From: Dysosmobacter sp.
GTDB lineage: Bacteria; Bacillota; Clostridia; Oscillospirales; Oscillospiraceae
Direction of reading: 5' to 3'
Assembly (NCBI GenBank): GCA_022778785.1
Contig: JALFSO010000106.1
Location: 1-60,240, forward strand
Length of the DNA: 60,240 nt
The notes under the pieces are model-generated. The model did not search any database. It was given only the letters and a program-made list of their open reading frames with translations, and was not told the origin of the DNA. How positions within the stretch are numbered: the stretch's first letter is position 1; every line of letters begins with the position of its first letter. This document shows, piece after piece, positions 1 through 60,240 of this stretch. Both the position numbers and the translations under genes were made by a program.

Positions 1-2
1 AA

Positions 3-28
3 TACGAGGGGGCTCCCGCCCCCTCGTA
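3..28. terminator. GC-rich hairpin at window edge
   Basis: Perfect 11-bp inverted repeat TACGAGGGGGC / GCCCCCTCGTA around the loop TCCC. It may be the terminator of a gene outside the window or a spacer element. There is no clear T-run on either side, so its function is uncertain. Confidence 0.4.
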
Positions 29-81
29 CACCCCCTGCAAAAAAGGACACTTTTCCTTAAGGCAGGGTTTTTCGACAAGCT

Positions 82-106
82 GAGAGACGGCTGAAAGCCG
101 TCTCTC
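82..106 (-). terminator. terminator hairpin of the S-layer gene
   Basis: Perfect 11-bp stem GAGAGACGGCT / AGCCGTCTCTC with a 3-nt loop, 17 bp beyond the stop codon of the S-layer-homology gene. The T-tract after it is poor, so termination strength is uncertain. Confidence 0.55.
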
Positions 107-123
107 CTGGTCAGGTCGTTTAC

Positions 124-3042
124 TTATTTGTCCAGCTGCCGCATCCGCCAGACAATGGCGGAAATCTGGCCGCGGGTCAGGGTGTTGTTGGGCTTGTAGG
201 TGCTGGTGCCCTCGGAGAAGTATCCCTCCACCACACCGGCGGCGTTCAGCGCCTGGACGTAGGGGTCGGTGGTATCGGTGAAGGGCTTCACGCTGGAGAG
301 GTTCTTGGTGTTCAGCTTCAGCGCCTTGGCGGCCAGCTGGGCCACCTGGAGGCGGGTGATGGGCTTGTTCAGGTCGATGGTCCCGCTGACCAGGCCGTCG
401 GCCTTGGCCTTGGTGAGATAGCCGCTGAACACGTGGGAACCGGTGGGCTTCTGTTCCGCGTAGCCGGCGGCCCGCATGATGAGCTTCAGCGCCGCGCCGT
501 AGGTGACGCTGCTGTTGGGCTGGAAGGAGCCATCCTTATAGCCGCTGATGACGCCGGCGTCACTCAGCTCCGCCACGTACTTGTAGCACCAGGTGGAGGA
601 GGTGATATCCGTGAACTTCTTCACAGAGCTGACGATGCCCAGGCAGAACTTGCCGCTGGCGATGGCCGTTCCGCTGGCGTTATAGGCGAGGTACGTCAGC
701 TCCATGGAGCCGGTGTAGCCGGAGGCGGGCACGAACCGCAGCTGGCTGATGCGCTGGCTGCCGCTGGAATAGCCGTACAGGGTCTTGGTGTCGGCCTTGG
801 CGGAGGTGCCGGTGCCCACGTAGACCGTGCCCACAGAGGAATCCGGCAGGTCCAGCAGCCGGATGCTGCCCAGAGCCGTTCCCGTGGCGCTGGACACCGC
901 GCTGTAGAGTGCCGGGGCGGGCATATCCACAGAGGTGTTCTTGGGCGTGACGCCGTACACGTCCGACACAGCCGCCAGCGTCACGCTGATGAGGATGGTG
1001 CCGGTGACGGACTTCCCACTGGTGCCGTAGGCGGTGAAGGGGATGCTCTCACAGTAGTTGGCCCGGCTGTTGGGTGTGAAGGTCAGCTCACTGAGGCTGT
1101 ACTGGCTGGTGGAGGTGGGGCTGAAGTAGAACGATGTGGCGGAGACGCCGGAGGCGCTGATGGCCGTCTTGCGGGCGCCGTAGGTGCTGGTGCCGTAGTA
1201 GTTGTAGTACAGGGTGCCGGTGGAGGGTGCGCCGTTCAGCTTCACGTATTGCAGCGTGTCGCTGGGATAGGTCTTGTTGAAATGCCGGGCGATATCGTTG
1301 GGGTTGATCTGGAGATTGGTGTTGTAGGTGGTGTTATAGCAGATATCCCCGCCGGAGATGGACGTGGTGCCGTCGGGCTTGATGACCAGCGTGCCGTCCA
1401 CGGAGCGGCCGCCGGTGCCGTAGGCCCGGAATTTCAGGACCAGTGCGGAGTCAAAGCTCCGGCCCGCCGCGAAGGTCAGGGCGTCCAGGGCGTAGCCGTT
1501 ATCATAGTCGTCCTCGTCCTCGTCGCTGAAATAGAACTCATAGTCGTCCATGGTGCTCCAGGGCAGGATGGTCTCCTTGCTGGTGCCCCGGCCGAAGTAG
1601 ATGATGCCGTTGGGGTTTTTCAGCTTGCCGGCGTTGGTGAAGCTGATGTACCGGAAGCTGCCGCCGCTGGCCTTGTCGTCGTAGAAATTCTCAAAGTCCT
1701 CCTCGTGGAAGGCGATCTCCTGGTTGGAGACGGCGGCGTAGTTGATGTCGCCCTTGACGCTGGCGCTGCTCTTGCTGGAGCGGATGACCACCGTGCCGTC
1801 CACGTGGCGGTTGCCGCTCCCGTATGCCCGGAATTCCAGCGTCACCGTGTCCTCAAATTCGTCGTCCGCCACAAAGCTCAGCCGGTCCAGGGCGTAATCG
1901 CTGATGTCGTCGTTATTGCCGTAGTAAAAATCCGTCTTTTTCAGGCCGGAAGCGGTGTACTTCACCTCGCTGCTGCGGCCGTAGTTGCAGTACACATAGC
2001 CGTTGGAAGCGGTGAGATTCCCGGAGTCCGTAAAGGTCACGTACTGGAAGGTGCCGGAGGCGTTGTCCTTGTAGTACTCGTTGAAGTCCTCCTCGTCGAA
2101 CTCCACTTCCTCGCCGGGATCCACCTCGTACTCGATGTCGCCCTCTTTCTCCCCGTCGCCGTTGCCGATGGTGATGACCAGGGTTCCCCGCATGGAGGCG
2201 CTGTCGCCGTCCTCGTCCACGCCGTAGGCCCGGAAGTTGATGGACAGCGTGCCGTCCTCGGCGTCCTCATCGGCCACGAAGCTCAGCTTGCTGAGGGGAT
2301 AGTCGCCGTAATCGGCGGAGCTGTAGTAGAACGGGACGTCGCTGAGGGCGGTTTTGGAGAACCGCTTCTCATTGTCGGTATCGTAGTTGTAGTAGACGTA
2401 TCCCACAGAGGAGCTGTAGCTGCTGTCCGGAGAGAAGACCACGTAGCGCAGGCTGCCGTTCCGGTACTCATCCTTGAAGCAGTCGGAGAAATCGCCCCGG
2501 CTAAAGGTGACTTCCTCGCCGGCGTCCACCCGGTATTCGACGTCGCCCTCGGTGTCGGAATCGCTGCTGCTGATCTCAATGTCCAGCGTGCCCTTCCGGT
2601 AGACCTCGTCGCCGTCCTCGTCCACGCCGTAGGCCCAGAACTCGATGGTCAGCGTGGTGTCATCGGCGTCCTCGTCGGCCACAAAGCTCAGGTCGCTGAG
2701 GGGATAGTCGCCGTATTTGCTGCCGCTGTAGTAGAACTCATAGTCGTCCAGCGTGCTTCTGGAGAACCGCTTCTCGTCGCTGCCCTCGTAGTCGCAGTAG
2801 ATGTAGCCCACGGAGGCGCTGTAGTCACTGTCCGCGGAGAAGGTCACATAGCGGAGCGTGCCGCCGTCGTATTTGTTCTCAAAGTAGTCCTTGAACTCCG
2901 TGCGGTCGAATTCTGCTTCCTCTCCGGCGTCCACCTTGATGAGAATGCTGCCGGAGGCCGCCGACGCGGCGGGCACCAGGCCCAGCATCATCACAAGGGC
3001 CATCAGAAAAGCCGGGAGTTTCCGTTTCATAAAGGCTTTCAT
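124..3042 (-). CDS. secreted S-layer homology (SLH) domain protein with six acidic repeats
   Basis: A 972-residue exported surface protein. The start is the ATG at 3042, which has GGAGGG eight bases upstream; a longer in-frame extension lacks a ribosome site. Residues 1-29 form a signal peptide (MKAFMKRKLPAFL..., cleavage after ASA). Six degenerate repeats of about 115-130 residues follow. The first four begin with variants of VDAGEEVEF and contain the blocks LRYVTFS, FYYS, YPLSDLSFVADED and FRAYG. Repeats 1-3 are very acidic (VDEDGDE), which suggests calcium binding (inference). From about residue 805 to the end come three SLH-type modules (FTDITSSTWCYKYV..., a shorter middle one, then FTDTTDPYVQALNAAGV...), which in this family bind pyruvylated secondary wall polymer. 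It is monocistronic, with its own hairpin downstream. The repeat family itself is not one I can name. Confidence 0.88.
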   Translation of the reverse strand: MKAFMKRKLPAFLMALVMMLGLVPAASAASGSILIKVDAGEEAEFDRTEFKDYFENKYDGGTLRYVTFSADSDYSASVGYIYCDYEGSDEKRFSRSTLDDYEFYYSGSKYGDYPLSDLSFVADEDADDTTLTIEFWAYGVDEDGDEVYRKGTLDIEISSSDSDTEGDVEYRVDAGEEVTFSRGDFSDCFKDEYRNGSLRYVVFSPDSSYSSSVGYVYYNYDTDNEKRFSKTALSDVPFYYSSADYGDYPLSKLSFVADEDAEDGTLSINFRAYGVDEDGDSASMRGTLVITIGNGDGEKEGDIEYEVDPGEEVEFDEEDFNEYYKDNASGTFQYVTFTDSGNLTASNGYVYCNYGRSSEVKYTASGLKKTDFYYGNNDDISDYALDRLSFVADDEFEDTVTLEFRAYGSGNRHVDGTVVIRSSKSSASVKGDINYAAVSNQEIAFHEEDFENFYDDKASGGSFRYISFTNAGKLKNPNGIIYFGRGTSKETILPWSTMDDYEFYFSDEDEDDYDNGYALDALTFAAGRSFDSALVLKFRAYGTGGRSVDGTLVIKPDGTTSISGGDICYNTTYNTNLQINPNDIARHFNKTYPSDTLQYVKLNGAPSTGTLYYNYYGTSTYGARKTAISASGVSATSFYFSPTSTSQYSLSELTFTPNSRANYCESIPFTAYGTSGKSVTGTILISVTLAAVSDVYGVTPKNTSVDMPAPALYSAVSSATGTALGSIRLLDLPDSSVGTVYVGTGTSAKADTKTLYGYSSGSQRISQLRFVPASGYTGSMELTYLAYNASGTAIASGKFCLGIVSSVKKFTDITSSTWCYKYVAELSDAGVISGYKDGSFQPNSSVTYGAALKLIMRAAGYAEQKPTGSHVFSGYLTKAKADGLVSGTIDLNKPITRLQVAQLAAKALKLNTKNLSSVKPFTDTTDPYVQALNAAGVVEGYFSEGTSTYKPNNTLTRGQISAIVWRMRQLDK

Positions 3043-3132
3043 CGAATTCCCTCCATTTTCAAGTCCGGTTCCATGGTTACATAACACATTTTACTGTTTG
3101 CCTATACCATAGCGGAAAAGCCGTTTCCATTC

Positions 3133-3151
3133 ATGAACAAACTATGAACAA
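3133..3151 (-). promoter_or_regulatory. 11-bp-period direct repeat upstream of the S-layer gene
   Basis: ATGAACAA occurs at 3133-3140 and 3144-3151 on the plus strand, a spacing of exactly one helical turn. It lies just upstream of a weak extended -10 (TGGTATAGG on the minus strand, near 3104-3112) for the SLH gene. Tandem octamers on one helix face are typical of response-regulator sites. No dedicated regulator is adjacent. Confidence 0.35.
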
Positions 3152-3270
3152 CCGGAGATTTCACGCAATTTCCGGCCATTCTTTTTTCTGCCCGGAAAAA
3201 TCTGCGGAAACTGTCTCCGCCGCACCGGAACCGGCGGTTTTCCGCGCCTGTTTGATCTCTGCATGGCAAA

Positions 3271-3342
3271 CGCCCGGCGGCGGCCGGGCGGACGGCGCGG
3301 AGACCGGGTCCGCGTCTTCTCCTCCCGCCGCTGCCGGGCGGC
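3271..3342 (-). terminator. long GC-rich hairpin after the small membrane gene
   Basis: CGCCCGGCGGCGG (3271-3283) pairs with CCGCCGCTGCCGGGCG (3327-3342) with a two-base bulge. On the minus strand the stem is followed by TTTGCC. It lies 12 bases beyond the stop of the gene ending at 3354. The remainder of 3043-3353 holds only the S-layer promoter region. Confidence 0.45.
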
Positions 3343-3353
3343 GAAGTCTCGTG

Positions 3354-3626
3354 TCACATCAGCCATACCAGCAGCCACACCAGGCCGATGGCCGCCGCAC
3401 CCATCAGGGCGTACAGCACCGGGGACAAGTCCCGGAACCGGCGGCTCAGGGTGCCGCCCCCGCCGGAGGCGTAGCTCTTTGCCACCCGCCGGGCCTCCTC
3501 CACCAGCTCCCGGGAGGACACGCCCTCCCCGGCGGCGTCGTTCCGCACGATGAAGATCGCCTGCTCAAAAAAACGCTGGTCCGGCGAGTCCACCACGACC
3601 ACTCTTCTGGAAATTCCCTTGACCAT
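3354..3626 (-). CDS. conserved hypothetical protein with C-terminal membrane anchor
   Basis: A 90-residue protein. The ATG at 3626 has GGAGG ten bases upstream; an in-frame GTG at 3635 is too close to that site. The N-terminal half (MVKGISRRVVVVDSPDQRFF) looks like a small soluble domain with a beta-strand RVVVV. Then comes a glycine-rich linker (SGGGG) and one hydrophobic C-terminal segment (about residues 68-90, LYALMGAAAIGLVWLLVWLM) with no tail beyond it, so the protein is probably tail-anchored facing the cytoplasm. It lies 97 bp downstream of spoIIE in the same direction and could be co-transcribed with it. I do not recognise a function. A sporulation role is only a guess from the neighbour. 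Confidence 0.7.
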   Translation of the reverse strand: MVKGISRRVVVVDSPDQRFFEQAIFIVRNDAAGEGVSSRELVEEARRVAKSYASGGGGTLSRRFRDLSPVLYALMGAAAIGLVWLLVWLM

Positions 3627-3723
3627 CCTCGACACTCCTCCGCAAATGGATTTTGTTACATGCAGTCTGTCTCAGGACAGCCGGATTTATACCGCCGGAC
3701 TGGAAAATTTCCGGGCTTCGCCG

Positions 3724-5766
3724 CTACACCTGCCGGGTCTCCGCCTCCGGGTCCAGATACAGCACCTGGACGCCGCAGTCGTCCGCCAGACGGCCCCGCT
3801 TCACCGCCTCCCGCATCACCAGTGCCGCCAGCAGCTGGGGGTCCGTGCCATCCCAGCCTGCCAGCAGATCCTGGAGCCACTCATCCCCCAGGGCATCCGC
3901 CACGCCGTCGCTGACCATGACGGTGAAGCTGCCGGTCTCCAGCCGGAACTTCGTCACATCCGGTGACGTGGGGGCATCCCGCAGTCCCACCGGCAGGGCA
4001 TGTCCGGTGATGCGGCAGACCTTGCCGCCCTTCTTGATGTAGGTAGGTGCCGCGCCGAACTTGTACAGCGCCCCGTCTCCGGAGCGGAGGTCCAAGGTCA
4101 GCAGATCCATGGTGGCGAAGCTGCCGGTCTCCTCGCTGCGAAGGGCCAGGGCAGCGTTCAGCGTCTTCAGTGCCGCCTCCGGCTGGACACCCGCCTCCAG
4201 GAACTGGCGCAGCAGACGGTTCGTCAGGGCGGACTCCCGGCGGGCCCCCTCCCCGCTGCCGCAGCCGTCGCTGAGGAGCAGGCATAGCGTGCCGCCGTCG
4301 GTCTCAAAGGAGCTGAGGCTGTCGCCGCAGACCGCCTCCCCGTCCTTGGGCCGCAGGGCCGCTCCAATGCGGTAGGACAGTGCCGCCCCGGCGGACACCG
4401 TCACCGCGTCCCCCAGGCCCGCCGCGGTGGCGGACAGCAGTTCTCCCAGCTGAGCGTACTGCCCCCGGGCGCTGCGGCGGGCGTCCTCCAGCTGCTTCCG
4501 GTACTGACGGCGCAGCAGGAACGCCGACGTCTCGCCGTTGATGGCGGTGAGAAACTCCGTCAGATGGATGCACCGGCTGGTGAAATAGCCGGGGTAGTCC
4601 TTGGCCAGCGTCCGTCCCCGCTCCAGTAGATAGGCGGTGGCATCATTGAGGGCGTTGAAGGTGGAGACGTACTCCTTCTTCCAGCACAGTCCGCACAGTG
4701 CGCAGTCCCGGCAGACCTTCTCCGCCGCCCGGTCAAAGATGACGGCGGGATTCTCCTCGGTGCTCTGGATGTTCCGCCCCAGGGTGTCGTACAGGTCCCG
4801 TAGGGCAGCGGCGGTCTTAGTGAGCCGGGCCTTCAGGCCCTCTACCGCCGCGGACTGGCGGGCCGGCTCCGGCCGTTGGAGCCGTTTGCCCCCCAGCGCC
4901 CGTCCGGGGATCAAGAGAAACACAGGGCAGGCCAGCAGAGCCTCCCCCAGCAGTGGCAGTCCCATCTCGTCCCGCACGGCCAGTAGCAGGAGCATGGTGG
5001 CCCCCAGATAGATCACCGCTGCGGAAAAACGGTTCCGCCCCGCCCGAAGTCCGGTGATCAGTCCCGCAAAGCCGTAGGCCGCCGAGAAGAACAGCTCCCC
5101 GGTCCCGGCGCACAGGTCCATCAGCAGTCCGGCACACAGGCCCATGGTCATGCCCGCCGTGACGCCCTCCTGCCAGGCAGTGAGCATCACCAGGCAGGCG
5201 GTGAAGGCCCGTCCCAGGGAGATGCCGGCCACCTCCACTTCCGTCATGCCCGACAGCAGCGTCACCGCCAGGAACCGCAGGGCGTTGGGCTCCGGCGACG
5301 CCCGCCCCGGCTCCAGCAGGGGACCATAGGCCCAGGCGGACGCCCCGGTGAGGACGGCGGCGATGAGGCAGGCGGGCAGCCGCTCCAGCGGCGACAGGGA
5401 TTGGACCACGTACATCAGATGCACCGTCAGATACAGCGCCGCGGCGCAGAAGGGCACCGCCCACTGCCGCCGCAGCAGCTTCAGCCCATGGAGGGCCGTG
5501 GCCGTGGTCACCATCAGCACCGCCACCGCCAAATGGGGCAGCCCCTGGTCAAAGGGCAGGAACAGCAGGGTCCCCAGCCCGGTACCCAGCAGCGCCGCCA
5601 TACCGGCCCCGCCCGCACCTGCCGCAGCCACGCAGCCCAGGGCAAAGGGCGCTCCGGCCTCCGGAAACTGCGCCGCTGTCAGCGCCGCCGCCAGAAAGAA
5701 CCGGATGCCCCATCCCGCCAGCCGGGCCGACTGCTCCCGGTCCAGTGTCAGCTTCTTTTTCCACAC
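3724..5766 (-). CDS. spoIIE: stage II sporulation protein E, PP2C-type phosphatase
   Basis: 680 residues. In the known family, SpoIIE dephosphorylates the anti-anti-sigma factor SpoIIAA at the asymmetric septum and so activates sigma F in the forespore. The N-terminal 300 residues hold about ten hydrophobic membrane segments. The middle has a cysteine cluster (CRDCALCGLC) common in clostridial SpoIIE. The C-terminal domain shows PP2C motifs: CGDSLSSF, LSDGCGSGEGA, FATMDLLTLD, FGAAPTYIKKGG and VMVSDGVAD, with the metal-binding aspartates present. The start is GTG at 5766, with GGAGG eight bases upstream. The protein is shorter than the roughly 800-residue Bacillus form, mostly in the central region. 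Its presence indicates an endospore-forming lineage. Confidence 0.95.
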   Translation of the reverse strand: MWKKKLTLDREQSARLAGWGIRFFLAAALTAAQFPEAGAPFALGCVAAAGAGGAGMAALLGTGLGTLLFLPFDQGLPHLAVAVLMVTTATALHGLKLLRRQWAVPFCAAALYLTVHLMYVVQSLSPLERLPACLIAAVLTGASAWAYGPLLEPGRASPEPNALRFLAVTLLSGMTEVEVAGISLGRAFTACLVMLTAWQEGVTAGMTMGLCAGLLMDLCAGTGELFFSAAYGFAGLITGLRAGRNRFSAAVIYLGATMLLLLAVRDEMGLPLLGEALLACPVFLLIPGRALGGKRLQRPEPARQSAAVEGLKARLTKTAAALRDLYDTLGRNIQSTEENPAVIFDRAAEKVCRDCALCGLCWKKEYVSTFNALNDATAYLLERGRTLAKDYPGYFTSRCIHLTEFLTAINGETSAFLLRRQYRKQLEDARRSARGQYAQLGELLSATAAGLGDAVTVSAGAALSYRIGAALRPKDGEAVCGDSLSSFETDGGTLCLLLSDGCGSGEGARRESALTNRLLRQFLEAGVQPEAALKTLNAALALRSEETGSFATMDLLTLDLRSGDGALYKFGAAPTYIKKGGKVCRITGHALPVGLRDAPTSPDVTKFRLETGSFTVMVSDGVADALGDEWLQDLLAGWDGTDPQLLAALVMREAVKRGRLADDCGVQVLYLDPEAETRQV

Positions 5767-5857
5767 GGCTTGTCCCTCCCACCCATGATTTTTCCACCAT
5801 TTTACCGTCCCGTGTGGAAAAATCCCGTCGGGAAATGCAGCCCTCTCACATTTCCGG

Positions 5858-5906
5858 AAAAGGACATCCCGGACCCCGCCGCGGCGAAGTCCGGGTTGTC
5901 CCTTTT
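5858..5906 (-). terminator. terminator of the nitroreductase gene
   Basis: AAAAGGAC-at-CCCGGAC (5858-5874) pairs with GTCCGGG-tt-GTCCcTTTT (5889-5906). Read on the minus strand it is a strong GC stem ending in TTTT, 24 bases after the nitroreductase stop. Confidence 0.7.
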
Positions 5907-5929
5907 CTCATATGTCTTTCTGGTTTCCG

Positions 5930-6460
5930 TCACACCCGGACGATAAAGCCGTCCTTTCTGGGCGCCGCCGGACGGGGCTCCCCCGCCGGGTAGCCCAGGA
6001 CGCAGTTGCCCACGCCCTCCAGCCGTTCCGGAAGGCCCCACTTCCGCAGCATGGTCTTGCCCTCGGACTTGTCAAAAAACTCCTTGGCCCGGTTGATCCA
6101 GCAGGACCCCACTCCCAGGGACGCGGCGGCGTTCATCATGTTGCCCATGACCAGGGCGCCGTCCCGCTGGGCGTTGAGGGGCGTTGTAGTGGCCTCCGGG
6201 TCTGCCAGGACCACTACCACGGTGGGCGCGCCGTAGAAGGGGTCCGCCTTCGTCCCCATGATCTCCGCGTTGGCGGCGGAGAGGGCCGTGATGGTCTCCT
6301 TATCCTGCACCACTACCAGTGTGACAGACTGCTTTCCATGGGCGGAGGGGGCGTAGGTCCCCGCCTCCAGAATGGCGTCCAGTTCCTGGGGCGCGATCTG
6401 CTCCGGCCGATACGTCCGGACGCTGCGGCGGGCCAGAAGGGTCTTGATGGTCTCGTTCAT
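5930..6460 (-). CDS. nitroreductase family protein
   Basis: 176 residues, a single nitroreductase domain of the FMN-dependent NAD(P)H oxidoreductase family. Visible family signatures are the N-terminal RRSVRTYRPEQI (FMN phosphate contact), the APSAHGKQ segment, and a C-terminal GVGSCWINRA followed by LGYPAGEP, which lines the flavin. The ATG at 6460 follows AAGGAAG. It is monocistronic, with its own extended -10 promoter and a terminator. The natural substrate cannot be read from the sequence; quinones, nitro compounds or flavins are all possible. Cytosolic. Confidence 0.88.
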   Translation of the reverse strand: MNETIKTLLARRSVRTYRPEQIAPQELDAILEAGTYAPSAHGKQSVTLVVVQDKETITALSAANAEIMGTKADPFYGAPTVVVVLADPEATTTPLNAQRDGALVMGNMMNAAASLGVGSCWINRAKEFFDKSEGKTMLRKWGLPERLEGVGNCVLGYPAGEPRPAAPRKDGFIVRV

Positions 6461-6518
6461 CGAACTGCTTCCTTTCCATGCACTGTCTCAGGCGTTCTCC
6501 GCCCGTCTCATGTCTTCG

Positions 6519-6524
6519 ATTATA
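6519..6524 (-). promoter_or_regulatory. extended -10 promoter of the nitroreductase gene
   Basis: The minus strand reads TGG-TATAAT, a perfect -10 with the TGn extension and a weak -35. It is 58 bp upstream of the nitroreductase start. The opposite direction has TGC-TATGAT near 6607-6615 as a candidate for the aminotransferase operon. Confidence 0.55.
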
Positions 6525-6738
6525 CCACACCGTCGGGATTTCCACAGTTCTTTTTTCCGCGGAGGAAAATTTTCAGAGCCGGGGCTGGTTTTTCCCCCGC
6601 TTCTCTGCTATGATATAGACGGCTTCGGCCGGTCCCCACAGGTTTCCGCGGAAACGGCAAGCCCTTGAGGACTTTTCAGAGAACGATCCGCATCTTAGAC
6701 ATACATCACCATACATAAATACATAAGGAGTGACGCTC

Positions 6739-7902
6739 ATGCCGCAGCCCCTCTCTGACCGCACAGGCAGCTTTACCGATTCCGTCATCCGCCGGATGAC
6801 CCGCATCTCCATGAAATACAACTCGGTGAACCTCTCCCAGGGCTTCCCCGACTTCGCCCCGCCTCAGGAGATCACCGACCGTCTGGCGGAGGTGGCCCTC
6901 ACCGGCCCCCACCAGTACTCCGTCACCTGGGGCGCCCAGAACTTCCGGGAGGCCCTGGCCAAAAAACAGACCCGCTTCATGGGCCGGGAGATCGACCCCA
7001 ACGGTGAGATCGTGGTCACCTGCGGCTCCACCGAGGCCATGATGTGTGCCATGATGACCGTGGTGAACCCCGGCGACAAGGTGGTGGTGTTCTCCCCCTT
7101 CTATGAGAACTACGGCGCCGACACCATTCTCTCCGGTGCGCAGCCCATCTACGTGCCTCTGCATCCCCCGGCGTTCACCTTCAATGTGGATGAGCTGGAG
7201 GCCGCTTTCCGCCAGCATCCCAAGGCCATGATCCTCTGCAACCCCTCCAACCCCTGCGGCCGTGTGTTCACCCGGGAGGAGCTGCTGGTCATTGCTGATC
7301 TGGCCGCCAAATATGACACCTACGTCATCACTGACGAGGTTTACGAGCACATCGTCTTCGCCCCCCACAAGCACACCTATTTCTGCACCCTGCCGGGGAT
7401 GTGGGAGCGGACCATCTCCTGCTCCTCCCTGTCCAAGACCTACTCCATCACCGGCTGGCGTCTGGGCTATCTCATCGCCCCGCCGGAGATCATTGAGCGG
7501 GCCAAGAAGGTCCACGACTTCCTGACTGTGGGCGCTGCCGCGCCGCTCCAGGAGGCGGTGATCCCCGGTCTGGAGTTCGGCCAGGACTACTACGATGGTC
7601 TGGTGACCAAGTACACCCACAAGAAGGAGCTGTTCCTGAGGGGTCTGGACGATCTGCACATCGCCCACAACGACCCGGAAGGCGCCTACTATGTCTTGCT
7701 GGACATCGGTGAATACGGCTATGACAACGACCTCCGGTTCTGTGAGGACATGGCCCGGGAGGTCGGCGTGACCGCCGTGCCCGGCTCCAGCTTTTTCCGG
7801 GAGCCGGTGAACCATCTCATCCGGATGCACTTTGCTAAGAACGACGAGACCCTGAACGCGGCGCTGAACCGTCTGGAAGCGCTGCCGAAGCTGAAAAAAT
7901 GA
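6739..7902 (+). CDS. pyridoxal-phosphate aminotransferase, fold type I (class I/II)
   Basis: 387 residues. Transfers an amino group between an amino acid and a 2-oxo acid using PLP. Fold-type I marks are SQGFPDFAPP near the N-terminus, the CNPSNPCGRVFT segment (asparagine contacting the cofactor), DEVYEHI (aspartate to the pyridine nitrogen), and SLSKTYSITGWRLGY with the Schiff-base lysine. The start chosen is ATG 6739 with AAGGAG eight bases upstream; an in-frame GTG at 6730 overlaps the ribosome site. It resembles the kynurenine/aspartate aminotransferase-like subgroup, but the substrate is unresolved. A GNAT gene follows 32 bp later and is probably co-transcribed. Confidence 0.92.
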   Translation: MPQPLSDRTGSFTDSVIRRMTRISMKYNSVNLSQGFPDFAPPQEITDRLAEVALTGPHQYSVTWGAQNFREALAKKQTRFMGREIDPNGEIVVTCGSTEAMMCAMMTVVNPGDKVVVFSPFYENYGADTILSGAQPIYVPLHPPAFTFNVDELEAAFRQHPKAMILCNPSNPCGRVFTREELLVIADLAAKYDTYVITDEVYEHIVFAPHKHTYFCTLPGMWERTISCSSLSKTYSITGWRLGYLIAPPEIIERAKKVHDFLTVGAAAPLQEAVIPGLEFGQDYYDGLVTKYTHKKELFLRGLDDLHIAHNDPEGAYYVLLDIGEYGYDNDLRFCEDMAREVGVTAVPGSSFFREPVNHLIRMHFAKNDETLNAALNRLEALPKLKK

Positions 7903-7934
7903 CTGGCGGCACAGCCGCCACCGGAGGACACCCT

Positions 7935-8534
7935 ATGAACAGCGGCATTCAGATCCGCGTCGCCGGAGAGGCGGACGCGGAGGCCCTTCTTGCCATTTAC
8001 GCCCCCTACGTGCAGCACACGGCCATCACCTTTGAGTACGAGATACCCTCTGCGGAGGAGTTCCGGGGCCGCATCCGGAACGTGTTGCGCAGATATCCGT
8101 ATCTGGCAGCGGAGGACGGCGGGGAGATCGTGGGCTACGCCTACGTCAGCCCTTTCAAGAAGCGGGCCGCCTATGACTGGGCGGTAGAGACCTCCATCTA
8201 CGTCCGCCAAGGCCGGAAGCGGGGCGGTGTCGGCCGCAGGCTGTACCAGGCACTGGAGGACATTCTGAAAGCCCAGGGCGTTCTGAATCTCAACGCCTGC
8301 ATCGCCTGCCCCGCCCGGGAGGACGAGTACCTGACCCGGGACAGCATCGCCTTCCATCAGCGGCTGGGCTATCAGATGGTGGGCGAGTTCCACCAGTGCG
8401 GCTGCAAATTCGGCCGCTGGTACAACATGGTCTGGATGGAGAAATCCATCGGCGAGCATCTGCCGGACCAGCCCCCGGTGAAGTCCTTTGACGAGATCCG
8501 TCCCCTGCTCCCGGAGATTCTGGGGGCCGTCTGA
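7935..8534 (+). CDS. GNAT N-acetyltransferase, phosphinothricin acetyltransferase-like
   Basis: 199 residues. The N-terminus (IQIRVAGEADAEALLAIYAPYV) and the core (GYAYVSPFKKRAAYDWAVETSIYV) match the Pat/Bar branch of the GNAT superfamily, with the acetyl-CoA binding loop VRQGRKRGGVGRRL. These enzymes acetylate small amines such as phosphinothricin or methionine derivatives. GGAGG lies eight bases before ATG 7935. It is the second gene of the aminotransferase operon and is followed by a bidirectional terminator. Substrate unknown. Confidence 0.88.
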   Translation: MNSGIQIRVAGEADAEALLAIYAPYVQHTAITFEYEIPSAEEFRGRIRNVLRRYPYLAAEDGGEIVGYAYVSPFKKRAAYDWAVETSIYVRQGRKRGGVGRRLYQALEDILKAQGVLNLNACIACPAREDEYLTRDSIAFHQRLGYQMVGEFHQCGCKFGRWYNMVWMEKSIGEHLPDQPPVKSFDEIRPLLPEILGAV

Positions 8535-8560
8535 CGTTCCGCGATGATACAGCACAAACA

Positions 8561-8592
8561 AGGCGCCCGAAAGCCAAGGCTTTCGGGCGCCT
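8561..8592. terminator. bidirectional terminator between convergent genes
   Basis: Perfect 14-bp stem AGGCGCCCGAAAGC / GCTTTCGGGCGCCT with loop CAAG. It lies between the plus-strand GNAT gene and the minus-strand gene ending at 8608. The minus-strand side continues TTGTTTGT. Confidence 0.8.
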
Positions 8593-8607
8593 GTTGTATG
8601 GACGCGC

Positions 8608-8847
8608 TTATTTCAGATAGTCGCCCACGTCGTAGTTGTTGTACTGGCGCTTCAGGCGGACGGTCAGGGAGCCGTCGGCCTGGGGCAGCTCCTCCAGCAC
8701 CTTGTAGCCGGTGCGGTTCCGGTCCATCTGCTCCAGATAGTGGCGGTACTCCGCCTGGACCATCTGACGGGCCTCCTCCCGGGGGATATCGTCCTTCATA
8801 ACAAAACGGATCGTCTGCTCCAGGCAGGCGGACTGAATGCGTTTCAT
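8608..8847 (-). CDS. small conserved hypothetical protein
   Basis: 79 residues, charged and soluble (MKRIQSACLEQTIRFVMKDD...YNNYDVGDYLK). The ATG at 8847 is eight bases after AAAGGAGG; the upstream ATG at 8853 sits inside the spacing. A promoter with TTACAA (8901-8906), an 18-bp spacer and TAAAAT (8877-8882, 5/6 to consensus) is visible on the minus strand. No domain recognised. It has its own promoter and terminator, so it is probably an independently expressed small protein. Confidence 0.75.
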   Translation of the reverse strand: MKRIQSACLEQTIRFVMKDDIPREEARQMVQAEYRHYLEQMDRNRTGYKVLEELPQADGSLTVRLKRQYNNYDVGDYLK

Positions 8848-8995
8848 GGGCATTGCCTCCTTTATGAGATGCCCATATTTTAACATTTTCCACTGGGGAT
8901 TTGTAAGACAAATTTCAGTCAGAAAATGAATTTTGTGAATTTTTGCAGGTTTCTATTGCGGAAAATTTGTTCATTTTTTCATATCGTCGAACTTT

Positions 8996-10195
8996 TTACC
9001 GGTTCACCATCAGTCGTTTCAAAGCGGCGTCCAGCCCCTCCAGCGACAGGGGATACATGTCCACCGTCTCCCGCAGCAGCTGGATGGAGGACCGGCCGTG
9101 GATATAGGACCACTGGTTCTCCGGGATGGGATTCAGCCACACCAGATGGGGAAACCGGGCAACGAACCGCCGCACCCAGGTGATCCCCGCCTCCTGGTTG
9201 TAGTGGTAGTAGTCGATGGAGCCGCCCTGCTCCGTCAGCTCCGACAGGGCCATGGCGCCGTCGCCCACAAAGATGACCTTCCACTGGGAGGACAGGTCGT
9301 GGAGCACCTTCTCCGTAGGGATATGCTCTCCGCTCCAGTAGTTGGCGGACAGGGACAGCGTCTCATAGGGGCAGTTGTGGAAGTAGTAGGTCCGCAGTTC
9401 CTTGAAGTGGCTGGACTGATGGACCGCCCGGAACAGCTGGCCGCACAGCTGGGTATAGGGCCACATGGAGCCGCCGCTGTCGAACAGGAGCAGCAGCCGT
9501 ACCTGATTGGTCCGGGGCCGGTCGAAGGCCAGTTTCAGATGGCCGGCGTTGTCGCAGGTCTCCCGGATGGTCTCCTCCAGCTGCAATTCGTCCTTGGGGC
9601 CCTCTGTCCGGCTGGACAGCTGCCGCAGGCGGCGGAAGGCCATCTGGAACTGGCGGGCGTCCAGGGTGGTATCCTGCCGGAAGTCCCGGAACTGCCGCTC
9701 CGCCGCCACCTGGACGGCGTTGCGGTGGCGGCTTTCGCCGCCTACCCGGACGCCGGTGGGGGAATAGCCGGAGTTGCCGAAGGGGGACGTACCGCCGGTG
9801 CCGATCCACTTGCTGCCGCCGTCGTGGCGCTCGTGCTGCTCCCGGAGCCGCTGCTCCATCATCTTCCGGATGGCCGCCAGATCCAGGCCCGCGAAGCGCC
9901 GGTCCACGTCCTCCTTGTTGTACTCTCTGGGCTTGATGGGCCGGCTGAGCCAGTCCAGCAGTTCCTTGGGCAGCTCGTCGAAGGACTGGACGTCTCTGAA
10001 GAACTCCAGAAACGCCCGGTCAAAGCGGTCGAAATCCGCCTCGGATTTCACCAGGAGCATCCGGGCCAGATAGTAGAAGCCCGTCAGGCCGGAGTCATGA
10101 AGCCCCAGGCGCATAGCCTCCAGCAGGCTCATCCACTCGTTGAGGGACACCTTCAGCCCGCAGGACCGCAGATAGTAGAAAAAATCTGTAAACAC
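8996..10195 (-). CDS. VWA-domain protein, CoxE-like
   Basis: 399 residues. The N-terminal half is helical (FFYYLRSCGLKVSLNEWMSLLEA). The C-terminal half is a von Willebrand A fold with a MIDAS-type motif FDSGGSM (D-x-G-x-S), then LFRAVHQSSHFKELRTYYFHNCPYE and VIFVGDGAM. It matches the CoxE-like/VWA partners that work with MoxR AAA ATPases as metal-insertion or complex-remodelling chaperones. The gene lies one base downstream of the MoxR gene (10197-11021), so the two are coupled. The client protein is unknown and no cox-type cluster is nearby. Confidence 0.88.
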   Translation of the reverse strand: MFTDFFYYLRSCGLKVSLNEWMSLLEAMRLGLHDSGLTGFYYLARMLLVKSEADFDRFDRAFLEFFRDVQSFDELPKELLDWLSRPIKPREYNKEDVDRRFAGLDLAAIRKMMEQRLREQHERHDGGSKWIGTGGTSPFGNSGYSPTGVRVGGESRHRNAVQVAAERQFRDFRQDTTLDARQFQMAFRRLRQLSSRTEGPKDELQLEETIRETCDNAGHLKLAFDRPRTNQVRLLLLFDSGGSMWPYTQLCGQLFRAVHQSSHFKELRTYYFHNCPYETLSLSANYWSGEHIPTEKVLHDLSSQWKVIFVGDGAMALSELTEQGGSIDYYHYNQEAGITWVRRFVARFPHLVWLNPIPENQWSYIHGRSSIQLLRETVDMYPLSLEGLDAALKRLMVNR

Positions 10196-10196
10196 G

Positions 10197-11021
10197 TTAC
10201 CAGCTCCTGCGGCGGCTGATGGAGGAGACCACCTTGTTCAGGTCCTCCGTCTTTTTCAGCAGCACTCCGGCAAAGGGCAGGGTCTCCCGCAGCTTCTGCG
10301 GGTCCATGCCGCCGATGGACAGGGCCTGGACCCAATCCAGCAGCTCCGAGGTACTGGGCTTCTTCTGGACGCCGTAGTTCTCCCGGATGAGATAGAAGGT
10401 CTCCATGGCCTGGGCCAGCAGCTCGTCGTCGATGCGGGGATAGTGGGCCCGGACGATGCGCTCCATCATCTCCTTGTCCGGGAACTGGATATAGTGGAAG
10501 ATGCACCGGCGCAGGAAGGCGTCGGGCAGCTCCTTCTCCGCGTTGGAGGTGATGATCACCACCGGACGGTGCTTCGCCCGGACAGTCTCCTTGGTCTCCG
10601 GAATGTAGAACTCCATCCGGTCCAGCTCCCACAGCAGGTCGTTGGGGAACTCCAGATCCGCCTTATCGATCTCATCGATGAGCAGCACCACCTGCTCCTC
10701 CGACTGGAAGGCCTCGCCCAGCTTACCCAGCTTGATATATTTTCCGATGTCGTTGACGCCCTCGCCGCCGAACTGGCTGTCGTACAGCCGGGCCACGGTG
10801 TCGTAGACGTACAGGCCGTCCTGGGCCTTGGTGGTGGATTTCACGTTCCAGATGATGAGCCGCATGCCCAGCTGGTCCGCCACCGCCTGGGCCAGCATGG
10901 TCTTGCCGGTTCCCGGCTCGCCCTTCACCAGCAGGGGCTTGCCCAGGGCACGGGCCACCTCCACGCTGCGCAGCAGTTCCTCTGAGGCGATATAGGTCTC
11001 GCTTCCTGTAAATTCCTTCAT
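10197..11021 (-). CDS. MoxR-family AAA+ ATPase
   Basis: 274 residues. Motifs are Walker A GEPGTGKTML, Walker B VVLLIDEIDKAD, sensor 1 VIITSNAEKELPDAFLRRC (with arginine finger) and the helical lid. It belongs to the MoxR branch, which pairs with VWA proteins; the partner gene follows immediately. The start ATG 11021 has GAGGAACAGCT upstream. It is transcribed from a good promoter (TTTACA-17-TATCAT) that overlaps a 37-bp palindrome, so the pair is probably under repressor or activator control. Client unknown. Confidence 0.92.
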   Translation of the reverse strand: MKEFTGSETYIASEELLRSVEVARALGKPLLVKGEPGTGKTMLAQAVADQLGMRLIIWNVKSTTKAQDGLYVYDTVARLYDSQFGGEGVNDIGKYIKLGKLGEAFQSEEQVVLLIDEIDKADLEFPNDLLWELDRMEFYIPETKETVRAKHRPVVIITSNAEKELPDAFLRRCIFHYIQFPDKEMMERIVRAHYPRIDDELLAQAMETFYLIRENYGVQKKPSTSELLDWVQALSIGGMDPQKLRETLPFAGVLLKKTEDLNKVVSSISRRRSW

Positions 11022-11082
11022 AGCTGTTCCTCCGTGATGCGTCTGGTTTTCCGCGTCGGTTCCTTCCCGCCGCGGCAGCTGC

Positions 11083-11132
11083 TCAAACAGGCATATTGTG
11101 AATATGATACCCTGTTTGACCGGATTTGTAAA
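11083..11132 (-). promoter_or_regulatory. MoxR/VWA operon promoter with a 37-bp palindromic operator
   Basis: On the minus strand the -35 TTTACA (11127-11132) and -10 TATCAT (11104-11109) are 17 bp apart. Covering the -10 is an interrupted palindrome: TCAAACAGG (11083-11091) with CCTGTTTGA (11111-11119), and inside it CATATT (11092-11097) with AATATG (11101-11106). Such a nested dyad over the -10 is a classical dimeric repressor site. No regulator gene is next to it. Confidence 0.6.
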
Positions 11133-11163
11133 TCAGGGAATGGTGAAAAACGATGCAAACAGC

Positions 11164-11191
11164 CCCCTGATCCCGTCTTTGGGATCAGGGG
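11164..11191 (-). terminator. terminator after the PQ-loop-like gene
   Basis: Perfect 11-bp stem CCCCTGATCCC / GGGATCAGGGG with a 6-nt loop, 16 bp beyond the stop of the minus-strand gene at 11207. It is followed on that strand by GGCTGTTTGC, a short T-run. Confidence 0.6.
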
Positions 11192-11206
11192 ACTGTCGTT
11201 CACGGT

Positions 11207-11488
11207 TTACGCTTTTTCCGCTGCTGCCAGATCCAGCTTGTGATTCCGGATGGTCAGCGCCAGGTCGATGGATACCATGAGGATATCCAGGAAGTAGACC
11301 GCCAGCACATAGGTGAACTGGCCGCTGATGAACTTGCCGATCACGCCGCAGATATAGCCGATGATGACGCAGGTCTCAAAAAGCATACTCTTGCCCTTGG
11401 CGGTGCGGGAGCGCAGGGATTTGGCGATATTGAAGGGCCAGGACACGCCGAAGCAGAGCAGCATAATGGTTTCAAATACTTGTGCCAT
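11207..11488 (-). CDS. small PQ-loop-like (SemiSWEET-type) membrane protein
   Basis: 93 residues, three hydrophobic segments (about residues 3-20, 36-58 and 62-82) with a positively charged loop after the first. The end of helix 1 and the loop (SWPFNIAKSLRSRTAKGKS) resemble the PQ-loop signature, with PF in place of PQ, as in bacterial half-transporters of the SWEET/PQ-loop fold that dimerise. This assignment rests on pattern only. The promoter TTGACA-17-CAAAAT lies upstream and a terminator downstream, so it is a single-gene unit. Possible roles are transport of a small sugar or another solute, or none. Confidence 0.7.
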   Translation of the reverse strand: MAQVFETIMLLCFGVSWPFNIAKSLRSRTAKGKSMLFETCVIIGYICGVIGKFISGQFTYVLAVYFLDILMVSIDLALTIRNHKLDLAAAEKA

Positions 11489-11544
11489 AACAGAAATTTC
11501 TCCTCTCTGAAATACATGGTCTCTCCTTGCAGGAATACGTTCCT

Positions 11545-11573
11545 ATTTTGCAAACTTTTTTTGCAGTTGTCAA
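11545..11573 (-). promoter_or_regulatory. promoter of the PQ-loop-like gene
   Basis: Perfect -35 TTGACA (minus strand, 11568-11573), 17-bp spacer, then CAAAAT (11545-11550). The surrounding sequence is A/T-rich, unlike most of the window. Confidence 0.6.
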
Positions 11574-11751
11574 GAATTGCAAAAAATTTTTACAGACCCT
11601 CCGGACGCCGACGGTCAGGTGCGCCGGACAGCCCTGCCGCATACGATGAGCAAGGAAATCATTTTCCTCCGCCGCGGCGATGCGCGCTGCGCGGTATCCA
11701 TAGACTATGATCCGTTCCATACGATACAGACCCAAAGGAGGCTATTCTGGC

Positions 11752-12510
11752 ATGATCATTGATCTCCGGCAGGTCGCCCTGACATATCAGTCGCCGGACG
11801 GCGAGGTGGAAGCTCTGAGAGAGATCACCTTCGGCATGGAGGACGGGGAGTTCGTCAGCATCGTCGGCCCCTCCGGCTGCGGCAAATCCACTCTGCTGTC
11901 CCTCATCGCGGGGCTGGAGAAGCCGGACAGCGGCATCATTCTGGTGGACGGGGAGCTGGTGACAGCACCCTCTCCCAAGATCGGCTTCATGCCCCAGCGG
12001 GACCAACTCTTTGAGTGGCGGGATATCTGGTCCAACGTGACCCTGGGACTCCAGGTCCGGCATCAGAACACCCCGGAGCGGCAGGCCCATGTTCGGGAGC
12101 TGCTGGACCGGTACGGTCTTGCAGGTTTCGTCCAAAAGCGCCCGTCCCAGCTGTCCGGCGGCATGCGCCAGCGGTGCGCCCTCATCCGGACGCTGGCCAC
12201 GGAGCCCCGCATCCTGCTGCTGGATGAACCGTTCTCCGCCCTGGACTATCAGACCCGCCTGTCCGTCTCGGCGGATATCCACCACATCATTCGTCAGGAG
12301 CACAAGACCGCCCTGCTCGTCACACACGATATTTCCGAGGCCATCAGCATGTCGGACCGGGTGGTGGTGCTGTCCCACCGCCCCGCCTCGGTGCGGGCCA
12401 TCCACGATCTGGGAAGTCTCCGGTCCCTCTCCCCCATGGAGCGCCGGGATGCGGCGGACTTCCGCACATTTTTCAATCTCATCTGGAAGGAGCTGGATGT
12501 CAATGCCTGA
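11752..12510 (+). CDS. ABC transporter ATP-binding protein, NitT/TauT type
   Basis: 252 residues. ATPase of an importer in the nitrate/taurine/sulfonate/thiamine-precursor group. Motifs are Walker A GPSGCGKSTLL, Q-loop MPQRD, signature LSGGMRQR, Walker B ILLLDEPFSALD and the H-loop VTHDI. The ATG at 11752 is preceded by AAAGGAGG at ten bases. The last codons overlap the start of the permease gene, indicating translational coupling. Confidence 0.93.
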   Translation: MIIDLRQVALTYQSPDGEVEALREITFGMEDGEFVSIVGPSGCGKSTLLSLIAGLEKPDSGIILVDGELVTAPSPKIGFMPQRDQLFEWRDIWSNVTLGLQVRHQNTPERQAHVRELLDRYGLAGFVQKRPSQLSGGMRQRCALIRTLATEPRILLLDEPFSALDYQTRLSVSADIHHIIRQEHKTALLVTHDISEAISMSDRVVVLSHRPASVRAIHDLGSLRSLSPMERRDAADFRTFFNLIWKELDVNA

Positions 12511-13333
12511 CGCGCCCGTTCTCTCCCCCCGCCGAACGGCCTACCTCCGGAGCAGGCACCGCCGGCGGACCGCTGTCCGGACGGTCCAGATCCTTCTGCT
12601 CCTGGCCTTTCTCATTCTGTGGGAGGTCGCCGCCCGGCTGGGCTGGGTGGACACCTTCATTGTCAGCAGTCCCTGCCGGGTGGCCGCCAAACTGGCCCAG
12701 CTGTACCGGGACGGGGATCTGTGGCTCCACGTGGGCACCTCCTGCTGGGAGACGGTGATAGGCTTCACCCTGGGCACGGTGCTGGGCACTCTTGCGGCGG
12801 TGGCCCTGTGGTGGAGCGATTTCGTCTCCCGGGTGCTGGACCCCTATCTGGTGGTGCTGAACGCCCTTCCCAAGACGGCCCTGGGTCCCATCTTCATCGT
12901 CTGGATGGGGGCCGGCACGGGAGCCATCATCACTATGACCCTGGCCATCTCCATCATCGTCACCATCCTCAACATGCACGTGGGCTTTCTCTCCACGGAC
13001 CCCCGGAAGATCCAGCTCATGCGGACCCTGGGGGCCACCCGGCGGCAGATCTTCACCATGCTGGTGTTCCCCGCCAATTACGCCACGCTGTTCAACACCC
13101 TGAAGGTCAACGTGGGCCTCTCCTGGGTGGGCGTCATCATGGGAGAGTTTCTGGTGTCCAAAGCCGGTCTGGGCTATCTCATCGTCTACGGCTCCCAGGT
13201 GTTCGACATGGACCTGGTGATGGCCACGGTGCTGCTGCTGGCCATCGCCGCGGTGCTGATGTACCAGGCCATCCTTTGGCTGGAAAAGCTGCTGAAAAAA
13301 TGTCTGGGCCTGTCCGGAGCCGAGAGCCGGTAA
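12503..13333 (+). CDS. ABC transporter permease, NitT/TauT type
   Basis: About 276 residues with six predicted membrane segments. It carries the BPD-type permease signature for contact with the ATPase (MRTLGATRRQIFTMLVFPANYATLF, EAA loop). Two ATGs six bases apart (12497, 12503) share the ribosome site AAGGAG at 12487-12492; the second gives better spacing. It overlaps the ATPase gene by eight bases. The substrate is probably the same as for the lipoprotein that follows. Confidence 0.92.
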   Translation: MPDAPVLSPRRTAYLRSRHRRRTAVRTVQILLLLAFLILWEVAARLGWVDTFIVSSPCRVAAKLAQLYRDGDLWLHVGTSCWETVIGFTLGTVLGTLAAVALWWSDFVSRVLDPYLVVLNALPKTALGPIFIVWMGAGTGAIITMTLAISIIVTILNMHVGFLSTDPRKIQLMRTLGATRRQIFTMLVFPANYATLFNTLKVNVGLSWVGVIMGEFLVSKAGLGYLIVYGSQVFDMDLVMATVLLLAIAAVLMYQAILWLEKLLKKCLGLSGAESR

Positions 13334-13385
13334 AGCCCGCCGTCTTGTCAACTTTTGTGCCGGAAGGCACGTTGGAGGTTATACT

Positions 13386-14384
13386 ATGAAAAAATTTCTA
13401 TCCCTTTTCTTCGCCCTGGCCCTGACGGCGGCCCTCTGCTGCGGTTGCGGCTCCGGCGGGGAAACCACCGCCACCGTCCGTCTCAACGAAGTGACCCACT
13501 CCGTGTTCTACGCTCCACAGTACGTGGCCATGAAGGAGGGCTTCTTCGCCGACGAGGGGTTGGAGATCGAACTGACCAACGGAGGCGGCGCCGACAAGGT
13601 CATGACCGCCGTCCTCACCGGCCAGTCGGACATCGGCCTGGCGGGACCGGAGGCCTGCATCTACGTACACAATCAGGGCAAAGAGAACGCCCCCAAGATC
13701 TTCGCCCAGCTGACCAAGCGGGACGGCTCCTTCCTGGTGGGCCGCACCGGCGGCGAGTTCAGCTGGTCCGACCTGAAGGGCAAGACCGTCATCGGCGGCC
13801 GGAAGGGCGGCGTGCCGGAGATGACGCTGGAATACGTCATGCGGCAGAACGGCGTCATCCCCAACGAGGACGCCGTGGTGGACACCTCCGTCCAGTTCAA
13901 CATGATGGCCGGGGCTTTCACCGGCGGCAGCGGGGACTACGTGGCCCTGTTTGAACCCACCGCCACGGAGGTGGAGCAGGCCGGCAAGGGCTATATCCTC
14001 TGTTCCATCGGCCAGGAGAGCGGCGAGATCCCCTACACCGCCTACTTCGCCGCCCAGGACTACATGGCCGCCAACCCCGGCGTCATCCAGGGCTTCACCA
14101 ACGCCGTCGCCAGGGGACAGAAATGGGTACAGGAGCACTCCGCCCAGGAGATCGCCGAGGCCATCGCCGACCAGTTCCCCGGCACGGAGGTGGATACCCT
14201 GACCGCGGTGGTCCAGCGTTACAAGGACATCGACGCCTGGAACGACACACCGGTGATGAAGCAGGAGTCCCTGGAGCGGCTGGAGACGGTGATGGAATCC
14301 GCCGGTGAGCTGGACCGCAGTGAATGGGCGGACTTCGGCCAGCTGGTGGATAACTCCTACGCCGAGTCGGTCCAGGCCGACTGA
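13386..14384 (+). CDS. ABC transporter substrate-binding lipoprotein, NMT1/THI5-like
   Basis: 332 residues. Signal peptide with a lipobox (LTAALCCGC; the modified cysteine is one of the Cys at 18-21). The mature part has the NMT1/SsuA/THI5 pattern: LNEVTHSVFYAPQYVAMKEGFF, then GGGADKVMTAVLTGQSDIGL. This family carries sulfonates, nitrate, riboflavin or pyrimidine precursors. No thiamine or flavin riboswitch is visible upstream, and no sulfonate oxygenase is near, so the ligand stays open. GGAGG lies seven bases before the ATG. Last gene of the operon, before a strong terminator. Confidence 0.9.
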   Translation: MKKFLSLFFALALTAALCCGCGSGGETTATVRLNEVTHSVFYAPQYVAMKEGFFADEGLEIELTNGGGADKVMTAVLTGQSDIGLAGPEACIYVHNQGKENAPKIFAQLTKRDGSFLVGRTGGEFSWSDLKGKTVIGGRKGGVPEMTLEYVMRQNGVIPNEDAVVDTSVQFNMMAGAFTGGSGDYVALFEPTATEVEQAGKGYILCSIGQESGEIPYTAYFAAQDYMAANPGVIQGFTNAVARGQKWVQEHSAQEIAEAIADQFPGTEVDTLTAVVQRYKDIDAWNDTPVMKQESLERLETVMESAGELDRSEWADFGQLVDNSYAESVQAD

Positions 14385-14432
14385 CCGCCGCGTCCGCCAG
14401 CCCGGGAAACTCGTTTCCATATATCGATGCAG

Positions 14433-14470
14433 CCGTCCGGCGGGGTACGCCCCGCCGGACGGTTCTGTTT
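14433..14470 (+). terminator. terminator of the NitT/TauT operon
   Basis: Perfect 13-bp stem CCGTCCGGCGGGG / CCCCGCCGGACGG with loop TACG, followed by TTCTGTTTTCC. Confidence 0.85.
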
Positions 14471-14560
14471 TCCTCCATACGCGGCCCTTTTCTTTTTCCG
14501 GCCATCATGGTATGATGGGCATAATCGGGCAGCGCCCAGACGGACAAAGGAGCGATCCCC

Positions 14561-15622
14561 ATGGAACAGGAGCACAAGAGACGGCCCCGGTACAAGGGCA
14601 CCCATCCCCGGAACTACAGTGAGAAATACAAGGAGCTTCATCCGGAGCGGTATCAGTTGGAGGTGGAGAAGATCATCCGCAGCGGCCACACCCCAGCCGG
14701 GACCCACATTCCTATTATGGTGGACGAGATCCTGGACTTCCTTCAGATTCGTCCCGGACAGACGGGGCTGGATGCCACGCTGGGCTACGGCGGTCACAGC
14801 CGCCGTATGCTGGAGCAGCTTCAGGGGCAGGGGCATCTCTACGCCCTGGACGTGGACCCCATCGAGATTGAAAAGACGAAGGCCCGTCTGGCGGGCCTGG
14901 GCTACGGGCCGGACATCCTCACCGTCCGGCGCATGAACTTCGCGGACGTGGACCAGGCGGCCCCCGGCGAGAAATTCGACTTCGTGCTGGCGGACCTGGG
15001 CGTGTCCTCCATGCAGATCGACAATCCGGAGCGGGGCTTCACCTTCAAATACGACGGCCCTCTGGACCTGCGGCTGGATCCCACCTCCGGCGTCCCCGCC
15101 GCCCAGCGGCTTCGGGAGCTGGACGAGGAGGAGCTGACGGCCCTGCTGGTGGAAAACTCCGACGAGCCCTACGCCGCCAGAATCGCCAAGGCCGTCATGA
15201 CCGTCTACCGGAAGGGTTGCCGCATCGATACCACCAAAGAGCTGGCCGCGGTCATCGAGTCGGCGCTGTCCTTCCTCCCCGCCGGGGAGCGGAAGGAGGC
15301 CGTGAAAAAATCCTGCCAGCGGGTGTTTCAGGCCCTGCGCATCGACGTGAACAGCGAGTTCGAGGTGCTGTACGCCTTTCTGGACAAGCTGCCCGACATC
15401 CTGAAGGACGGGGGCCGGGCGGCCATCCTGACCTTCCACTCCGGCGAGGACCGGCTGGTGAAGAAGGCCTTCCAGCAGTTTTACCGGCAGGGCGTCTACA
15501 GCGACGTGACCCAGGACGTGATCCGCCCCTCGGCGGAGGAGTGCTTCCGGAATCCCCGGGCCCGGTCCACCAAGCTGCGCTGGGCCATCCGGGCGGACCG
15601 GGAAAAGGAGGAAACCACATGA
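14561..15622 (+). CDS. RsmH-like S-adenosylmethionine-dependent methyltransferase
   Basis: 353 residues. RsmH (MraW) methylates N4 of C1402 in 16S rRNA. Family motifs are DATLGYGGHSRRML (SAM loop), LADLGVSSMQID, RGFTFKYDGPLDLRLD and LTFHSGEDRLVKKAF. It differs from canonical RsmH by a basic N-terminal extension of about 60 residues (KRRPRYKGTHPRNYSEKYKE) and by being outside any division/cell-wall cluster. It may therefore be a second, paralogous copy with another target. ATG 14561 has AAGGAG upstream; an extended -10 TGG-TATGAT lies at 14511-14516. Its stop overlaps the next start (ATGA). Confidence 0.88.
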   Translation: MEQEHKRRPRYKGTHPRNYSEKYKELHPERYQLEVEKIIRSGHTPAGTHIPIMVDEILDFLQIRPGQTGLDATLGYGGHSRRMLEQLQGQGHLYALDVDPIEIEKTKARLAGLGYGPDILTVRRMNFADVDQAAPGEKFDFVLADLGVSSMQIDNPERGFTFKYDGPLDLRLDPTSGVPAAQRLRELDEEELTALLVENSDEPYAARIAKAVMTVYRKGCRIDTTKELAAVIESALSFLPAGERKEAVKKSCQRVFQALRIDVNSEFEVLYAFLDKLPDILKDGGRAAILTFHSGEDRLVKKAFQQFYRQGVYSDVTQDVIRPSAEECFRNPRARSTKLRWAIRADREKEETT

Positions 15623-15954
15623 TCTCCGATGAAACCATTCAGCGGGTATTGCGGTTCCGGGATGACCGGAACTGGCGGCAGTTCCACACCCCCAAGGACC
15701 TGGCCGTCTCCCTGAGCCTGGAGGCGGCGGAGCTGCTGGAGATCTTTCAGTGGAGCGGCGGCGACCTGGAGTGCGCCGGAAAGCGGGACCATCTGAAGGA
15801 GGAGCTGGCGGACGTGCTGAGCTACTGCATCTCCCTGGCGGACGTCTGCGGGCTGGACCTGGACCAGATCCTCAACGAGAAGATCACGAAGAACGAGGCC
15901 AAGTACCCGGTGGAGAAAGCCTATGGCCGGGCGGACAAATACACGGAGCTGTGA
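15619..15954 (+). CDS. MazG-like nucleotide pyrophosphohydrolase
   Basis: 111 residues, a single all-alpha NTP pyrophosphohydrolase domain. The metal-binding pattern is visible as LEAAELLEIFQW, then KEELADVLSYCISLADVCGLDL (E-x-x-E...E-x-x-D). Such proteins hydrolyse noncanonical or excess (d)NTPs to monophosphates. The start ATG overlaps the stop of the methyltransferase gene (ATGA), with AAGGAGG eight to ten bases upstream. The AlkD-like gene starts two bases after its stop, so the three form a tight operon. Confidence 0.9.
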   Translation: MISDETIQRVLRFRDDRNWRQFHTPKDLAVSLSLEAAELLEIFQWSGGDLECAGKRDHLKEELADVLSYCISLADVCGLDLDQILNEKITKNEAKYPVEKAYGRADKYTEL

Positions 15955-15955
15955 T

Positions 15956-16648
15956 ATGAAAGCCATCGAACAGACCATCCGAGCACGGCTGTTTGCCCTT
16001 CAGGACGAAACCTATCAGGTCTTTCAGGCCAAGCTGATCCCCAATGTCCCGCCGGAGACCGTCATCGGCGTCCGGACGCCGGACCTGCGGAAGCTGGCGA
16101 AGGAACTGTCCAAAGACCCCGCCGCGGCGGAATTCCTCACCTGCCTCCCCCACGCCTATCTGGAGGAGAACAATCTCCACGGCTTCCTCATCGAAGCCAT
16201 GAAGGACTACGGCGAGGTGATCCGGGCGCTGGAGGAGTTTCTCCCCTATGTGGACAACTGGGCCACCTGCGACCTCATGTCTCCCAAGGTCTTCAAAAAG
16301 CATCTGCCGGAACTGTATGAGCAGATCCCCATGTGGCTCCGGTCTGAACATCCCTACACGGTGCGGTTCGGTCTGGAGATGCTGATGCGCTGGTATCTGG
16401 ACGGCGATTTCCGCCCGGAGGTACTGGAGCTGGCCGCCGGCGTCCGGTCGGAGGAGTACTACGTCAATATGATGACCGCCTGGTTCTTCGCCACAGCCCT
16501 GGCCAAGCAGTACGACGCCGCCCTCCCCTATCTCACCGGCCGCCGTCTGGACGTCTGGACCCACAACAAGGCCATCCAGAAGGCCGTCGAGAGCTACCGC
16601 GTCACCCCGGAGCAGAAGGCGTTCCTGCGGACGCTGAAAATCAAATGA
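15956..16648 (+). CDS. DNA alkylation repair protein, AlkD-like HEAT-repeat glycosylase
   Basis: 230 residues. Matches the AlkC/AlkD-type family of HEAT-like repeat proteins that excise bulky or cationic N3/N7-alkyl purines without base flipping. Family marks include GVRTPDLRKLAKEL, the W-D region YVDNWATCDLMSP (aspartate of the active cleft), and MMTAWFFATALAKQYD. Start ATG 15956 is two bases after the preceding stop. Several clostridial members of this branch are of uncertain activity, so the DNA repair function is inferred from family. Confidence 0.85.
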   Translation: MKAIEQTIRARLFALQDETYQVFQAKLIPNVPPETVIGVRTPDLRKLAKELSKDPAAAEFLTCLPHAYLEENNLHGFLIEAMKDYGEVIRALEEFLPYVDNWATCDLMSPKVFKKHLPELYEQIPMWLRSEHPYTVRFGLEMLMRWYLDGDFRPEVLELAAGVRSEEYYVNMMTAWFFATALAKQYDAALPYLTGRRLDVWTHNKAIQKAVESYRVTPEQKAFLRTLKIK

Positions 16649-16660
16649 TTTTTCCCTGAC

Positions 16661-16678
16661 TGCTCAGATTTCTGAGCA
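16661..16678. promoter_or_regulatory. 18-bp palindrome upstream of the 37-residue gene
   Basis: TGCTCAGA-TT-TCTGAGCA, an 8-bp perfect dyad between the AlkD-like gene and the small gene. A TTTCTG...TAGGAT-like weak promoter overlaps it. Could be an operator for the small gene or a weak terminator for the upstream operon; there is no T-run. Confidence 0.45.
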
Positions 16679-16739
16679 TCTCCTGTGATAGGATGGGTAC
16701 AACAGAGAACCCAAACTCATATGACAGGAGGATTTCAGC

Positions 16740-16853
16740 ATGAAGGGTTATTTCACGGCTCAGGGCTTCTACGGACTGGTAAACGGGCAGTACGTCCTGT
16801 TCTCTTGCGACAGCGACTACTTCGAGATGATGGAGTCCGCCTCTGAAGAATAA
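16740..16853 (+). CDS. 37-residue small protein
   Basis: The sequence is MKGYFTAQGFYGLVNGQYVL followed by a serine/acidic C-terminus (FSCDSDYFEMMESASEE). It has a proper GGAGG seven to eight bases before the ATG, a stop TAA, and a strong terminator nine bases later, so it is a free-standing gene too small for usual cut-offs. It is aromatic-rich (two Tyr and two Phe in the first 15 residues, plus an acidic tail) with no signal peptide. I do not know a function. The glycine/aromatic pattern GYFTAQGFYGLVNGQY suggests a small beta-hairpin. Confidence 0.7.
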   Translation: MKGYFTAQGFYGLVNGQYVLFSCDSDYFEMMESASEE

Positions 16854-16861
16854 CGAAAAAC

Positions 16862-16891
16862 GCGCCCCTTTCGCATCAGCGAAAGGGGCGC
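16862..16891. terminator. bidirectional terminator
   Basis: Perfect 13-bp stem GCGCCCCTTTCGC / GCGAAAGGGGCGC with loop ATCA, between the small gene and the convergent mreB/mbl gene. TTTT follows nearby on the plus strand. Confidence 0.85.
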
Positions 16892-16906
16892 TGCGCTTTT
16901 CGGAGC

Positions 16907-17926
16907 TCAGTTCATCTGCTTCCGGCGGGACAGGTTCATGGTGCCGTCCTGCATGTTGTTCAGCTCGTCCAGGCTCTTGCCGGTGCCCAGGGCCACGCAG
17001 GAGATGGCGTCGTCGGCGATGACGGTGTGGATGCCGGTGCGGGCGGAGACCAGCTTGTCGAAGCCGTCCACCAGACTGCCGCCGCCGGTCATGACGATGC
17101 CGTTGGTGGAGATATCCGCCACCAGTTCCGGGGGCGTGCGCTCCAGCACGGAGTGGATGGCCTCCACGATGCGCTCCACCGGCTCCTCGAAGGCGTCCAT
17201 CATCTCCGTGGAGCTGACGGTGACCACCTTGGGCAGGCCGGTCAGCAGGCAGCGGCCCTTGACGTCCAGCGTGGCCTCCTCCTCCTTCGGGAAGACGCAG
17301 CCGATCTTGATCTTCATATCCTCGGCGGTGCGCTCGCCGATGAGCAGGTTGTGCTTCCGGCGCATATACTTCACGATGGACTCGTTGAGCTGGTCGCCTG
17401 CGATCTTGATGGAGGCGGACTCCACCACGCCGCTGAGGGAGATGACGGCGATGTCCGCCGTGCCGCCGCCGATATCCACCACCATGTGGCCGTCGGGCTT
17501 GGTGATGTCGATGCCCGCGCCGATGGCGGCCGCCACCGGCTCCTCGATGAGGTAGACCTTCCGGGCGCCGGCCTGGATGCCCGCGTCGATGACGGCGCGC
17601 TCCTCAACCTCCGTGATACCGGAGGGGACGCAGATGATGACCCGGGGCTTGAAGAACTGGAAGCCCGCCACCTTGTGGATGAACTCCTTCAGCATCCGCT
17701 CCGTCATGTCGTAGTCGGAGATGACGCCCTCCCGCAGGGGGCGGATGGCGATGATGTTGCCGGGGGTACGGCCCAGCATGGCCTGCGCCTCGGAGCCCAC
17801 CTTCAGCAGCTTGCCCGTGTTCTTATCCATTGCCACCACGGACGGTTCGTTCAGCACGATGCCCTTGCCCTTTACATACACGAGGACCGATGCGGTCCCC
17901 AGATCAATACCGATATCCTTTGCCAT
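16907..17926 (-). CDS. rod shape-determining protein MreB/Mbl
   Basis: 339 residues, actin-like ATPase that polymerises under the membrane and directs lateral wall synthesis. Signatures are phosphate-1 IGIDLGTASVLVYVKGKG, connect-1 EEPVAAAIGAGI, phosphate-2 VVDIGGGTADIAV and the adenosine motif GIVMTGGGSLVDGFD. MAKDIG at 17926 is preceded by GGTGGAG at suitable spacing; an ATG six bases upstream is possible. A -10 TATAAT is at 17962-17967. The usual mreC/mreD neighbours are absent, so this is a stand-alone copy, as is typical for Mbl. Confidence 0.95.
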   Translation of the reverse strand: MAKDIGIDLGTASVLVYVKGKGIVLNEPSVVAMDKNTGKLLKVGSEAQAMLGRTPGNIIAIRPLREGVISDYDMTERMLKEFIHKVAGFQFFKPRVIICVPSGITEVEERAVIDAGIQAGARKVYLIEEPVAAAIGAGIDITKPDGHMVVDIGGGTADIAVISLSGVVESASIKIAGDQLNESIVKYMRRKHNLLIGERTAEDMKIKIGCVFPKEEEATLDVKGRCLLTGLPKVVTVSSTEMMDAFEEPVERIVEAIHSVLERTPPELVADISTNGIVMTGGGSLVDGFDKLVSARTGIHTVIADDAISCVALGTGKSLDELNNMQDGTMNLSRRKQMN

Positions 17927-18093
17927 GGACATTTCTCCACCTCATTGAACTTTCTGTCATTATTATAATCAAATCACTTCAAAAGAATCCCCACGGACCC
18001 TTTCAGCTTTGTTGACCATAGGAGCGGTTTCCCGCGTACAATCATACAAGGTACATTATAATGACAGTTTTCGCCGAATGCAACAACATTTTT

Positions 18094-18804
18094 TCATTCT
18101 TTTCCGCAAAAAACGGCGGGCGCTTCCTCTGGTTTTCTATCGCTTTTCACCGCGCCGCCATGCCGGGTCCGGGCCGCGGCGGCACAGACCACGCTCTCTG
18201 CGCCGGCCTCCCGCAGGACTTTTGCGCACTCGGACAGGGTGGAGCCGGTGGTGACGATGTCGTCGATCAGCAGCACCCGCCGGCCCCGGACAGCGGCGCT
18301 GTCCGCCCGGTAGACGCCGTGGACATTGCTCCGACGGGCGTCCGCGTTCTCCAGGCCGGACTGCGCCCGATTGTGGACCGTCTTCCGCAGTAGCCGGACG
18401 GGACGGATGCCCCAGCTGCGGCAGGCGGCCTCCGCCAGCAGCTGCGTCTGGTCATAGCCCCGCTTCCGCAGGCGCCTCCGGCTCACCGGCACCCAGGTCA
18501 CCAGATCGAACTCTCCGTCAAAATGCTCCGCCGCGCAGTCGGCAACGAGGCCGCCCAGCTCCCCGGCGGCGCCGGTGACGCCGCCGAATTTCAGCCGCAG
18601 AAAGCAGTCCCGCACCAGATCCTCGTACCACAGCGGCGCGGCGCACCGGGAGCCGTCAGGCAGGATTTGCTCCTGCTCCGGCCCTTCGGTTCTGGACAGA
18701 CCATTCCAGCAGGCCGGACAGATGCCGGACGCATCCTGAATTTTGCCGCAGACGGGGCACTTGGGCGGGAACAGCAGGTCCAGCAGCCAGTCCTTCAGGC
18801 CCAT
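18094..18804 (-). CDS. ComF family protein (phosphoribosyltransferase-like)
   Basis: 236 residues. The N-terminal zinc ribbon (CPVCGKIQDASGICPACW) and C-terminal PRTase fold with the PRPP loop LLIDDIVTTGSTLSEC define ComFC/GntX-like proteins, associated with DNA uptake during competence. The core KRGYDQTQLLAEA is conserved. The ATG at 18804 lies four bases after the stop of the XRE gene, so the two are one operon. Whether this organism is competent is not shown here. Confidence 0.9.
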   Translation of the reverse strand: MGLKDWLLDLLFPPKCPVCGKIQDASGICPACWNGLSRTEGPEQEQILPDGSRCAAPLWYEDLVRDCFLRLKFGGVTGAAGELGGLVADCAAEHFDGEFDLVTWVPVSRRRLRKRGYDQTQLLAEAACRSWGIRPVRLLRKTVHNRAQSGLENADARRSNVHGVYRADSAAVRGRRVLLIDDIVTTGSTLSECAKVLREAGAESVVCAAAARTRHGGAVKSDRKPEEAPAVFCGKE

Positions 18805-18808
18805 GGCG

Positions 18809-19033
18809 TCACTTCTTCTTTCTGGGGTAGGGCCTCTGCTCATCCGTCAGCCCCACCAGATAGTCCACGCTGACACCGTAGAATTCCGCCAGCCGGACCG
18901 CCAGACGCAGGGGAAGCTCCCGCTCGCCCCGCTCATATTTGGAGTACAGAGACTGGTCACAGAGCAGATACGCCGCCACCGCCGCCTGTTTCAGGTCCTT
19001 GTCCTCGCGTAGATCACGAATCCTCAAATCCAT
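18809..19033 (-). CDS. XRE-family helix-turn-helix regulator
   Basis: 74 residues, almost entirely one Cro/C1-type HTH (IRDLREDKDLKQAAVAAYLL, then YSKYERGERELPLRLAVRLAEFYGVSVDYLVGLTD). ATG 19033 has a weak ribosome site (GGTGAT); an in-frame GTG at 19042 is an alternative. It is the first gene of a two-gene operon with comFC. A cluster of GGAC half-sites in its own promoter suggests autoregulation (inference). Confidence 0.9.
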   Translation of the reverse strand: MDLRIRDLREDKDLKQAAVAAYLLCDQSLYSKYERGERELPLRLAVRLAEFYGVSVDYLVGLTDEQRPYPRKKK

Positions 19034-19060
19034 TTGAATCACCGAGATGATTCTATTGAT

Positions 19061-19098
19061 AGGACATATTGTACTGCTCTATTTTGGACTATTTGTCC
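19061..19098 (-). promoter_or_regulatory. probable operator of the XRE regulator
   Basis: GGAC-TATTT-GTCC (19086-19098) is a short palindrome, and a third half-site GGACATATT begins at 19062. Three copies of GGAC followed by an A/T-rich block lie within 38 bp directly upstream of the XRE gene, in an A/T-rich stretch with a possible -10 TACAAT on the minus strand. Confidence 0.45.
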
Positions 19099-19160
19099 TA
19101 AATCATTCTGAGCATCTGCGCTTGTCCACTGATTTTATCTGTCTGCGCCGTTTCCTCCTC

Positions 19161-19189
19161 TTGCGTCCCGGACGGAATCATGGTACACT
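19161..19189 (+). promoter_or_regulatory. promoter of the HAD phosphatase gene
   Basis: TTGCGT (19161-19166), 17-bp spacer ending in TGG, then TACACT (19184-19189): an extended -10 promoter 25 bp upstream of the start codon. Confidence 0.6.
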
Positions 19190-19213
19190 TTTTGCGTGAA
19201 TGAGGTGAGTGAA

Positions 19214-19870
19214 ATGTACAAATACATCCTGTTTGATCTGGACGGCACCCTGACGGACTCCAAGGAGGGCATCGTCAACTGCGTTCGCTACGCCCTGGAG
19301 AAAATGGGCCGTCCCATTCCCGACGGAGAGACCCTGCTGCGGTTCATCGGTCCTCCCCTGGCGGACTCCTTCCAGGACTTCTGCGGCATGTCCCGAGAAG
19401 ACGCCGTTCAGGCCGTGGAGCTGTACCGGGAGCGGTACATCCCCATCGGCAAATTCGAGAACGCCCCCGCGCCGGGGATGGCGGCGCTGTGCGCCCGGCT
19501 GAAGGAGAAGGGCTATGTGCTGGCCCTGGCGTCCTCCAAACCGGAATCCATGTGCATTCCCATCTGCGAAAAATTCGGCTTCGCCCCCTATCTGACGGTG
19601 ATGGCCGGCAGCCCTCCGGGAGACGACTGGAAAAAAGAGGACGTCATCCGGGACGCCTGCCGCCGGCTGGGCCTGACGGATGCCGACAAGCCCTCCATCC
19701 TCATGGTGGGCGACCGGAAGTTCGACGTGCTGGGCGCTCGAGCCTGCGGCATCGACTGCGCAGGTGTGGAGTTCTTCGGCTATGCCCTCCCCGGTGAGCT
19801 GGCGGGGGCCGGCGCCGCAGCGGTGGCGCAGACCGCCGAGGAGCTGGAGCAGTTCATCCTGACCCATTAA
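19214..19870 (+). CDS. HAD-superfamily hydrolase, phosphoglycolate phosphatase-like
   Basis: 218 residues. HAD motifs are I FDLDGTLTDS (catalytic aspartates), II ALASSK, III the lysine in DDWKKEDVI, and IV MVGDRKFDVLGA. An alpha-helical C1 cap sits between motifs I and II (FIGPPLADSFQDF), as in Gph/PgmB-type phosphatases. The ATG at 19214 is preceded by GAGGTGAG. It has its own promoter and terminator. The substrate is not determinable; repair of damaged metabolites such as 2-phosphoglycolate is the usual family role. Confidence 0.9.
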   Translation: MYKYILFDLDGTLTDSKEGIVNCVRYALEKMGRPIPDGETLLRFIGPPLADSFQDFCGMSREDAVQAVELYRERYIPIGKFENAPAPGMAALCARLKEKGYVLALASSKPESMCIPICEKFGFAPYLTVMAGSPPGDDWKKEDVIRDACRRLGLTDADKPSILMVGDRKFDVLGARACGIDCAGVEFFGYALPGELAGAGAAAVAQTAEELEQFILTH

Positions 19871-19890
19871 GCGGAAACCATAATAGAAAG

Positions 19891-19935
19891 ACGCCATTCG
19901 GAGAACGGTTCAATGCCCTTCCGGATGGCGTTTTT
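19891..19935 (+). terminator. terminator of the HAD gene
   Basis: ACGCCATTCGGA (19891-19902) pairs with TCCGGATGGCGT (19920-19931) with one mismatch, followed by TTTT. Confidence 0.75.
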
Positions 19936-19952
19936 GTGTCGTTTTCCCGATG

Positions 19953-20399
19953 TCAGTTTCCGGGCGCCGTCCAGGTCATGCCGATGTGGGGGATGCCGTC
20001 CTCCAGGAACTCCTCCGACGTCTGGACGAAGCCCAGCTTTTCATACAGCCCCCGGGCGTATGTCTGGGCCTCGATCTTGATGGTCGTTGCCCCGAATTTC
20101 TCTCCGGCGACCTTGATCCCGGCGGCGACGATCTTCGCGCCCAGGCCGCACCGACGCTTCACCGCGATGACCCGCCCGATGGCCGCGGTGTCGAAGACCG
20201 CCTTGGGCGGCAGGACCCGCAGATAGGCCTGAATGCCCTCCGCGTCCTTCAGATAAACATGGTACGCCAGCCGGTCCGCGTCGTCGATCTCCTGATAGGG
20301 GCACTGCTGTTCCACCACGAAGACCGATACCCGCAGCCTGTAGATCTCAAACAGTTCCTCCCGGCTCAGCTCTGAAAAATGCCTGACGATCAATTCCAT
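19953..20399 (-). CDS. GNAT acetyltransferase, ElaA-like
   Basis: 148 residues. The ElaA branch of GNAT is recognised from the early segment LSREELFEIYRLRVSVFVVEQQCPYQEID and the CoA-binding region IGRVIAVKRRCGLGAKIV, with GLYEKLGF near the C-terminus. The ATG at 20399 is preceded by GGAGGTCAAAGC. It lies 21 bp after the MATE gene and is likely co-transcribed with it. Acceptor unknown. Confidence 0.88.
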   Translation of the reverse strand: MELIVRHFSELSREELFEIYRLRVSVFVVEQQCPYQEIDDADRLAYHVYLKDAEGIQAYLRVLPPKAVFDTAAIGRVIAVKRRCGLGAKIVAAGIKVAGEKFGATTIKIEAQTYARGLYEKLGFVQTSEEFLEDGIPHIGMTWTAPGN

Positions 20400-20420
20400 G
20401 CTTTGACCTCCAAAATGTAT

Positions 20421-21830
20421 TCAGCGGGACGATTCCCGTGTCCCTGCGCCGCCGATGCGTGTCTCCGCGGCCCGCATGGTGCGGCGGAGGAAGATGCTGC
20501 TGAGGATCAGGGACACCACCTCCGCGATGGGGAAGGACAGCCACACCAACTCCAGCCGTCCGGTCTGGGCCAGCAGCCACGCAGCCGGCAGCAGCACCGC
20601 CAGCTGGCGGCACACGGAGGCGGTGAGGCTGTACAGGGGATTGCCGATGGCTTGACACACGGAGCCGGCGATGATGTCGAAGCCCGCCAGCAGGAAATGA
20701 ATGCTGATGACCCGCAGGGCCACCACGCCGATGGGCAGCATCTCGTCCGAGGCGCTGAACATCCGCAGCAGGATATCCGGGCACAGCTGGAACAGGGCGA
20801 AGCCCAGCGTCATGATGGCCACGGCGGTGAAGATGGTCAGCTTGACCGTCCGCTTCACCCGGTCCAGCCGGGCAGCGCCGTAGTTGTAGGCGATGATGGG
20901 CACCATGCCGTTGTTCAGGCCGAACACCGGCATGAAGATGAAGCTCTGGAGCTTGAAGTAGGCGCCGAAAGCGGCGGTGGCGGCATCGGTGAAGGAGATG
21001 AGGATCTTGTTCATACCGAAGACCATGATGGAGCTGATGGACTGCATGACGATGGACGGAATGCCCACCTGGTAGATCTCCCCGGCCACCCGGCGGTCCC
21101 AGCGGATGCTCCGGAGGCGGATGTGGATATCGGGGTTGCATTTGAGGTTCAGCACGACGGCTGCGATGGCCGCGATGATCTGACCGGTCACTGTGGCGAT
21201 GGCGGCGCCGGCCACCTCCAGACGTGGGGCGCCCAGCAGGCCGAAGATCAGGATAGGGTCCAGGATGATGTTGATGACGGCGCCCAGGATCTGGGTGCAC
21301 ATGGCGTGGGCGGTGCGGCCGGTGGATTGGAGCAGCCGCTCAAAGCAGAACTGGCTGAACAGGCCGATGGAGCAGCCCAGGCAGATGCGGGCATAGACGG
21401 CACCGTAGTCCACAATGGCGGCGATGTCCGTCTGGGCCAGGAAGAAGAGCCGGGAGAGGGTCAGACCCGCCGCGGCAAACACCGCGAAGCTGCACAAGGC
21501 CAGGAAGATGCCGGTATTGGCGGCCTTGTCGGCCATCTCCTGCCGCTTCTCTCCCAGGGAGCGGGACAGCAGGGCGTTCATGCCCACGCCGGTGCCGCCG
21601 GCCACGGCGATCATCAGATTCTGGAGGGGGAATGCCAGGGATACGGCGTTGAAGGCGTCCTGACTGAGTTGGGCCACGAAGATGCTGTCCACCACGTTGT
21701 ACAGTGCCTGGACCAGCATGGAGATCATCATGGGCACAGCCATGGCGGCCAGCAGCTTTCCCACTGGCATGACGCCCATTTTGTTTTCCCGGGGCGCTCC
21801 TCCGGAGGCCGGGGTCGAGTGTTCTGACAT
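20421..21830 (-). CDS. MATE family efflux transporter
   Basis: 469 residues, 12 hydrophobic segments arranged as two related halves. MATE exporters use Na+ or H+ gradients to extrude cationic drugs and metabolites. Family features are the start GKLLAAMAVPMMISMLVQALYN, FVAQLSQDAFNAVSLAFPLQ and the second-half FMPVFGLNNGMVPIIAYNYGA. The ATG at 21830 follows AAAGGA. The promoter (21921-21949) leaves a roughly 90-nt leader with a 5-codon ORF (MKKYR) of doubtful meaning. Drug specificity unknown. Confidence 0.93.
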   Translation of the reverse strand: MSEHSTPASGGAPRENKMGVMPVGKLLAAMAVPMMISMLVQALYNVVDSIFVAQLSQDAFNAVSLAFPLQNLMIAVAGGTGVGMNALLSRSLGEKRQEMADKAANTGIFLALCSFAVFAAAGLTLSRLFFLAQTDIAAIVDYGAVYARICLGCSIGLFSQFCFERLLQSTGRTAHAMCTQILGAVINIILDPILIFGLLGAPRLEVAGAAIATVTGQIIAAIAAVVLNLKCNPDIHIRLRSIRWDRRVAGEIYQVGIPSIVMQSISSIMVFGMNKILISFTDAATAAFGAYFKLQSFIFMPVFGLNNGMVPIIAYNYGAARLDRVKRTVKLTIFTAVAIMTLGFALFQLCPDILLRMFSASDEMLPIGVVALRVISIHFLLAGFDIIAGSVCQAIGNPLYSLTASVCRQLAVLLPAAWLLAQTGRLELVWLSFPIAEVVSLILSSIFLRRTMRAAETRIGGAGTRESSR

Positions 21831-21920
21831 GATTTTTGGTTTCCTTTCTCGTTCCGTCAGCGGGAGACGGGAGCAGATCCGCCGTCCCCGCCTGTTTTTA
21901 GCGGTATTTTTTCATGGTAT

Positions 21921-21949
21921 ATCCTATCCCGCCATGTCAGGATTGTCAA
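21921..21949 (-). promoter_or_regulatory. promoter of the MATE-GNAT operon
   Basis: Perfect -35 TTGACA (minus strand, 21944-21949), 17-bp spacer, and -10 TAGGAT (21921-21926). Confidence 0.65.
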
Positions 21950-22029
21950 TTGCGGGTTTTGGTTTGTAATTTCTTTTCAGACGGACGGCAGGGCGGAAAT
22001 GGAACGCACTGGCCCGCAGTCCTTCAAAA

Positions 22030-22060
22030 CGGCGCGTGAGAGGTGTTCTCTCACGCGCCG
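22030..22060 (-). terminator. terminator of the TauE/SafE gene
   Basis: Perfect 13-bp stem CGGCGCGTGAGAG / CTCTCACGCGCCG with a 5-nt loop. The minus strand continues TTTTGAAGG. Confidence 0.8.
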
Positions 22061-22093
22061 TCTCCCATGTTCCCATGCAGTTTTGGGACGCTC

Positions 22094-22861
22094 TCAGGTC
22101 AGCAGCTCCCAGATCATCTTGGCAAACAGCAGGCCCAGCACCACGAAGATCATGCCCCGGACCTTCTGGCTGCCGCCGCGGATGGCGAACCGGGTGCCGC
22201 AGATGCTCCCCAGAATGGAGCAGACCACAGCCGGCAGCACCAGCGTCCACATCACCTTTCCGCCGATGATCCACACCACGGCGGAGGCAATGTTGGAGGC
22301 CAGATTGGCCACCTTGGCGCAGCCGGAGGCCATCAACAGGTCCATACCCAGCACCAGGGTGAAGGCCATGATCATAAACGTTCCGGTGCCCGGGCCGATC
22401 ATTCCGTCGTACATGCCGGTGACCACGCCGATGACCACACTGAGCAGATGGATCTGCCGGACTGTCCAGTCCTTTTCGGCGGTCTCCCTGCCGAAGTCCT
22501 TCTTCACCACCAGGATCACCGCCACCACCGGCAGAGCCACCAGCACGCAGGTCTGGAGCATCCGCTCCGAGAACCACAGGGCCAGCCGTGCGCCCACGGC
22601 CGCGCCGGCCAGCGCGCCGCCCGCGGCCCAGACCGCCGCCCGCAGGTCCACCTTTCCGCTGCGGAAATACCGCCACGCGGCCACGGCGGTGCCGGTGCTG
22701 TTGACCACTTTGTTGGTGCCCGACGCCAGATGTACCGGGATGCCCACGAACAGATACGCCGGCAGGGAGATCAGTCCTCCGCCGCCTGCCACGGAGTCCA
22801 CGAATCCCGCCAGGAAGATCAGCGGACACACCACCAGGCACATCCTCAAAAGCTCGTTCAT
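22094..22861 (-). CDS. sulfite exporter TauE/SafE family (TSUP) membrane protein
   Basis: 255 residues with about eight membrane helices. The TSUP pattern is two repeats with a conserved glycine-rich helix: FLAGFVDSVAGGGGLISLPA and IGVVTGMYDGMIGPGTGTFM. Members export sulfite, sulfoacetate or related organic anions. The ATG at 22861 is preceded by GAGGGGG. It lies downstream of nfo on the same strand with a 34-bp gap, so read-through is likely. Substrate unknown. Confidence 0.92.
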   Translation of the reverse strand: MNELLRMCLVVCPLIFLAGFVDSVAGGGGLISLPAYLFVGIPVHLASGTNKVVNSTGTAVAAWRYFRSGKVDLRAAVWAAGGALAGAAVGARLALWFSERMLQTCVLVALPVVAVILVVKKDFGRETAEKDWTVRQIHLLSVVIGVVTGMYDGMIGPGTGTFMIMAFTLVLGMDLLMASGCAKVANLASNIASAVVWIIGGKVMWTLVLPAVVCSILGSICGTRFAIRGGSQKVRGMIFVVLGLLFAKMIWELLT

Positions 22862-22895
22862 CTTGATATCCCCCTCTTTTTCTCTCCGGCGGTCC

Positions 22896-23726
22896 TCACT
22901 CCGCCGCCTGCCGCATCAGGGCGATCTCCGCCTGATAGCCCGGAAGCTCGTTGGGCGTCTCCAGACAGAAGGGCAGGTCCCGCAGAGCGGGATGCCGCAC
23001 CACCCGGGTCAGCGCCTCCAGGCCGATGCAGCCCTGGCCGATCTTCTCATGGCGGTCCTTCCGGCTGCCAGTGGGATTTTTGCTGTCGTTCAGATGGATG
23101 GCCTTCAGCCGGTCCAGGCCGATGATCCGGTCGAACTCCGTCAGCACTCCGTCCAGATCGTGGATGATGTCGTACCCGGCATCGGAGACATGGCAGGTGT
23201 CCAGGCACACGCCCATCTTCTCACCCAGGGTCACTCCGTCCAGAATGGCCCGGAGTTCCTCAAACCGGCCGCCCACCTCGCTGCCCTTCCCGGCCATGGT
23301 CTCCAACAGGACGGTGGTGGACTGCTCCGGCATCAGCAGCCCGTTGAGCATTTCGGTGATGAGCCGGATGCCGGTGTCCATTCCCTGGCCCACATGGCTG
23401 CCGGGATGGAAGTTGTAGTACTGTCCCGGCAGGGACTCCATCCGCCGCAGATCATCGGCCATGGTCTGCCGGGCGAAGTCCCGGGTATTCTCCGCAGCGG
23501 AGCAGGGGTTCAGGGTATAGGGCGCGTGGGCCACGACTTTTGCGAAGTGATGCTCCGCCATCAGGGCCCGCAGCGCCTCCGCGTCGGCGGGGTCGATATC
23601 CTTGGCCCGGCTGCCCCTGGGGTTCCGGGTGAAAAACTGAAAGGTGTCCGCCCCCAGCTCCAGTGCCGTCCGGCCCATGGCCAGAAAGCCTCCGGAGGAG
23701 GACAGATGGCATCCGATATGCAGCAT
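22896..23726 (-). CDS. nfo: deoxyribonuclease IV (AP endonuclease, Nfo)
   Basis: 276 residues. Cleaves 5' to abasic sites in base-excision repair. The zinc-binding pattern of the EndoIV TIM barrel is visible: HLSSSGG at the start, [61 protein letters not shown] and CLETPN. The chosen start, ATG 23726, has GGAGGG upstream; a longer reading frame from 23798 has no ribosome site. Expressed from its own promoter at 23789-23817. Confidence 0.95.
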
Positions 23727-23788
23727 AGGTTCCCTCCATTCCGCCGCTTTCGGGCCAGTTGGCCCCTTCGACGGCGTTCGTACCGCCC

Positions 23789-23817
23789 AGTGTATCACAC
23801 CCCTGTCCGCTTGGCAA
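23789..23817 (-). promoter_or_regulatory. promoter of nfo
   Basis: Minus strand TTGCCA (23812-23817), 17-bp spacer ending TGA, TACACT (23789-23794): an extended -10 promoter. Confidence 0.65.
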
Positions 23818-23858
23818 TGCCCTGTTTTGCGGGAAAATCCTGTTTTCGGGCATAAACA

Positions 23859-23885
23859 GGCCGGACATGCGGCGCATGTCCGGCC
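23859..23885 (-). terminator. terminator of sepF-greA
   Basis: Perfect 12-bp stem GGCCGGACATGC / GCATGTCCGGCC with a 3-nt loop, eight bases after the greA stop. The minus strand continues TGTTTATG. Confidence 0.75.
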
Positions 23886-23892
23886 CTCCCGT

Positions 23893-24402
23893 TCAATATC
23901 CGCTGATGTCCAGACTCTCGTCGTCCGTGCCCTTCTCGATGGCTCGGATGACGGCGCAGTACTTCAGGTCCGGCCCCACCTCAATGAGGACCCGGTCTCC
24001 CACCCGGTGTCCCATCAGGGCCTTCCCCACCGGGGACTCCTTGCTGATCAGGTTCTTCATCACGTCCTGCCGCAGGGTGGTGACGATCTGAATGGTCATC
24101 TCCCGGCCCAGCTTTTCGTTGAGGAACGTCACCTTGTCGAACAGCCCCACCATGTCTCCCGCGGCGTCCGCCTCCACCTCAATGACCTTAGCGGTGCGGA
24201 TCATCCGCTCCAGATAGCGGATGCGGCTCTCGTTGCGGTTCTTGGCCTGCTTGGCACATTTGTACTCGTAGTTCTCGCTGAGATCGCCAAAGGCCCGGGC
24301 GGTCTGCACCTCCTCAATGAGCTGGGGGCGCAGCTCCCGGACGCGGTAGTCGATCTCCTCCTGCATCTTCCGGATGTCGACTTCAGTCAGTTCGTCGTAC
24401 AT
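23893..24402 (-). CDS. GreA/GreB-family transcription elongation factor
   Basis: 169 residues. Rescues backtracked RNA polymerase by stimulating transcript cleavage. The N-terminal coiled coil ([43 protein letters not shown]) carries the acidic tip D-L-S-E-N-x-E-Y. The C-terminal FKBP-like domain follows ([16 protein letters not shown]). It is about ten residues longer than typical GreA. The start lies three bases after the sepF stop, without a strong ribosome site, which suggests translational coupling. Confidence 0.9.
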
Positions 24403-24405
24403 GGC

Positions 24406-24837
24406 TCAGAAATCCAGTCCCCCGCCCAGAACGCCGCTGTTGGTCAACTCGTCCATCAGGCTGCCCTCGAACTCCACGTTGAAGGGCACGATCATATACG
24501 TATTGGACGCAATGCGGGACACGGAGGCATCCAGGCCATAGGCCACGCCGGAGAGCACATCCAGGATGCGGCGGATCAGATCCCGCTCCAGTGTCTCCAG
24601 ATTCAGGATGATGGTCATGCCCTCCTTCAGCTCGTCGGCCACCGCGGGCAGATCCTCCAGACGCCGGGGCTGTGCGATCATCACCTTCAGGCGGGTGGTG
24701 GTGCGGATGCTGACCTCCCGGCCGCTGCGGGGACGCTCCTCCGTCCGCTCCGCCAGCGCCCAAGCCGAGGTCATGTCCTCGTCGTCCTCATCCAGATCCG
24801 GATGGGCCCACTGTCTCAGATTCTCCATCAAGCTCAT
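24406..24837 (-). CDS. sepF: cell division protein SepF
   Basis: 143 residues. SepF polymerises into arcs and links FtsZ to the membrane. The N-terminal amphipathic region (MSLMENLRQWAHPD) is followed by an acidic linker. The C-terminal SepF core has IRTTTRLKVMIAQPRRLEDLPAVADELKEGMTIILNLE, and ends ASNTYMIVPFNVEF. It is not next to ylmE/ylmG/divIVA here but pairs with greA. Promoter at 24901-24928; ATG preceded by AGGAGTGGAG. Confidence 0.93.
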   Translation of the reverse strand: MSLMENLRQWAHPDLDEDDEDMTSAWALAERTEERPRSGREVSIRTTTRLKVMIAQPRRLEDLPAVADELKEGMTIILNLETLERDLIRRILDVLSGVAYGLDASVSRIASNTYMIVPFNVEFEGSLMDELTNSGVLGGGLDF

Positions 24838-24900
24838 AGTTCTCCACTCCTAAAATATGGTTCATGGTCTGGTTTCCATAAAACCGTTATCTTCTTCTCC

Positions 24901-24928
24901 AGTATATCACACTTCCGCTGTTCGTAAA
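24901..24928 (-). promoter_or_regulatory. promoter of sepF-greA
   Basis: Minus strand TTTACG (24923-24928), 16-bp spacer ending TGA, TATACT (24901-24906): an extended -10. Confidence 0.6.
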
Positions 24929-24987
24929 GGATAAAATTGCCGAAAACCTGAAATCTTTTCAGATACGCTCCCCGTCGGCAGATCCCC

Positions 24988-25356
24988 TCAGATCCCTTCC
25001 GCGGCCTCCAGCGCTTTTTCCCAGTTCTCCTGCCGGAAGCCCACCAGCACGAAGCCGTCGCCCACCAGGATGGGCCGCTTTACCAGCATCCCGTCGGTGG
25101 CCAGCAGGGCGGCCATCTCCGCCTCGTTCATGGACGGCACTTTCTCCGACAGACCCATTCCCCGGTACAGCTGGCCGCTGGTGTTGAAGAACTTCTTCAT
25201 GGGCAGACCGCTCCGGGCCTGCCAGTCCAGCAGCTCCGCCTCGGTGGGGCGTTCCTCCTTGATATCCCGCACCGTGAATGCGGTGCCGCGGCTCTCCAGA
25301 AATTTCCGGGCCTTCTGGCAGGTGGTGCATTTGGGATAGCAGACAAACAGCAGCAT
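24988..25356 (-). CDS. Spx/MgsR/ArsC-family thioredoxin-fold protein
   Basis: 122 residues. The N-terminal CYPKCTTCQKARKFLESRG carries a C-x-x-C redox pair (CTTC) typical of Spx/MgsR-type regulators, whereas true arsenate reductases have one cysteine here. The family core follows, with RDIKEERPTEAELLDW and the C-terminal LVKRPILVGDGFVLVGFR (cis-proline R-P). It could bind the RNA polymerase alpha subunit as Spx does, or act as an oxidoreductase. Start ATG 25356 with AAGGAG upstream. Divergent from the patatin gene. Confidence 0.88.
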   Translation of the reverse strand: MLLFVCYPKCTTCQKARKFLESRGTAFTVRDIKEERPTEAELLDWQARSGLPMKKFFNTSGQLYRGMGLSEKVPSMNEAEMAALLATDGMLVKRPILVGDGFVLVGFRQENWEKALEAAEGI

Positions 25357-25571
25357 GGCAGGCTCTCCTTCTCCGGCTTCCACCGGGCCTTTTTCAGGCA
25401 GAATGTTTACGGCGGCAGGGATCTCCGCCGCCAGTCTTTTATTCATCTTATCATACACGTTTCCCATCCGCAACCGTGTCCGGACCTGTGACACAGAAAT
25501 TTTCCGTTTCTTTTTCCACCGAAAAGGCGTATACTAACTGCAATATCATCAAGTTCTCACAGGAGGCAACT

Positions 25572-26435
25572 ATGAAAACCGGAATCGTCCTGGAGGGCGG
25601 CGCTCTCCGTACCATCTTCTCCGCCGGCGTCTGCGACGCGTTTCTGGATGCCGGCCTGATGCCGGACTACCTGATCGGCGTCTCCGCCGGTGCCGCCTAC
25701 GGCGTCAGCTATCTCTCCCGCCAGAAGTGGCGGAACCTGAACATCGTCTGCCACTACGCCAACGACCGGCGGTATATGGGCATCGGCAACCTGCTGAACC
25801 CCAGGAACCGCTCCTATTTCGGCCTGACCTTCTCCTACGAGACCATTCCCAATGAGCTGATCCCCTTTGACTACGAGACCTTCGCTGCCTATCCCGGCAC
25901 CGTGGAGGCGGTGGTGACCAATTTGAACACCGGCCGGGCGGACTATCTGCCGGTGCCCCGGCGGGACGACCACTTCACCGTCCTCCAGGCCACCTGCGCC
26001 ATGCCGCTGCTGTTCCCCATCTTCCGCATCGGCGGCCAGCCCTATCTGGACGGCGGCTGTTCCGACGCCATCCCCTACCAGCGGGCTTTTGACTGCGGCT
26101 GCGACCGGGTGGTGGTGGTCCTGACCCGGGAGCGCTCCTTCCTCCGCAAGCCGGAAAAGGCGGAGGGTGCCATCGACCGTAAGTACCGGAAATATCCCAA
26201 CTTTCTGGACACCATGCGCCGCCGGTCGGACGCCTACAACCAGTGCCGGGAGCGGCTGTTCCAGCTGGAGCGGGACGGCCGGGTCATCGTCATCGCGCCG
26301 GAGTCTACCGCCGGTTTCTCCCGGACGGAGCGGGATCTCACCAAGATCCGCTCCCTGTGGCAGGACGGCTATTTTGCCGGCCGTCGGGCCGCTCCGGCGG
26401 TCCGGGAGTTCTGGACGGACGGAACGTCCCTGTGA
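25572..26435 (+). CDS. patatin-like phospholipase
   Basis: 287 residues. A patatin-fold acyl hydrolase with oxyanion loop EGGALR, nucleophile elbow GVSAGA (G-x-S-x-G) and catalytic aspartate in DGGCSD. The family acts on phospholipids or other acyl esters. No signal peptide is visible, so it is cytoplasmic (YchK/RssA-like group). GGAGG lies seven bases before ATG 25572; a -10 TATACT lies at 25530-25535. Downstream, GGACCGG/CCGGTCC (26444-26482) may form a weak terminator. Confidence 0.92.
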   Translation: MKTGIVLEGGALRTIFSAGVCDAFLDAGLMPDYLIGVSAGAAYGVSYLSRQKWRNLNIVCHYANDRRYMGIGNLLNPRNRSYFGLTFSYETIPNELIPFDYETFAAYPGTVEAVVTNLNTGRADYLPVPRRDDHFTVLQATCAMPLLFPIFRIGGQPYLDGGCSDAIPYQRAFDCGCDRVVVVLTRERSFLRKPEKAEGAIDRKYRKYPNFLDTMRRRSDAYNQCRERLFQLERDGRVIVIAPESTAGFSRTERDLTKIRSLWQDGYFAGRRAAPAVREFWTDGTSL

Positions 26436-26531
26436 AAACCATCGGACCGGCGGCTCTCCGCTCCGTGGAGGGCTTCCGGTCCTTGTCCGGACACGGGAGC
26501 CCCGCCGCCGTCCTGCCGCTTCCCTGAAAAT

Positions 26532-26641
26532 TTTACATAGATTTTACATGATTCGCAGTGGCGGTGTCTTTTCGCGGATGGATTTTACATATATAATGGT
26601 AGAGACTGCGCTGTGTAAACAACGCATTGTCCCTGTGTAAA
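26532..26641 (+). promoter_or_regulatory. promoter with Pho-box-like TTTACA repeats
   Basis: TTTACA at 26532-26537, 26543-26548 (11-bp period, 5-bp gap) and 26584-26589, then a perfect -10 TATAAT at 26592-26597. Two inverted copies TGTAAA lie at 26614-26619 and 26636-26641, 22 bp apart. Tandem TTAACA-like hexamers with 11-bp period are the known PhoP box layout of Firmicutes. The downstream gene is a phosphate transporter, which fits phosphate-starvation control (inference). Confidence 0.55.
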
Positions 26642-26670
26642 ATCAAAATCAATCGGCTGAAGGAGTTCTT

Positions 26671-28422
26671 ATGGATATCTTTTCTGTCCTTACCCTCTGC
26701 GGCGGCCTGGCCTTTTTCCTCTATGGTATGCACACCATGTCCAAAAGTCTGGAAAAAATGGCCGGCGGCAAGCTGGAGCGTCTGCTGAAGCAGATGACCT
26801 CCAATCCCTTCAAGAGCCTGCTTCTGGGTGCCGGCATCACCATTGCCATTCAGTCCTCCTCCGCGGTGACAGTGATGCTGGTGGGCCTGGTAAACTCCGG
26901 CGTCATGGAGCTGGGCCAGACCATCGGCGTCATCATGGGTTCCAACATCGGCACCACCCTGACGGCGTGGATCCTGTCCCTCACCGGCCTGGAGAGCGAG
27001 AACGTCTGGATCAATCTGCTGAAGCCGGAGAACTTCTCCCCCGCCATCGCCCTCATCGGCGTCATCCTCATCATGGGCGGAAAGAAGCAGAAGCAGCGGG
27101 ACGTGGGCCGCATCATGGTGGGCTTCTCCATTCTGATGTACGGCATGGAGCTGATGAAGAACGCCGTGGCGCCTCTGGCGGATATGCCGGAATTCAGCAG
27201 TATCCTCACCGCCTTTGAGAATCCCCTGGTGGGCGTTCTGGTGGGTGCCGTGTTCACCGGCGTCATCCAGTCCTCCGCCGCCTCGGTGGGCATTCTCCAG
27301 GCTCTGGCCCTCACCGGCAGTATCTCCTATGGCATGGCTATCCCCATCATCATGGGCCAGAACATCGGCACCTGCGTCACCGCCCTCATCAGCTCCATTG
27401 GCGTCAATCGGAACGCCAAGCAGGTAGCAGTGGTCCATATCTCCTTCAACGTCATCGGCACCGCCATCTGCCTGATCCTGTTCTACGGCGCCCACGCCAT
27501 CCTGCAGTTCACCTTTATCGACAATCCCATCAACGCGGTGGGCATCGCCTTCTGCCACACCGTCTTCAACGTCTTCACCACCATCATCCTCCTCCCCTTC
27601 TCGCGCCAGCTGGAAAAACTGGCGCGAACCTTGGTCAAGAGTGAGGACAAGTCCCAGGACTTCGCCTTCCTGGATCCCCTGCTGCTCCGGACCCCCAGCG
27701 TCGCCATCAGCGAGTGCGTCTCCAAGACCAATCAGATGGCCGAGGTGGCTCACCAAAACCTGCTGCTGTCCATTGAGCAGTTCCGCGAGTACTCCTCCTC
27801 CCGGGAGGCCGCCATCAACGACAACGAGGACAAGCTGGACACCTACGAGGACCGTCTGGGGAACTATCTGGTGGAGATCTCCCGCCATAACATCTCCATG
27901 GCCGACGGCCGGGACGCCGCCCGTCTCCTCCACGCCATCAACGACTTCGAACGCATCGGCGACCACGCCCTGAATCTTCAGGAGACGGCCCAGGAGCTCC
28001 ACGACAAGGGCCTGGCCTTCTCCGACGACGCCCGGGCGGAGTTGAACGTGCTGGTGTCCGCCCTGACGGATATCCTGGACCAGGCGTTCTCCTGCTTCAC
28101 TCAGAACGACGCCCAGGCTGCCGCCCATGTGGAGCCTCTGGAGGAGACCATCGACCGCCTCATCGAGGAGATCCGCCTGCGGCACATCGAGCGCCTGCAG
28201 AGCGGCCGCTGCACCATTCAGCTGGGTTTCATCCTCAACGACTTCCTGACCAACTGCGAACGTGTCTCCGACCACTGCTCCAACATTGCCCTCTGTGTCA
28301 TCGAATCCAAGGGCAGCAACATCAGCGCCCACGCATATGTCAACGAGATCAAGGCCGAGAGCACAGGATTCTCCCAGGACCTCCGCGCGGACCTGAACCG
28401 CTACACCCTTCCCAACCCCTGA
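26671..28422 (+). CDS. Na/Pi cotransporter family protein with PhoU-like domain
   Basis: 583 residues. The N-terminal 320 residues contain the two Na/Pi repeats with the QSS signatures QSSSAVTVMLVGLVNSG and QSSAASVGILQALALTGS and about eight membrane helices. The C-terminal 230 residues are a helical PhoU-like domain (about 340-560; DFERIGDHALNLQETAQEL and NDFLTNCERVSDHCSNIA). Related NptA/YjbB proteins move phosphate with sodium, in some cases outward. ATG 26671 is preceded by AAGGAG. Monocistronic with a strong terminator. Confidence 0.93.
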   Translation: MDIFSVLTLCGGLAFFLYGMHTMSKSLEKMAGGKLERLLKQMTSNPFKSLLLGAGITIAIQSSSAVTVMLVGLVNSGVMELGQTIGVIMGSNIGTTLTAWILSLTGLESENVWINLLKPENFSPAIALIGVILIMGGKKQKQRDVGRIMVGFSILMYGMELMKNAVAPLADMPEFSSILTAFENPLVGVLVGAVFTGVIQSSAASVGILQALALTGSISYGMAIPIIMGQNIGTCVTALISSIGVNRNAKQVAVVHISFNVIGTAICLILFYGAHAILQFTFIDNPINAVGIAFCHTVFNVFTTIILLPFSRQLEKLARTLVKSEDKSQDFAFLDPLLLRTPSVAISECVSKTNQMAEVAHQNLLLSIEQFREYSSSREAAINDNEDKLDTYEDRLGNYLVEISRHNISMADGRDAARLLHAINDFERIGDHALNLQETAQELHDKGLAFSDDARAELNVLVSALTDILDQAFSCFTQNDAQAAAHVEPLEETIDRLIEEIRLRHIERLQSGRCTIQLGFILNDFLTNCERVSDHCSNIALCVIESKGSNISAHAYVNEIKAESTGFSQDLRADLNRYTLPNP

Positions 28423-28432
28423 TCCGTCTGCA

Positions 28433-28461
28433 AAAGAGCCGGCCCAATGGGCCGGCTCTTT
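28433..28461 (+). terminator. terminator of the Na/Pi cotransporter gene
   Basis: Perfect 13-bp stem AAAGAGCCGGCCC / GGGCCGGCTCTTT with loop AAT, followed by TCATTT. The next 150 bp to the following promoter are A/T-rich and hold no gene that I can see. Confidence 0.85.
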
Positions 28462-28608
28462 CATTTATGCATTCTTTCTTGCATTTTTTACTGGTGATTT
28501 TGTATGGTCTTTTGCTTTGTTCTTGCATTAATATTTGTTATTTCCACAAAAGCCTAAATATTGGCTGGTTTTTAGCAAATATTTATTCACTTTTTAGTGG
28601 ATAAAGTA

Positions 28609-28637
28609 TTGACATTGAAAATTGAACGTGTTAAGGT
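28609..28637 (+). promoter_or_regulatory. promoter of the amino-acid ABC operon
   Basis: Perfect -35 TTGACA (28609-28614), 17-bp spacer ending TGT, -10 TAAGGT (28632-28637). It sits in an A/T-rich island of about 200 bp. Confidence 0.65.
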
Positions 28638-28652
28638 ATCAACCATCCACTT

Positions 28653-28694
28653 GGGGGGAGCTGCAAAACGGCGCAGCGCCCGGCGCGTTCCCCC
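28653..28694 (+). promoter_or_regulatory. GC-rich hairpin in the 5' leader of the amino-acid ABC operon
   Basis: GGGGGA (28654-28659) with TCCCCC (28689-28694) and inside it GCTGC (28660-28664) with GCAGC (28673-28677). It lies between the promoter and the start codon. There is no T-run, so it is a leader stem of unknown role (mRNA stability or a binding site). Confidence 0.4.
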
Positions 28695-28727
28695 GGCGGA
28701 CAGACCAAATAAAAAGGATGATTGGTT

Positions 28728-29591
28728 ATGATGAAGAAGATTTTGACAATGGCTCTGGCTCTGTCCATGGCCCTGACCATGGCCGCCTGCGGCAGCAGCA
28801 ACAGCGGCGCCGCCTCCACTCCCGCGGCCGGTTCCTCCGCCGCCTCCGCGTCCGCTGCCGGCAGCTCCGCCGCCGCTGAGCCGGAAGACGCCTTTACTAC
28901 CGTGGAATCCGGCAAGCTGCACATGGCCACCAACGCCGCGTTCCCTCCCTATGAGATGACCGACGACAACGGCGGCTTCGAGGGCATCGACGTGGAGATT
29001 GCCGCCGCCATCGCCGACAAGCTGGGCCTGGAGCTGGTGGTGGATGACATGGACTTCAGTTCCGTCATCAACGCCGTTCAGGGCGGCAAGGCCGACATCG
29101 CCATGGCCGGTCTGACGGTCAACGAGGAGCGCAAGCAGAACGTGGACTTCACCGCCTCCTACGCCACCGGCGTCCAGGTGGTCATCGTCCCCGAGGACTC
29201 CGACATCACCACCGTGGATGACCTGTCCAACGACAAGATGATCGGCACCCAGGAGGCCACCACCGGCTACATCTACTGCTCCGACACCCCGGAGAACGGC
29301 GGCTACGGTGAGGACCACGTTGTGGCCTACACCAACGGCGCCACCGCCATCCAGGCGCTGCTGGGCGGTAAGGTGGACGCCGTGGTCATCGACAACGAGC
29401 CTGCCAAGGCCTTCGTGGCAGCCAATCCCACGCTGAAGATCCTGGACACCGAGTATGTCACCGAGGAGTACGCCATCGGCATTTCCAAGGAGAACAACGC
29501 CCTGCTGGACGCCGTCAATGGCGCGCTGGAGGAGCTGATTGCCGACGGCACCGTGCAGTCCATCGTTGACAAGTACATCACCGCGGACTGA
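28728..29591 (+). CDS. polar amino-acid ABC transporter substrate-binding lipoprotein
   Basis: 287 residues. Lipoprotein signal peptide with lipobox LTMAAC and a low-complexity Ser/Ala linker (about 22-50). The rest is a SBP_bac_3 domain: LHMATNAAFPPYEM, DVEIAAAIADKLGLELV, GLTVNEERKQNVDFTASYA and the hinge region DLSNDKMIGTQEATTGYIY. Start ATG 28728 with AAGGAT at eight bases. First gene of an SBP-permease-ATPase operon; ligand probably a polar or cyclic amino acid. Confidence 0.93.
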   Translation: MMKKILTMALALSMALTMAACGSSNSGAASTPAAGSSAASASAAGSSAAAEPEDAFTTVESGKLHMATNAAFPPYEMTDDNGGFEGIDVEIAAAIADKLGLELVVDDMDFSSVINAVQGGKADIAMAGLTVNEERKQNVDFTASYATGVQVVIVPEDSDITTVDDLSNDKMIGTQEATTGYIYCSDTPENGGYGEDHVVAYTNGATAIQALLGGKVDAVVIDNEPAKAFVAANPTLKILDTEYVTEEYAIGISKENNALLDAVNGALEELIADGTVQSIVDKYITAD

Positions 29592-29664
29592 ACTGCACAG
29601 CACGTAAAGGGGGCGGCAAAGCCGTCCCCTTTTCCATAGGAATCCACAGGAAGGAGAAACACGC

Positions 29665-30441
29665 ATGGGATTCTGGGAATCTGTCATGGCGCAGTACGCG
29701 GAGCTGAACGCCGCCAAAGCGTCCATCCCTTTCCACATCAGTATGCTTCACGACTTCTATCAGAGCTTCATTGAGGGCGATCGCTGGCTCCAGTACCTGA
29801 AGGGTCTGGGCGTCTCCATTGAGGTCACCATCGGTGCCCTGATCCTGGGCATCATTCTGGGCGTTCTGGTGGCCGTGGTCCGGACGCTCCACGACCAGCA
29901 GCGCCCCGGTCAGTCCAGCCATCTGCTGAGCCTGCTGAACGCCCTCTGCAAATTCTACACCACCGTCATCCGCGGCACCCCCATGATGGTCCAGCTGCTG
30001 ATCATGGGCTTCGTCATCTTTTCCGCCAGCCGGAATCTGGTGGGCGTGGCCGTGCTGACCATGGGCATCAACTCCGGCGCCTACGTGTCGGAGATCATCC
30101 GGGGCGGCATCATGTCCATCGACCCCGGCCAGATGGAGGCCGGCCGCTCCCTGGGCATGGGCTACGTCCCGGTGATGCGCCACGTGGTGATCCCCCAGGC
30201 CATCAAGAACATCCTGCCCGCCTTGGGCAATGAGTTCATCACCCTGTTCAAGGACACCTCCCTGGTGACGGTCATCGGCCTGCGGGACCTGACCAAGGCG
30301 GCCATCCAGATCCAGGCCAAGACCTATCAGGCCCTGATGCCCTTCATGGGCATCGCCGTCATGTACCTGCTGGTGGTCATGTTCCTGACCTGGCTGCTGG
30401 GCATTCTGGAAAGGAGGCTGCGTCAAAGTGATCGACGTTAA
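29665..30441 (+). CDS. polar amino-acid ABC transporter permease
   Basis: 258 residues, about five membrane helices. HisM/GlnP-type permease with [14 protein letters not shown] and the EAA loop [22 protein letters not shown]. The N-terminal 45 residues are hydrophilic and longer than in Escherichia coli relatives. ATG 29665 is preceded by AAGGAG. The 3' end overlaps the ATPase gene by 14 bases. Confidence 0.94.
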
Positions 30442-31150
30442 GAACCTGTCCAAGTCCTTCGGGGATCATCTGGTGCTGGACAATATCTCCGAGCACATCT
30501 ACCCCGGCGAAAAGGTGGTCATCATCGGCCCCTCCGGCTCCGGCAAGTCCACGTTCCTGCGGTGCCTGAATCTGCTGGAGGCCCCCACCTCCGGTACCAT
30601 CACCTTTGAGGGCACGGCCATCACCGATCCCAAGGTAAAGATCGACGCCATCCGCCAGCAGATGGGCATGGTGTTCCAGCACTTCAACCTGTTCCCCAAC
30701 ATGACCATTCAGAAGAACATCACCCTGGCTCCCGTCCAGACCGGCCTGATGAAGCAGGAGGAGGCGGACGAGACTGCCATTCAGCTGCTGAAGCGGGTGG
30801 GCCTGGAGGAGAAGGCGGATTCCTATCCCGCCCAGCTCTCCGGCGGACAGAAGCAGCGCATCGCCATCGTCCGGGCGCTGGCCATGCGGCCCAAGGTGAT
30901 GCTGTTCGACGAGCCCACCTCCGCCCTGGACCCGGAGATGGTGGGCGAGGTGCTGGAGGTCATGGAGCAGCTGGCCGACGAGGGCATGACCATGGTGGTG
31001 GTCACCCATGAGATGGGCTTCGCCCGGGAGGTGGGCAGCCGTGTGCTGTTCATGGAGGGCGGCCACATTCTGGAGCAGAACGAGCCCCATGAGTTCTTCG
31101 CCCATCCCAAGTGCGAGCGTCTGCAGTCCTTCCTGGACAAGGTGCTGTGA
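30428..31150 (+). CDS. polar amino-acid ABC transporter ATP-binding protein
   Basis: 240 residues, GlnQ-type. Walker [13 protein letters not shown]-loop VFQHFNLF, signature LSGGQKQR, Walker [13 protein letters not shown], and the H-loop VTHEM. GTG start at 30428 with AAAGGAGG ten bases upstream, inside the end of the permease gene. Last gene of the operon, before a bidirectional terminator. Confidence 0.95.
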
Positions 31151-31171
31151 AGTCTTTCCCTTTTACTGAGA

Positions 31172-31211
31172 AAACCGGTTCTCCAGAGCAGCTGCTCCGG
31201 AGAACCGGTTT
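31172..31211. terminator. bidirectional terminator
   Basis: Perfect 13-bp stem AAACCGGTTCTCC / GGAGAACCGGTTT around a 14-nt loop, between the ABC operon and convergent mutS2. T-rich on both flanks. Confidence 0.85.
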
Positions 31212-31263
31212 CGTTTATCTCTGCCGTATTGCGTTCAGCTCACCTCGCGGCTCGGGCGAACCG

Positions 31264-33651
31264 TCATTTCAGCGTCACAACGGTGACCCCGCTCTCGCCC
31301 TCGCCGTAGACGCCCAGGCGGAAGGACTTCACCGACTTGTTCCGCCGCAGGATGTCGTGGACGGCCTTCCGCAGGGTGCCGGTGCCCTTGCCGTGGATGA
31401 TGGTGACGGTCTCCAGCCGGCCCATGACGGCGGCGGACAGGAAGTTCTCCACCACGGTTTCCGCCTCGATGGTCTCCATGCCCCGGATGTCCAGCTCCGA
31501 CGCGGCCGCCGCCCGGAACGACTGGGACGCGCCCTTCCGGATGGTGACGGTGGGCTGTTTGCTCCTCCGCTCCGTCTCCTCGATGAGCCGCACTTCGTTG
31601 GCCTTCACGGTCATCTTCAGCGCCCCGGCCTTCAGGGACAGACTGCCGTCCTTCCCCACGGACACCACTTCCGCCGGCTGGCGGACGCCGGGCAGCTCCA
31701 CCAGGTCCCCCGCCCGGATGGGACGGCTGGGGGCCGGAATGGGCTCCCGCTCCTCATGCCGGACGCCCACGGCGGCCTCCGCCTCGTTCAGCGTCCGGAA
31801 CAGGCTGGCCCGGGCCTCGTTCTCATTCTCCGCCCGCTCCGCTCTGGCCTGCCGCTTCCGCATCTCGCTCAACTCCGCGAAGACGCTGTCGGCGGTGTCC
31901 CGGGCGTCCTTCAGGATGCGGCGGGCCTCCGCCTCGCCCCGGGACCGGGCATTCTCCTTGGCCCGCTCCATCTGCTCCCGGAACTCCCGGGCCTTCCGGG
32001 CGTCCGTCTCCCGCTGGACGTACAGGCGGTCGATCTCCGCCTGCTTCTTCTCCAGCGCCTGACGCTTGCCCTCCAGCTGGGTCAGCACGTCCTCGAACCG
32101 GACGCTCTCGCCGCTCATCTGCCGCTTGGCGTCGTCGATGACGTCTTCCGGCAGGCCCAGCCGCTTGGAGATGGCGAAGGCGTTGGACTTGCCGGGAATG
32201 CCGATGAGCAGCCGGTAGGTGGGGCACAGGGTCTCCACGTCGAATTCGCAGGAGGCGTTCTCCACCCCGGCGGTGGTCATGGCGAAGGTCTTCAGCTCCG
32301 CGTAGTGGGTGGTGGCAGCCACCTTGGCCCCCGCCTGACGCACCCGCTCAATGATGGCGATGGCCAGCGCCGCGCCCTCCACCGGGTCCGTACCGGCGCC
32401 CAGCTCATCGAACAGCACCAGGCTCCGCTGGTCCGCCTCCTTCAAAACAGCCACGATATTGACCATATGTGCCGAGAAAGTAGACAAACTCTGCTCAATG
32501 CTCTGCTCGTCGCCCACATCCGCCAGAACCGCCCGGAACACGGACACGGCGCTGCCGGACGCCGCCGGGATCTGCAAGCCGCACTGGGTCATCAGGCACA
32601 GCAGGCCCAGGGTCTTTAGACTGACGGTCTTGCCGCCGGTGTTGGGGCCGGTGATGACCAGCGTGTCGAAGGTGTCTCCCAGCTGGATGTCGATGGGCAC
32701 GGCCTTGGCCGGGTCCAGCAGGGGATGCCGGGCCTTCCGCAGCTGGATGCCGCCGTCCCGGCGGATGACGGGCCGCACGCAGTCCAGCTTGTAGCTCAGC
32801 TGTCCTCTGGCGAAGATGACATCCAGATGCACCAGGGCGTCGTAGTCCCACTGGATGTCGTCCTTGTGGGACGCGGCGGCGGCGGACAGCTCCGCCAAAA
32901 TGCGCTCGATCTCCTTCTTCTCCTTGGCCTCCAGCTCGATGAGCTCATTGTTGGCCTGGACGACGCCCATGGGCTCCACGAACAGCGTGGCGCCGGAGGA
33001 GGAGATGTCGTGGACCAGGCCCGGCATGTCTCCCCGGTGCTCCGCCTTCACCGGCACCACGAACCGGCCGTCCCGCTGGGTGATGATGCTCTCCTGCAAG
33101 ATCTTGGAGTAGCTGGGGGAGGAGATGATGCGCTGTAAGATCTGGCGGCCCTTGGCCTGGGCCGCCCGCATGTGCCGCCGGATGTCCGCCAGCTCGGAGG
33201 AGGCGGTGTCGGCGATGGTGTCCTCGTCCAGAATGGCGCTCTTGATCCGGTCCTCCAGAAAGCGGTTGCCGTGGAGGGACAGGAACAGGTGGTCGATGGC
33301 GGTCTTCTCCGCCGCGTCGTCGTTGAAATACTCCCGGGTCCGGCGGGCGCAGGTCAGCAGACCCGCGATGGTCAGCAACTCCCGAGTGTTGAGACTGCCG
33401 CCCCGGTCCGCCCGATCCAGAGCCTCCGCCACCGGCTTCACGCCGGAGAAGGACGGGCTGCCCCGCAGGCCGATCATGGTCCGGGCCGCCTCGGTCTGGT
33501 CCTGGAGACGCTCCGCCTCCTCCGGCTCCGTCTCCGGGCGGAGATTCTCGCAGCGGCGCTTGGCCTCGTCGCTGACGGCCTGATCCGCCAGCAGAGCCAG
33601 CACTCTGGGCAGCTCCAGTGTGCGGATGGATTTTTCAAATAATTCGCTCAT
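31264..33651 (-). CDS. mutS2: endonuclease MutS2
   Basis: 795 residues. MutS-related ATPase with a C-terminal Smr nuclease. In Firmicutes it acts in recombination control and in rescue of collided ribosomes. Layout: helical core and clamp (1-320), ATPase with GPNTGGKTVSLKT (near 333) and VLFDELGAGTDP, a long coiled coil (about 510-620), and Smr with DIRGMETIEAE and IIHGKGTGTLR. ATG 33651 is preceded by GGGAGG. Last gene of the era-yqzL-recO group on the minus strand. Confidence 0.96.
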   Translation of the reverse strand: MSELFEKSIRTLELPRVLALLADQAVSDEAKRRCENLRPETEPEEAERLQDQTEAARTMIGLRGSPSFSGVKPVAEALDRADRGGSLNTRELLTIAGLLTCARRTREYFNDDAAEKTAIDHLFLSLHGNRFLEDRIKSAILDEDTIADTASSELADIRRHMRAAQAKGRQILQRIISSPSYSKILQESIITQRDGRFVVPVKAEHRGDMPGLVHDISSSGATLFVEPMGVVQANNELIELEAKEKKEIERILAELSAAAASHKDDIQWDYDALVHLDVIFARGQLSYKLDCVRPVIRRDGGIQLRKARHPLLDPAKAVPIDIQLGDTFDTLVITGPNTGGKTVSLKTLGLLCLMTQCGLQIPAASGSAVSVFRAVLADVGDEQSIEQSLSTFSAHMVNIVAVLKEADQRSLVLFDELGAGTDPVEGAALAIAIIERVRQAGAKVAATTHYAELKTFAMTTAGVENASCEFDVETLCPTYRLLIGIPGKSNAFAISKRLGLPEDVIDDAKRQMSGESVRFEDVLTQLEGKRQALEKKQAEIDRLYVQRETDARKAREFREQMERAKENARSRGEAEARRILKDARDTADSVFAELSEMRKRQARAERAENENEARASLFRTLNEAEAAVGVRHEEREPIPAPSRPIRAGDLVELPGVRQPAEVVSVGKDGSLSLKAGALKMTVKANEVRLIEETERRSKQPTVTIRKGASQSFRAAAASELDIRGMETIEAETVVENFLSAAVMGRLETVTIIHGKGTGTLRKAVHDILRRNKSVKSFRLGVYGEGESGVTVVTLK

Positions 33652-33680
33652 AAGTCATCCTCCCGAAAAGAAGATTTACT

Positions 33681-34127
33681 TTACAGTTCTTCCAGCGCAG
33701 GATTTTCCAGCAGCCACGGCAGTTCCATGGCCACGTTCAGCTGAAAGCAGGGGCGGGGAAAATCCTCCGGGAGCAGATCACAGTCCGGAGAAAAGCCCAC
33801 TTCGGCTTCCCCGATTTCTAACCGGTCCGGGGCGTTGGTCTCCAGCGTCCCCGCCAGGTGATAGAAGTTCTCGTAAAGGCGATGTCCTTCCGCCCTGGGT
33901 CCCAGCTCCATGGCCTCCCGGGGCTTTCGGATATCCAGGCCCAGCGCGTCGAAAAAGTCCCGGATCTCCGGAGAGACTGTCTCCACGGCGGCGGTGAAGT
34001 TGCGGCAATAGGCGCAGTCACAGCCCCCAGCGACTTCCCCGTGGGCCGCATACCAGTCCCGTGTCCGCTTCACATCCACCGTCAGTCGGCAGGGGCCAAA
34101 GGCAAATTTTGTCATTTTTTGTTCCAT
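33681..34127 (-). CDS. conserved hypothetical protein with CxCxxC motif
   Basis: 148 residues, soluble. Near residue 36 it has CDCAYCRNF, which looks like a metal or disulfide site. The C-terminal half is acidic (EIGEAEVGFSPDCDLLPEDF). A perfect -10 TATAAT lies 20 bp upstream, inside the end of recO. The start is ATG 34127, or ATG 34115 with a weak GGAAC site. Not a family I can name. It lies 29 bp before mutS2 on the same strand. Confidence 0.75.
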   Translation of the reverse strand: MEQKMTKFAFGPCRLTVDVKRTRDWYAAHGEVAGGCDCAYCRNFTAAVETVSPEIRDFFDALGLDIRKPREAMELGPRAEGHRLYENFYHLAGTLETNAPDRLEIGEAEVGFSPDCDLLPEDFPRPCFQLNVAMELPWLLENPALEEL

Positions 34128-34146
34128 ATCGTATAATTGGCAAAAG

Positions 34147-34152
34147 ATTATA
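34147..34152 (-). promoter_or_regulatory. -10 element inside the 3' end of the recO region
   Basis: The minus strand reads TTG-TATAAT just after the recO stop. The -35 is weak (CTGTCG-like). It could give the hypothetical gene and mutS2 an extra promoter. Confidence 0.4.
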
Positions 34153-34163
34153 CAAACTGTATC

Positions 34164-34940
34164 CTATTTCGACAGTTCCTCCGGCGGCTGTAAGCTCTTA
34201 TAGAAGTCCAGCGTCCGGAAGCCCCGCTCCAGCTGGGTCTCCGTGAAGGCCTCCGACGCCACGGCCAGCCGGTCCAGAGCCGGGCCCCCCAGCTTGAAGG
34301 AGTACAGCCGCTTGGGGTCGCCGTACAGGATATGCCGCAGGGCCGCCAGGGAGTCCCGGCACAGCGGCAGGGAGCGTCCTGTCTCCCCCGCGCCGCACGT
34401 TTCGCACCGCAGCACGCCCTGCACCACGTCCAGCAGGGGCTTCTCCGGGTCCGGACAGCCGCAGTAGGCGCAGGCGTCCGCCAGCGGCTCATAGCCTGCC
34501 AGACACAGCAGCCGGAACTCGAAGGCCGCCTTGGCCAGCTTCTCCGGCTTTTTCAGCTTGTCCAGGGCGTACAGTCCGTTGAGCAGATGACTCAGCAGGG
34601 CCGCCGCCGGTTCCCCGGGATTGGTCACGCTCTCCGTCAGCTCCGCGAAATAGGTCCCCAGCGCCAGACGGGTCAGGTCCCGCCGCAGCCCGCCGAACAT
34701 CTCGATGGTTGCGCCCTCGTTGGCGTAATGCCAATCCCCTTTCCGGTACAGCGTCCATTCGGAGAACGCCAGCGGCTGGGCGGCGGCGGCAAATTTGCAG
34801 CCCTTCCGCCGGGCGCCCCGGGCGATGACGGAAATTTTGCCCTGTTCAGCGGTCAATAGGGTCAATATTTTGTCCGATTCTTTGGTCTCCGTCTCCCGGA
34901 GGACGACGCCTTTTACAACGATGTACGGCGCGGCGGCCAC
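34164..34940 (-). CDS. recO: DNA repair protein RecO
   Basis: 258 residues. Loads RecA onto SSB-coated single strands and anneals strands in RecFOR recombination. N-terminal OB fold (VVKGVVLRETETKESDKILTLLT), helical middle, and a zinc motif CAYCGCPDP ... LRCETCGAGE. GTG start at 34940 with AGGAGAGGGGG upstream. Same gene order as in Bacillus (era, yqzL, recO). Confidence 0.94.
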   Translation of the reverse strand: MAAAPYIVVKGVVLRETETKESDKILTLLTAEQGKISVIARGARRKGCKFAAAAQPLAFSEWTLYRKGDWHYANEGATIEMFGGLRRDLTRLALGTYFAELTESVTNPGEPAAALLSHLLNGLYALDKLKKPEKLAKAAFEFRLLCLAGYEPLADACAYCGCPDPEKPLLDVVQGVLRCETCGAGETGRSLPLCRDSLAALRHILYGDPKRLYSFKLGGPALDRLAVASEAFTETQLERGFRTLDFYKSLQPPEELSK

Positions 34941-34983
34941 AGTGTTCCCCCTCTCCTATGTAGGGCGGGGCACGGCCCCGCCG

Positions 34984-35091
34984 TCACGCGGACTTCATGC
35001 CGCTCTCCGCCTCCAGCAACTCCCGGTAGAGCAGATAGTACTCCGGCGCCCCGGTGGCGCAGAACAGCGCCCAATACACTTCCGGTCTCAT
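34984..35091 (-). CDS. YqzL-like 35-residue protein
   Basis: The sequence starts MRPEVYWALFCATGAPEYYL and continues LYRELLEAESGMKSA. It has an ideal AAGGAGG eight bases before the ATG. Length, the W-x-x-F-x-x-T-G-x-x-x-x-Y-L-L-Y pattern and position between era and recO all match Bacillus YqzL, a small protein of unknown function. It is below normal gene-calling length and easily missed. Confidence 0.8.
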   Translation of the reverse strand: MRPEVYWALFCATGAPEYYLLYRELLEAESGMKSA

Positions 35092-35194
35092 ATGGCAGAC
35101 CTCCTTACGGGAATAGTCTGCGAAATACGTCGAATTTTATAGCTGGAAAAGTCTCACTGGAAAGCGAACCGGCACCGGCACGGATGTCTCCGTC

Positions 35195-36094
35195 TCAGTT
35201 GTCGTCGTAGCCGAAGCTCCGCACGTAATTGACGTTCTCCCGCCAGTTCTCCTTGACCTTCACCCAGGTCTCCAGATAGACCTTGGTGCCCATGAATTTC
35301 TCCATGTCCTGACGGGCCAGGGTGCTGATCTTCTTCAGCATGGTACCCTGCTTGCCGATGATGATGCCCTTGTGACTGACCTTTTCGCAGTAGATCGTGG
35401 CGTCCACATCGATGACGCCGCTGTCCCGCTCGGAGAATTTGGTGATCTCCACGGCGGTGCCGTGGGGGATCTCCTTGTCCAGGCACAGCAGCAGCTTCTC
35501 CCGCAGGATCTCGCCCATGACCTGCCGCTCCGGCTGGTCGGAGGTCTGTCCGTCCGGGAACAGCTGGGGGCCCTCCACGGCGTATTTGGACAGTTCCTTC
35601 ATCAGATCGTCCAGGCCGCTGCCGGTGTGGGCGGAGATGGGGATGATGGCGTCAAAGCCGTCCCAGGTCTCGTTGTAGGCAGCGATGACCGGCAGCAGTT
35701 CGTCGGGCTTCACGGTGTCGATTTTGTTGACGCACAGGATGCAGGGGATCTTCTCCTCCCGGATGCGGTCGATGAGTGCCTGCTCCGGCCCGCCCACATG
35801 GGCAATGGGCTCCACCAGCAGCAATGCGCAGTCCACGTCGGACAGGCTGGAGGTGACCACCTTCACCATATAGTCCCCCAGGGCAGACTTGGGCTTGTGG
35901 AGACCCGGCGTGTCCATCAGGACATACTGGGTGTCTCCCCGGTTCACCACGCCGCAGATGCGGTTGCGGGTGGTCTGGGCCTTGTTGGAGACAATAGCGA
36001 CTTTTTCGCCCACCAGGGTGTTGGTCAGGCTGGATTTGCCCACGTTGGGCCGGCCGCAGACAGTGACCATGGCAACTTTTTTGATCTCAGACAT
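35195..36094 (-). CDS. era: GTPase Era
   Basis: 299 residues. Essential GTPase for 30S subunit maturation, binding the 3' end of 16S rRNA. G1 GRPNVGKSSL, G3 DTPGLH, G4 NKID, G5 ISAHTG. C-terminal KH domain with GKQGTMLKKIS. ATG 36094 with GAGGATCACC upstream. First gene of the era-yqzL-recO-(unknown)-mutS2 series. Confidence 0.97.
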   Translation of the reverse strand: MSEIKKVAMVTVCGRPNVGKSSLTNTLVGEKVAIVSNKAQTTRNRICGVVNRGDTQYVLMDTPGLHKPKSALGDYMVKVVTSSLSDVDCALLLVEPIAHVGGPEQALIDRIREEKIPCILCVNKIDTVKPDELLPVIAAYNETWDGFDAIIPISAHTGSGLDDLMKELSKYAVEGPQLFPDGQTSDQPERQVMGEILREKLLLCLDKEIPHGTAVEITKFSERDSGVIDVDATIYCEKVSHKGIIIGKQGTMLKKISTLARQDMEKFMGTKVYLETWVKVKENWRENVNYVRSFGYDDN

Positions 36095-36235
36095 AACAGG
36101 TGATCCTCAACTTTCTTCTCATTTGAGCAATTGATTGTTTGCGGCATCCGCCGCGGGAATACATGTTTGTTTATAGACCCATAAAGGGTCATGGCGGTTG
36201 TCCTGCCCGGGAATGCTTTCCCGCGGAGCACGGGA

Positions 36236-36255
36236 GTGCCGGGGAAGCCCGGCAC
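36236..36255 (-). terminator. terminator of uvrA
   Basis: Perfect 8-bp stem GTGCCGGG / CCCGGCAC with loop GAAG directly after the uvrA stop. A second small stem follows. No clear T-run. Confidence 0.55.
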
Positions 36256-36256
36256 G

Positions 36257-39085
36257 TCACCGCTCCAGCACCTTTTTCAGATACTGTCCGGTGTAACTCT
36301 CCCCACAGGCGGCCACGGTCTCCGGGGTTCCGGCGCAGACGATGTTTCCGCCGCCGTCGCCGCCCTCCGGTCCCAGGTCGATAAGCCAGTCGGCGCACTT
36401 GATGACGTCCAGATTGTGCTCAATGACCACTACGGTATTCCCCGCGTCCACCAGCCGCTGGAGCACTTCCAGCAGCTTCTTCACGTCCTCGGCGTGGAGG
36501 CCGGTGGTGGGCTCGTCCAGAATATAGATGGTACCGCCGGTGGCCTGCTTGCTCAGTTCCGTGGCCAGCTTTACCCGCTGGGCCTCGCCGCCGGACAGCT
36601 CCGTGGAGGACTGGCCCAGCTTTACATAGCCCAGGCCCACGTCGCACAGCGTCCGGATCTTGTTGGCGATCTTGGGGATGCTCTGGAAGAAGTCCGCCGC
36701 CTGCTCCGCCGTCATGTCCAGCACCTCGGCGATGTTCTTCCCCTTGTAGCGGACCTCCAGGGTCTCCCGGTTGTACCGGCTGCCCTTGCACACCTCACAG
36801 GGCACGAAGATGTCCGGCAGGAAGTGCATCTCGATCTTGATGAGGCCGTCGCCGGAGCAGGCCTCACAGCGGCCGCCCCGGACGTTGAAGGAGAACCGTC
36901 CCGGTCCGTAGCCCCGGCTCTTGGCCTCCTGGGTCTGGGCGAACAGGGTGCGGATGTCGTCAAACACGCCGGTGTACGTGGCGGGATTGGACCGTGGCGT
37001 CCTGCCGATGGGGCTCTGGTCGATGCCCACCACCTTGTCCAAATATTCCAGGCCGTCCATGCGGGTGAACTTACCGGGCCGGACCTTCATCCGGTTCAGG
37101 GTCGCCCCCAGCTTTTTGAACAGTATCTCGTTCACCAGAGAGGACTTTCCGCTGCCGGACACGCCGGTAACCACGGTGAAGGTCCCCAGCGGGAACTGCA
37201 CGGTGATGTTTTTCAGATTGTTCTCACGGGCTCCCACCACGGTGAGGAACTTCCCGTTGCCGGCGCGCCGCTCTTTGGGCACTTCAATGCGCCGGGTGCC
37301 CGCCAGATACTGGCCGGTGATGGAGTCGGGGTTGGCCATGACCTCCTCCGGCGTGCCGGCGGCCACCACCTGACCGCCGTGGACGCCGGCGCCGGGGCCG
37401 ATGTCGATGAGATAGTCCGCCGCCCGCATGGTGTCCTCGTCGTGCTCCACCACCAAAACGGTGTTGCCCAGATCCCGCAGGCGCTTCAGGGTGTCCAGCA
37501 GCTTGTCGTTATCCCGCTGGTGGAGGCCGATGGAGGGTTCGTCCAGAATATACAGCACCCCCATCAGGGAGGAGCCGATCTGGGTGGCCAGCCGGATCCG
37601 CTGGCTCTCGCCGCCGGACAGCGTGGCGGCGGACCGGCTGAGGGTCAGATACCCCAGTCCCACGGACTGCAAAAAGCCCAGCCGGTTCCGGATCTCCTTC
37701 AGGATGCGGTCGGCAATGAGCATCTGCTGGTTCGTCAGCTTCAGGCCGTTGACCACGTTCAGCTCGTCCACCACGGACAGCTCCGTGAAGGCGTGGATGT
37801 CCATGTCCCCCACCGTCACCGCCAGGGACTCCTTCCGCAGGCGGCGGCCCTTGCAGGCGGGGCAGGGGCAGTTGGACATGGTCTCCTCCAGTTCCCGCTT
37901 GGAGGCGTCGCTCTGGGTCTCCAGATACCGCCGCTCCAGATTGTTGCAGATGCCCTCAAAGGTCTGATACAGCACGCCCTTGCCCCGGGGCTGGTCATAT
38001 TTCAGCTCCAGCTTCTCGTCTCCGGTGCCGCAGAGGATGATGTCCCGCACCTCCTCCGACAGCTCCTTCCAGGGCGTGGACAGAGAGAAGTGATATTTCT
38101 TGGCCAGGGCATCGAAGTACATCCGAGAGATGCCGTCGCCGCGGATATTGTTCCAGCCGCTGGCCTGGATGGCCCCCTCCAGAATGGACAGATTCTTGTC
38201 CGGGATCACCAGATCCGGGTCCACTTTCTGCTGGAAGCCCAGGCCCGTGCAGGTGGGGCAGGCGCCGAAGGGATTGTTGAAGGAGAACATCCGTGGCGTC
38301 AACTCCTCGATGGAGATACCGCAGTCCTCGCAGGCATAGTTCTGGGAGAACATCAGATCCTGCTCCTCCCGCAGGAGGTTCACCACCACGATGCCCCCCG
38401 CCAGGGCGGAGGCCGTCTCCACGCTGTCCGTCAGCCGCTGGCGGATGTCGGGCCGGATGATGAGCCGGTCCACGATGATCTCGATGCTGTGCTTTTTGTT
38501 CTTCTCCAGCTTGATCTCCTCGTCCAGCTCATAGAGGGAGCCGTCCACCCGAACACGGACATAGCCGGACTTCCGGGCGTTCTCGAAGACCTTGGCGTAC
38601 TCGCCCTTCTTCCCCCGGATCACCGGGGCCATGACCTGAATGCGGGTGCCCTCCGGCAAAGCCAGCACCTGGTCGATGATCTGGTCAATGGTCTGCTGGC
38701 GGATCTCTTTGCCGCACTTGGGACAGTGGGGCGTGCCCACTCTGGCCCACAGCAGACGGAGGTAGTCGTAGATCTCCGTCACCGTGCCCACAGTGGAGCG
38801 GGGGTTCTTGCTGGTGGTCTTCTGGTCGATGGAGATGGCCGGAGAGAGGCCGTCGATATAGTCCACGTCCGGCTTGTCCATCTGTCCCAGGAACATCCGG
38901 GCATAGGAGGACAGGGACTCCACATACCGCCGCTGCCCCTCGGCGTAGATGGTATCGAAGGCCAGAGAGGACTTGCCGGACCCGCTGAGTCCCGTCAGCA
39001 CCACCAGCTTGTCCCGCGGGATGGTGACGTCGATGTTTTTCAGGTTGTTGGCTCTGGCGCCTTTGACGACGATTTTGTCTTGCAT
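36257..39085 (-). CDS. uvrA: excinuclease ABC subunit A
   Basis: 942 residues, the damage-sensing ATPase of nucleotide excision repair, working with UvrB (uvrB is 2.4 kb upstream). Two ABC ATPases: Walker [15 protein letters not shown] (about 31) and [14 protein letters not shown] (about 640). Zinc modules include [25 protein letters not shown] and CEACSGDG. Signatures [14 protein letters not shown] and [17 protein letters not shown] 39085 preceded by AAAAGGAG with a long 12-base spacing. No LexA box seen close to it; it appears to be transcribed with the genes upstream. Confidence 0.97.
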
Positions 39086-39128
39086 GGATGTTGTTTTCTC
39101 CTTTTCAGGTCTGCATAGGCGAATTTGC

Positions 39129-39542
39129 TCATGCCAGCTCCAGCGCCGACAGGCAGGCCTTCACCGCCTTTTCCGCCGTGCGCTGGTTGATCAGTCCCTC
39201 TTTTGCCCAGGCGCTGATCTCAAGGGCATCCTCACGGAAGCACAGTTCCACGGCGGCAGGATTCCGGTTCTGGAAGCCGCTGCCCACCAGCAGGACCATA
39301 TGATCCCGCTCCTTCAGGACGCATTCCGTACACAGCCCCCGCAGCTTCTCCCACGCTGTCTCACACAGCGCCTTCTTCGCTTTGACGAACACGCTCTTTC
39401 CCGACATCCTGCATTTGCGGTAGCTCTTTACCGCTGGATTGTCCTCTATCCACCGGGAGTCCGCATCCGCTCCTCCCGCGGTCCGGAGCTGTGTCTCAAA
39501 GGCCTCTTCCAAAATCCGCTTTGCCTCTGTCTCCTGCATCAT
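39129..39542 (-). CDS. hypothetical protein coupled to ybaK
   Basis: 137 residues, soluble, lysine/glutamate-rich, with several cysteines ([20 protein letters not shown]). Its ATG overlaps the ybaK stop (ATGA), so translation is coupled. uvrA starts 43 bp after its end. No domain recognised. The pattern [16 protein letters not shown] is basic and could contact nucleic acid, but that is speculative. Confidence 0.7.
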
Positions 39543-40048
39543 GCCTTTTCCTCCGTAATGATATCCGCCGTCCCGGCGCGCAGAAGCTCCAGCAGCGCCT
39601 TGGGCGCCAGCTCCACCTGGGCGCCGATCTTTCCGCCGGAAATGAACACGGTCTCATAGTCCGTCACTGTCTTGTGGAACACCGTGGGATACTGCTTCTT
39701 CATACCGATGGGGCTGCATCCGCCCCGGATATAGCCGGTGACGGCGTTGATCTCCGCCACGTGGAGCAGCTCGATGGACTTCTCCCCCACCGCCCGGGCG
39801 GCTTTCTTCAGATCCAGGTTCTCCGCCACCGGCACCTCAAACACGTAGACGCCCTTGGACGCGCCCCGGGCCACCAGTGTCTTGAAGCCCCGGGCCGGGT
39901 CCTGTCCCAGCGCCCGGGCCACATGGACACCGTACTCCCGGGTACCCTCCGGCCCCTCGCTGTCGTCATAGAACCGGGCCGTGTAGGGAATCTTCCTCTG
40001 GTCCAGGATCCGCATGACATTTGTCTTTTCTTCCTTATGCTTTGCCAT
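39539..40048 (-). CDS. ybaK: Cys-tRNA(Pro)/aminoacyl-tRNA deacylase YbaK/EbsC
   Basis: 169 residues. Removes mischarged Cys from tRNA(Pro). The YbaK fold shows FKTLVARG, LDLKKAARAVGEKSIELL, GYIRGGCSPIGMKKQYPT and ISGGKIGAQVELAP. The conserved lysine (FKTL) and GGCSPIG loop support the assignment. ATG 40048 is preceded by GAGGTGAG; an in-frame GTG at 40057 falls inside that site. Lies five bases downstream of the EamA gene. Confidence 0.93.
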   Translation of the reverse strand: MAKHKEEKTNVMRILDQRKIPYTARFYDDSEGPEGTREYGVHVARALGQDPARGFKTLVARGASKGVYVFEVPVAENLDLKKAARAVGEKSIELLHVAEINAVTGYIRGGCSPIGMKKQYPTVFHKTVTDYETVFISGGKIGAQVELAPKALLELLRAGTADIITEEKA

Positions 40049-40053
40049 TGATC

Positions 40054-40932
40054 TCACCTCAAAATGATAACGCCCGCCAGTACCAGGGCGATGCCCGCGG
40101 CGGTCAGAAGCCCCATGGGCTCCCCGAACACCAGCACCCCCGCCAGGGAGGCTACCACTGGCTCCAGGCTGGCCATGATGGAGGCCCGTCCGGATTCCAC
40201 CTGGCTGAGCCCTTTTGTATACAGGATGTAAGGCAGCACTGTGGAGAATACCACCAGTCCCGCCGCCGTCAGCCAGGCGGAGGGCGTCAGCGCCGCCAGT
40301 TCGGCGGGCCGCAGAAACACCAGGGACGCCGGCCCTGCGAACAGGAAGGTCCAGACCGTCACAGTCATGGAGTCGTAGTGGGCCAGGGCGTACCGCCCGA
40401 AGATGCTGTACAGGGCATAGAAGAAGCCTGCGCCCAGTCCCAGCAAGATACCTGTAGCGGTGACGGTCAGGTCCTCAGAGAACAGGCCGCACACGCAGGC
40501 GCAGCCCACCAGCGTCAGTCCCAGGGCGGTCAGCTTCTTTCCGGTGACCGGCTCCTTCCAGAGAATGGCGGACAGGATCACCACAAAGGACGGCGCGGTG
40601 TACAGCAGAACAGAGGCCACCGCCAGGGAACAGATCTTCTGGCAGGAGAAATAGCACGCGGTGAACAGCACCACACTGATGACGCCGGTGCCGAAGAAGT
40701 ATTTCAGATGCTCCCGCCGCACCCGGAACACGTTCCGGTCTTTCACGGTGAAGATGGCCGACAGCAGAAGCATTCCGCCCAAATTCCGCACCGTCACGAT
40801 GGTGGTGGGCGACAGGCCCGACGCCAGCAGCCGCCGGTTCCACAGTCCGATGACGCCCCACAGCGCGGCGGCCGCCAGGATGCAGGCGCAGGCGCCGCCG
40901 CTTTTCTTCCGTTCCTTGATAGTCTCCTCCAT
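40054..40932 (-). CDS. EamA/DMT superfamily transporter
   Basis: 292 residues, ten membrane helices in two EamA repeats (LAAAALWGVIGLWNRRLLASGLSP and TGILLGLGAGFFYALYSIFGRYAL). Exports small metabolites or amino acids in known relatives. ATG 40932 with AGAGGAG upstream; a frame extending to 41253 is spurious because it overlaps yjbR. Substrate unknown. Confidence 0.92.
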   Translation of the reverse strand: MEETIKERKKSGGACACILAAAALWGVIGLWNRRLLASGLSPTTIVTVRNLGGMLLLSAIFTVKDRNVFRVRREHLKYFFGTGVISVVLFTACYFSCQKICSLAVASVLLYTAPSFVVILSAILWKEPVTGKKLTALGLTLVGCACVCGLFSEDLTVTATGILLGLGAGFFYALYSIFGRYALAHYDSMTVTVWTFLFAGPASLVFLRPAELAALTPSAWLTAAGLVVFSTVLPYILYTKGLSQVESGRASIMASLEPVVASLAGVLVFGEPMGLLTAAGIALVLAGVIILR

Positions 40933-40943
40933 ATGAACTCCTC

Positions 40944-41321
40944 TCAGTCTCCCAGGATCTCCCGCTGCACATACTTGGGCAGCTTTTCCAGCACCAGCCG
41001 GTGGGATTCCCCACACAGCGCCCGCAGCGTCTCCTCCGGCAGCTCCCCGTCCAGCAGGCAGGCGATCCAGTTCCGTTTGTCCGTGTAAAAGCCCGGCAGG
41101 ATCTCCGGATGCGCCGCCCGCAGCAGCTCCGCCCTGTCCGGCCGGCATTTCAGATTCACCAGATCGTGCCCGCCGTAGATCTTGTGTTCCGGCCCCGGCG
41201 AACAGACGGCGGCAAACAGCTTGTCCCGGATCGTATACCGGAACCACTGCCACTCAGGCTTGTAATCCTTCTCCGCCCCGGGCAGGGACAGGAGATATTC
41301 GTCCAGCCAGTCGTATTTCAT
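40944..41321 (-). CDS. MmcQ/YjbR family protein
   Basis: 125 residues. YjbR-like CyaY fold protein: start WLDEYLLSLPGAEKDYKPEW, then KIYGGHDLVNLKCRPDRAELL and FYTDKRNWIACLLDG. Often annotated as DNA-binding, but the biochemical role is unclear. ATG 41321 with AAGGAG at eight bases. First gene of the yjbR-eamA-ybaK-(unknown)-uvrA series. Confidence 0.9.
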   Translation of the reverse strand: MKYDWLDEYLLSLPGAEKDYKPEWQWFRYTIRDKLFAAVCSPGPEHKIYGGHDLVNLKCRPDRAELLRAAHPEILPGFYTDKRNWIACLLDGELPEETLRALCGESHRLVLEKLPKYVQREILGD

Positions 41322-41373
41322 AGGACATTCTCCTTATAATAACAGTCCGCCGCCGCGTCGCCGCAAACTCTCT

Positions 41374-41460
41374 CATTTCGCTGCGGCTCCTTTTCTCACG
41401 CGACCCGCTTCGCTGGGCTCGCGCGGGAGCCCTGTTTTGCTGATCCCGACAGCGGAAATG
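41374..41460. repeat. nested inverted repeat between uvrB and yjbR
   Basis: Outer arms CATTTCGCTG (41374-41383) and CAGCGGAAATG (41450-41460) with one bulge; middle arms GGCTCC (41385-41390) and GGAGCC (41426-41431); inner arms CGCGA-CCC and GGG-c-TCGCG around GCTTCGCT. It directly follows the uvrB stop and may act as a terminator or an RNA processing structure. Confidence 0.5.
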
Positions 41461-41468
41461 AAAGAGGC

Positions 41469-43442
<1,974 letters not shown>

Positions 43443-43517
43443 AGTCACTCCTCCAGCACACAGGAAATGGCGGGCAGGCCGTCCGGGCCTGTCCGCGGGA
43501 CCGTCTCTCCGCTCTCT

Positions 43518-43556
43518 ATCTTACTATGATCGTTGCAGGATTGCAACATCTGTTCG
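43518..43556 (-). promoter_or_regulatory. uvrB promoter with LexA (SOS) box
   Basis: Minus strand CGAACAGATGTTGC (43543-43556) matches the Firmicutes LexA box CGAACRNRYGTTYG at 12 of 14 positions. It overlaps the -35 TTGCAA (43541-43546), which is 17 bp from TAAGAT (43518-43523). uvrB is a standard SOS gene, which supports the site. Confidence 0.75.
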
Positions 43557-43573
43557 ATTTTTCTTCCGGCGTA

Positions 43574-44251
43574 TTACCGCATCAGCATCCCTGAATCGGC
43601 CATGGAGACGAAGTCCCCGTCCGCCACGATGATATGGTCCAGCAGCCGGACGCCGATGGCGGACAGCGCTCTCTGGGCCTGGTCGGTGGCGGTATAGTCC
43701 TCCGGCGAGGGCAGGGCGATGCCGCTGGGGTGGTTGTGGGACAGCACCACGCCGCTGGCGGCGGTCAGCAGGGCGCACTCCACCAGTTTGCGGATATTCA
43801 GACCGGCGCTGGCGGTGTCGCCCTCGCCGATGCGCTTACAGGCCAGAAGCTTTCCCTTCCGGTCGATGCATAACGCGTAGATGACCTCCGCCGTCTCGCC
43901 GGAGAAGCGCTCGATCAGATAGTTCCCCGTCTCCTCGGTGGTATTCAGGATCACGTCCCGTCCGCCGCCGCTGAGCTTCGCCTTCTGGCAGACCGCCGGA
44001 ACCAGCTTCAGAAAGACCGCCGCGCTCTCGCCGATGCCCTCCGCCTTCATCAGATCCTCCACCGGCGCGTTGAACACGGCGGAGAGGGAGCCGTACCGCT
44101 CCAGCAGCAGATGGGCGGTCTCGTTGGTGTCCTTCCGGGGGATGGCGTAGAACAGCAGAAGCTCCAGCGCCTCATGGTCGGCGAAGTGCTCCAGGCCGCC
44201 GCTGAGAAACCGCTGACGCATCTTCTCCCGGTGCCCGTCGTGGATGCCCAT
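43574..44251 (-). CDS. radC: RadC/JAB domain protein
   Basis: 225 residues. N-terminal helix-hairpin-helix-like part (ALELLLFYAIPRKDTNETAH, KAEGIGESAAVFLKL) and C-terminal JAMM metalloprotease-like fold with SHNHPSGIALPSPED (H-x-H...D). The in vivo role of RadC is unresolved despite the repair-related name. ATG 44251 preceded by GGGGAGAGG; the promoter is extended -10 at 44297-44302. Confidence 0.94.
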   Translation of the reverse strand: MGIHDGHREKMRQRFLSGGLEHFADHEALELLLFYAIPRKDTNETAHLLLERYGSLSAVFNAPVEDLMKAEGIGESAAVFLKLVPAVCQKAKLSGGGRDVILNTTEETGNYLIERFSGETAEVIYALCIDRKGKLLACKRIGEGDTASAGLNIRKLVECALLTAASGVVLSHNHPSGIALPSPEDYTATDQAQRALSAIGVRLLDHIIVADGDFVSMADSGMLMR

Positions 44252-44296
44252 ACCCCTCTCCCCTTTCCGCCCGGCCGCTGATGACCGGAATATAGT

Positions 44297-44326
44297 ATTA
44301 TACCATTTCTCCCTGCTGCCCGGCAA
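44297..44326 (-). promoter_or_regulatory. promoter of radC
   Basis: Minus strand TTGCCG (44321-44326), 18-bp spacer ending TGG, perfect -10 TATAAT (44297-44302). Confidence 0.65.
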
Positions 44327-44371
44327 GTATCTCTTTTGTCCATGTCCCATGCGGAATCGCACTGACGCAGA

Positions 44372-44401
44372 GGAGCCCGGCGCCTGTCGGCGCCGGGCTC
44401 C
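44372..44401 (-). terminator. terminator of the HPr-like gene
   Basis: Perfect 13-bp stem GGAGCCCGGCGCC / GGCGCCGGGCTCC with loop TGTC, ten bases after the stop codon. Little T-run. Confidence 0.7.
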
Positions 44402-44411
44402 CTCCGGGCAG

Positions 44412-44633
44412 TCATGCCATTTTTTCCACCAGTCTGCTGAAGGACCGGGGATTCACATCGTCCTCCGCCACAACACGGGCCTTTTTGCCCACCAGGGCGT
44501 ACAGCCCCAGCAGGGAACGGGCGTCCAGCATCACTGTGTCGGTACTCAGCCACACCTCATAGGGCATCCGGCTGGCCAGTTCGCTGATCCGGCGCACCTG
44601 ATCCCTGCTGGTGATATCGATAGTCTTGGTCAT
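44412..44633 (-). CDS. HPr-like protein without the phospho-histidine
   Basis: 73 residues. The C-terminal part DARSLLGLYALVGKKARVVAE matches the HPr fold around the regulatory-serine region (K-S-I-M-G-V-M-S-L in true HPr). The N-terminal G-L-H-A-R-P-A active loop is absent: the equivalent stretch reads ITSRDQVRRISELASRMPYE, without histidine. It therefore cannot work as a PTS phosphocarrier and may be a regulatory or structural relative. ATG 44633 with GGAAGTGA upstream; strong promoter at 44689-44717. Confidence 0.8.
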   Translation of the reverse strand: MTKTIDITSRDQVRRISELASRMPYEVWLSTDTVMLDARSLLGLYALVGKKARVVAEDDVNPRSFSRLVEKMA

Positions 44634-44688
44634 ACAATCACTTCCTGCATTTTGCGGAACGCGCTCCGGCGCCCCTGAGTTCGCCCAT

Positions 44689-44717
44689 ATTCTAGCAGTG
44701 CACCCCTCCGGCGTCAA
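44689..44717 (-). promoter_or_regulatory. promoter of the HPr-like gene
   Basis: Minus strand TTGACG (44712-44717), 17-bp spacer ending TGC, TAGAAT (44689-44694): 5/6 matches at both boxes plus the TGn extension. Confidence 0.75.
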
Positions 44718-44817
44718 CGATATATTTTATCAGATTTATTAAAAGTAATCGTTTTCTTTTTGTGCATATTATAATTTTGTTCGCCAATAAATCCCGCTTT
44801 ACAGATTCTCTCGGAGC

Positions 44818-44845
44818 AAAAAACGCAGGCCCTGCCGGGCCTGTG
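44818..44845 (-). terminator. terminator of the DUF2461 gene
   Basis: Stem ACGCAGGCCC / GGGCCTGTGT with loop TGCC (one G-T pair), followed on the minus strand by six T. Strong intrinsic terminator. Confidence 0.85.
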
Positions 44846-44873
44846 TCTGCATATGGTGAGGCGTTCGGCCGGC

Positions 44874-45554
44874 TCAGGGATCCCTGGGATCCGGATCGCC
44901 CTCCAGTGTGACGAAATACTGATAGTAGGGGATCAGGAAGTCGAAGCCGGTGAGGAGCCGGTCCACGATGGCCCGGCTGAACAGCTCCTCTGTCAGCGGT
45001 TCTTCATGGCCGATGGAAAAGTTCTTCTTCAGATACCAGGGCTCCAGCAGCTGGGAGGGAGCGGCGCTCCGGGGACGCTTGTACTCCTGGCCGTCCAGGA
45101 CGAACTCCGTCTGGCGTTCCAGCTTCCGGGTCAGCTTTTCCATGGGTGCGGGGTCCCGGTCGATCCTGGCCCGGAGCTTGGCCATGGTCAGCGGACGGGC
45201 CATGTAATAGCCCATGCCGTAGGACCAGTTCTCCGGCCCCAGCTCGAACCAGAAGCAGGGCGCGGCAGTCCACTGTTCGTGGGGCTGCTCCACGCTGAGC
45301 CAGAGGTGGTCCTTGTAGGGTCCCCGGCCGAAGAGCCGCCGGGCGTCCCGGTAGATGCGGGAGACCTTGCCGATCAGGCCGCAGTCCGGCAGCTTCCCTG
45401 CGATGTGGTCGTAGACCTCGTCCCCCAGTTCCCGCATGGGGGTGTAAAAATGGTCCAGATACTCCTGCTTGTGGGCCTCGAACCAGGGCTTCTCGTTGTT
45501 GAAGCGGATGCCCCACATGAAGTCCACGGTGGTGTCGTCAAATCCCTGAAACAT
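44874..45554 (-). CDS. DUF2461 family protein
   Basis: 226 residues. Matches the DUF2461 pattern: FDDTTVDFMWGIRFNNEKPWFEAHKQEY, SRIYRDARRLFGRGPYKDHLWL and the tail region WYLKKNFSIGHEEPL. Function unknown in the family. ATG 45554 is preceded by GGAGAGGGAGACCC. It follows rluA by about 100 bp on the same strand and may be read through from the lspA-rluA unit. Confidence 0.88.
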   Translation of the reverse strand: MFQGFDDTTVDFMWGIRFNNEKPWFEAHKQEYLDHFYTPMRELGDEVYDHIAGKLPDCGLIGKVSRIYRDARRLFGRGPYKDHLWLSVEQPHEQWTAAPCFWFELGPENWSYGMGYYMARPLTMAKLRARIDRDPAPMEKLTRKLERQTEFVLDGQEYKRPRSAAPSQLLEPWYLKKNFSIGHEEPLTEELFSRAIVDRLLTGFDFLIPYYQYFVTLEGDPDPRDP

Positions 45555-45656
45555 GGGTCTCCCTCTCCTTCTGATCGCTTATGGCCTGTCTGAGCGGCCT
45601 GTCGGATCGTCCGGACCGACACGGCGGAGCCGCAGACCGCCGGTCTCCGCCGGACA

Positions 45657-46574
45657 TCACATCCTCGCCTCCAGCTTCCGCAGCTGCTCCCGGAACTCCT
45701 CCGGCAGCGGACAGGACAGCTCCACCATCTCCCCGGTGCGGGGATGGACGAACCGCAGTCCCACGGCGTGGAGGCACTGTCCCTGGAGCCCCGGCACCGG
45801 CTTTTTCGCGCCGTATACCGTGTCCCCCAGGATGGGGTGGCCCAGATAGGCCATATGCACCCGGATCTGGTGGGTGCGGCCCGTCTCCAGACGGCACTCC
45901 ACATAGGTGAAGCCGGGATACCGGGCCAGAACGGTCCAGTGGGTGACGGCGGGACGGCCATTGGCCACCACCGCCATCTTCTTCCGGTCCACGGGATGCC
46001 GTCCGATGGGGGCGTCCACGGTGCCGCTGTCCTCCCGGAGGTTTCCCGTGACGACGCACTGGTACGTCCGGGCCAGGGTGTGGTCCTGGAGTTGGGCCGC
46101 CAGCTTCTGATGGGCGAAGTCGTTTTTCGCCGCGATGATCAGGCCGGAGGTGTCCCGGTCGATGCGGTGGACGATGCCGGGGCGCAGGGCGCCCCCCACG
46201 CCGGAGAGGCTGTCCCCGCAGTGGTAGAGCAGGGCGTTCACCAGCGTGCCGTCGGGATGGCCCGGCGCAGGGTGGACCACCAGTCCCTTGGGCTTGTTCA
46301 CCACAATGACGTCCCCGTCCTCGTAGACGATGTCCAGGGGGATGTCCTGGGGCGCCGCGTCCAGGGGGACGGGGTCCGGCAGGGAGACCTCCACCGTCTC
46401 GTCGCCGGTGAGCCGGAAGTTCTTCGCCAGGGGCTTCCCGGCGCAGAGGACGCTCCCCTCCTCCAGCAGGCGTGCGGCGGCGGAGCGGGTCGTGTCCGGC
46501 AGGACGGACGCCAGCCAGGCGTCGATCCGCTTCCCCGCGTCGTCCTTATTCGGTTGGAGCGTCAATGTCTCCAT
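45657..46574 (-). CDS. RluA-family pseudouridine synthase (RluD-like)
   Basis: 305 residues. N-terminal S4-like domain (KRIDAWLASVLPDTTRSAAARLLEEGSV) and catalytic domain with VVNKPKGLVVHPAPGH and HRIDRDTSGLI (catalytic aspartate). Converts specific uridines in 23S rRNA or tRNA to pseudouridine. It overlaps lspA by 29 bases, a common lspA-rluD arrangement in Firmicutes. Confidence 0.94.
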   Translation of the reverse strand: METLTLQPNKDDAGKRIDAWLASVLPDTTRSAAARLLEEGSVLCAGKPLAKNFRLTGDETVEVSLPDPVPLDAAPQDIPLDIVYEDGDVIVVNKPKGLVVHPAPGHPDGTLVNALLYHCGDSLSGVGGALRPGIVHRIDRDTSGLIIAAKNDFAHQKLAAQLQDHTLARTYQCVVTGNLREDSGTVDAPIGRHPVDRKKMAVVANGRPAVTHWTVLARYPGFTYVECRLETGRTHQIRVHMAYLGHPILGDTVYGAKKPVPGLQGQCLHAVGLRFVHPRTGEMVELSCPLPEEFREQLRKLEARM

Positions 46575-47046
46575 GCTGTCCGCCCTTTTTGTCGTATTTT
46601 TCGTAGAACCAAAGATAGTATGCCGCCCCCATGAAGGCGCCGCACACCACGCAGATATCCGCCACGTTGAATACAGGATAGCTCATGAACTGGAAGTTGA
46701 ACATATCCACCACGTAGCCCAGCCGTAGCCGGTCGATAATGTTGCCCAGGCCGCCGGAGATGATCAGGGCACAGGCCAGTACGCCCAGGGGATGGCGGAC
46801 GATGCGGCGCGCCAGCACAAAGGCCACCGCCGCCACAATGACGGCGGTGACGCCCACCAGAAGCCACCGCATTCCGGAGAAGCTGGACCAGGCGGCGCCG
46901 TAGTTGTGGACCCGCAGCAGCTCCACGAAGCCCGGCAGCAGCGGGCAGGACTCCCCCAGCGCCAGATGGGTGACGGTCCAGTATTTTACCCACTGATCCG
47001 CAGCCAGCAAAACGGCGGCCAGGATCAGGGAAACAGCATACAGCAT
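46546..47046 (-). CDS. lspA: lipoprotein signal peptidase II
   Basis: 166 residues, four membrane helices. Cleaves signal peptides of diacylglyceryl-modified prolipoproteins such as the two ABC lipoproteins in this window. Catalytic aspartates in GNIIDRL and FNVADIC; N-terminal AADQWVKYW. ATG 47046 with GAGGAGAACAAAC upstream; a longer frame to 47109 is unsupported. The C-terminal tail is charged (YEKYDKKGGQHGD). Confidence 0.95.
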   Translation of the reverse strand: MLYAVSLILAAVLLAADQWVKYWTVTHLALGESCPLLPGFVELLRVHNYGAAWSSFSGMRWLLVGVTAVIVAAVAFVLARRIVRHPLGVLACALIISGGLGNIIDRLRLGYVVDMFNFQFMSYPVFNVADICVVCGAFMGAAYYLWFYEKYDKKGGQHGDIDAPTE

Positions 47047-47127
47047 GTTTGTTCTCCTCCCGGTGGATGATTTGTGAAACAGTCTACACGCTTTTTGGGG
47101 GAAACGCAAGCCGGACCGGCGGAAAAC

Positions 47128-47547
47128 TCAGAACTTCAGCAAATTCAGTCCGATCTCCTCACTGAACTGCCGGTCCACCTGGCCGTCGATGACGGTGACG
47201 ATCATCTCGCAGGTGGCGCTGATGACCGCCCGGTTCAGATGGCCGCCGAAGACCTGTCCCTGGGCGTTGCCAGCGCTCATGTGGAGATGGGTGTAGAACT
47301 TGCCGTCCATGGTGTCGATGGTTCCGGTGAGGGACACGATCTCATAGGGGCCCTGGAAGCGGTTGGAGCCGTAGACCTTGGTCTCCGTGTTGAACACGCC
47401 CACGGTGAAGTCGTTGACGGCGCCCAGCGCCTGGACAGAGGCCAGGCGGATCTGCTCCCGCTCCGCCAGGACCTTCACCTGCTTCACGATGTCCTCGCCC
47501 CGGTCCATCCGGACCACGATGTTGTTGCCGAACCGTTTGTACTCCAT
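47128..47547 (-). CDS. PPC/DUF296 domain protein
   Basis: 139 residues, a stand-alone PPC (plants and prokaryotes conserved) domain, which forms trimers with a metal site. HLHMSAGNAQGQVFGGHL is the conserved block. In plants it is fused to AT-hooks; the bacterial role is unknown, sometimes called DNA-binding. ATG 47547 with AGGAGG upstream. It lies 39 bp after lrgB, so it is probably in the lrgAB operon. Confidence 0.92.
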   Translation of the reverse strand: MEYKRFGNNIVVRMDRGEDIVKQVKVLAEREQIRLASVQALGAVNDFTVGVFNTETKVYGSNRFQGPYEIVSLTGTIDTMDGKFYTHLHMSAGNAQGQVFGGHLNRAVISATCEMIVTVIDGQVDRQFSEEIGLNLLKF

Positions 47548-47586
47548 AAAAATACCTCCTGATATAAATATAGGCTCTATAAGCTC

Positions 47587-48267
47587 TTACACGATGAACA
47601 GGGCCACCACGGCGGTGAGCAGGCCGCACAGGCCCATGGCCAGACCGCTCATGGCGCCCTGAGTCTCTCCCAGCTCCAGCGCCTTGGCGGTGCCGATGGC
47701 GTGGCTGCACGCCCCCAGGCCCAGGCCCACGGCCAGCGGCTCCTTCACCCGGAACAGCCGGATCAGCAGCGGTGCCGTCAGGTTCCCCAGAATGCCGGTG
47801 AAGATCACCGCCGCCACGGCGATGGAGACGATGCCGCCGTGGCCCCCCGCCACGGCGGTGGCGATGGGGGTGGTGACAGACTTGGGCAGCAGAGACATGG
47901 TCATCTCATGGTCCAGGCCGAACAGGCGGCACATCAGCAGGATGCTGCCCATGGACACCAGCGTACCCGCCAGACAGCCCGCCGCCACCGGCAGCCAGTA
48001 CTTCTTCAGCAGGTCGATCTTGGAGTAAATGGTCACCGCCAGGCAGGCCGTGGCCGGGGCCAGGAACAGGGTGATGATGCTGCCGCCCTGGTTGTAGTCC
48101 TCGTAGGAGATGCCGGTGAGCTTCAGCACCGCCACGATCAGCAGTCCGGCGATGAGCAGGCTGTTGCATACCACAAGGCCGGTCTTTTTCTGGATCTTCA
48201 CGCCGATCCAGTAGGCGATGATGGACAGGCCCGCGCCGAAATAGACAGAACCGGTCAGTGCGCTCAT
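47587..48267 (-). CDS. lrgB: LrgB/CidB family membrane protein
   Basis: 226 residues, about seven membrane helices. Partner of LrgA; such pairs are linked to murein hydrolase control, programmed lysis and, in some bacteria, pyruvate or glycolate transport. Conserved LLPKSVTTPIATAVAGGHGG and GLGACSHAIGTAKALELGE. ATG overlaps the lrgA stop (ATGA), with AAGGAGG upstream. Confidence 0.94.
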   Translation of the reverse strand: MSALTGSVYFGAGLSIIAYWIGVKIQKKTGLVVCNSLLIAGLLIVAVLKLTGISYEDYNQGGSIITLFLAPATACLAVTIYSKIDLLKKYWLPVAAGCLAGTLVSMGSILLMCRLFGLDHEMTMSLLPKSVTTPIATAVAGGHGGIVSIAVAAVIFTGILGNLTAPLLIRLFRVKEPLAVGLGLGACSHAIGTAKALELGETQGAMSGLAMGLCGLLTAVVALFIV

Positions 48268-48629
48268 CGGGACGCCTCCTTTTTCTTCATCAGGGCCATC
48301 ACCAGACGAACCGTCCAGACGGTGGCGCCGTAGGTCAGGAACAGCGACACCACGCAGATGGTGAGAAAGGGCACGATATTGGCCCAGATGACGCCTGCGT
48401 AGTTCATGATGCTCACCACGGAGGGCACGAAGAAAAAGGGCAGATTACCCAGGAGAAAGTCGGATTTCTCCCGGATATGATCCACCCGCAGCACCCGCGC
48501 CAGCAGCAGGATCAGCAGCAGCACCAGCCCGATGACGCTGGCGGGAAATGAGACGGGCAGCACCTGCTCAATGCACTGGCTCGCCCAGCAGATGCCGAAA
48601 ATAATACCGATCTGTCCCAGAATTTTCAA
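48264..48629 (-). CDS. lrgA: CidA/LrgA family membrane protein
   Basis: About 121 residues, four membrane helices, holin-like. Family blocks: VLPVSFPASVIGLVLLLILLL and FLLGNLPFFFVPSVVSIMNY. The likely start is TTG 48629 with GGTGGAGG five bases upstream; a GTG at 48641 is in frame but sits against the ribosome site. Promoter TTGACA-17-TAAAAT at 48747-48775. Confidence 0.9.
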   Translation of the reverse strand: MKILGQIGIIFGICWASQCIEQVLPVSFPASVIGLVLLLILLLARVLRVDHIREKSDFLLGNLPFFFVPSVVSIMNYAGVIWANIVPFLTICVVSLFLTYGATVWTVRLVMALMKKKEASR

Positions 48630-48746
48630 GAAAACCTCCACCTTTCTATGTCTGCGGTGCCGGGAACAGTCCCCCGTTTTCCCCGTGCCGCGGGGCGGGA
48701 CGGCACCGCCGGAAAGCCGCTTGGCGCGGCCGGATCAGCAGACATT

Positions 48747-48775
48747 ATTTTAAGGACCCGCAGGGTGGATGTCAA
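48747..48775 (-). promoter_or_regulatory. promoter of lrgAB-ppc
   Basis: Minus strand perfect -35 TTGACA (48770-48775), 17-bp spacer, -10 TAAAAT (48747-48752). It gives a leader of about 110 nt that is GC-rich and can fold (GGTGCCG / CGGCACC arms between 48656 and 48700). The rest of the 48630-49035 gap holds no gene I can support. Confidence 0.7.
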
Positions 48776-48935
48776 ACAAAAAGGACGGGCAGCGCCCAAA
48801 AACACCGGATTTCGTCGAAAGCGCCAAGGACGGCCCGGGAATTTCCAGGCTTCTTGTCTCTTTCCCGCCCGACTCTGCCGGGGAGAGAAAACGGCGCGTC
48901 CCGGAAAATTTCATCAAAATTTCACGTTTTGCCGC

Positions 48936-48965
48936 TTGCGCTTTCTTCCAACACCGTGTTATACT
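48936..48965 (+). promoter_or_regulatory. promoter of the phospholipase C-like gene
   Basis: TTGCGC (48936-48941), 18-bp spacer ending TGT, TATACT (48960-48965). Confidence 0.6.
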
Positions 48966-49035
48966 GACCGCAGTTTTGAATTTGCATGCACAGTCCGGGC
49001 ATACAGGTTCTGCAATTCTCCCCTGGAGGTGCGCC

Positions 49036-49584
49036 TTGCAAAAAAGAAGTCACAAGCTGCTGGCCCAGACGCTGCTGGACCGCCGGGACGGCTTCCGGAA
49101 GAAGCGGTATGAATTGGCCTTCCTGTTCGGCTCCTTTCAGCCGGACTGCAATCCCCTCTCCTATCTGAAGGGTTCCCTTCGGGCGCAGAAGTTCATGGGC
49201 CACAATTTCTCCAACTCCCATCCGTATATCGAACGGCACATTGCCGGGCTCCAGCGCAGCACCCATTGGACCATGTGGCAGTACTATACGTTAGGGAAGC
49301 TGACCCACTATCTGGCGGACGCCTTCACCTTCCCCCATAATGAGACCTACACGGACTCCCTGCTGGAGCACCGCCGCTATGAGGACGATCTGCGCCTCCA
49401 GTTCGCCCGGTATCTGGCCAACTGTGCGCCTTTCCGCGCCCGCAGTGAAAAGGATGTGGCCGACGCCATCCACCAGCTCCACCAGCAGTATCTGGCCGCC
49501 CGGTCCGACCTGCGGCGGGACATCCGCTTCATCCTGGCAGCCAATGAGCTGCTGATGAGCTCTGTGCTACCCCAGGCCGCATAA
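49036..49584 (+). CDS. zinc-dependent phospholipase C-like protein
   Basis: 182 residues with a TTG start at 49036 that has GGAGGT five bases upstream; frames running further upstream have no support and begin before the promoter. Histidine/aspartate ligands of the Zn phospholipase C/P1 nuclease fold are visible: GSFQPDCNPL, HNFSNSHPYIERHI and GKLTHYLADAFTFPHNE. No signal peptide is seen, unlike secreted PLC toxins, so it is probably an intracellular member of unknown substrate. Confidence 0.85.
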   Translation: MQKRSHKLLAQTLLDRRDGFRKKRYELAFLFGSFQPDCNPLSYLKGSLRAQKFMGHNFSNSHPYIERHIAGLQRSTHWTMWQYYTLGKLTHYLADAFTFPHNETYTDSLLEHRRYEDDLRLQFARYLANCAPFRARSEKDVADAIHQLHQQYLAARSDLRRDIRFILAANELLMSSVLPQAA

Positions 49585-49677
49585 GCGCCCCATTCTTTGT
49601 CAAAGCGCCCAATATTTTTGCGTTGTTCCCCATATCATTTGTCTGTATTGACAATTTTCTTTTCCATTTACGTGTGT

Positions 49678-49683
49678 TATGCT
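49678..49683 (+). promoter_or_regulatory. extended -10 of the aromatic operon
   Basis: TGT-TATGCT about 35 bp before the leader peptide start. A perfect TTGACA at 49648-49653 is 24 bp upstream, too far for a normal spacer. Transcription would start near 49690. Confidence 0.5.
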
Positions 49684-49717
49684 TTAAACATCTAAAGAAT
49701 CAAGGAGACCCTGTACC

Positions 49718-49816
49718 ATGATGACGCTGTCTCGCGCTGCCGAATACCGCTACTTTAGCTTTACCTACTTTACGGGTAAGGCTTATTTCGGTTTGGCTGA
49801 AAGCGCGAACGCTTGA
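49718..49816 (+). CDS. aromatic leader peptide (Tyr/Phe attenuation)
   Basis: 32 codons: MMTLSRAAEYRYFSFTYF then TGKAYFGLAESANA. Eight of 32 residues are aromatic (4 Tyr, 4 Phe), six of them in the nine-codon block 10-18. AAGGAG lies ten bases before the ATG. There is no Trp. The next gene is DAHP synthase, the first step of the Phe/Tyr pathway. The layout is that of pheA/trp leader peptides: ribosome stalling at scarce Tyr-tRNA or Phe-tRNA would let the operon be read. Confidence 0.88.
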   Translation: MMTLSRAAEYRYFSFTYFTGKAYFGLAESANA

Positions 49817-49890
49817 ATGCAGGAGTTGTCAGAGTTCCCCCAGTGCGCATGACGACCCGCAGCCGAACCGGCTGCGGGTCTTTTCTGTTT
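49739..49890 (+). promoter_or_regulatory. ribosome-mediated transcription attenuator of the aro operon
   Basis: Region 1 is 49739-49749 and region 2 is CGGTTTGGCTG (49789-49799, leader codons 24-28). Region 3 is CAGCCGAACCG (49860-49870). The terminator is GACCCGCAGCC (49854-49864) with GGCTGCGGGTC (49870-49880), then TTTTCTGTTT. Regions 2 and 3 pair over 11 bp with one G-U and would destroy the terminator. Regions 1 and 2 can pair over nine bases with two bulges. A further hairpin (GCTTTACC 49758-49765 with GGTAAGGC 49775-49782) lies over the Tyr/Phe codons as a possible pause site. A ribosome stalled at codons 10-18 covers region 1 and favours 2:3, giving read-through. Confidence 0.82.
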
Positions 49891-49943
49891 CACCAACCAA
49901 AAACAAAACAAAAACCGTTAAAAAATTTTAGGAGGAAGCAATC

Positions 49944-50957
49944 ATGATCGTCATTCTGAAACAAAACCCCAACCGCGACCAACTGGACAGTCTCATCTCC
50001 TGGCTCCAGGACAAGGGCATCTCCATCCACACCAGCATCGGCGAGGCCCACACCATTCTGGGCCTGGTGGGCGACACCTCCAAGCTGGACATCGACCTGA
50101 TCTCCGCGCTGGACATCGTGGAGGACGTGAAGCGGGTCCAGGAGCCCTATAAGAACGCCAACCGGAAGTTCCACCCCGAGGACACCATCATCCACGTGGG
50201 CAACACCCAGGTGGGCGGCGGCAATCTGACCCTCATGGCCGGTCCCTGCTCCGTGGAGAGCGAGGAGCAGGTGGTGGCCATCGCCAAGGCCGTGAAGGCC
50301 AGCGGCGCTACCATGCTCCGGGGCGGTGCCTTCAAGCCCCGCACCTCCCCCTACTCCTTCCAGGGCCTGGGCGAGACCGGTCTGAAATATCTGGAGATCG
50401 CCAAGGAGGAGACCGGCCTGCCCATCGTCACCGAGCTGATGGATCTGAGCCAGCTGCCTCTGTTCAAGAACGTGGACATCATCCAAATCGGCGCTCGGAA
50501 CATGCAGAACTTCGATCTGCTGAAGGCCGTGGGCCGGCAGGAGAAGCCCGTCATGATCAAGCGGGGCATGTCCGCCACCTACGAGGAGTGGCTCATGAGC
50601 GCCGAGTACGTCATGGCCGGCGGCAACCAGAACGTCATCCTGTGTGAGCGGGGCATCCGCACCTTTGAGAGCTACACCCGGAACACCCTGGATCTGGCGG
50701 CCATCCCCGTGCTGCGGAAGCTGACCCATCTGCCCATTATCATCGATCCCAGCCACGCCACCGGCAAGAACTGGCTGGTGGAGCCCCTGGCCCTGGGCGC
50801 CGTGGCCACCGGCTGCGACGGCCTGCAGATCGAGGTCCACAACGACCCCGCCCACGCCCGCTGCGATGGCCCCCAGTCCCTGCGGCCGGAGACCTTCGAC
50901 CAGGTGGCGAAGAAGCTGCTGAAGCTCCACGAGATGATGAAGACGCTGGAGGATTGA
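49944..50957 (+). CDS. aroF: 3-deoxy-7-phosphoheptulonate (DAHP) synthase, type I-beta
   Basis: 337 residues. Condenses phosphoenolpyruvate and erythrose 4-phosphate, the entry to the shikimate pathway. The N-terminal 70 residues (MIVILKQNPNRDQLDSLISW) are a ferredoxin-like regulatory domain as in Thermotoga-type enzymes that are inhibited by Tyr/Phe. The TIM barrel shows AGPCSVESEEQ, LRGGAFKPRTSPYSFQGLG, KRGMSATYEEW, and the metal-site DPSHATGKNW. GGAGGAAGCAATC precedes ATG 49944. First structural gene behind the Tyr/Phe attenuator. Confidence 0.97.
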   Translation: MIVILKQNPNRDQLDSLISWLQDKGISIHTSIGEAHTILGLVGDTSKLDIDLISALDIVEDVKRVQEPYKNANRKFHPEDTIIHVGNTQVGGGNLTLMAGPCSVESEEQVVAIAKAVKASGATMLRGGAFKPRTSPYSFQGLGETGLKYLEIAKEETGLPIVTELMDLSQLPLFKNVDIIQIGARNMQNFDLLKAVGRQEKPVMIKRGMSATYEEWLMSAEYVMAGGNQNVILCERGIRTFESYTRNTLDLAAIPVLRKLTHLPIIIDPSHATGKNWLVEPLALGAVATGCDGLQIEVHNDPAHARCDGPQSLRPETFDQVAKKLLKLHEMMKTLED

Positions 50958-50961
50958 TTGT

Positions 50962-51798
50962 ATGAATGTTGGTATTGTGGGTCTGGGCCTCATCGGAGGC
51001 TCCATGGCCAAAAGCATCAAAGCCCGCACCGGCCACACAGTGTACGGCATCGCCCGCAGCGAGGAGACCCTGATGATGGCCCGGATGTGCGGCGCCATCG
51101 ACGGAGCGCTGACAGACGAGACGCTGCCCCAGTGTGACCTGATCCTGGTGGCCATCCGGCCCCAGGCTGCCATCGACTGGGTGAGAGACCACGCGGACAG
51201 GATCGCCAAGTCCGCCATCCTGGTGGATCTGTGCGGCGTGAAGCGCACCGTGGTGGCAGCCATCTCCCCCATCGCCGAGGCGCACGGCTTCGCCTATATC
51301 GGCGGCCATCCCATGGCCGGCAAGGAGCGGGGCGGCTTCACCTCCGCCACAGAGGATCTGTACGTAGGCGCCTCTATGATCCTGACCCCTGACAAGCGGA
51401 CGGACATGCAGCAGCTGGATATCCTGAAGGCTTTCTTTTTGGATGTAGGCTTCGCGGGGCTGACCTTCTCCACCCCGGAGGAGCACGACCGCATCATCGC
51501 CTACACCTCCCAGCTGGCCCATATCGTCTCCAGCGCCTACATCAAGTCCCCCGAGGCCCAGCGCCGCCGGGGCTTCTCCGCCGGCAGCTTCCGGGATATG
51601 ACCCGGGTAGCCCGTCTGGACGAGGACATGTGGACCGAGCTGTTCCTGGACGACGCGGACTATCTGACGGAGGAGCTGGATATCCTGATCCAGCACCTTC
51701 AGGAGTACGCCGCCGTGCTGAAGGACCGGGACGCCCAGAAGCTCCACGACCTGCTGAAGGACGGCCGGGAGAAGAAGGCGTCGGCAGGCGGTCACTGA
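50962..51798 (+). CDS. tyrA: prephenate dehydrogenase
   Basis: 278 residues. NAD-dependent oxidative decarboxylation of prephenate to 4-hydroxyphenylpyruvate, the tyrosine branch. Rossmann start GIVGLGLIGGSMAKSI; catalytic histidine region IGGHPMAGKERGGF and TSQLAHIVSSAYIKSP. The start is four bases after the aroF stop and its ribosome site lies in the aroF end. No ACT domain at the C-terminus. It is followed by the hairpin array. Confidence 0.95.
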   Translation: MNVGIVGLGLIGGSMAKSIKARTGHTVYGIARSEETLMMARMCGAIDGALTDETLPQCDLILVAIRPQAAIDWVRDHADRIAKSAILVDLCGVKRTVVAAISPIAEAHGFAYIGGHPMAGKERGGFTSATEDLYVGASMILTPDKRTDMQQLDILKAFFLDVGFAGLTFSTPEEHDRIIAYTSQLAHIVSSAYIKSPEAQRRRGFSAGSFRDMTRVARLDEDMWTELFLDDADYLTEELDILIQHLQEYAAVLKDRDAQKLHDLLKDGREKKASAGGH

Positions 51799-51804
51799 CG
51801 CAGG

Positions 51805-52080
51805 CCTCAAGGGGGAGCAGGCTCCCCCTTGAGGAACCCCCACCACCAGTGACGTCGGTCACTGGTGTGTGCGCCCAATGGCGCACGAGTCAAGGTATTT
51901 TTCCGACGTACACGCCGCCGGAAAAATGATTCCGGCAGATTGCTCCGCCCCTTGGGCGGAGCAACCGGGAACCTACGGTTCCCTGGCCCCTCCCTTTGTT
52001 CTTTCGCCGGAGGCGAAAGAATTGGGTGGGAACCGCTGGTTCCCACCCAACCCTTTTCCCGGGTCGGCGGCTGCGGGAAA
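51805..52080. repeat. array of nine consecutive hairpins between tyrA and aroB
   Basis: Nine inverted repeats in 276 bp, each with its own sequence, mostly perfect: 14 bp (51805-51834), 10 bp (51844-51867), 7 bp (51869-51886), 9 bp (51897-51927), 11 bp (51940-51964), 7 bp (51967-51983), 10 bp (51999-52021), 13 bp (52022-52050), 7 bp (52055-52080). Loops are mostly 2-4 nt; the fourth and ninth hairpins have 13- and 12-nt loops. No ribosome-linked ORF. An alternative stem CCGGAA/TTCCGG (51918-51935) competes with the fourth. It is probably a structured RNA or DNA element inserted within the operon. Confidence 0.8.
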
Positions 52081-52137
52081 CGCCGCAATTCTCTGACCTA
52101 TTCCCATCTATTCATTCATATATAAGGATGTACCGTT

Positions 52138-53208
52138 ATGTCTGACTCCATCAAAACTGTTGATATCCGCGTGAATCCCCCCTATCAGGTCCACATCGGC
52201 GGCGGTCTGCTGGCCCGATGCGGCTCTTATCTGCTGGACGCCGTGGGCATGTGCCATCTGGCCGTGGTGGCGGATTCCACCGTGGCCCCTCTGTATCTGG
52301 ACACCGTGACGGACAGCCTGCGTCAGGCGGGCTATCCGGTGAGCACCTATATCTATCCCGCGGGTGAGTCCCATAAAAATCTGGATACCTTATCCGATAT
52401 TCTGGAATTTCTGGCGGCGGAGCATCTGACCCGTTCCGACTGCGTCGTGGCCCTGGGCGGCGGCGTGTGCGGCGACATGGCAGGCTTTGCCGCCGGATGC
52501 TATCTCCGGGGCATCCGCTATGTCCAGTTGCCCACCACCCTGCTGTCCGCCGTGGACTCCTCCGTGGGCGGCAAGACCGCCATTGATCTCAAGGCGGGCA
52601 AGAATCTGGCGGGCGTGTTCCTCCAGCCCTCCGCCGTCCTCTGCGACACGGACACCCTCCGGACTCTGCCGCCCCACGTCTTTGCCGACGGCGCCGCCGA
52701 GGCCATCAAGACCGGCGTCCTCAGCGACGAGAGCCTGTTTGCCCTGTTCGATACCGACGATCTCCAGGCGGACATCGGCGAGGTGGCAGCCCGGTGCATC
52801 GCCTTCAAGGGCAGCGTGGTGGAACAGGACGAGAAGGACAACGGCGTCCGCCGGACCCTGAATCTGGGCCACACCGCCGGACACGCCATTGAGAAGTGCG
52901 CGGGCTTCACCATCACCCACGGCCACGCCGTGGCCATCGGCATGGTGCTGATCGCCCGGGCGGCGGAGAAGCTGGGCTGGTGTAAGGAGCCCTGTGCGGA
53001 GCGCATCGCCGCCGTGCTGCGGCGGAACCATCTGCCCACCTCCACGGAGTACACCGCAAAGGCGCTGGCGGAGGCCGCCCTGTCCGACAAGAAGCGCCGG
53101 GGCGGCACCATCTCCCTGGTGATCCCCCGGCGGATCGGCGACTGCTATATGAAGACCATTCCGGTGACGGAGCTGGAGGCGGTATTCGCCGCCGGACTGG
53201 AGGGCTGA
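52138..53208 (+). CDS. aroB: 3-dehydroquinate synthase
   Basis: 356 residues. Second shikimate step, NAD and metal dependent. Motifs include CVVALGGGVCGDMAGFAAGCYLRG, PTTLLSAVDSSVGGKTAIDL and NLGHTAGHAIE with metal-binding histidines. ATG 52138 with AAGGAT upstream. First gene after the hairpin array; aroA follows two bases after its stop. Confidence 0.97.
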   Translation: MSDSIKTVDIRVNPPYQVHIGGGLLARCGSYLLDAVGMCHLAVVADSTVAPLYLDTVTDSLRQAGYPVSTYIYPAGESHKNLDTLSDILEFLAAEHLTRSDCVVALGGGVCGDMAGFAAGCYLRGIRYVQLPTTLLSAVDSSVGGKTAIDLKAGKNLAGVFLQPSAVLCDTDTLRTLPPHVFADGAAEAIKTGVLSDESLFALFDTDDLQADIGEVAARCIAFKGSVVEQDEKDNGVRRTLNLGHTAGHAIEKCAGFTITHGHAVAIGMVLIARAAEKLGWCKEPCAERIAAVLRRNHLPTSTEYTAKALAEAALSDKKRRGGTISLVIPRRIGDCYMKTIPVTELEAVFAAGLEG

Positions 53209-53210
53209 CC

Positions 53211-54437
53211 ATGGACGTGCGCATCGAACCCCGGCGTCTGGCCGGCGCCGTGACGCCGCCCCCCAGCAAGTCCATGGCCCACCGGCTGATCATCGCCGCC
53301 GCGTTGGGCAGCGGCGTCAGCACTGTCCGGAACGTGGCCATGTCCCAGGACATCCAGGCCACCCTGCGGTGCATCACTGCCCTGGGCGGACAGTGGGAGC
53401 AGCCGTCGGAAGACCTCCTCACCATCCACGGCTTCGGCGGGAAAAGTCCCGTGTCCGGGGAACTGCCCCTGCTGGACTGCGGGGAGTCCGGCTCCACTCT
53501 GCGGTTCTTCATCCCCATCGCCCTGGCGGCCGCCGGAGGCGGCGTGTTCACCGGCCGGGGACGGCTGATGGAGCGGCCCCAGAAGCCCTATTTTGACCTG
53601 TTCGACGAGCGGGGCATCTTCCATGAGCAGACGGACGGCGTCCTCACCGTCCGGGGACGGCTGGTGCCGGGGGAGTACCGTCTGCCCGGCAACGTGTCCA
53701 GCCAGTTCTTCACCGGCCTGCTGTTCGCCCTGCCGCTGCTGGACGGGGACAGCTCCATCGTCTCCACCACGGCGCTGGAGTCCTCGGATTACATCAGCAT
53801 GACCCTGGAGGCCATGGCCCGGGCGGGCGCCGCCCCGGAGATGGGTGCCGGCCGGCAGAGCTATCGTGTGACGCCCGCCGATTACCGGCCCGTGGACGCC
53901 GCCGTGGAGGCGGACTGGTCCCAGGCGGGCTTCTGGTACGCCGCAAAGGCGCTGGGAAGCCCGGTGGAGCTTCAGGGACTGGACCCCGACTCCACCCAGG
54001 GCGACCGGATCGTTGCCGCCCACTATGAGCGGCTGACACAGCCCGGAGACGCGGACATCGACGTGTCCGGCTGTCCGGATCTGCTGCCGCCCATGGCGGT
54101 AATGGCGTCCATCCGGCAGGGCACCACCCGCTTCGTCAATGCCGCCCGGCTCCGCATCAAGGAGAGCGACCGGCTGAAGACCACCGCCGCCCTGCTGAAC
54201 GCCCTGGGCGGGCAGGCGGAAGAGGGCCCCGACAGCCTGACGGTCCGGGGCGTGTCCGCCTTCACCGGCGGCACGGTGGACGGGGCCAACGACCACCGCA
54301 TCGTCATGGCGGCGGCCATCGCCGCCACCCGCTCCGCCGGTCCCGTGACCATTCTGGGGGCCGAGGCGGTGCGGAAATCCTATCCCGGCTTCTGGGATGA
54401 TTACAAACGTCTGGGAGGTGACGTCCATGTCCTCTGA
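53211..54437 (+). CDS. aroA: 3-phosphoshikimate 1-carboxyvinyltransferase (EPSP synthase)
   Basis: 408 residues. Joins shikimate 3-phosphate and PEP. Two inverse alpha/beta domains; PPSKSMAHRLIIAAAL carries the substrate lysine, LLDCGESGSTLRFFIP and RIKESDRLKTTAALLNALG are family blocks. The G-E-S-G-S-T-L-R loop (instead of G-N-A-G-T) and sequence style point to the divergent class of EPSP synthases found in clostridia. It overlaps aroC by 11 bases. Confidence 0.95.
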   Translation: MDVRIEPRRLAGAVTPPPSKSMAHRLIIAAALGSGVSTVRNVAMSQDIQATLRCITALGGQWEQPSEDLLTIHGFGGKSPVSGELPLLDCGESGSTLRFFIPIALAAAGGGVFTGRGRLMERPQKPYFDLFDERGIFHEQTDGVLTVRGRLVPGEYRLPGNVSSQFFTGLLFALPLLDGDSSIVSTTALESSDYISMTLEAMARAGAAPEMGAGRQSYRVTPADYRPVDAAVEADWSQAGFWYAAKALGSPVELQGLDPDSTQGDRIVAAHYERLTQPGDADIDVSGCPDLLPPMAVMASIRQGTTRFVNAARLRIKESDRLKTTAALLNALGGQAEEGPDSLTVRGVSAFTGGTVDGANDHRIVMAAAIAATRSAGPVTILGAEAVRKSYPGFWDDYKRLGGDVHVL

Positions 54438-55512
54438 ATTCGGCAAAACGCTGAAGATCTCCGTCTTCGGCCAGTCCCACGGCAAGGCCATCGGCGTGAA
54501 CATCGACGGGCTCCCCGCCGGGGAATCCATCGACCTGGATGCCCTGAACGCCTTCATGGCCCGGCGGAAGCCCGGCAAGAGTCCCCTGTCCACTTCCCGG
54601 AAGGAGGCGGACGCCCCGGTGTTCCTGTCCGGTCTGGAGAACGGCGTCACCTGCGGCTTTCCGCTGTGCGCCATCATTGAAAACGGCGACCAGCACTCCT
54701 CGGACTACGATGAGCTGCGGGAGAAGCCCCGGCCCGGTCACGCGGACTACACCGCCTGGGTCAAGTGGCACGGTGCGGCGGATATGCGGGGCGGCGGACA
54801 CTTCTCCGGCCGTCTGACGGCGCCGCTGTGCATCGCCGGCGGCATCGCCAAGCAGATCCTGGCCCGGCGGAGCATCTTCGTGGGCGCCCATCTGCTGGAG
54901 GTGGCGGGCATCACGGATCAGCCCTTCCCCCTGCGGCCGGACGCGGCGCTGTTTGACGCCGTGGCTGCCAAGGCCTTCCCGGTACTGGACGACGGCGCGG
55001 GCGAGCGGATGCAGGCGGCCATTCTGGCCGCCCGGAAGGACGGGGACTCCGTGGGCGGCGTCATCCAGTGCGCCGCCGTGGGCCTCCCCGCCGGACTGGG
55101 GGACCCCATGTTCGACGGGCTGGAGAACCGTCTGGCCGCGGCGCTGTTCGGCATCCCCGCCGTGAAGGGCCTGGAGTTTGGGGCGGGCTTCGCTGCGTCC
55201 CGGTGCCGGGGCTCCGAGAACAACGACCCCTTCACCGTGGAGGACGGGCGGGTCGTCACCACGTCCAACCACGCCGGCGGCATCCTGGGCGGCATCTCCA
55301 CCGGAATGCCCCTGGTGTTCCAGCTGGCCATGAAGCCCACGCCGTCTATCTCCAAGCCCCAGCACACCGTCAGCCTCCCGAACATGGAGGACGCGGAGCT
55401 GGTGGTCCGGGGCCGTCACGACCCCTGCATCGCTCACCGGGCCGTGCCGGTGGCGGAGGCGGTGACGGCGGCGGTGCTGCTGGACGTTCTGCTGGAAAAC
55501 GGCGGACTCTGA
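54427..55512 (+). CDS. aroC: chorismate synthase
   Basis: 361 residues. Removes phosphate from EPSP to give chorismate, needing reduced FMN. Signatures GQSHGKAIGVNIDGLPAGE, RPGHADYTAW, SGRLTAPLCIAGGIAKQIL and GRHDPCIAHRAVPVAEAV. ATG 54427 is preceded by GGAGGTGACGTCC inside the aroA end. Chorismate is the branch point to Phe, Tyr, Trp and folate. Confidence 0.97.
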   Translation: MSSEFGKTLKISVFGQSHGKAIGVNIDGLPAGESIDLDALNAFMARRKPGKSPLSTSRKEADAPVFLSGLENGVTCGFPLCAIIENGDQHSSDYDELREKPRPGHADYTAWVKWHGAADMRGGGHFSGRLTAPLCIAGGIAKQILARRSIFVGAHLLEVAGITDQPFPLRPDAALFDAVAAKAFPVLDDGAGERMQAAILAARKDGDSVGGVIQCAAVGLPAGLGDPMFDGLENRLAAALFGIPAVKGLEFGAGFAASRCRGSENNDPFTVEDGRVVTTSNHAGGILGGISTGMPLVFQLAMKPTPSISKPQHTVSLPNMEDAELVVRGRHDPCIAHRAVPVAEAVTAAVLLDVLLENGGL

Positions 55513-55579
55513 GCCGCCGGTGCCGTGTGAGACCGAGATCTGATATTTTCTGATATTTTGATATATGGAGGGAACCCCT

Positions 55580-56716
55580 ATGGAACTCAATGAAATCCGG
55601 ACCCGGATCGACGCTGTGGACGATCAGCTCCTGCAGCTGTTCCTGGAGCGCATGGGGCTGGCGGAGGAGGTCGCCGCCTACAAAAACGAGCATCATCTGC
55701 CCATAATGAACAAGCAGCGGGAGCGGGACATCCTGGCGAAGGTCATGAAAAAGTCCGGCGACAAGGAGCGCTACGCCTATCACCTGTTCTCCACCCTGTT
55801 TGAGCTGGCCCGGTCCCGGCAGGCGGAACTGCTGACCGCCCCCACCAAGGTGGAGGCCCAGGTGAAGGCGTCCCTGGCCGCCGGCGGCGAGATCTTCCCC
55901 CAGACGGGCCTGGTGGCCTGCCAGGGCGTGGAGGGCGCCAACTCCCAGGTGGCCTGCGACAAGCTGCTGCCCCGGGGCAACATCGTCTATGTGAAGACCT
56001 TTGACGCCGTGGTCTCCGCCGTGGAGTCCGGCCTGTGCAAGTTCGGCGTGCTGCCCATTGAAAACAGCTCCAACGGCTCCGTCCGGAAGGTGTATGAGCT
56101 GCTGCAGACCCACAACCTGTCCATCGTCCGCTCCACCCGGCTGTGTATCCGCCACGAGCTGCTGACCCTGCCCGGCGTGAAGATGGAGGACATCACGGAG
56201 ATCTACTCTCATGAGCAGGCCATCGGCCAGTGCTCCAAGTTCCTGGGCGGTCTCAGCGGCATCCGGGTGGTCCCCTGCGCCAACACCGCCGTGGCCGCCA
56301 AGATGGTGGCCGAGAGCGGCAGCCGCCACGTCGCTGCCATCTCCTCCCATCCCTGTGCGGCGCTGTACGGTCTGGAGTGCCTCAACGACCGCATTCAGGA
56401 CAGTGACAACAACTACACCCGGTTCATCTGCGTCACCAAGGACCCCGCCATCTACGCCGGTGCCAACCGCATCTCCCTGGTCATCGCCTTTGAGAACCGC
56501 CCCGGTGCCCTGTACGACATCCTGTCCAAGCTGGCGGCGCTGGACATCAACCTGACAAAGCTGGAGTCCTGCCCCGTGGCCGGCAGCGACTTCGAGTTCA
56601 TCTTCTTCCTGGAGCTGGACGCCTCCGTCCGGGATGCCAGCGTGCTGGCCATGCTGGAGGAGATGGAGCGCAGCTGCGCCCAGTTCCAGTTCCTGGGCAA
56701 CTACGCGGAAGTGTGA
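55580..56716 (+). CDS. pheA: bifunctional chorismate mutase / prephenate dehydratase
   Basis: 378 residues. Three parts: AroQ-class chorismate mutase (about 1-85, IRTRIDAVDDQLLQLFLERM), prephenate dehydratase (about 105-285, with GVLPIENSSNGSV and the threonine of YTRFICV), and an ACT domain (about 300-378, ISLVIAFENRPGALYDIL) that senses phenylalanine. Leads chorismate to phenylpyruvate and supplies prephenate for tyrA. GGAGGG precedes ATG 55580; a frame beginning earlier is unsupported. Confidence 0.96.
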   Translation: MELNEIRTRIDAVDDQLLQLFLERMGLAEEVAAYKNEHHLPIMNKQRERDILAKVMKKSGDKERYAYHLFSTLFELARSRQAELLTAPTKVEAQVKASLAAGGEIFPQTGLVACQGVEGANSQVACDKLLPRGNIVYVKTFDAVVSAVESGLCKFGVLPIENSSNGSVRKVYELLQTHNLSIVRSTRLCIRHELLTLPGVKMEDITEIYSHEQAIGQCSKFLGGLSGIRVVPCANTAVAAKMVAESGSRHVAAISSHPCAALYGLECLNDRIQDSDNNYTRFICVTKDPAIYAGANRISLVIAFENRPGALYDILSKLAALDINLTKLESCPVAGSDFEFIFFLELDASVRDASVLAMLEEMERSCAQFQFLGNYAEV

Positions 56717-56719
56717 GCC

Positions 56720-57964
56720 ATGGGAGAGAAGATCTACGGCCTGCTGGGCCGGAAGCTGGGCCACAGCTGGTCCCCTCCCATCCACCGCGCCCTCGGCTGT
56801 GAGAGCTACCGGCTCATTGAGCTGGAGCCGGAGGAGCTGGCGGACTTTCTCCGTCGGGAGGATATCGGCGGCCTGAACGTCACCATCCCCTACAAGCGGG
56901 ACGTGATGCCCTGCTGCGACGTCATCGACGAGGCGGCGCTGGCCATCGGCAGCGTCAACACCATCGTCCGCCGGGCGGACGGCAAGCTGTACGCCTACAA
57001 CACCGACGCCGCCGGCTTCTGTTGGATGGCCCGCCGGGCGGGCATCAGCTTTGCCGGGAAAAAGGCCGTCATCCTGGGCAGCGGCGGCGCGTCCCTCACC
57101 GCCCGGGCCATGGCGAAAAAGCTGGGCGCCCGGGAGATCGCGGTGATCTCCCGCAGCGGCGAGAACAACTACCAGAACCTCTCCCGCCACGCGGACGCGG
57201 ACATTGTGGTGAACACCACGCCGGTGGGCACCTATCCGGACGTGGGAAAGGCGGCGGTGGACCTGCGGGACTTCCCCCACTGCACCGGCGTGCTGGACGT
57301 GGTGTACAATCCCCGCCGGACGGCCCTGCTGCTCCAGGCGGAGGAGCTGGGCATCCCCCATTCCGACGGTCTGCCCATGCTGGTGGCCCAGGCCGTGGCG
57401 GCGGAGGAGCACTTCTTTGACAAGACCATCCCGGACAGCGAGAACGAGCGCATTCTGGCCCAGCTCCGGCGGGACACCCAGAATATCGTCCTCATCGGCA
57501 TGCCCGGCAGCGGCAAGACCACCATCGGCCACGCCCTGGCGGAGCTGACGGGCCGGGAGGCCCTGGACGTGGACGAGGCCATCGTGGCCCGGGCGGGCAA
57601 GAGCATCCCGGATATCTTCGCCCAGGACGGCGAGCCGGTCTTCCGGGACCTGGAGCGGCATGAGACCGCCAACGCCGGCAAGCTGTCCGGAAAGATCATC
57701 CTCACCGGCGGCGGCGTGGTAAAGGACGGCCGGAATTATCCGTCCCTCCACCAGAACGGCCGCATCTACGAGCTGAGCCGCTCCCTGGACGTGCTGCCCA
57801 CCGACGGCCGGCCCCTGTCTCAGACCACGGATCTGCACGCCATGTACGCGGAGCGGGCGCCCATGTACACCCGGTTCCGGGACGCGCAGATCGACAACAA
57901 CGGCGCCGCCGCGGACACCGCGGCGGCCATCTGGAGGGATTTCTGTGAACATTCTGGTGATTAA
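56720..57964 (+). CDS. shikimate dehydrogenase - shikimate kinase fusion (AroE-AroK)
   Basis: 414 residues. Residues 1-250 are AroE: LLGRKLGHSWSPPIHRAL, NVTIPYKRDV (catalytic Lys), NTDAAGFCWM, GSGGASLTARAMAKKLGA (NADP site) and NTTPVGTYPD. Residues 255-414 are AroK: GMPGSGKTTIGHAL (P-loop), DVDEAI, FRDLERHE and TGGGVV. One chain would thus perform steps four and five of the pathway. There is no stop codon or frameshift at the junction. Starts three bases after pheA. Confidence 0.95.
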   Translation: MGEKIYGLLGRKLGHSWSPPIHRALGCESYRLIELEPEELADFLRREDIGGLNVTIPYKRDVMPCCDVIDEAALAIGSVNTIVRRADGKLYAYNTDAAGFCWMARRAGISFAGKKAVILGSGGASLTARAMAKKLGAREIAVISRSGENNYQNLSRHADADIVVNTTPVGTYPDVGKAAVDLRDFPHCTGVLDVVYNPRRTALLLQAEELGIPHSDGLPMLVAQAVAAEEHFFDKTIPDSENERILAQLRRDTQNIVLIGMPGSGKTTIGHALAELTGREALDVDEAIVARAGKSIPDIFAQDGEPVFRDLERHETANAGKLSGKIILTGGGVVKDGRNYPSLHQNGRIYELSRSLDVLPTDGRPLSQTTDLHAMYAERAPMYTRFRDAQIDNNGAAADTAAAIWRDFCEHSGD

Positions 57965-58370
57965 CGGCCCCAACCTCAACATGCTGGGCATCCGGGAGCC
58001 GGACATCTACGGCAGGGCCACCTACGTCGACCTGTGCGAGCTGATCCGTCAGGAGGCGGAGGCGCTGGGGGCGCGGGTGGAGTTCTTCCAGTCCAACCAC
58101 GAGGGGGCCATCGTGGACGCCATCCAGGCCGCCTACGGAAAAATGGACGGCATCATCATCAATCCCGCCGCCTACACCCACACCAGCGTGGCTCTGCTGG
58201 ACGCGGTGAAGGCCGTGGGCATCCCCACAGTGGAGGTCCACATCTCCGATCCGGACACCCGGGACGAGTTCCGGAAGATCTCCTACATCCGGGCGGCCTG
58301 CGCCGCCACCATCAAGGGCCACGGCTTCCAGGGCTATGTGGAAGCTCTTCGGTTCCTCTGCGGGAAGTGA
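57945..58370 (+). CDS. aroQ: 3-dehydroquinate dehydratase, type II
   Basis: 141 residues, dodecameric type II enzyme for step three. Family core: INGPNLNMLGIREPDIYG (catalytic Tyr), EFFQSNHEGAIVDAI, IINPAAYTHTSVAL (Asn/His), EVHISDPDTRDEFRKIS and IKGHGFQGYVEAL. GTG start at 57945 with GGAGGG upstream, inside the end of the AroE-AroK gene (20-base overlap). Last gene of the operon, before a strong terminator. Confidence 0.97.
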   Translation: MNILVINGPNLNMLGIREPDIYGRATYVDLCELIRQEAEALGARVEFFQSNHEGAIVDAIQAAYGKMDGIIINPAAYTHTSVALLDAVKAVGIPTVEVHISDPDTRDEFRKISYIRAACAATIKGHGFQGYVEALRFLCGK

Positions 58371-58384
58371 TCCCGCTTCGACAG

Positions 58385-58428
58385 AAAACCGCCGCCGGGC
58401 TGGCGTTCCAGTCCGGCGGCGGTTTTTT
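58385..58428. terminator. bidirectional terminator at the end of the aro operon
   Basis: AAAACCGCCGCCGG (58385-58398) with CCGGCGGCGGTTTT (58413-58426), loop closed by CTGG/CCAG, then TT. Serves aroQ and the convergent mgtE. Confidence 0.9.
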
Positions 58429-58443
58429 CATTGAAATCCAATA

Positions 58444-59835
58444 TCAGATGCCCAGGATGAGGGTGGCGAAGCGGAAGTAGATCAGCAGGGACAGGGAGTC
58501 CACGATGGTGGAGATGAAGGGGGAAGCCATGACAGCCGGGTCGAAGCCGATCTTCTCCGCCAGGATGGGAAGGGAGCAGCCCACCAGCTTGGCACACAGC
58601 ACGGTGCCCACCAGCGTGCAGCACACTACCAGCGCCACCATGGGCGTCACGGTGGGATTGTGCAGCAGCCAGCGGTCAATGAGCATCATCTTCACAAAGT
58701 TGGCCGCTGCCAGACAGATGCCGCAGATGATGGATACCCGGAATTCCTTCCAGATGACCTGCAGCAGATCGGAAAAGCGGACCTCGTTCAGGGACAGGGC
58801 GCGGATGATGGCGGTGGAGGCCTGGGTGCCGCTGTTGCCGCCGGTGCCGGAGAGCATGGGGATAAACGAGGTCAGGATGGCGCAGGACGCCAGGGCGTCC
58901 TCAAAGTGGGTGAGGATGATGCCGGTGAAGGTGGCGGAGAGCATCAGGATCATCAGCCAGGGGGTGCGGGCCTTCCAGGTCTCGAACACACCGGTCTTGA
59001 GGTAGGGCTTGTCGGAGGGCAGGATGGCGGCCATCTTCTCGATATCCTCGGTGGTCTCCTCCTGCAGAACGTCGATGGCGTCGTCGACGGTGACGATGCC
59101 CACCAGGCGGTTCTCCCGGTCCACTACCGGCAGAGCCAGGAAGTCGTACTTGCTCAAGGCCTGGGCCACCGTCTCCTGGTCGTCCATCGTCTGGACAGAG
59201 ACGATGTTGGTCTCCATGATGTCGCCGATCCTGGCATCGTCCTCCGCCAGCAGCAGCGTCCGGATGGTCACCAGGCCGATGAGGTGGCGGTTGCTGTCGA
59301 TGACGTAGCTGACGTTGATGGTCTCCTTGTCCGGCCCGGTGCGGCGGATGTGCTTCAGAGCGTCCTCCACCGTCAGGTGCTCCTTCAGATCCACGAACTC
59401 CGTGGTCATGATGCTGCCGGCGGAGTCCTCCGGATACTTCAGGATCTCGTTGATGCTCTTCCGGGTCTCCGGATCGGAGTGGCGGAGGATGCGCTTGACC
59501 ACGTTGGCCGGCATCTCCTCCACGATGTCCACGGTATCGTCCAGATACAGCTCGTCCAGCACTTCCTTCAGCTCCGTGTTGGAGAAGCCCTGGATCAGCA
59601 GCTCCTGTTCGTCGGAGTCCAGTTCCACGAACACCTCCGCCGCCAGTTCCTTGGGCAGCAGGCGGAACACCAGCGGCATCCGCTCCGGGCCCAGATCCTC
59701 CATGATGAGGGCGATGTCCGCCGCCTCCATGGGAAGCAGGAGGTCACGCAGCTCGGCGTAACGCTTTCGGACGATCAGATCCTCAATTTTTTCTACCAGC
59801 TCCGCCCGTTCGTTTTCATTCTCATAGTCAAACAC
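58444..59835 (-). CDS. mgtE: magnesium transporter MgtE
   Basis: 463 residues. Mg2+-gated Mg2+ channel. N-terminal superhelical domain (about 1-130), two CBS domains (about 135-255, with VDSNRHLIGLVTIRTLL and VVDRENRLVGIVTVDDAID), a plug helix, and five membrane helices with the pore motif PMLSGTGGNSGTQASTAIIRAL. GTG start at 59835 with AAAGGAGG eight bases upstream. Controlled by an M-box riboswitch and terminator directly upstream. Confidence 0.96.
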   Translation of the reverse strand: MFDYENENERAELVEKIEDLIVRKRYAELRDLLLPMEAADIALIMEDLGPERMPLVFRLLPKELAAEVFVELDSDEQELLIQGFSNTELKEVLDELYLDDTVDIVEEMPANVVKRILRHSDPETRKSINEILKYPEDSAGSIMTTEFVDLKEHLTVEDALKHIRRTGPDKETINVSYVIDSNRHLIGLVTIRTLLLAEDDARIGDIMETNIVSVQTMDDQETVAQALSKYDFLALPVVDRENRLVGIVTVDDAIDVLQEETTEDIEKMAAILPSDKPYLKTGVFETWKARTPWLMILMLSATFTGIILTHFEDALASCAILTSFIPMLSGTGGNSGTQASTAIIRALSLNEVRFSDLLQVIWKEFRVSIICGICLAAANFVKMMLIDRWLLHNPTVTPMVALVVCCTLVGTVLCAKLVGCSLPILAEKIGFDPAVMASPFISTIVDSLSLLIYFRFATLILGI

Positions 59836-59876
59836 GCGCGTGTCCTCCTTTCCCGAAATAGTGCGGCCCGATGATA

Positions 59877-59913
59877 CAAAAGCCCCGGCCGCTCCGTCCG
59901 GAAACAGCCGGGG
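59877..59913 (-). terminator. riboswitch-controlled terminator upstream of mgtE
   Basis: On the minus strand CCCCGGC (59907-59913) pairs with GCCGGGG (59883-59889), followed by CTTTTGT. It lies between the M-box and the ribosome binding site, as expected for a Mg-responsive OFF switch. Confidence 0.75.
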
Positions 59914-59942
59914 ATATCAAAATCCGCCGCCGGAAGCCCACA

Positions 59943-60108
59943 GGCTCCGCACCGTTCAAGCTTTAGCCTCACAAGGCGGTGCAGTTGCGTTAGATGATAC
60001 CTTGACATTCGATATCGCCTGTTCAAACCCTCTCATGATGTCTCCATCACTCTGCGGCAGCAACCCATATCCCTGTGGTAGCCTTACCTACCGGACGTTA
60101 TATAATTA
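59943..60108 (-). ncRNA. M-box (ykoK) magnesium riboswitch
   Basis: Conserved M-box blocks on the minus strand: GGTAGGTAAGGCTACC with GGGATATGGGTTGCTGCCG at the 5' side, CGATATCGAATGTCAAGG in the centre, and ACGCAACTGCACC ... GTGAGGCTAAAGCTT at the 3' side. Order and spacing match known ykoK leaders. In this class, Mg2+ binding compacts the RNA and turns the gene off. A TATAAC-like -10 lies just upstream (near 60100-60107). No gene overlaps it. Confidence 0.87.
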
Positions 60109-60112
60109 GGGT

Positions 60113-60240
60113 CTACTGAATGGCTGGAACATTTGGAAATCTCGGAAAAATGACCAGCTCGCCGAGGTCAAAATCGTAGTCCAGAGCCCAACCGCAGTCA
60201 GGCGCAAAAAGGAGACGTAGTTTGCGCTCCATATTTGCGG
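60113..60240 (-). CDS. partial or very small ORF at the window edge
   Basis: An open frame runs from the window edge to TAG at 60113-60115. The part from ATG 60232 encodes 39 residues (MERKLRLLFAPDCGWALDYD, then FDLGELVIFPRFPNVPAIQ). There is no stop between the edge and this ATG, so it may be the 3' end of a longer gene. Codons are less G/C-biased than in neighbouring genes. No family recognised. Confidence 0.5.
   Translation of the reverse strand, partial: ANMERKLRLLFAPDCGWALDYDFDLGELVIFPRFPNVPAIQ

Follow-up and report, generated by a model that had tools for sequence, protein, structure and literature searches.

The classical leader-peptide design is that of the pheA and trp attenuators of enteric bacteria, and Gram-positive bacteria, by common account, use T-boxes and TRAP for their amino acid operons; T-box leaders (RF00230) respond to uncharged tRNA by controlling a terminator. 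In the accessible parts of the respective reports, His leader-peptide attenuators are described at hisS and hisZ in Bacilli (PMC2965389), the his form of the design is sketched along with his-operon leader peptides of the B. cereus group, Peptostreptococcaceae, Lutispora and Erysipelotrichales (PMC9413887), and leader peptides are described in Actinobacteria as well (PMC1262725). Upstream of aroF itself, the uORFC-13-1 motif, as presented in the portion of the source available, has 24 representatives from Acholeplasma and environmental sequences, with at least one Phe residue in its upstream ORF (uORF) and a terminator, and its authors suggest attenuation (PMC8632094).

Here, we describe a leader that precedes aroF in a 60,240-nt stretch of Dysosmobacter sp. 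DNA (the window; all coordinates below refer to it, on the plus strand unless stated otherwise). We consider it very likely that this leader is a ribosome-mediated (leader-peptide) transcription attenuator of the downstream shikimate/Phe/Tyr operon, a reading whose support comes from sequence and comparison, namely the ORF, its codons, the terminator, the exclusive antiterminator, their conservation, and the gene content of the operon. The leader ORF (49718-49816), recognized from the sequence and its relatives, runs from an ATG at 49718 through 32 sense codons (MMTLSRAAEYRYFSFTYFTGKAYFGLAESANA) to a TGA stop (49814-49816) and is preceded, 10 nt before the ATG, by a Shine-Dalgarno (SD) sequence, AAGGAG (49702-49707); SD-like blocks also precede the leaders of relatives. 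Eight of its codons are for Tyr or Phe, six of which (Tyr10, Tyr12, Phe13, Phe15, Tyr17, and Phe18) make up a putative control-codon block (49745-49771) that is also indicated by Tyr/Phe enrichment across genera, and the other two a second pair, Tyr23-Phe24 (49784-49789). Further upstream, a candidate extended -10 element of the leader promoter, TGTTATGCT (49675-49683), is suggested by the consensus, and a similar block is found ~30-60 nt upstream of the leader ATG in most of 28 same-genus upstream regions, while a sigma-70 scan reported no plus-strand promoter at this site.

The distance from the leader stop to the aroF start (49944) is 127 nt and includes an intrinsic terminator with a U-rich tail (49854-49889), recognized by a terminator scan and in the alignment of 28 loci, with a 12-pair stem (49854-49865 / 49869-49880), the tail TTTTCTGTTT, and a hairpin energy of -24.9. 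Four terminator-like sites were found in 501 nt on both strands vs. a mean of 0.6 in shuffles, and folding of the 201-nt leader including the terminator gave a z of -4.6, with 0/200 shuffles equally stable, vs. a z of -1.75 and 9/200 for the leader without it. The terminator is mutually exclusive with an antiterminator of 11 pairs including a single G-U (-18.3 kcal/mol), formed by region 2 (49789-49799) as the 5' strand and region 3 (49860-49870), which overlaps the 5' arm and loop of the terminator, as the 3' strand. Region 1 (49739-49749) is able to pair with 49789-49797 (nine pairs, a 2-nt bulge, -9.4 kcal/mol), and a hairpin lies within the ORF itself (AGCUUUACC / GGUAAGGCU; 49757-49783). 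That is, the 32-codon ORF with its ribosome site and eight aromatic codons, the strong terminator before aroF, and the 11-bp antiterminator that precludes it are all present as the initial annotation had described them.

Under the mechanism we propose, transcription would begin ~30 nt upstream of the leader ORF and a ribosome would translate the 32 codons of the leader. When charged tRNA-Tyr or tRNA-Phe ran short, the ribosome would stall in block 10-18 and leave region 2 free to pair with the emerging region 3; the terminator would then be blocked and aroF-tyrA-aroB-aroA-aroC-pheA-aroEK-aroQ would be transcribed. With both charged tRNAs plentiful, the ribosome would reach the stop over region 2 and region 3 would form the terminator, and an untranslated leader would be expected to form the region 1:2 stem and terminate as well. 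The hairpin within the ORF probably pauses RNA polymerase and keeps ribosome and polymerase in step; a polymerase pause hairpin is our guess by analogy with the trp leader, which has one. A stall-dependent switch of this kind is predicted by folding the window leader with the sequence through 14 nt past the first A-site base omitted, the footprint being an assumption. In the free leader, region 1:2 had a probability of 0.95 and the antiterminator 0, and a stall at codon 10, 12, 13, 15, 17 or 18 raised the predicted antiterminator probability to 0.96-0.97, while a stall at codon 23, 24 or the stop would cover region 2, with the terminator pairs winning. Hence, by these predictions, the six-codon block is the stretch where a stall should turn the operon on.

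The downstream genes begin with aroF (DAHP synthase, 49944-50957), followed by tyrA (prephenate dehydrogenase, 50962-51798), aroB (3-dehydroquinate synthase, 52138-53208), aroA (EPSP synthase, 53211-54437), aroC (chorismate synthase, 54397-55512; the listed ORF start overlaps aroA and the true start may be further in), pheA (chorismate mutase and prephenate dehydratase with an ACT-like end below the Pfam cut-off, 55565-56716), an aroE-aroK fusion (shikimate dehydrogenase and shikimate kinase, 56720-57964), and aroQ (type II dehydroquinase, 57945-58370). These eight same-strand genes encompass the common pathway, the Phe branch and the Tyr branch, and we infer a single transcript for all of them. 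The 340-nt gap between tyrA and aroB is filled (51800-52110) by a hairpin-rich dispersed repeat with 40 DNA matches in its own genome (itself counted, E<=0.001), many of the copies longer than 100 nt at 72-90% identity, and, lying within the operon, it might influence how the distal genes are expressed. Beyond the operon, an M-box magnesium riboswitch (RF00380, 89.3 bits; 59940-60102, minus strand) lies upstream of an mgtE-type transporter gene (58444-59835, minus strand).

A search of 60 genomes, including the window's own, gave an aroF match in 47, and 30 loci, all from the window's genus and with the window among them, were examined. The leader was present in 28 of the 30 (window counted), with the core A-E-Y-R-Y-F-S-F-T-Y-F-x-G-K-A-Y-F-G-L-A or a variant of it. 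No leader was seen at L028 within an upstream sequence only 200 nt long, and L030 (genome G029, same genus) has aroF without a leader, where the leader regulation may have been lost or replaced; two further loci of the genus carry the usual leader (L050) and a divergent one, MANVFFGIYYFYFTMQS (L054). Members of the genus retain both the start codon and the reading frame, and the two gaps within the ORF body in the alignment of the 28 are 6 and 3 nt long. The initial annotation had named covariation of the three stems as a check, and the outcome differed among them. For the terminator, 95.7% of alignment cells were paired, four pairs were changed on both sides, and the observed pairing values were reached by only 0-4 of 500 shuffles. 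For the antiterminator, 96.4% of cells were paired vs. at most 53% when slid, but within the genus there were no double changes and the pairing was no better than column shuffles; therefore, its support comes from the between-family comparison (below). Region 1:2 was paired in 89.3% of cells, likewise no better than column shuffles when scored together with the hairpin inside the ORF, and it outperformed shuffled sequences in just 2 of the 27 genus members compared.

The hairpin inside the coding sequence (49757-49783) was 99.6% paired, with seven of its nine pairs invariant in the 28 sequences, and when the surrounding stretch was recoded synonymously 300 times per locus, no more than two recodings equalled its stability in any of the 28 loci, under either of two codon weightings. 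Since so few recodings are equally stable, RNA structure, and not the peptide alone, is apparently under selection at this site.

Using the nucleotide core of the leader as a pattern in named genomes, we found 74 loci, with titles that include Oscillibacter, Dysosmobacter, Flintibacter, Lawsonibacter and Fimivivens, and many that are uncultured Oscillospiraceae, Clostridia or Firmicutes. The next gene was aroF in 73 of them, 145-187 nt after the core start; the remaining locus, L122, had no aroF match, its sequence ending ~94 nt past the core. An ATG with an SD sequence was found in 73/74 as well, the exception (L092) having a GTG start and being left out of later counts. The 73 leaders are 27-39 residues long, contain 7-11 Tyr/Phe codons each, amount to 70 distinct peptides, and are followed, without exception (73/73), by a terminator 22-39 nt after the stop. 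The search pattern itself fixes part of the peptide, and only the remainder represents independent evidence.

To the 30 same-genus loci we added 20 aroF upstream regions from the first set and a further 100 found by searching 197 genomes across the order, giving 150 order regions, 149 of which were long enough; the 100 were hand-picked among the matches listed, mainly as each genome's higher-scoring match, and the shares reported are not those of a random sample. An equally good Tyr/Phe-rich ORF with an SD sequence arose in at most 5 of 100 shuffles for 109/149 order regions (51/67 genera), and a terminator followed the best ORF in 116/149. Outside the order, 60 regions from 40 families, likewise chosen, from a class-wide search of 156 genomes, gave 35 that passed the same ORF test, or 32, in 24 families, without the T-box or T-box-like loci L297, L300 and L301; L297 and L301 pass although they are T-boxes by Rfam, and L300 is a T-box by motif only. 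Outside the class, 9 of 20 of the best-scoring regions of the phylum passed, with one of the nine, L321, looking doubtful, and none of the 20 matched Rfam. The test failed in 40/149 order regions and 25/60 regions outside the order, which include true leaders that narrowly missed (L050, L012) as well as T-box loci. Two order regions, L067 and L068, resemble T-boxes by eye, and the passing of L068 is probably a false positive.

In a blind selection, ATG, SD, length, and the distance from the strongest terminator were the sole grounds for choosing the ORF, and composition was ignored. This yielded an ORF in 146 of 209 regions (83/124 genera, 44 families), and, taking one per genus, at least five Tyr/Phe were present in 82/83 genera vs. 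28/172 shuffled-upstream controls. At least five Tyr/Phe making up at least 18% of residues were found in 76/83 genera (43 families) vs. 10/172 controls, and at least two Tyr together with at least two Phe in 77/83. The seven genera that fall short of this combined threshold include four other-style leaders in family f23 (described below), and two or three of the seven ORFs are probably not the leader. Residue shares relative to controls were 12.4% vs. 2.9% for Tyr, 16.1% vs. 6.2% for Phe and 1.0% vs. 1.8% for Trp, and the enrichment over 59 control ORFs was 4.2-fold for Tyr and 2.6-fold for Phe, with Trp at 0.5, Leu at 0.5 and His at 0.3. The shuffle tests and the blind pick lead us to reject a chance ORF, and Trp, not being enriched, is rejected as the sensed amino acid in the general case. 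The leader peptides of different families otherwise share little (e.g., MKRNFNFSNYYYYFTEFFGKVI, MFINCVASKYYYSYYFRKK, MTKNFAFAYFYFYFYFGK). The earlier claim of a Tyr/Phe attenuator of the shikimate operon is, in sum, backed by comparison, including the conservation of Tyr/Phe codons in relatives that had been put forward as a check, but its restriction to one lineage has to be abandoned, as such leaders occur in numerous families at the level of order, class, and phylum.

Two side observations concern the composition of these leaders. Other-style aroF leaders with Trp and a non-repetitive sequence were seen in family f23 (L057, L188, L198, L211, L229; roughly RFxxFxYPRxFxAWxFxAC) and in other genera of family f1 (L191, L192, L194, L196, L206; roughly TTASFxFxYGWARFMGxGFFG), and these might have a different sensing or read Trp too. 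Also, the Phe codons TTT and TTC number 366 vs. 65 in the blind-pick leaders, and, in the window's genus, 102 vs. 25 in 28 leaders as opposed to 16 vs. 64 in seven operon genes; the TTT excess perhaps reflects a slow codon used for sensing, or merely an AU-rich leader.

Between families, the antiterminator was assessed as the best duplex of the ORF-to-terminator stretch with the terminator 5' arm and loop, compared with the shuffled stretch. The pairing reached p<0.05 in 57/111 leaders and, with one locus per genus, in 23/51 (median p 0.07); in a re-run with fewer shuffles, 20/51 genera did so vs. 5/51 with the arm reversed and 2/51 with the arm shuffled. Outside the order, p<0.05 was obtained in 14/33 regions and p<0.01 in 8 of them, whereas singly the pairing was not significant in 28/51 genera and 19/33 outside-order regions. 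A swap control with the arms of other families was weaker, the own arm being in the best 5% for 15/51 (median 0.16), perhaps because the arms of different families are alike. The strands vary by family (GGUUUGGCUG in L001, AAUGAUGAGCG in L065, AGUGAUUUGUGCUGCC in L253), which indicates that the pairing has been remade and not only inherited. Consistent with the initial annotation, which had expected the alternative pairing to be conserved in relatives, a strand that pairs with the terminator is thus found between families (20-23/51 genera). Of the 323 Tyr/Phe codons in the 36 genera with p<=0.15, 314 precede the antiterminator strand, which starts between -41 and +11 nt from the end of the stop codon; in many other families this strand could be near enough to the stop for the ribosome itself to cover it. 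The competing region 1 pairing, by comparison, is present and plausible in the window as annotated earlier, but beat shuffles at p<0.05 in only 4 of these 36 genera; as a general part of the design it is unsupported, and the stem can at most be a peculiarity of the window's genus.

Alternatively, the peptide itself might be the sensor, the nascent chain binding free Tyr/Phe in the exit tunnel or arresting the ribosome at a set place, in the style of the TnaC and SpeFL systems. Such a sensor would fit with the conservation in the genus of S-F-T...G-K-A...G-L-A besides Tyr/Phe (the 74 core loci that show these residues were found by a pattern including them) and with the non-repetitive motif with Trp that several f23 and f1 loci share. 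However, little except Tyr/Phe content is conserved between families, and the conserved non-aromatic residues of the genus coincide with RNA pairing: the hairpin formed by the S-F-T and G-K-A codons exceeds almost every synonymous recoding in stability, and region 2 coincides with the G-L-A codons. We find this explanation quite unlikely.

The near-invariance of that hairpin (seven of nine pairs) would also suit an RNA-binding protein that reads 49757-49783 and chooses between terminator and antiterminator, with the ORF being incidental, but start codon and frame have been preserved within the genus, and the Tyr/Phe-rich ORF is general, yet many leaders of other families are without the S-F-T...G-K-A core, which makes such a protein, in our judgment, very improbable. 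It is hardly credible, finally, that the small ORF, conserved and furnished with an SD sequence as it is, encodes a functional microprotein and that the terminator merely lowers basal expression, given that the peptide is unconserved between families and what is kept is the codon content, the nearness of the terminator, and the alternative pairing. Hence, we favor attenuation by a ribosome that stalls at Tyr and Phe codons.

A T-box or other riboswitch at the window leader is rejected for lack of an Rfam match: RF00230 gave no match in 49600-49950 even at E<=10, and no model matched the leader at its curated score, the best being RF04312 (23.8 bits vs. 59, E 0.34), with nothing better than chance at E<=10. 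An NCBIfam hmmscan of three leader peptides (E<=1) likewise returned no family. Across the 80 loci of distant relatives scanned with Rfam (the 60 outside the order and the 20 outside the class), only T-boxes matched, seven in number, all upstream of aroF homologues from further families within the class (L292, L293, L294, L297, L299, L301, L302); in these loci, one type of sensor has naturally been swapped for another ahead of the same gene. The window's own genome has 19 T-box matches, eight of them above the Rfam cut-off, including one before tyrS (93.7 bits), while that before trpE scores 87.9 bits, below the cut-off of 93 (E 9.5e-20). Within one genome, tRNA-Tyr therefore seems to be monitored by a T-box in the case of tyrS and, under the attenuation model, by stalling at codons in the case of the aro operon. 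Because the sequences differ too much between families, there is no covariance model of the whole class, and the leaders may be uncatalogued for the same reason, being too divergent for any of the Rfam or NCBIfam models in those tested.

Taken together, one operon is seemingly under leader-peptide control in many of the sampled families of Clostridia, and the window's genome carries T-boxes before tyrS and trpE. The similar arrangements, with very different sequences, that precede aroF in dozens of related families appear to be a widespread sensor, so far hardly catalogued, of what the pathway itself produces. It is tempting to go further, although we give the following somewhat less than even credence: that these leaders form an ancient, vertically kept class of attenuators of Clostridia and neighbouring classes, which read Tyr and Phe from one codon block to set the shikimate/Phe/Tyr pathway; that, with the antiterminator strand beside the stop codon in many families, the ribosome is the only protector needed; that T-boxes are a replacement in some groups and not ancestral for aroF; and that the Oscillibacter group has, in addition, fixed its coding sequence as an RNA pause hairpin. 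Such leaders would allow predicting which bacteria turn on aromatic synthesis at low Tyr or Phe, and they offer dozens of natural replicates of codon block, antiterminator, and terminator changing together.

With respect to described systems, the kind of attenuator is already known. The literature searched, which included few subscription journals, yielded no counterpart for the mixing of Tyr and Phe codons in one block, an operon that spans the full pathway, the wide occurrence in Clostridia, or the fixed hairpin in the coding sequence, and we do not claim that these are absent from print. Compared by description with the available part of its report, uORFC-13-1 is similar in having a Phe-coding uORF and a terminator upstream of aroF, but is described there from one genus and environmental DNA, as opposed to the 7-11 Tyr/Phe codons in 73 leaders, the tested antiterminator, and the many other families reported here. 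The His attenuators of Firmicutes, as far as the accessible portions of those papers describe them, share with this leader the use of a classical leader peptide in Gram-positives instead of a T-box, and differ in the amino acid and in being known from a few lineages each. T-boxes differ in that they rely on tRNA binding, as opposed to the codon translation proposed for the window leader. The closest parallel in design, the pheA and trp attenuators of enteric bacteria, likewise combines a short leader, control codons for the end product, a terminator before the first gene, and an exclusive antiterminator; unlike these, the window leader belongs to a different phylum and mixes Tyr and Phe codons in one block, the common, Phe and Tyr parts of the pathway would be controlled together, and the region 1:2 stem is not general.
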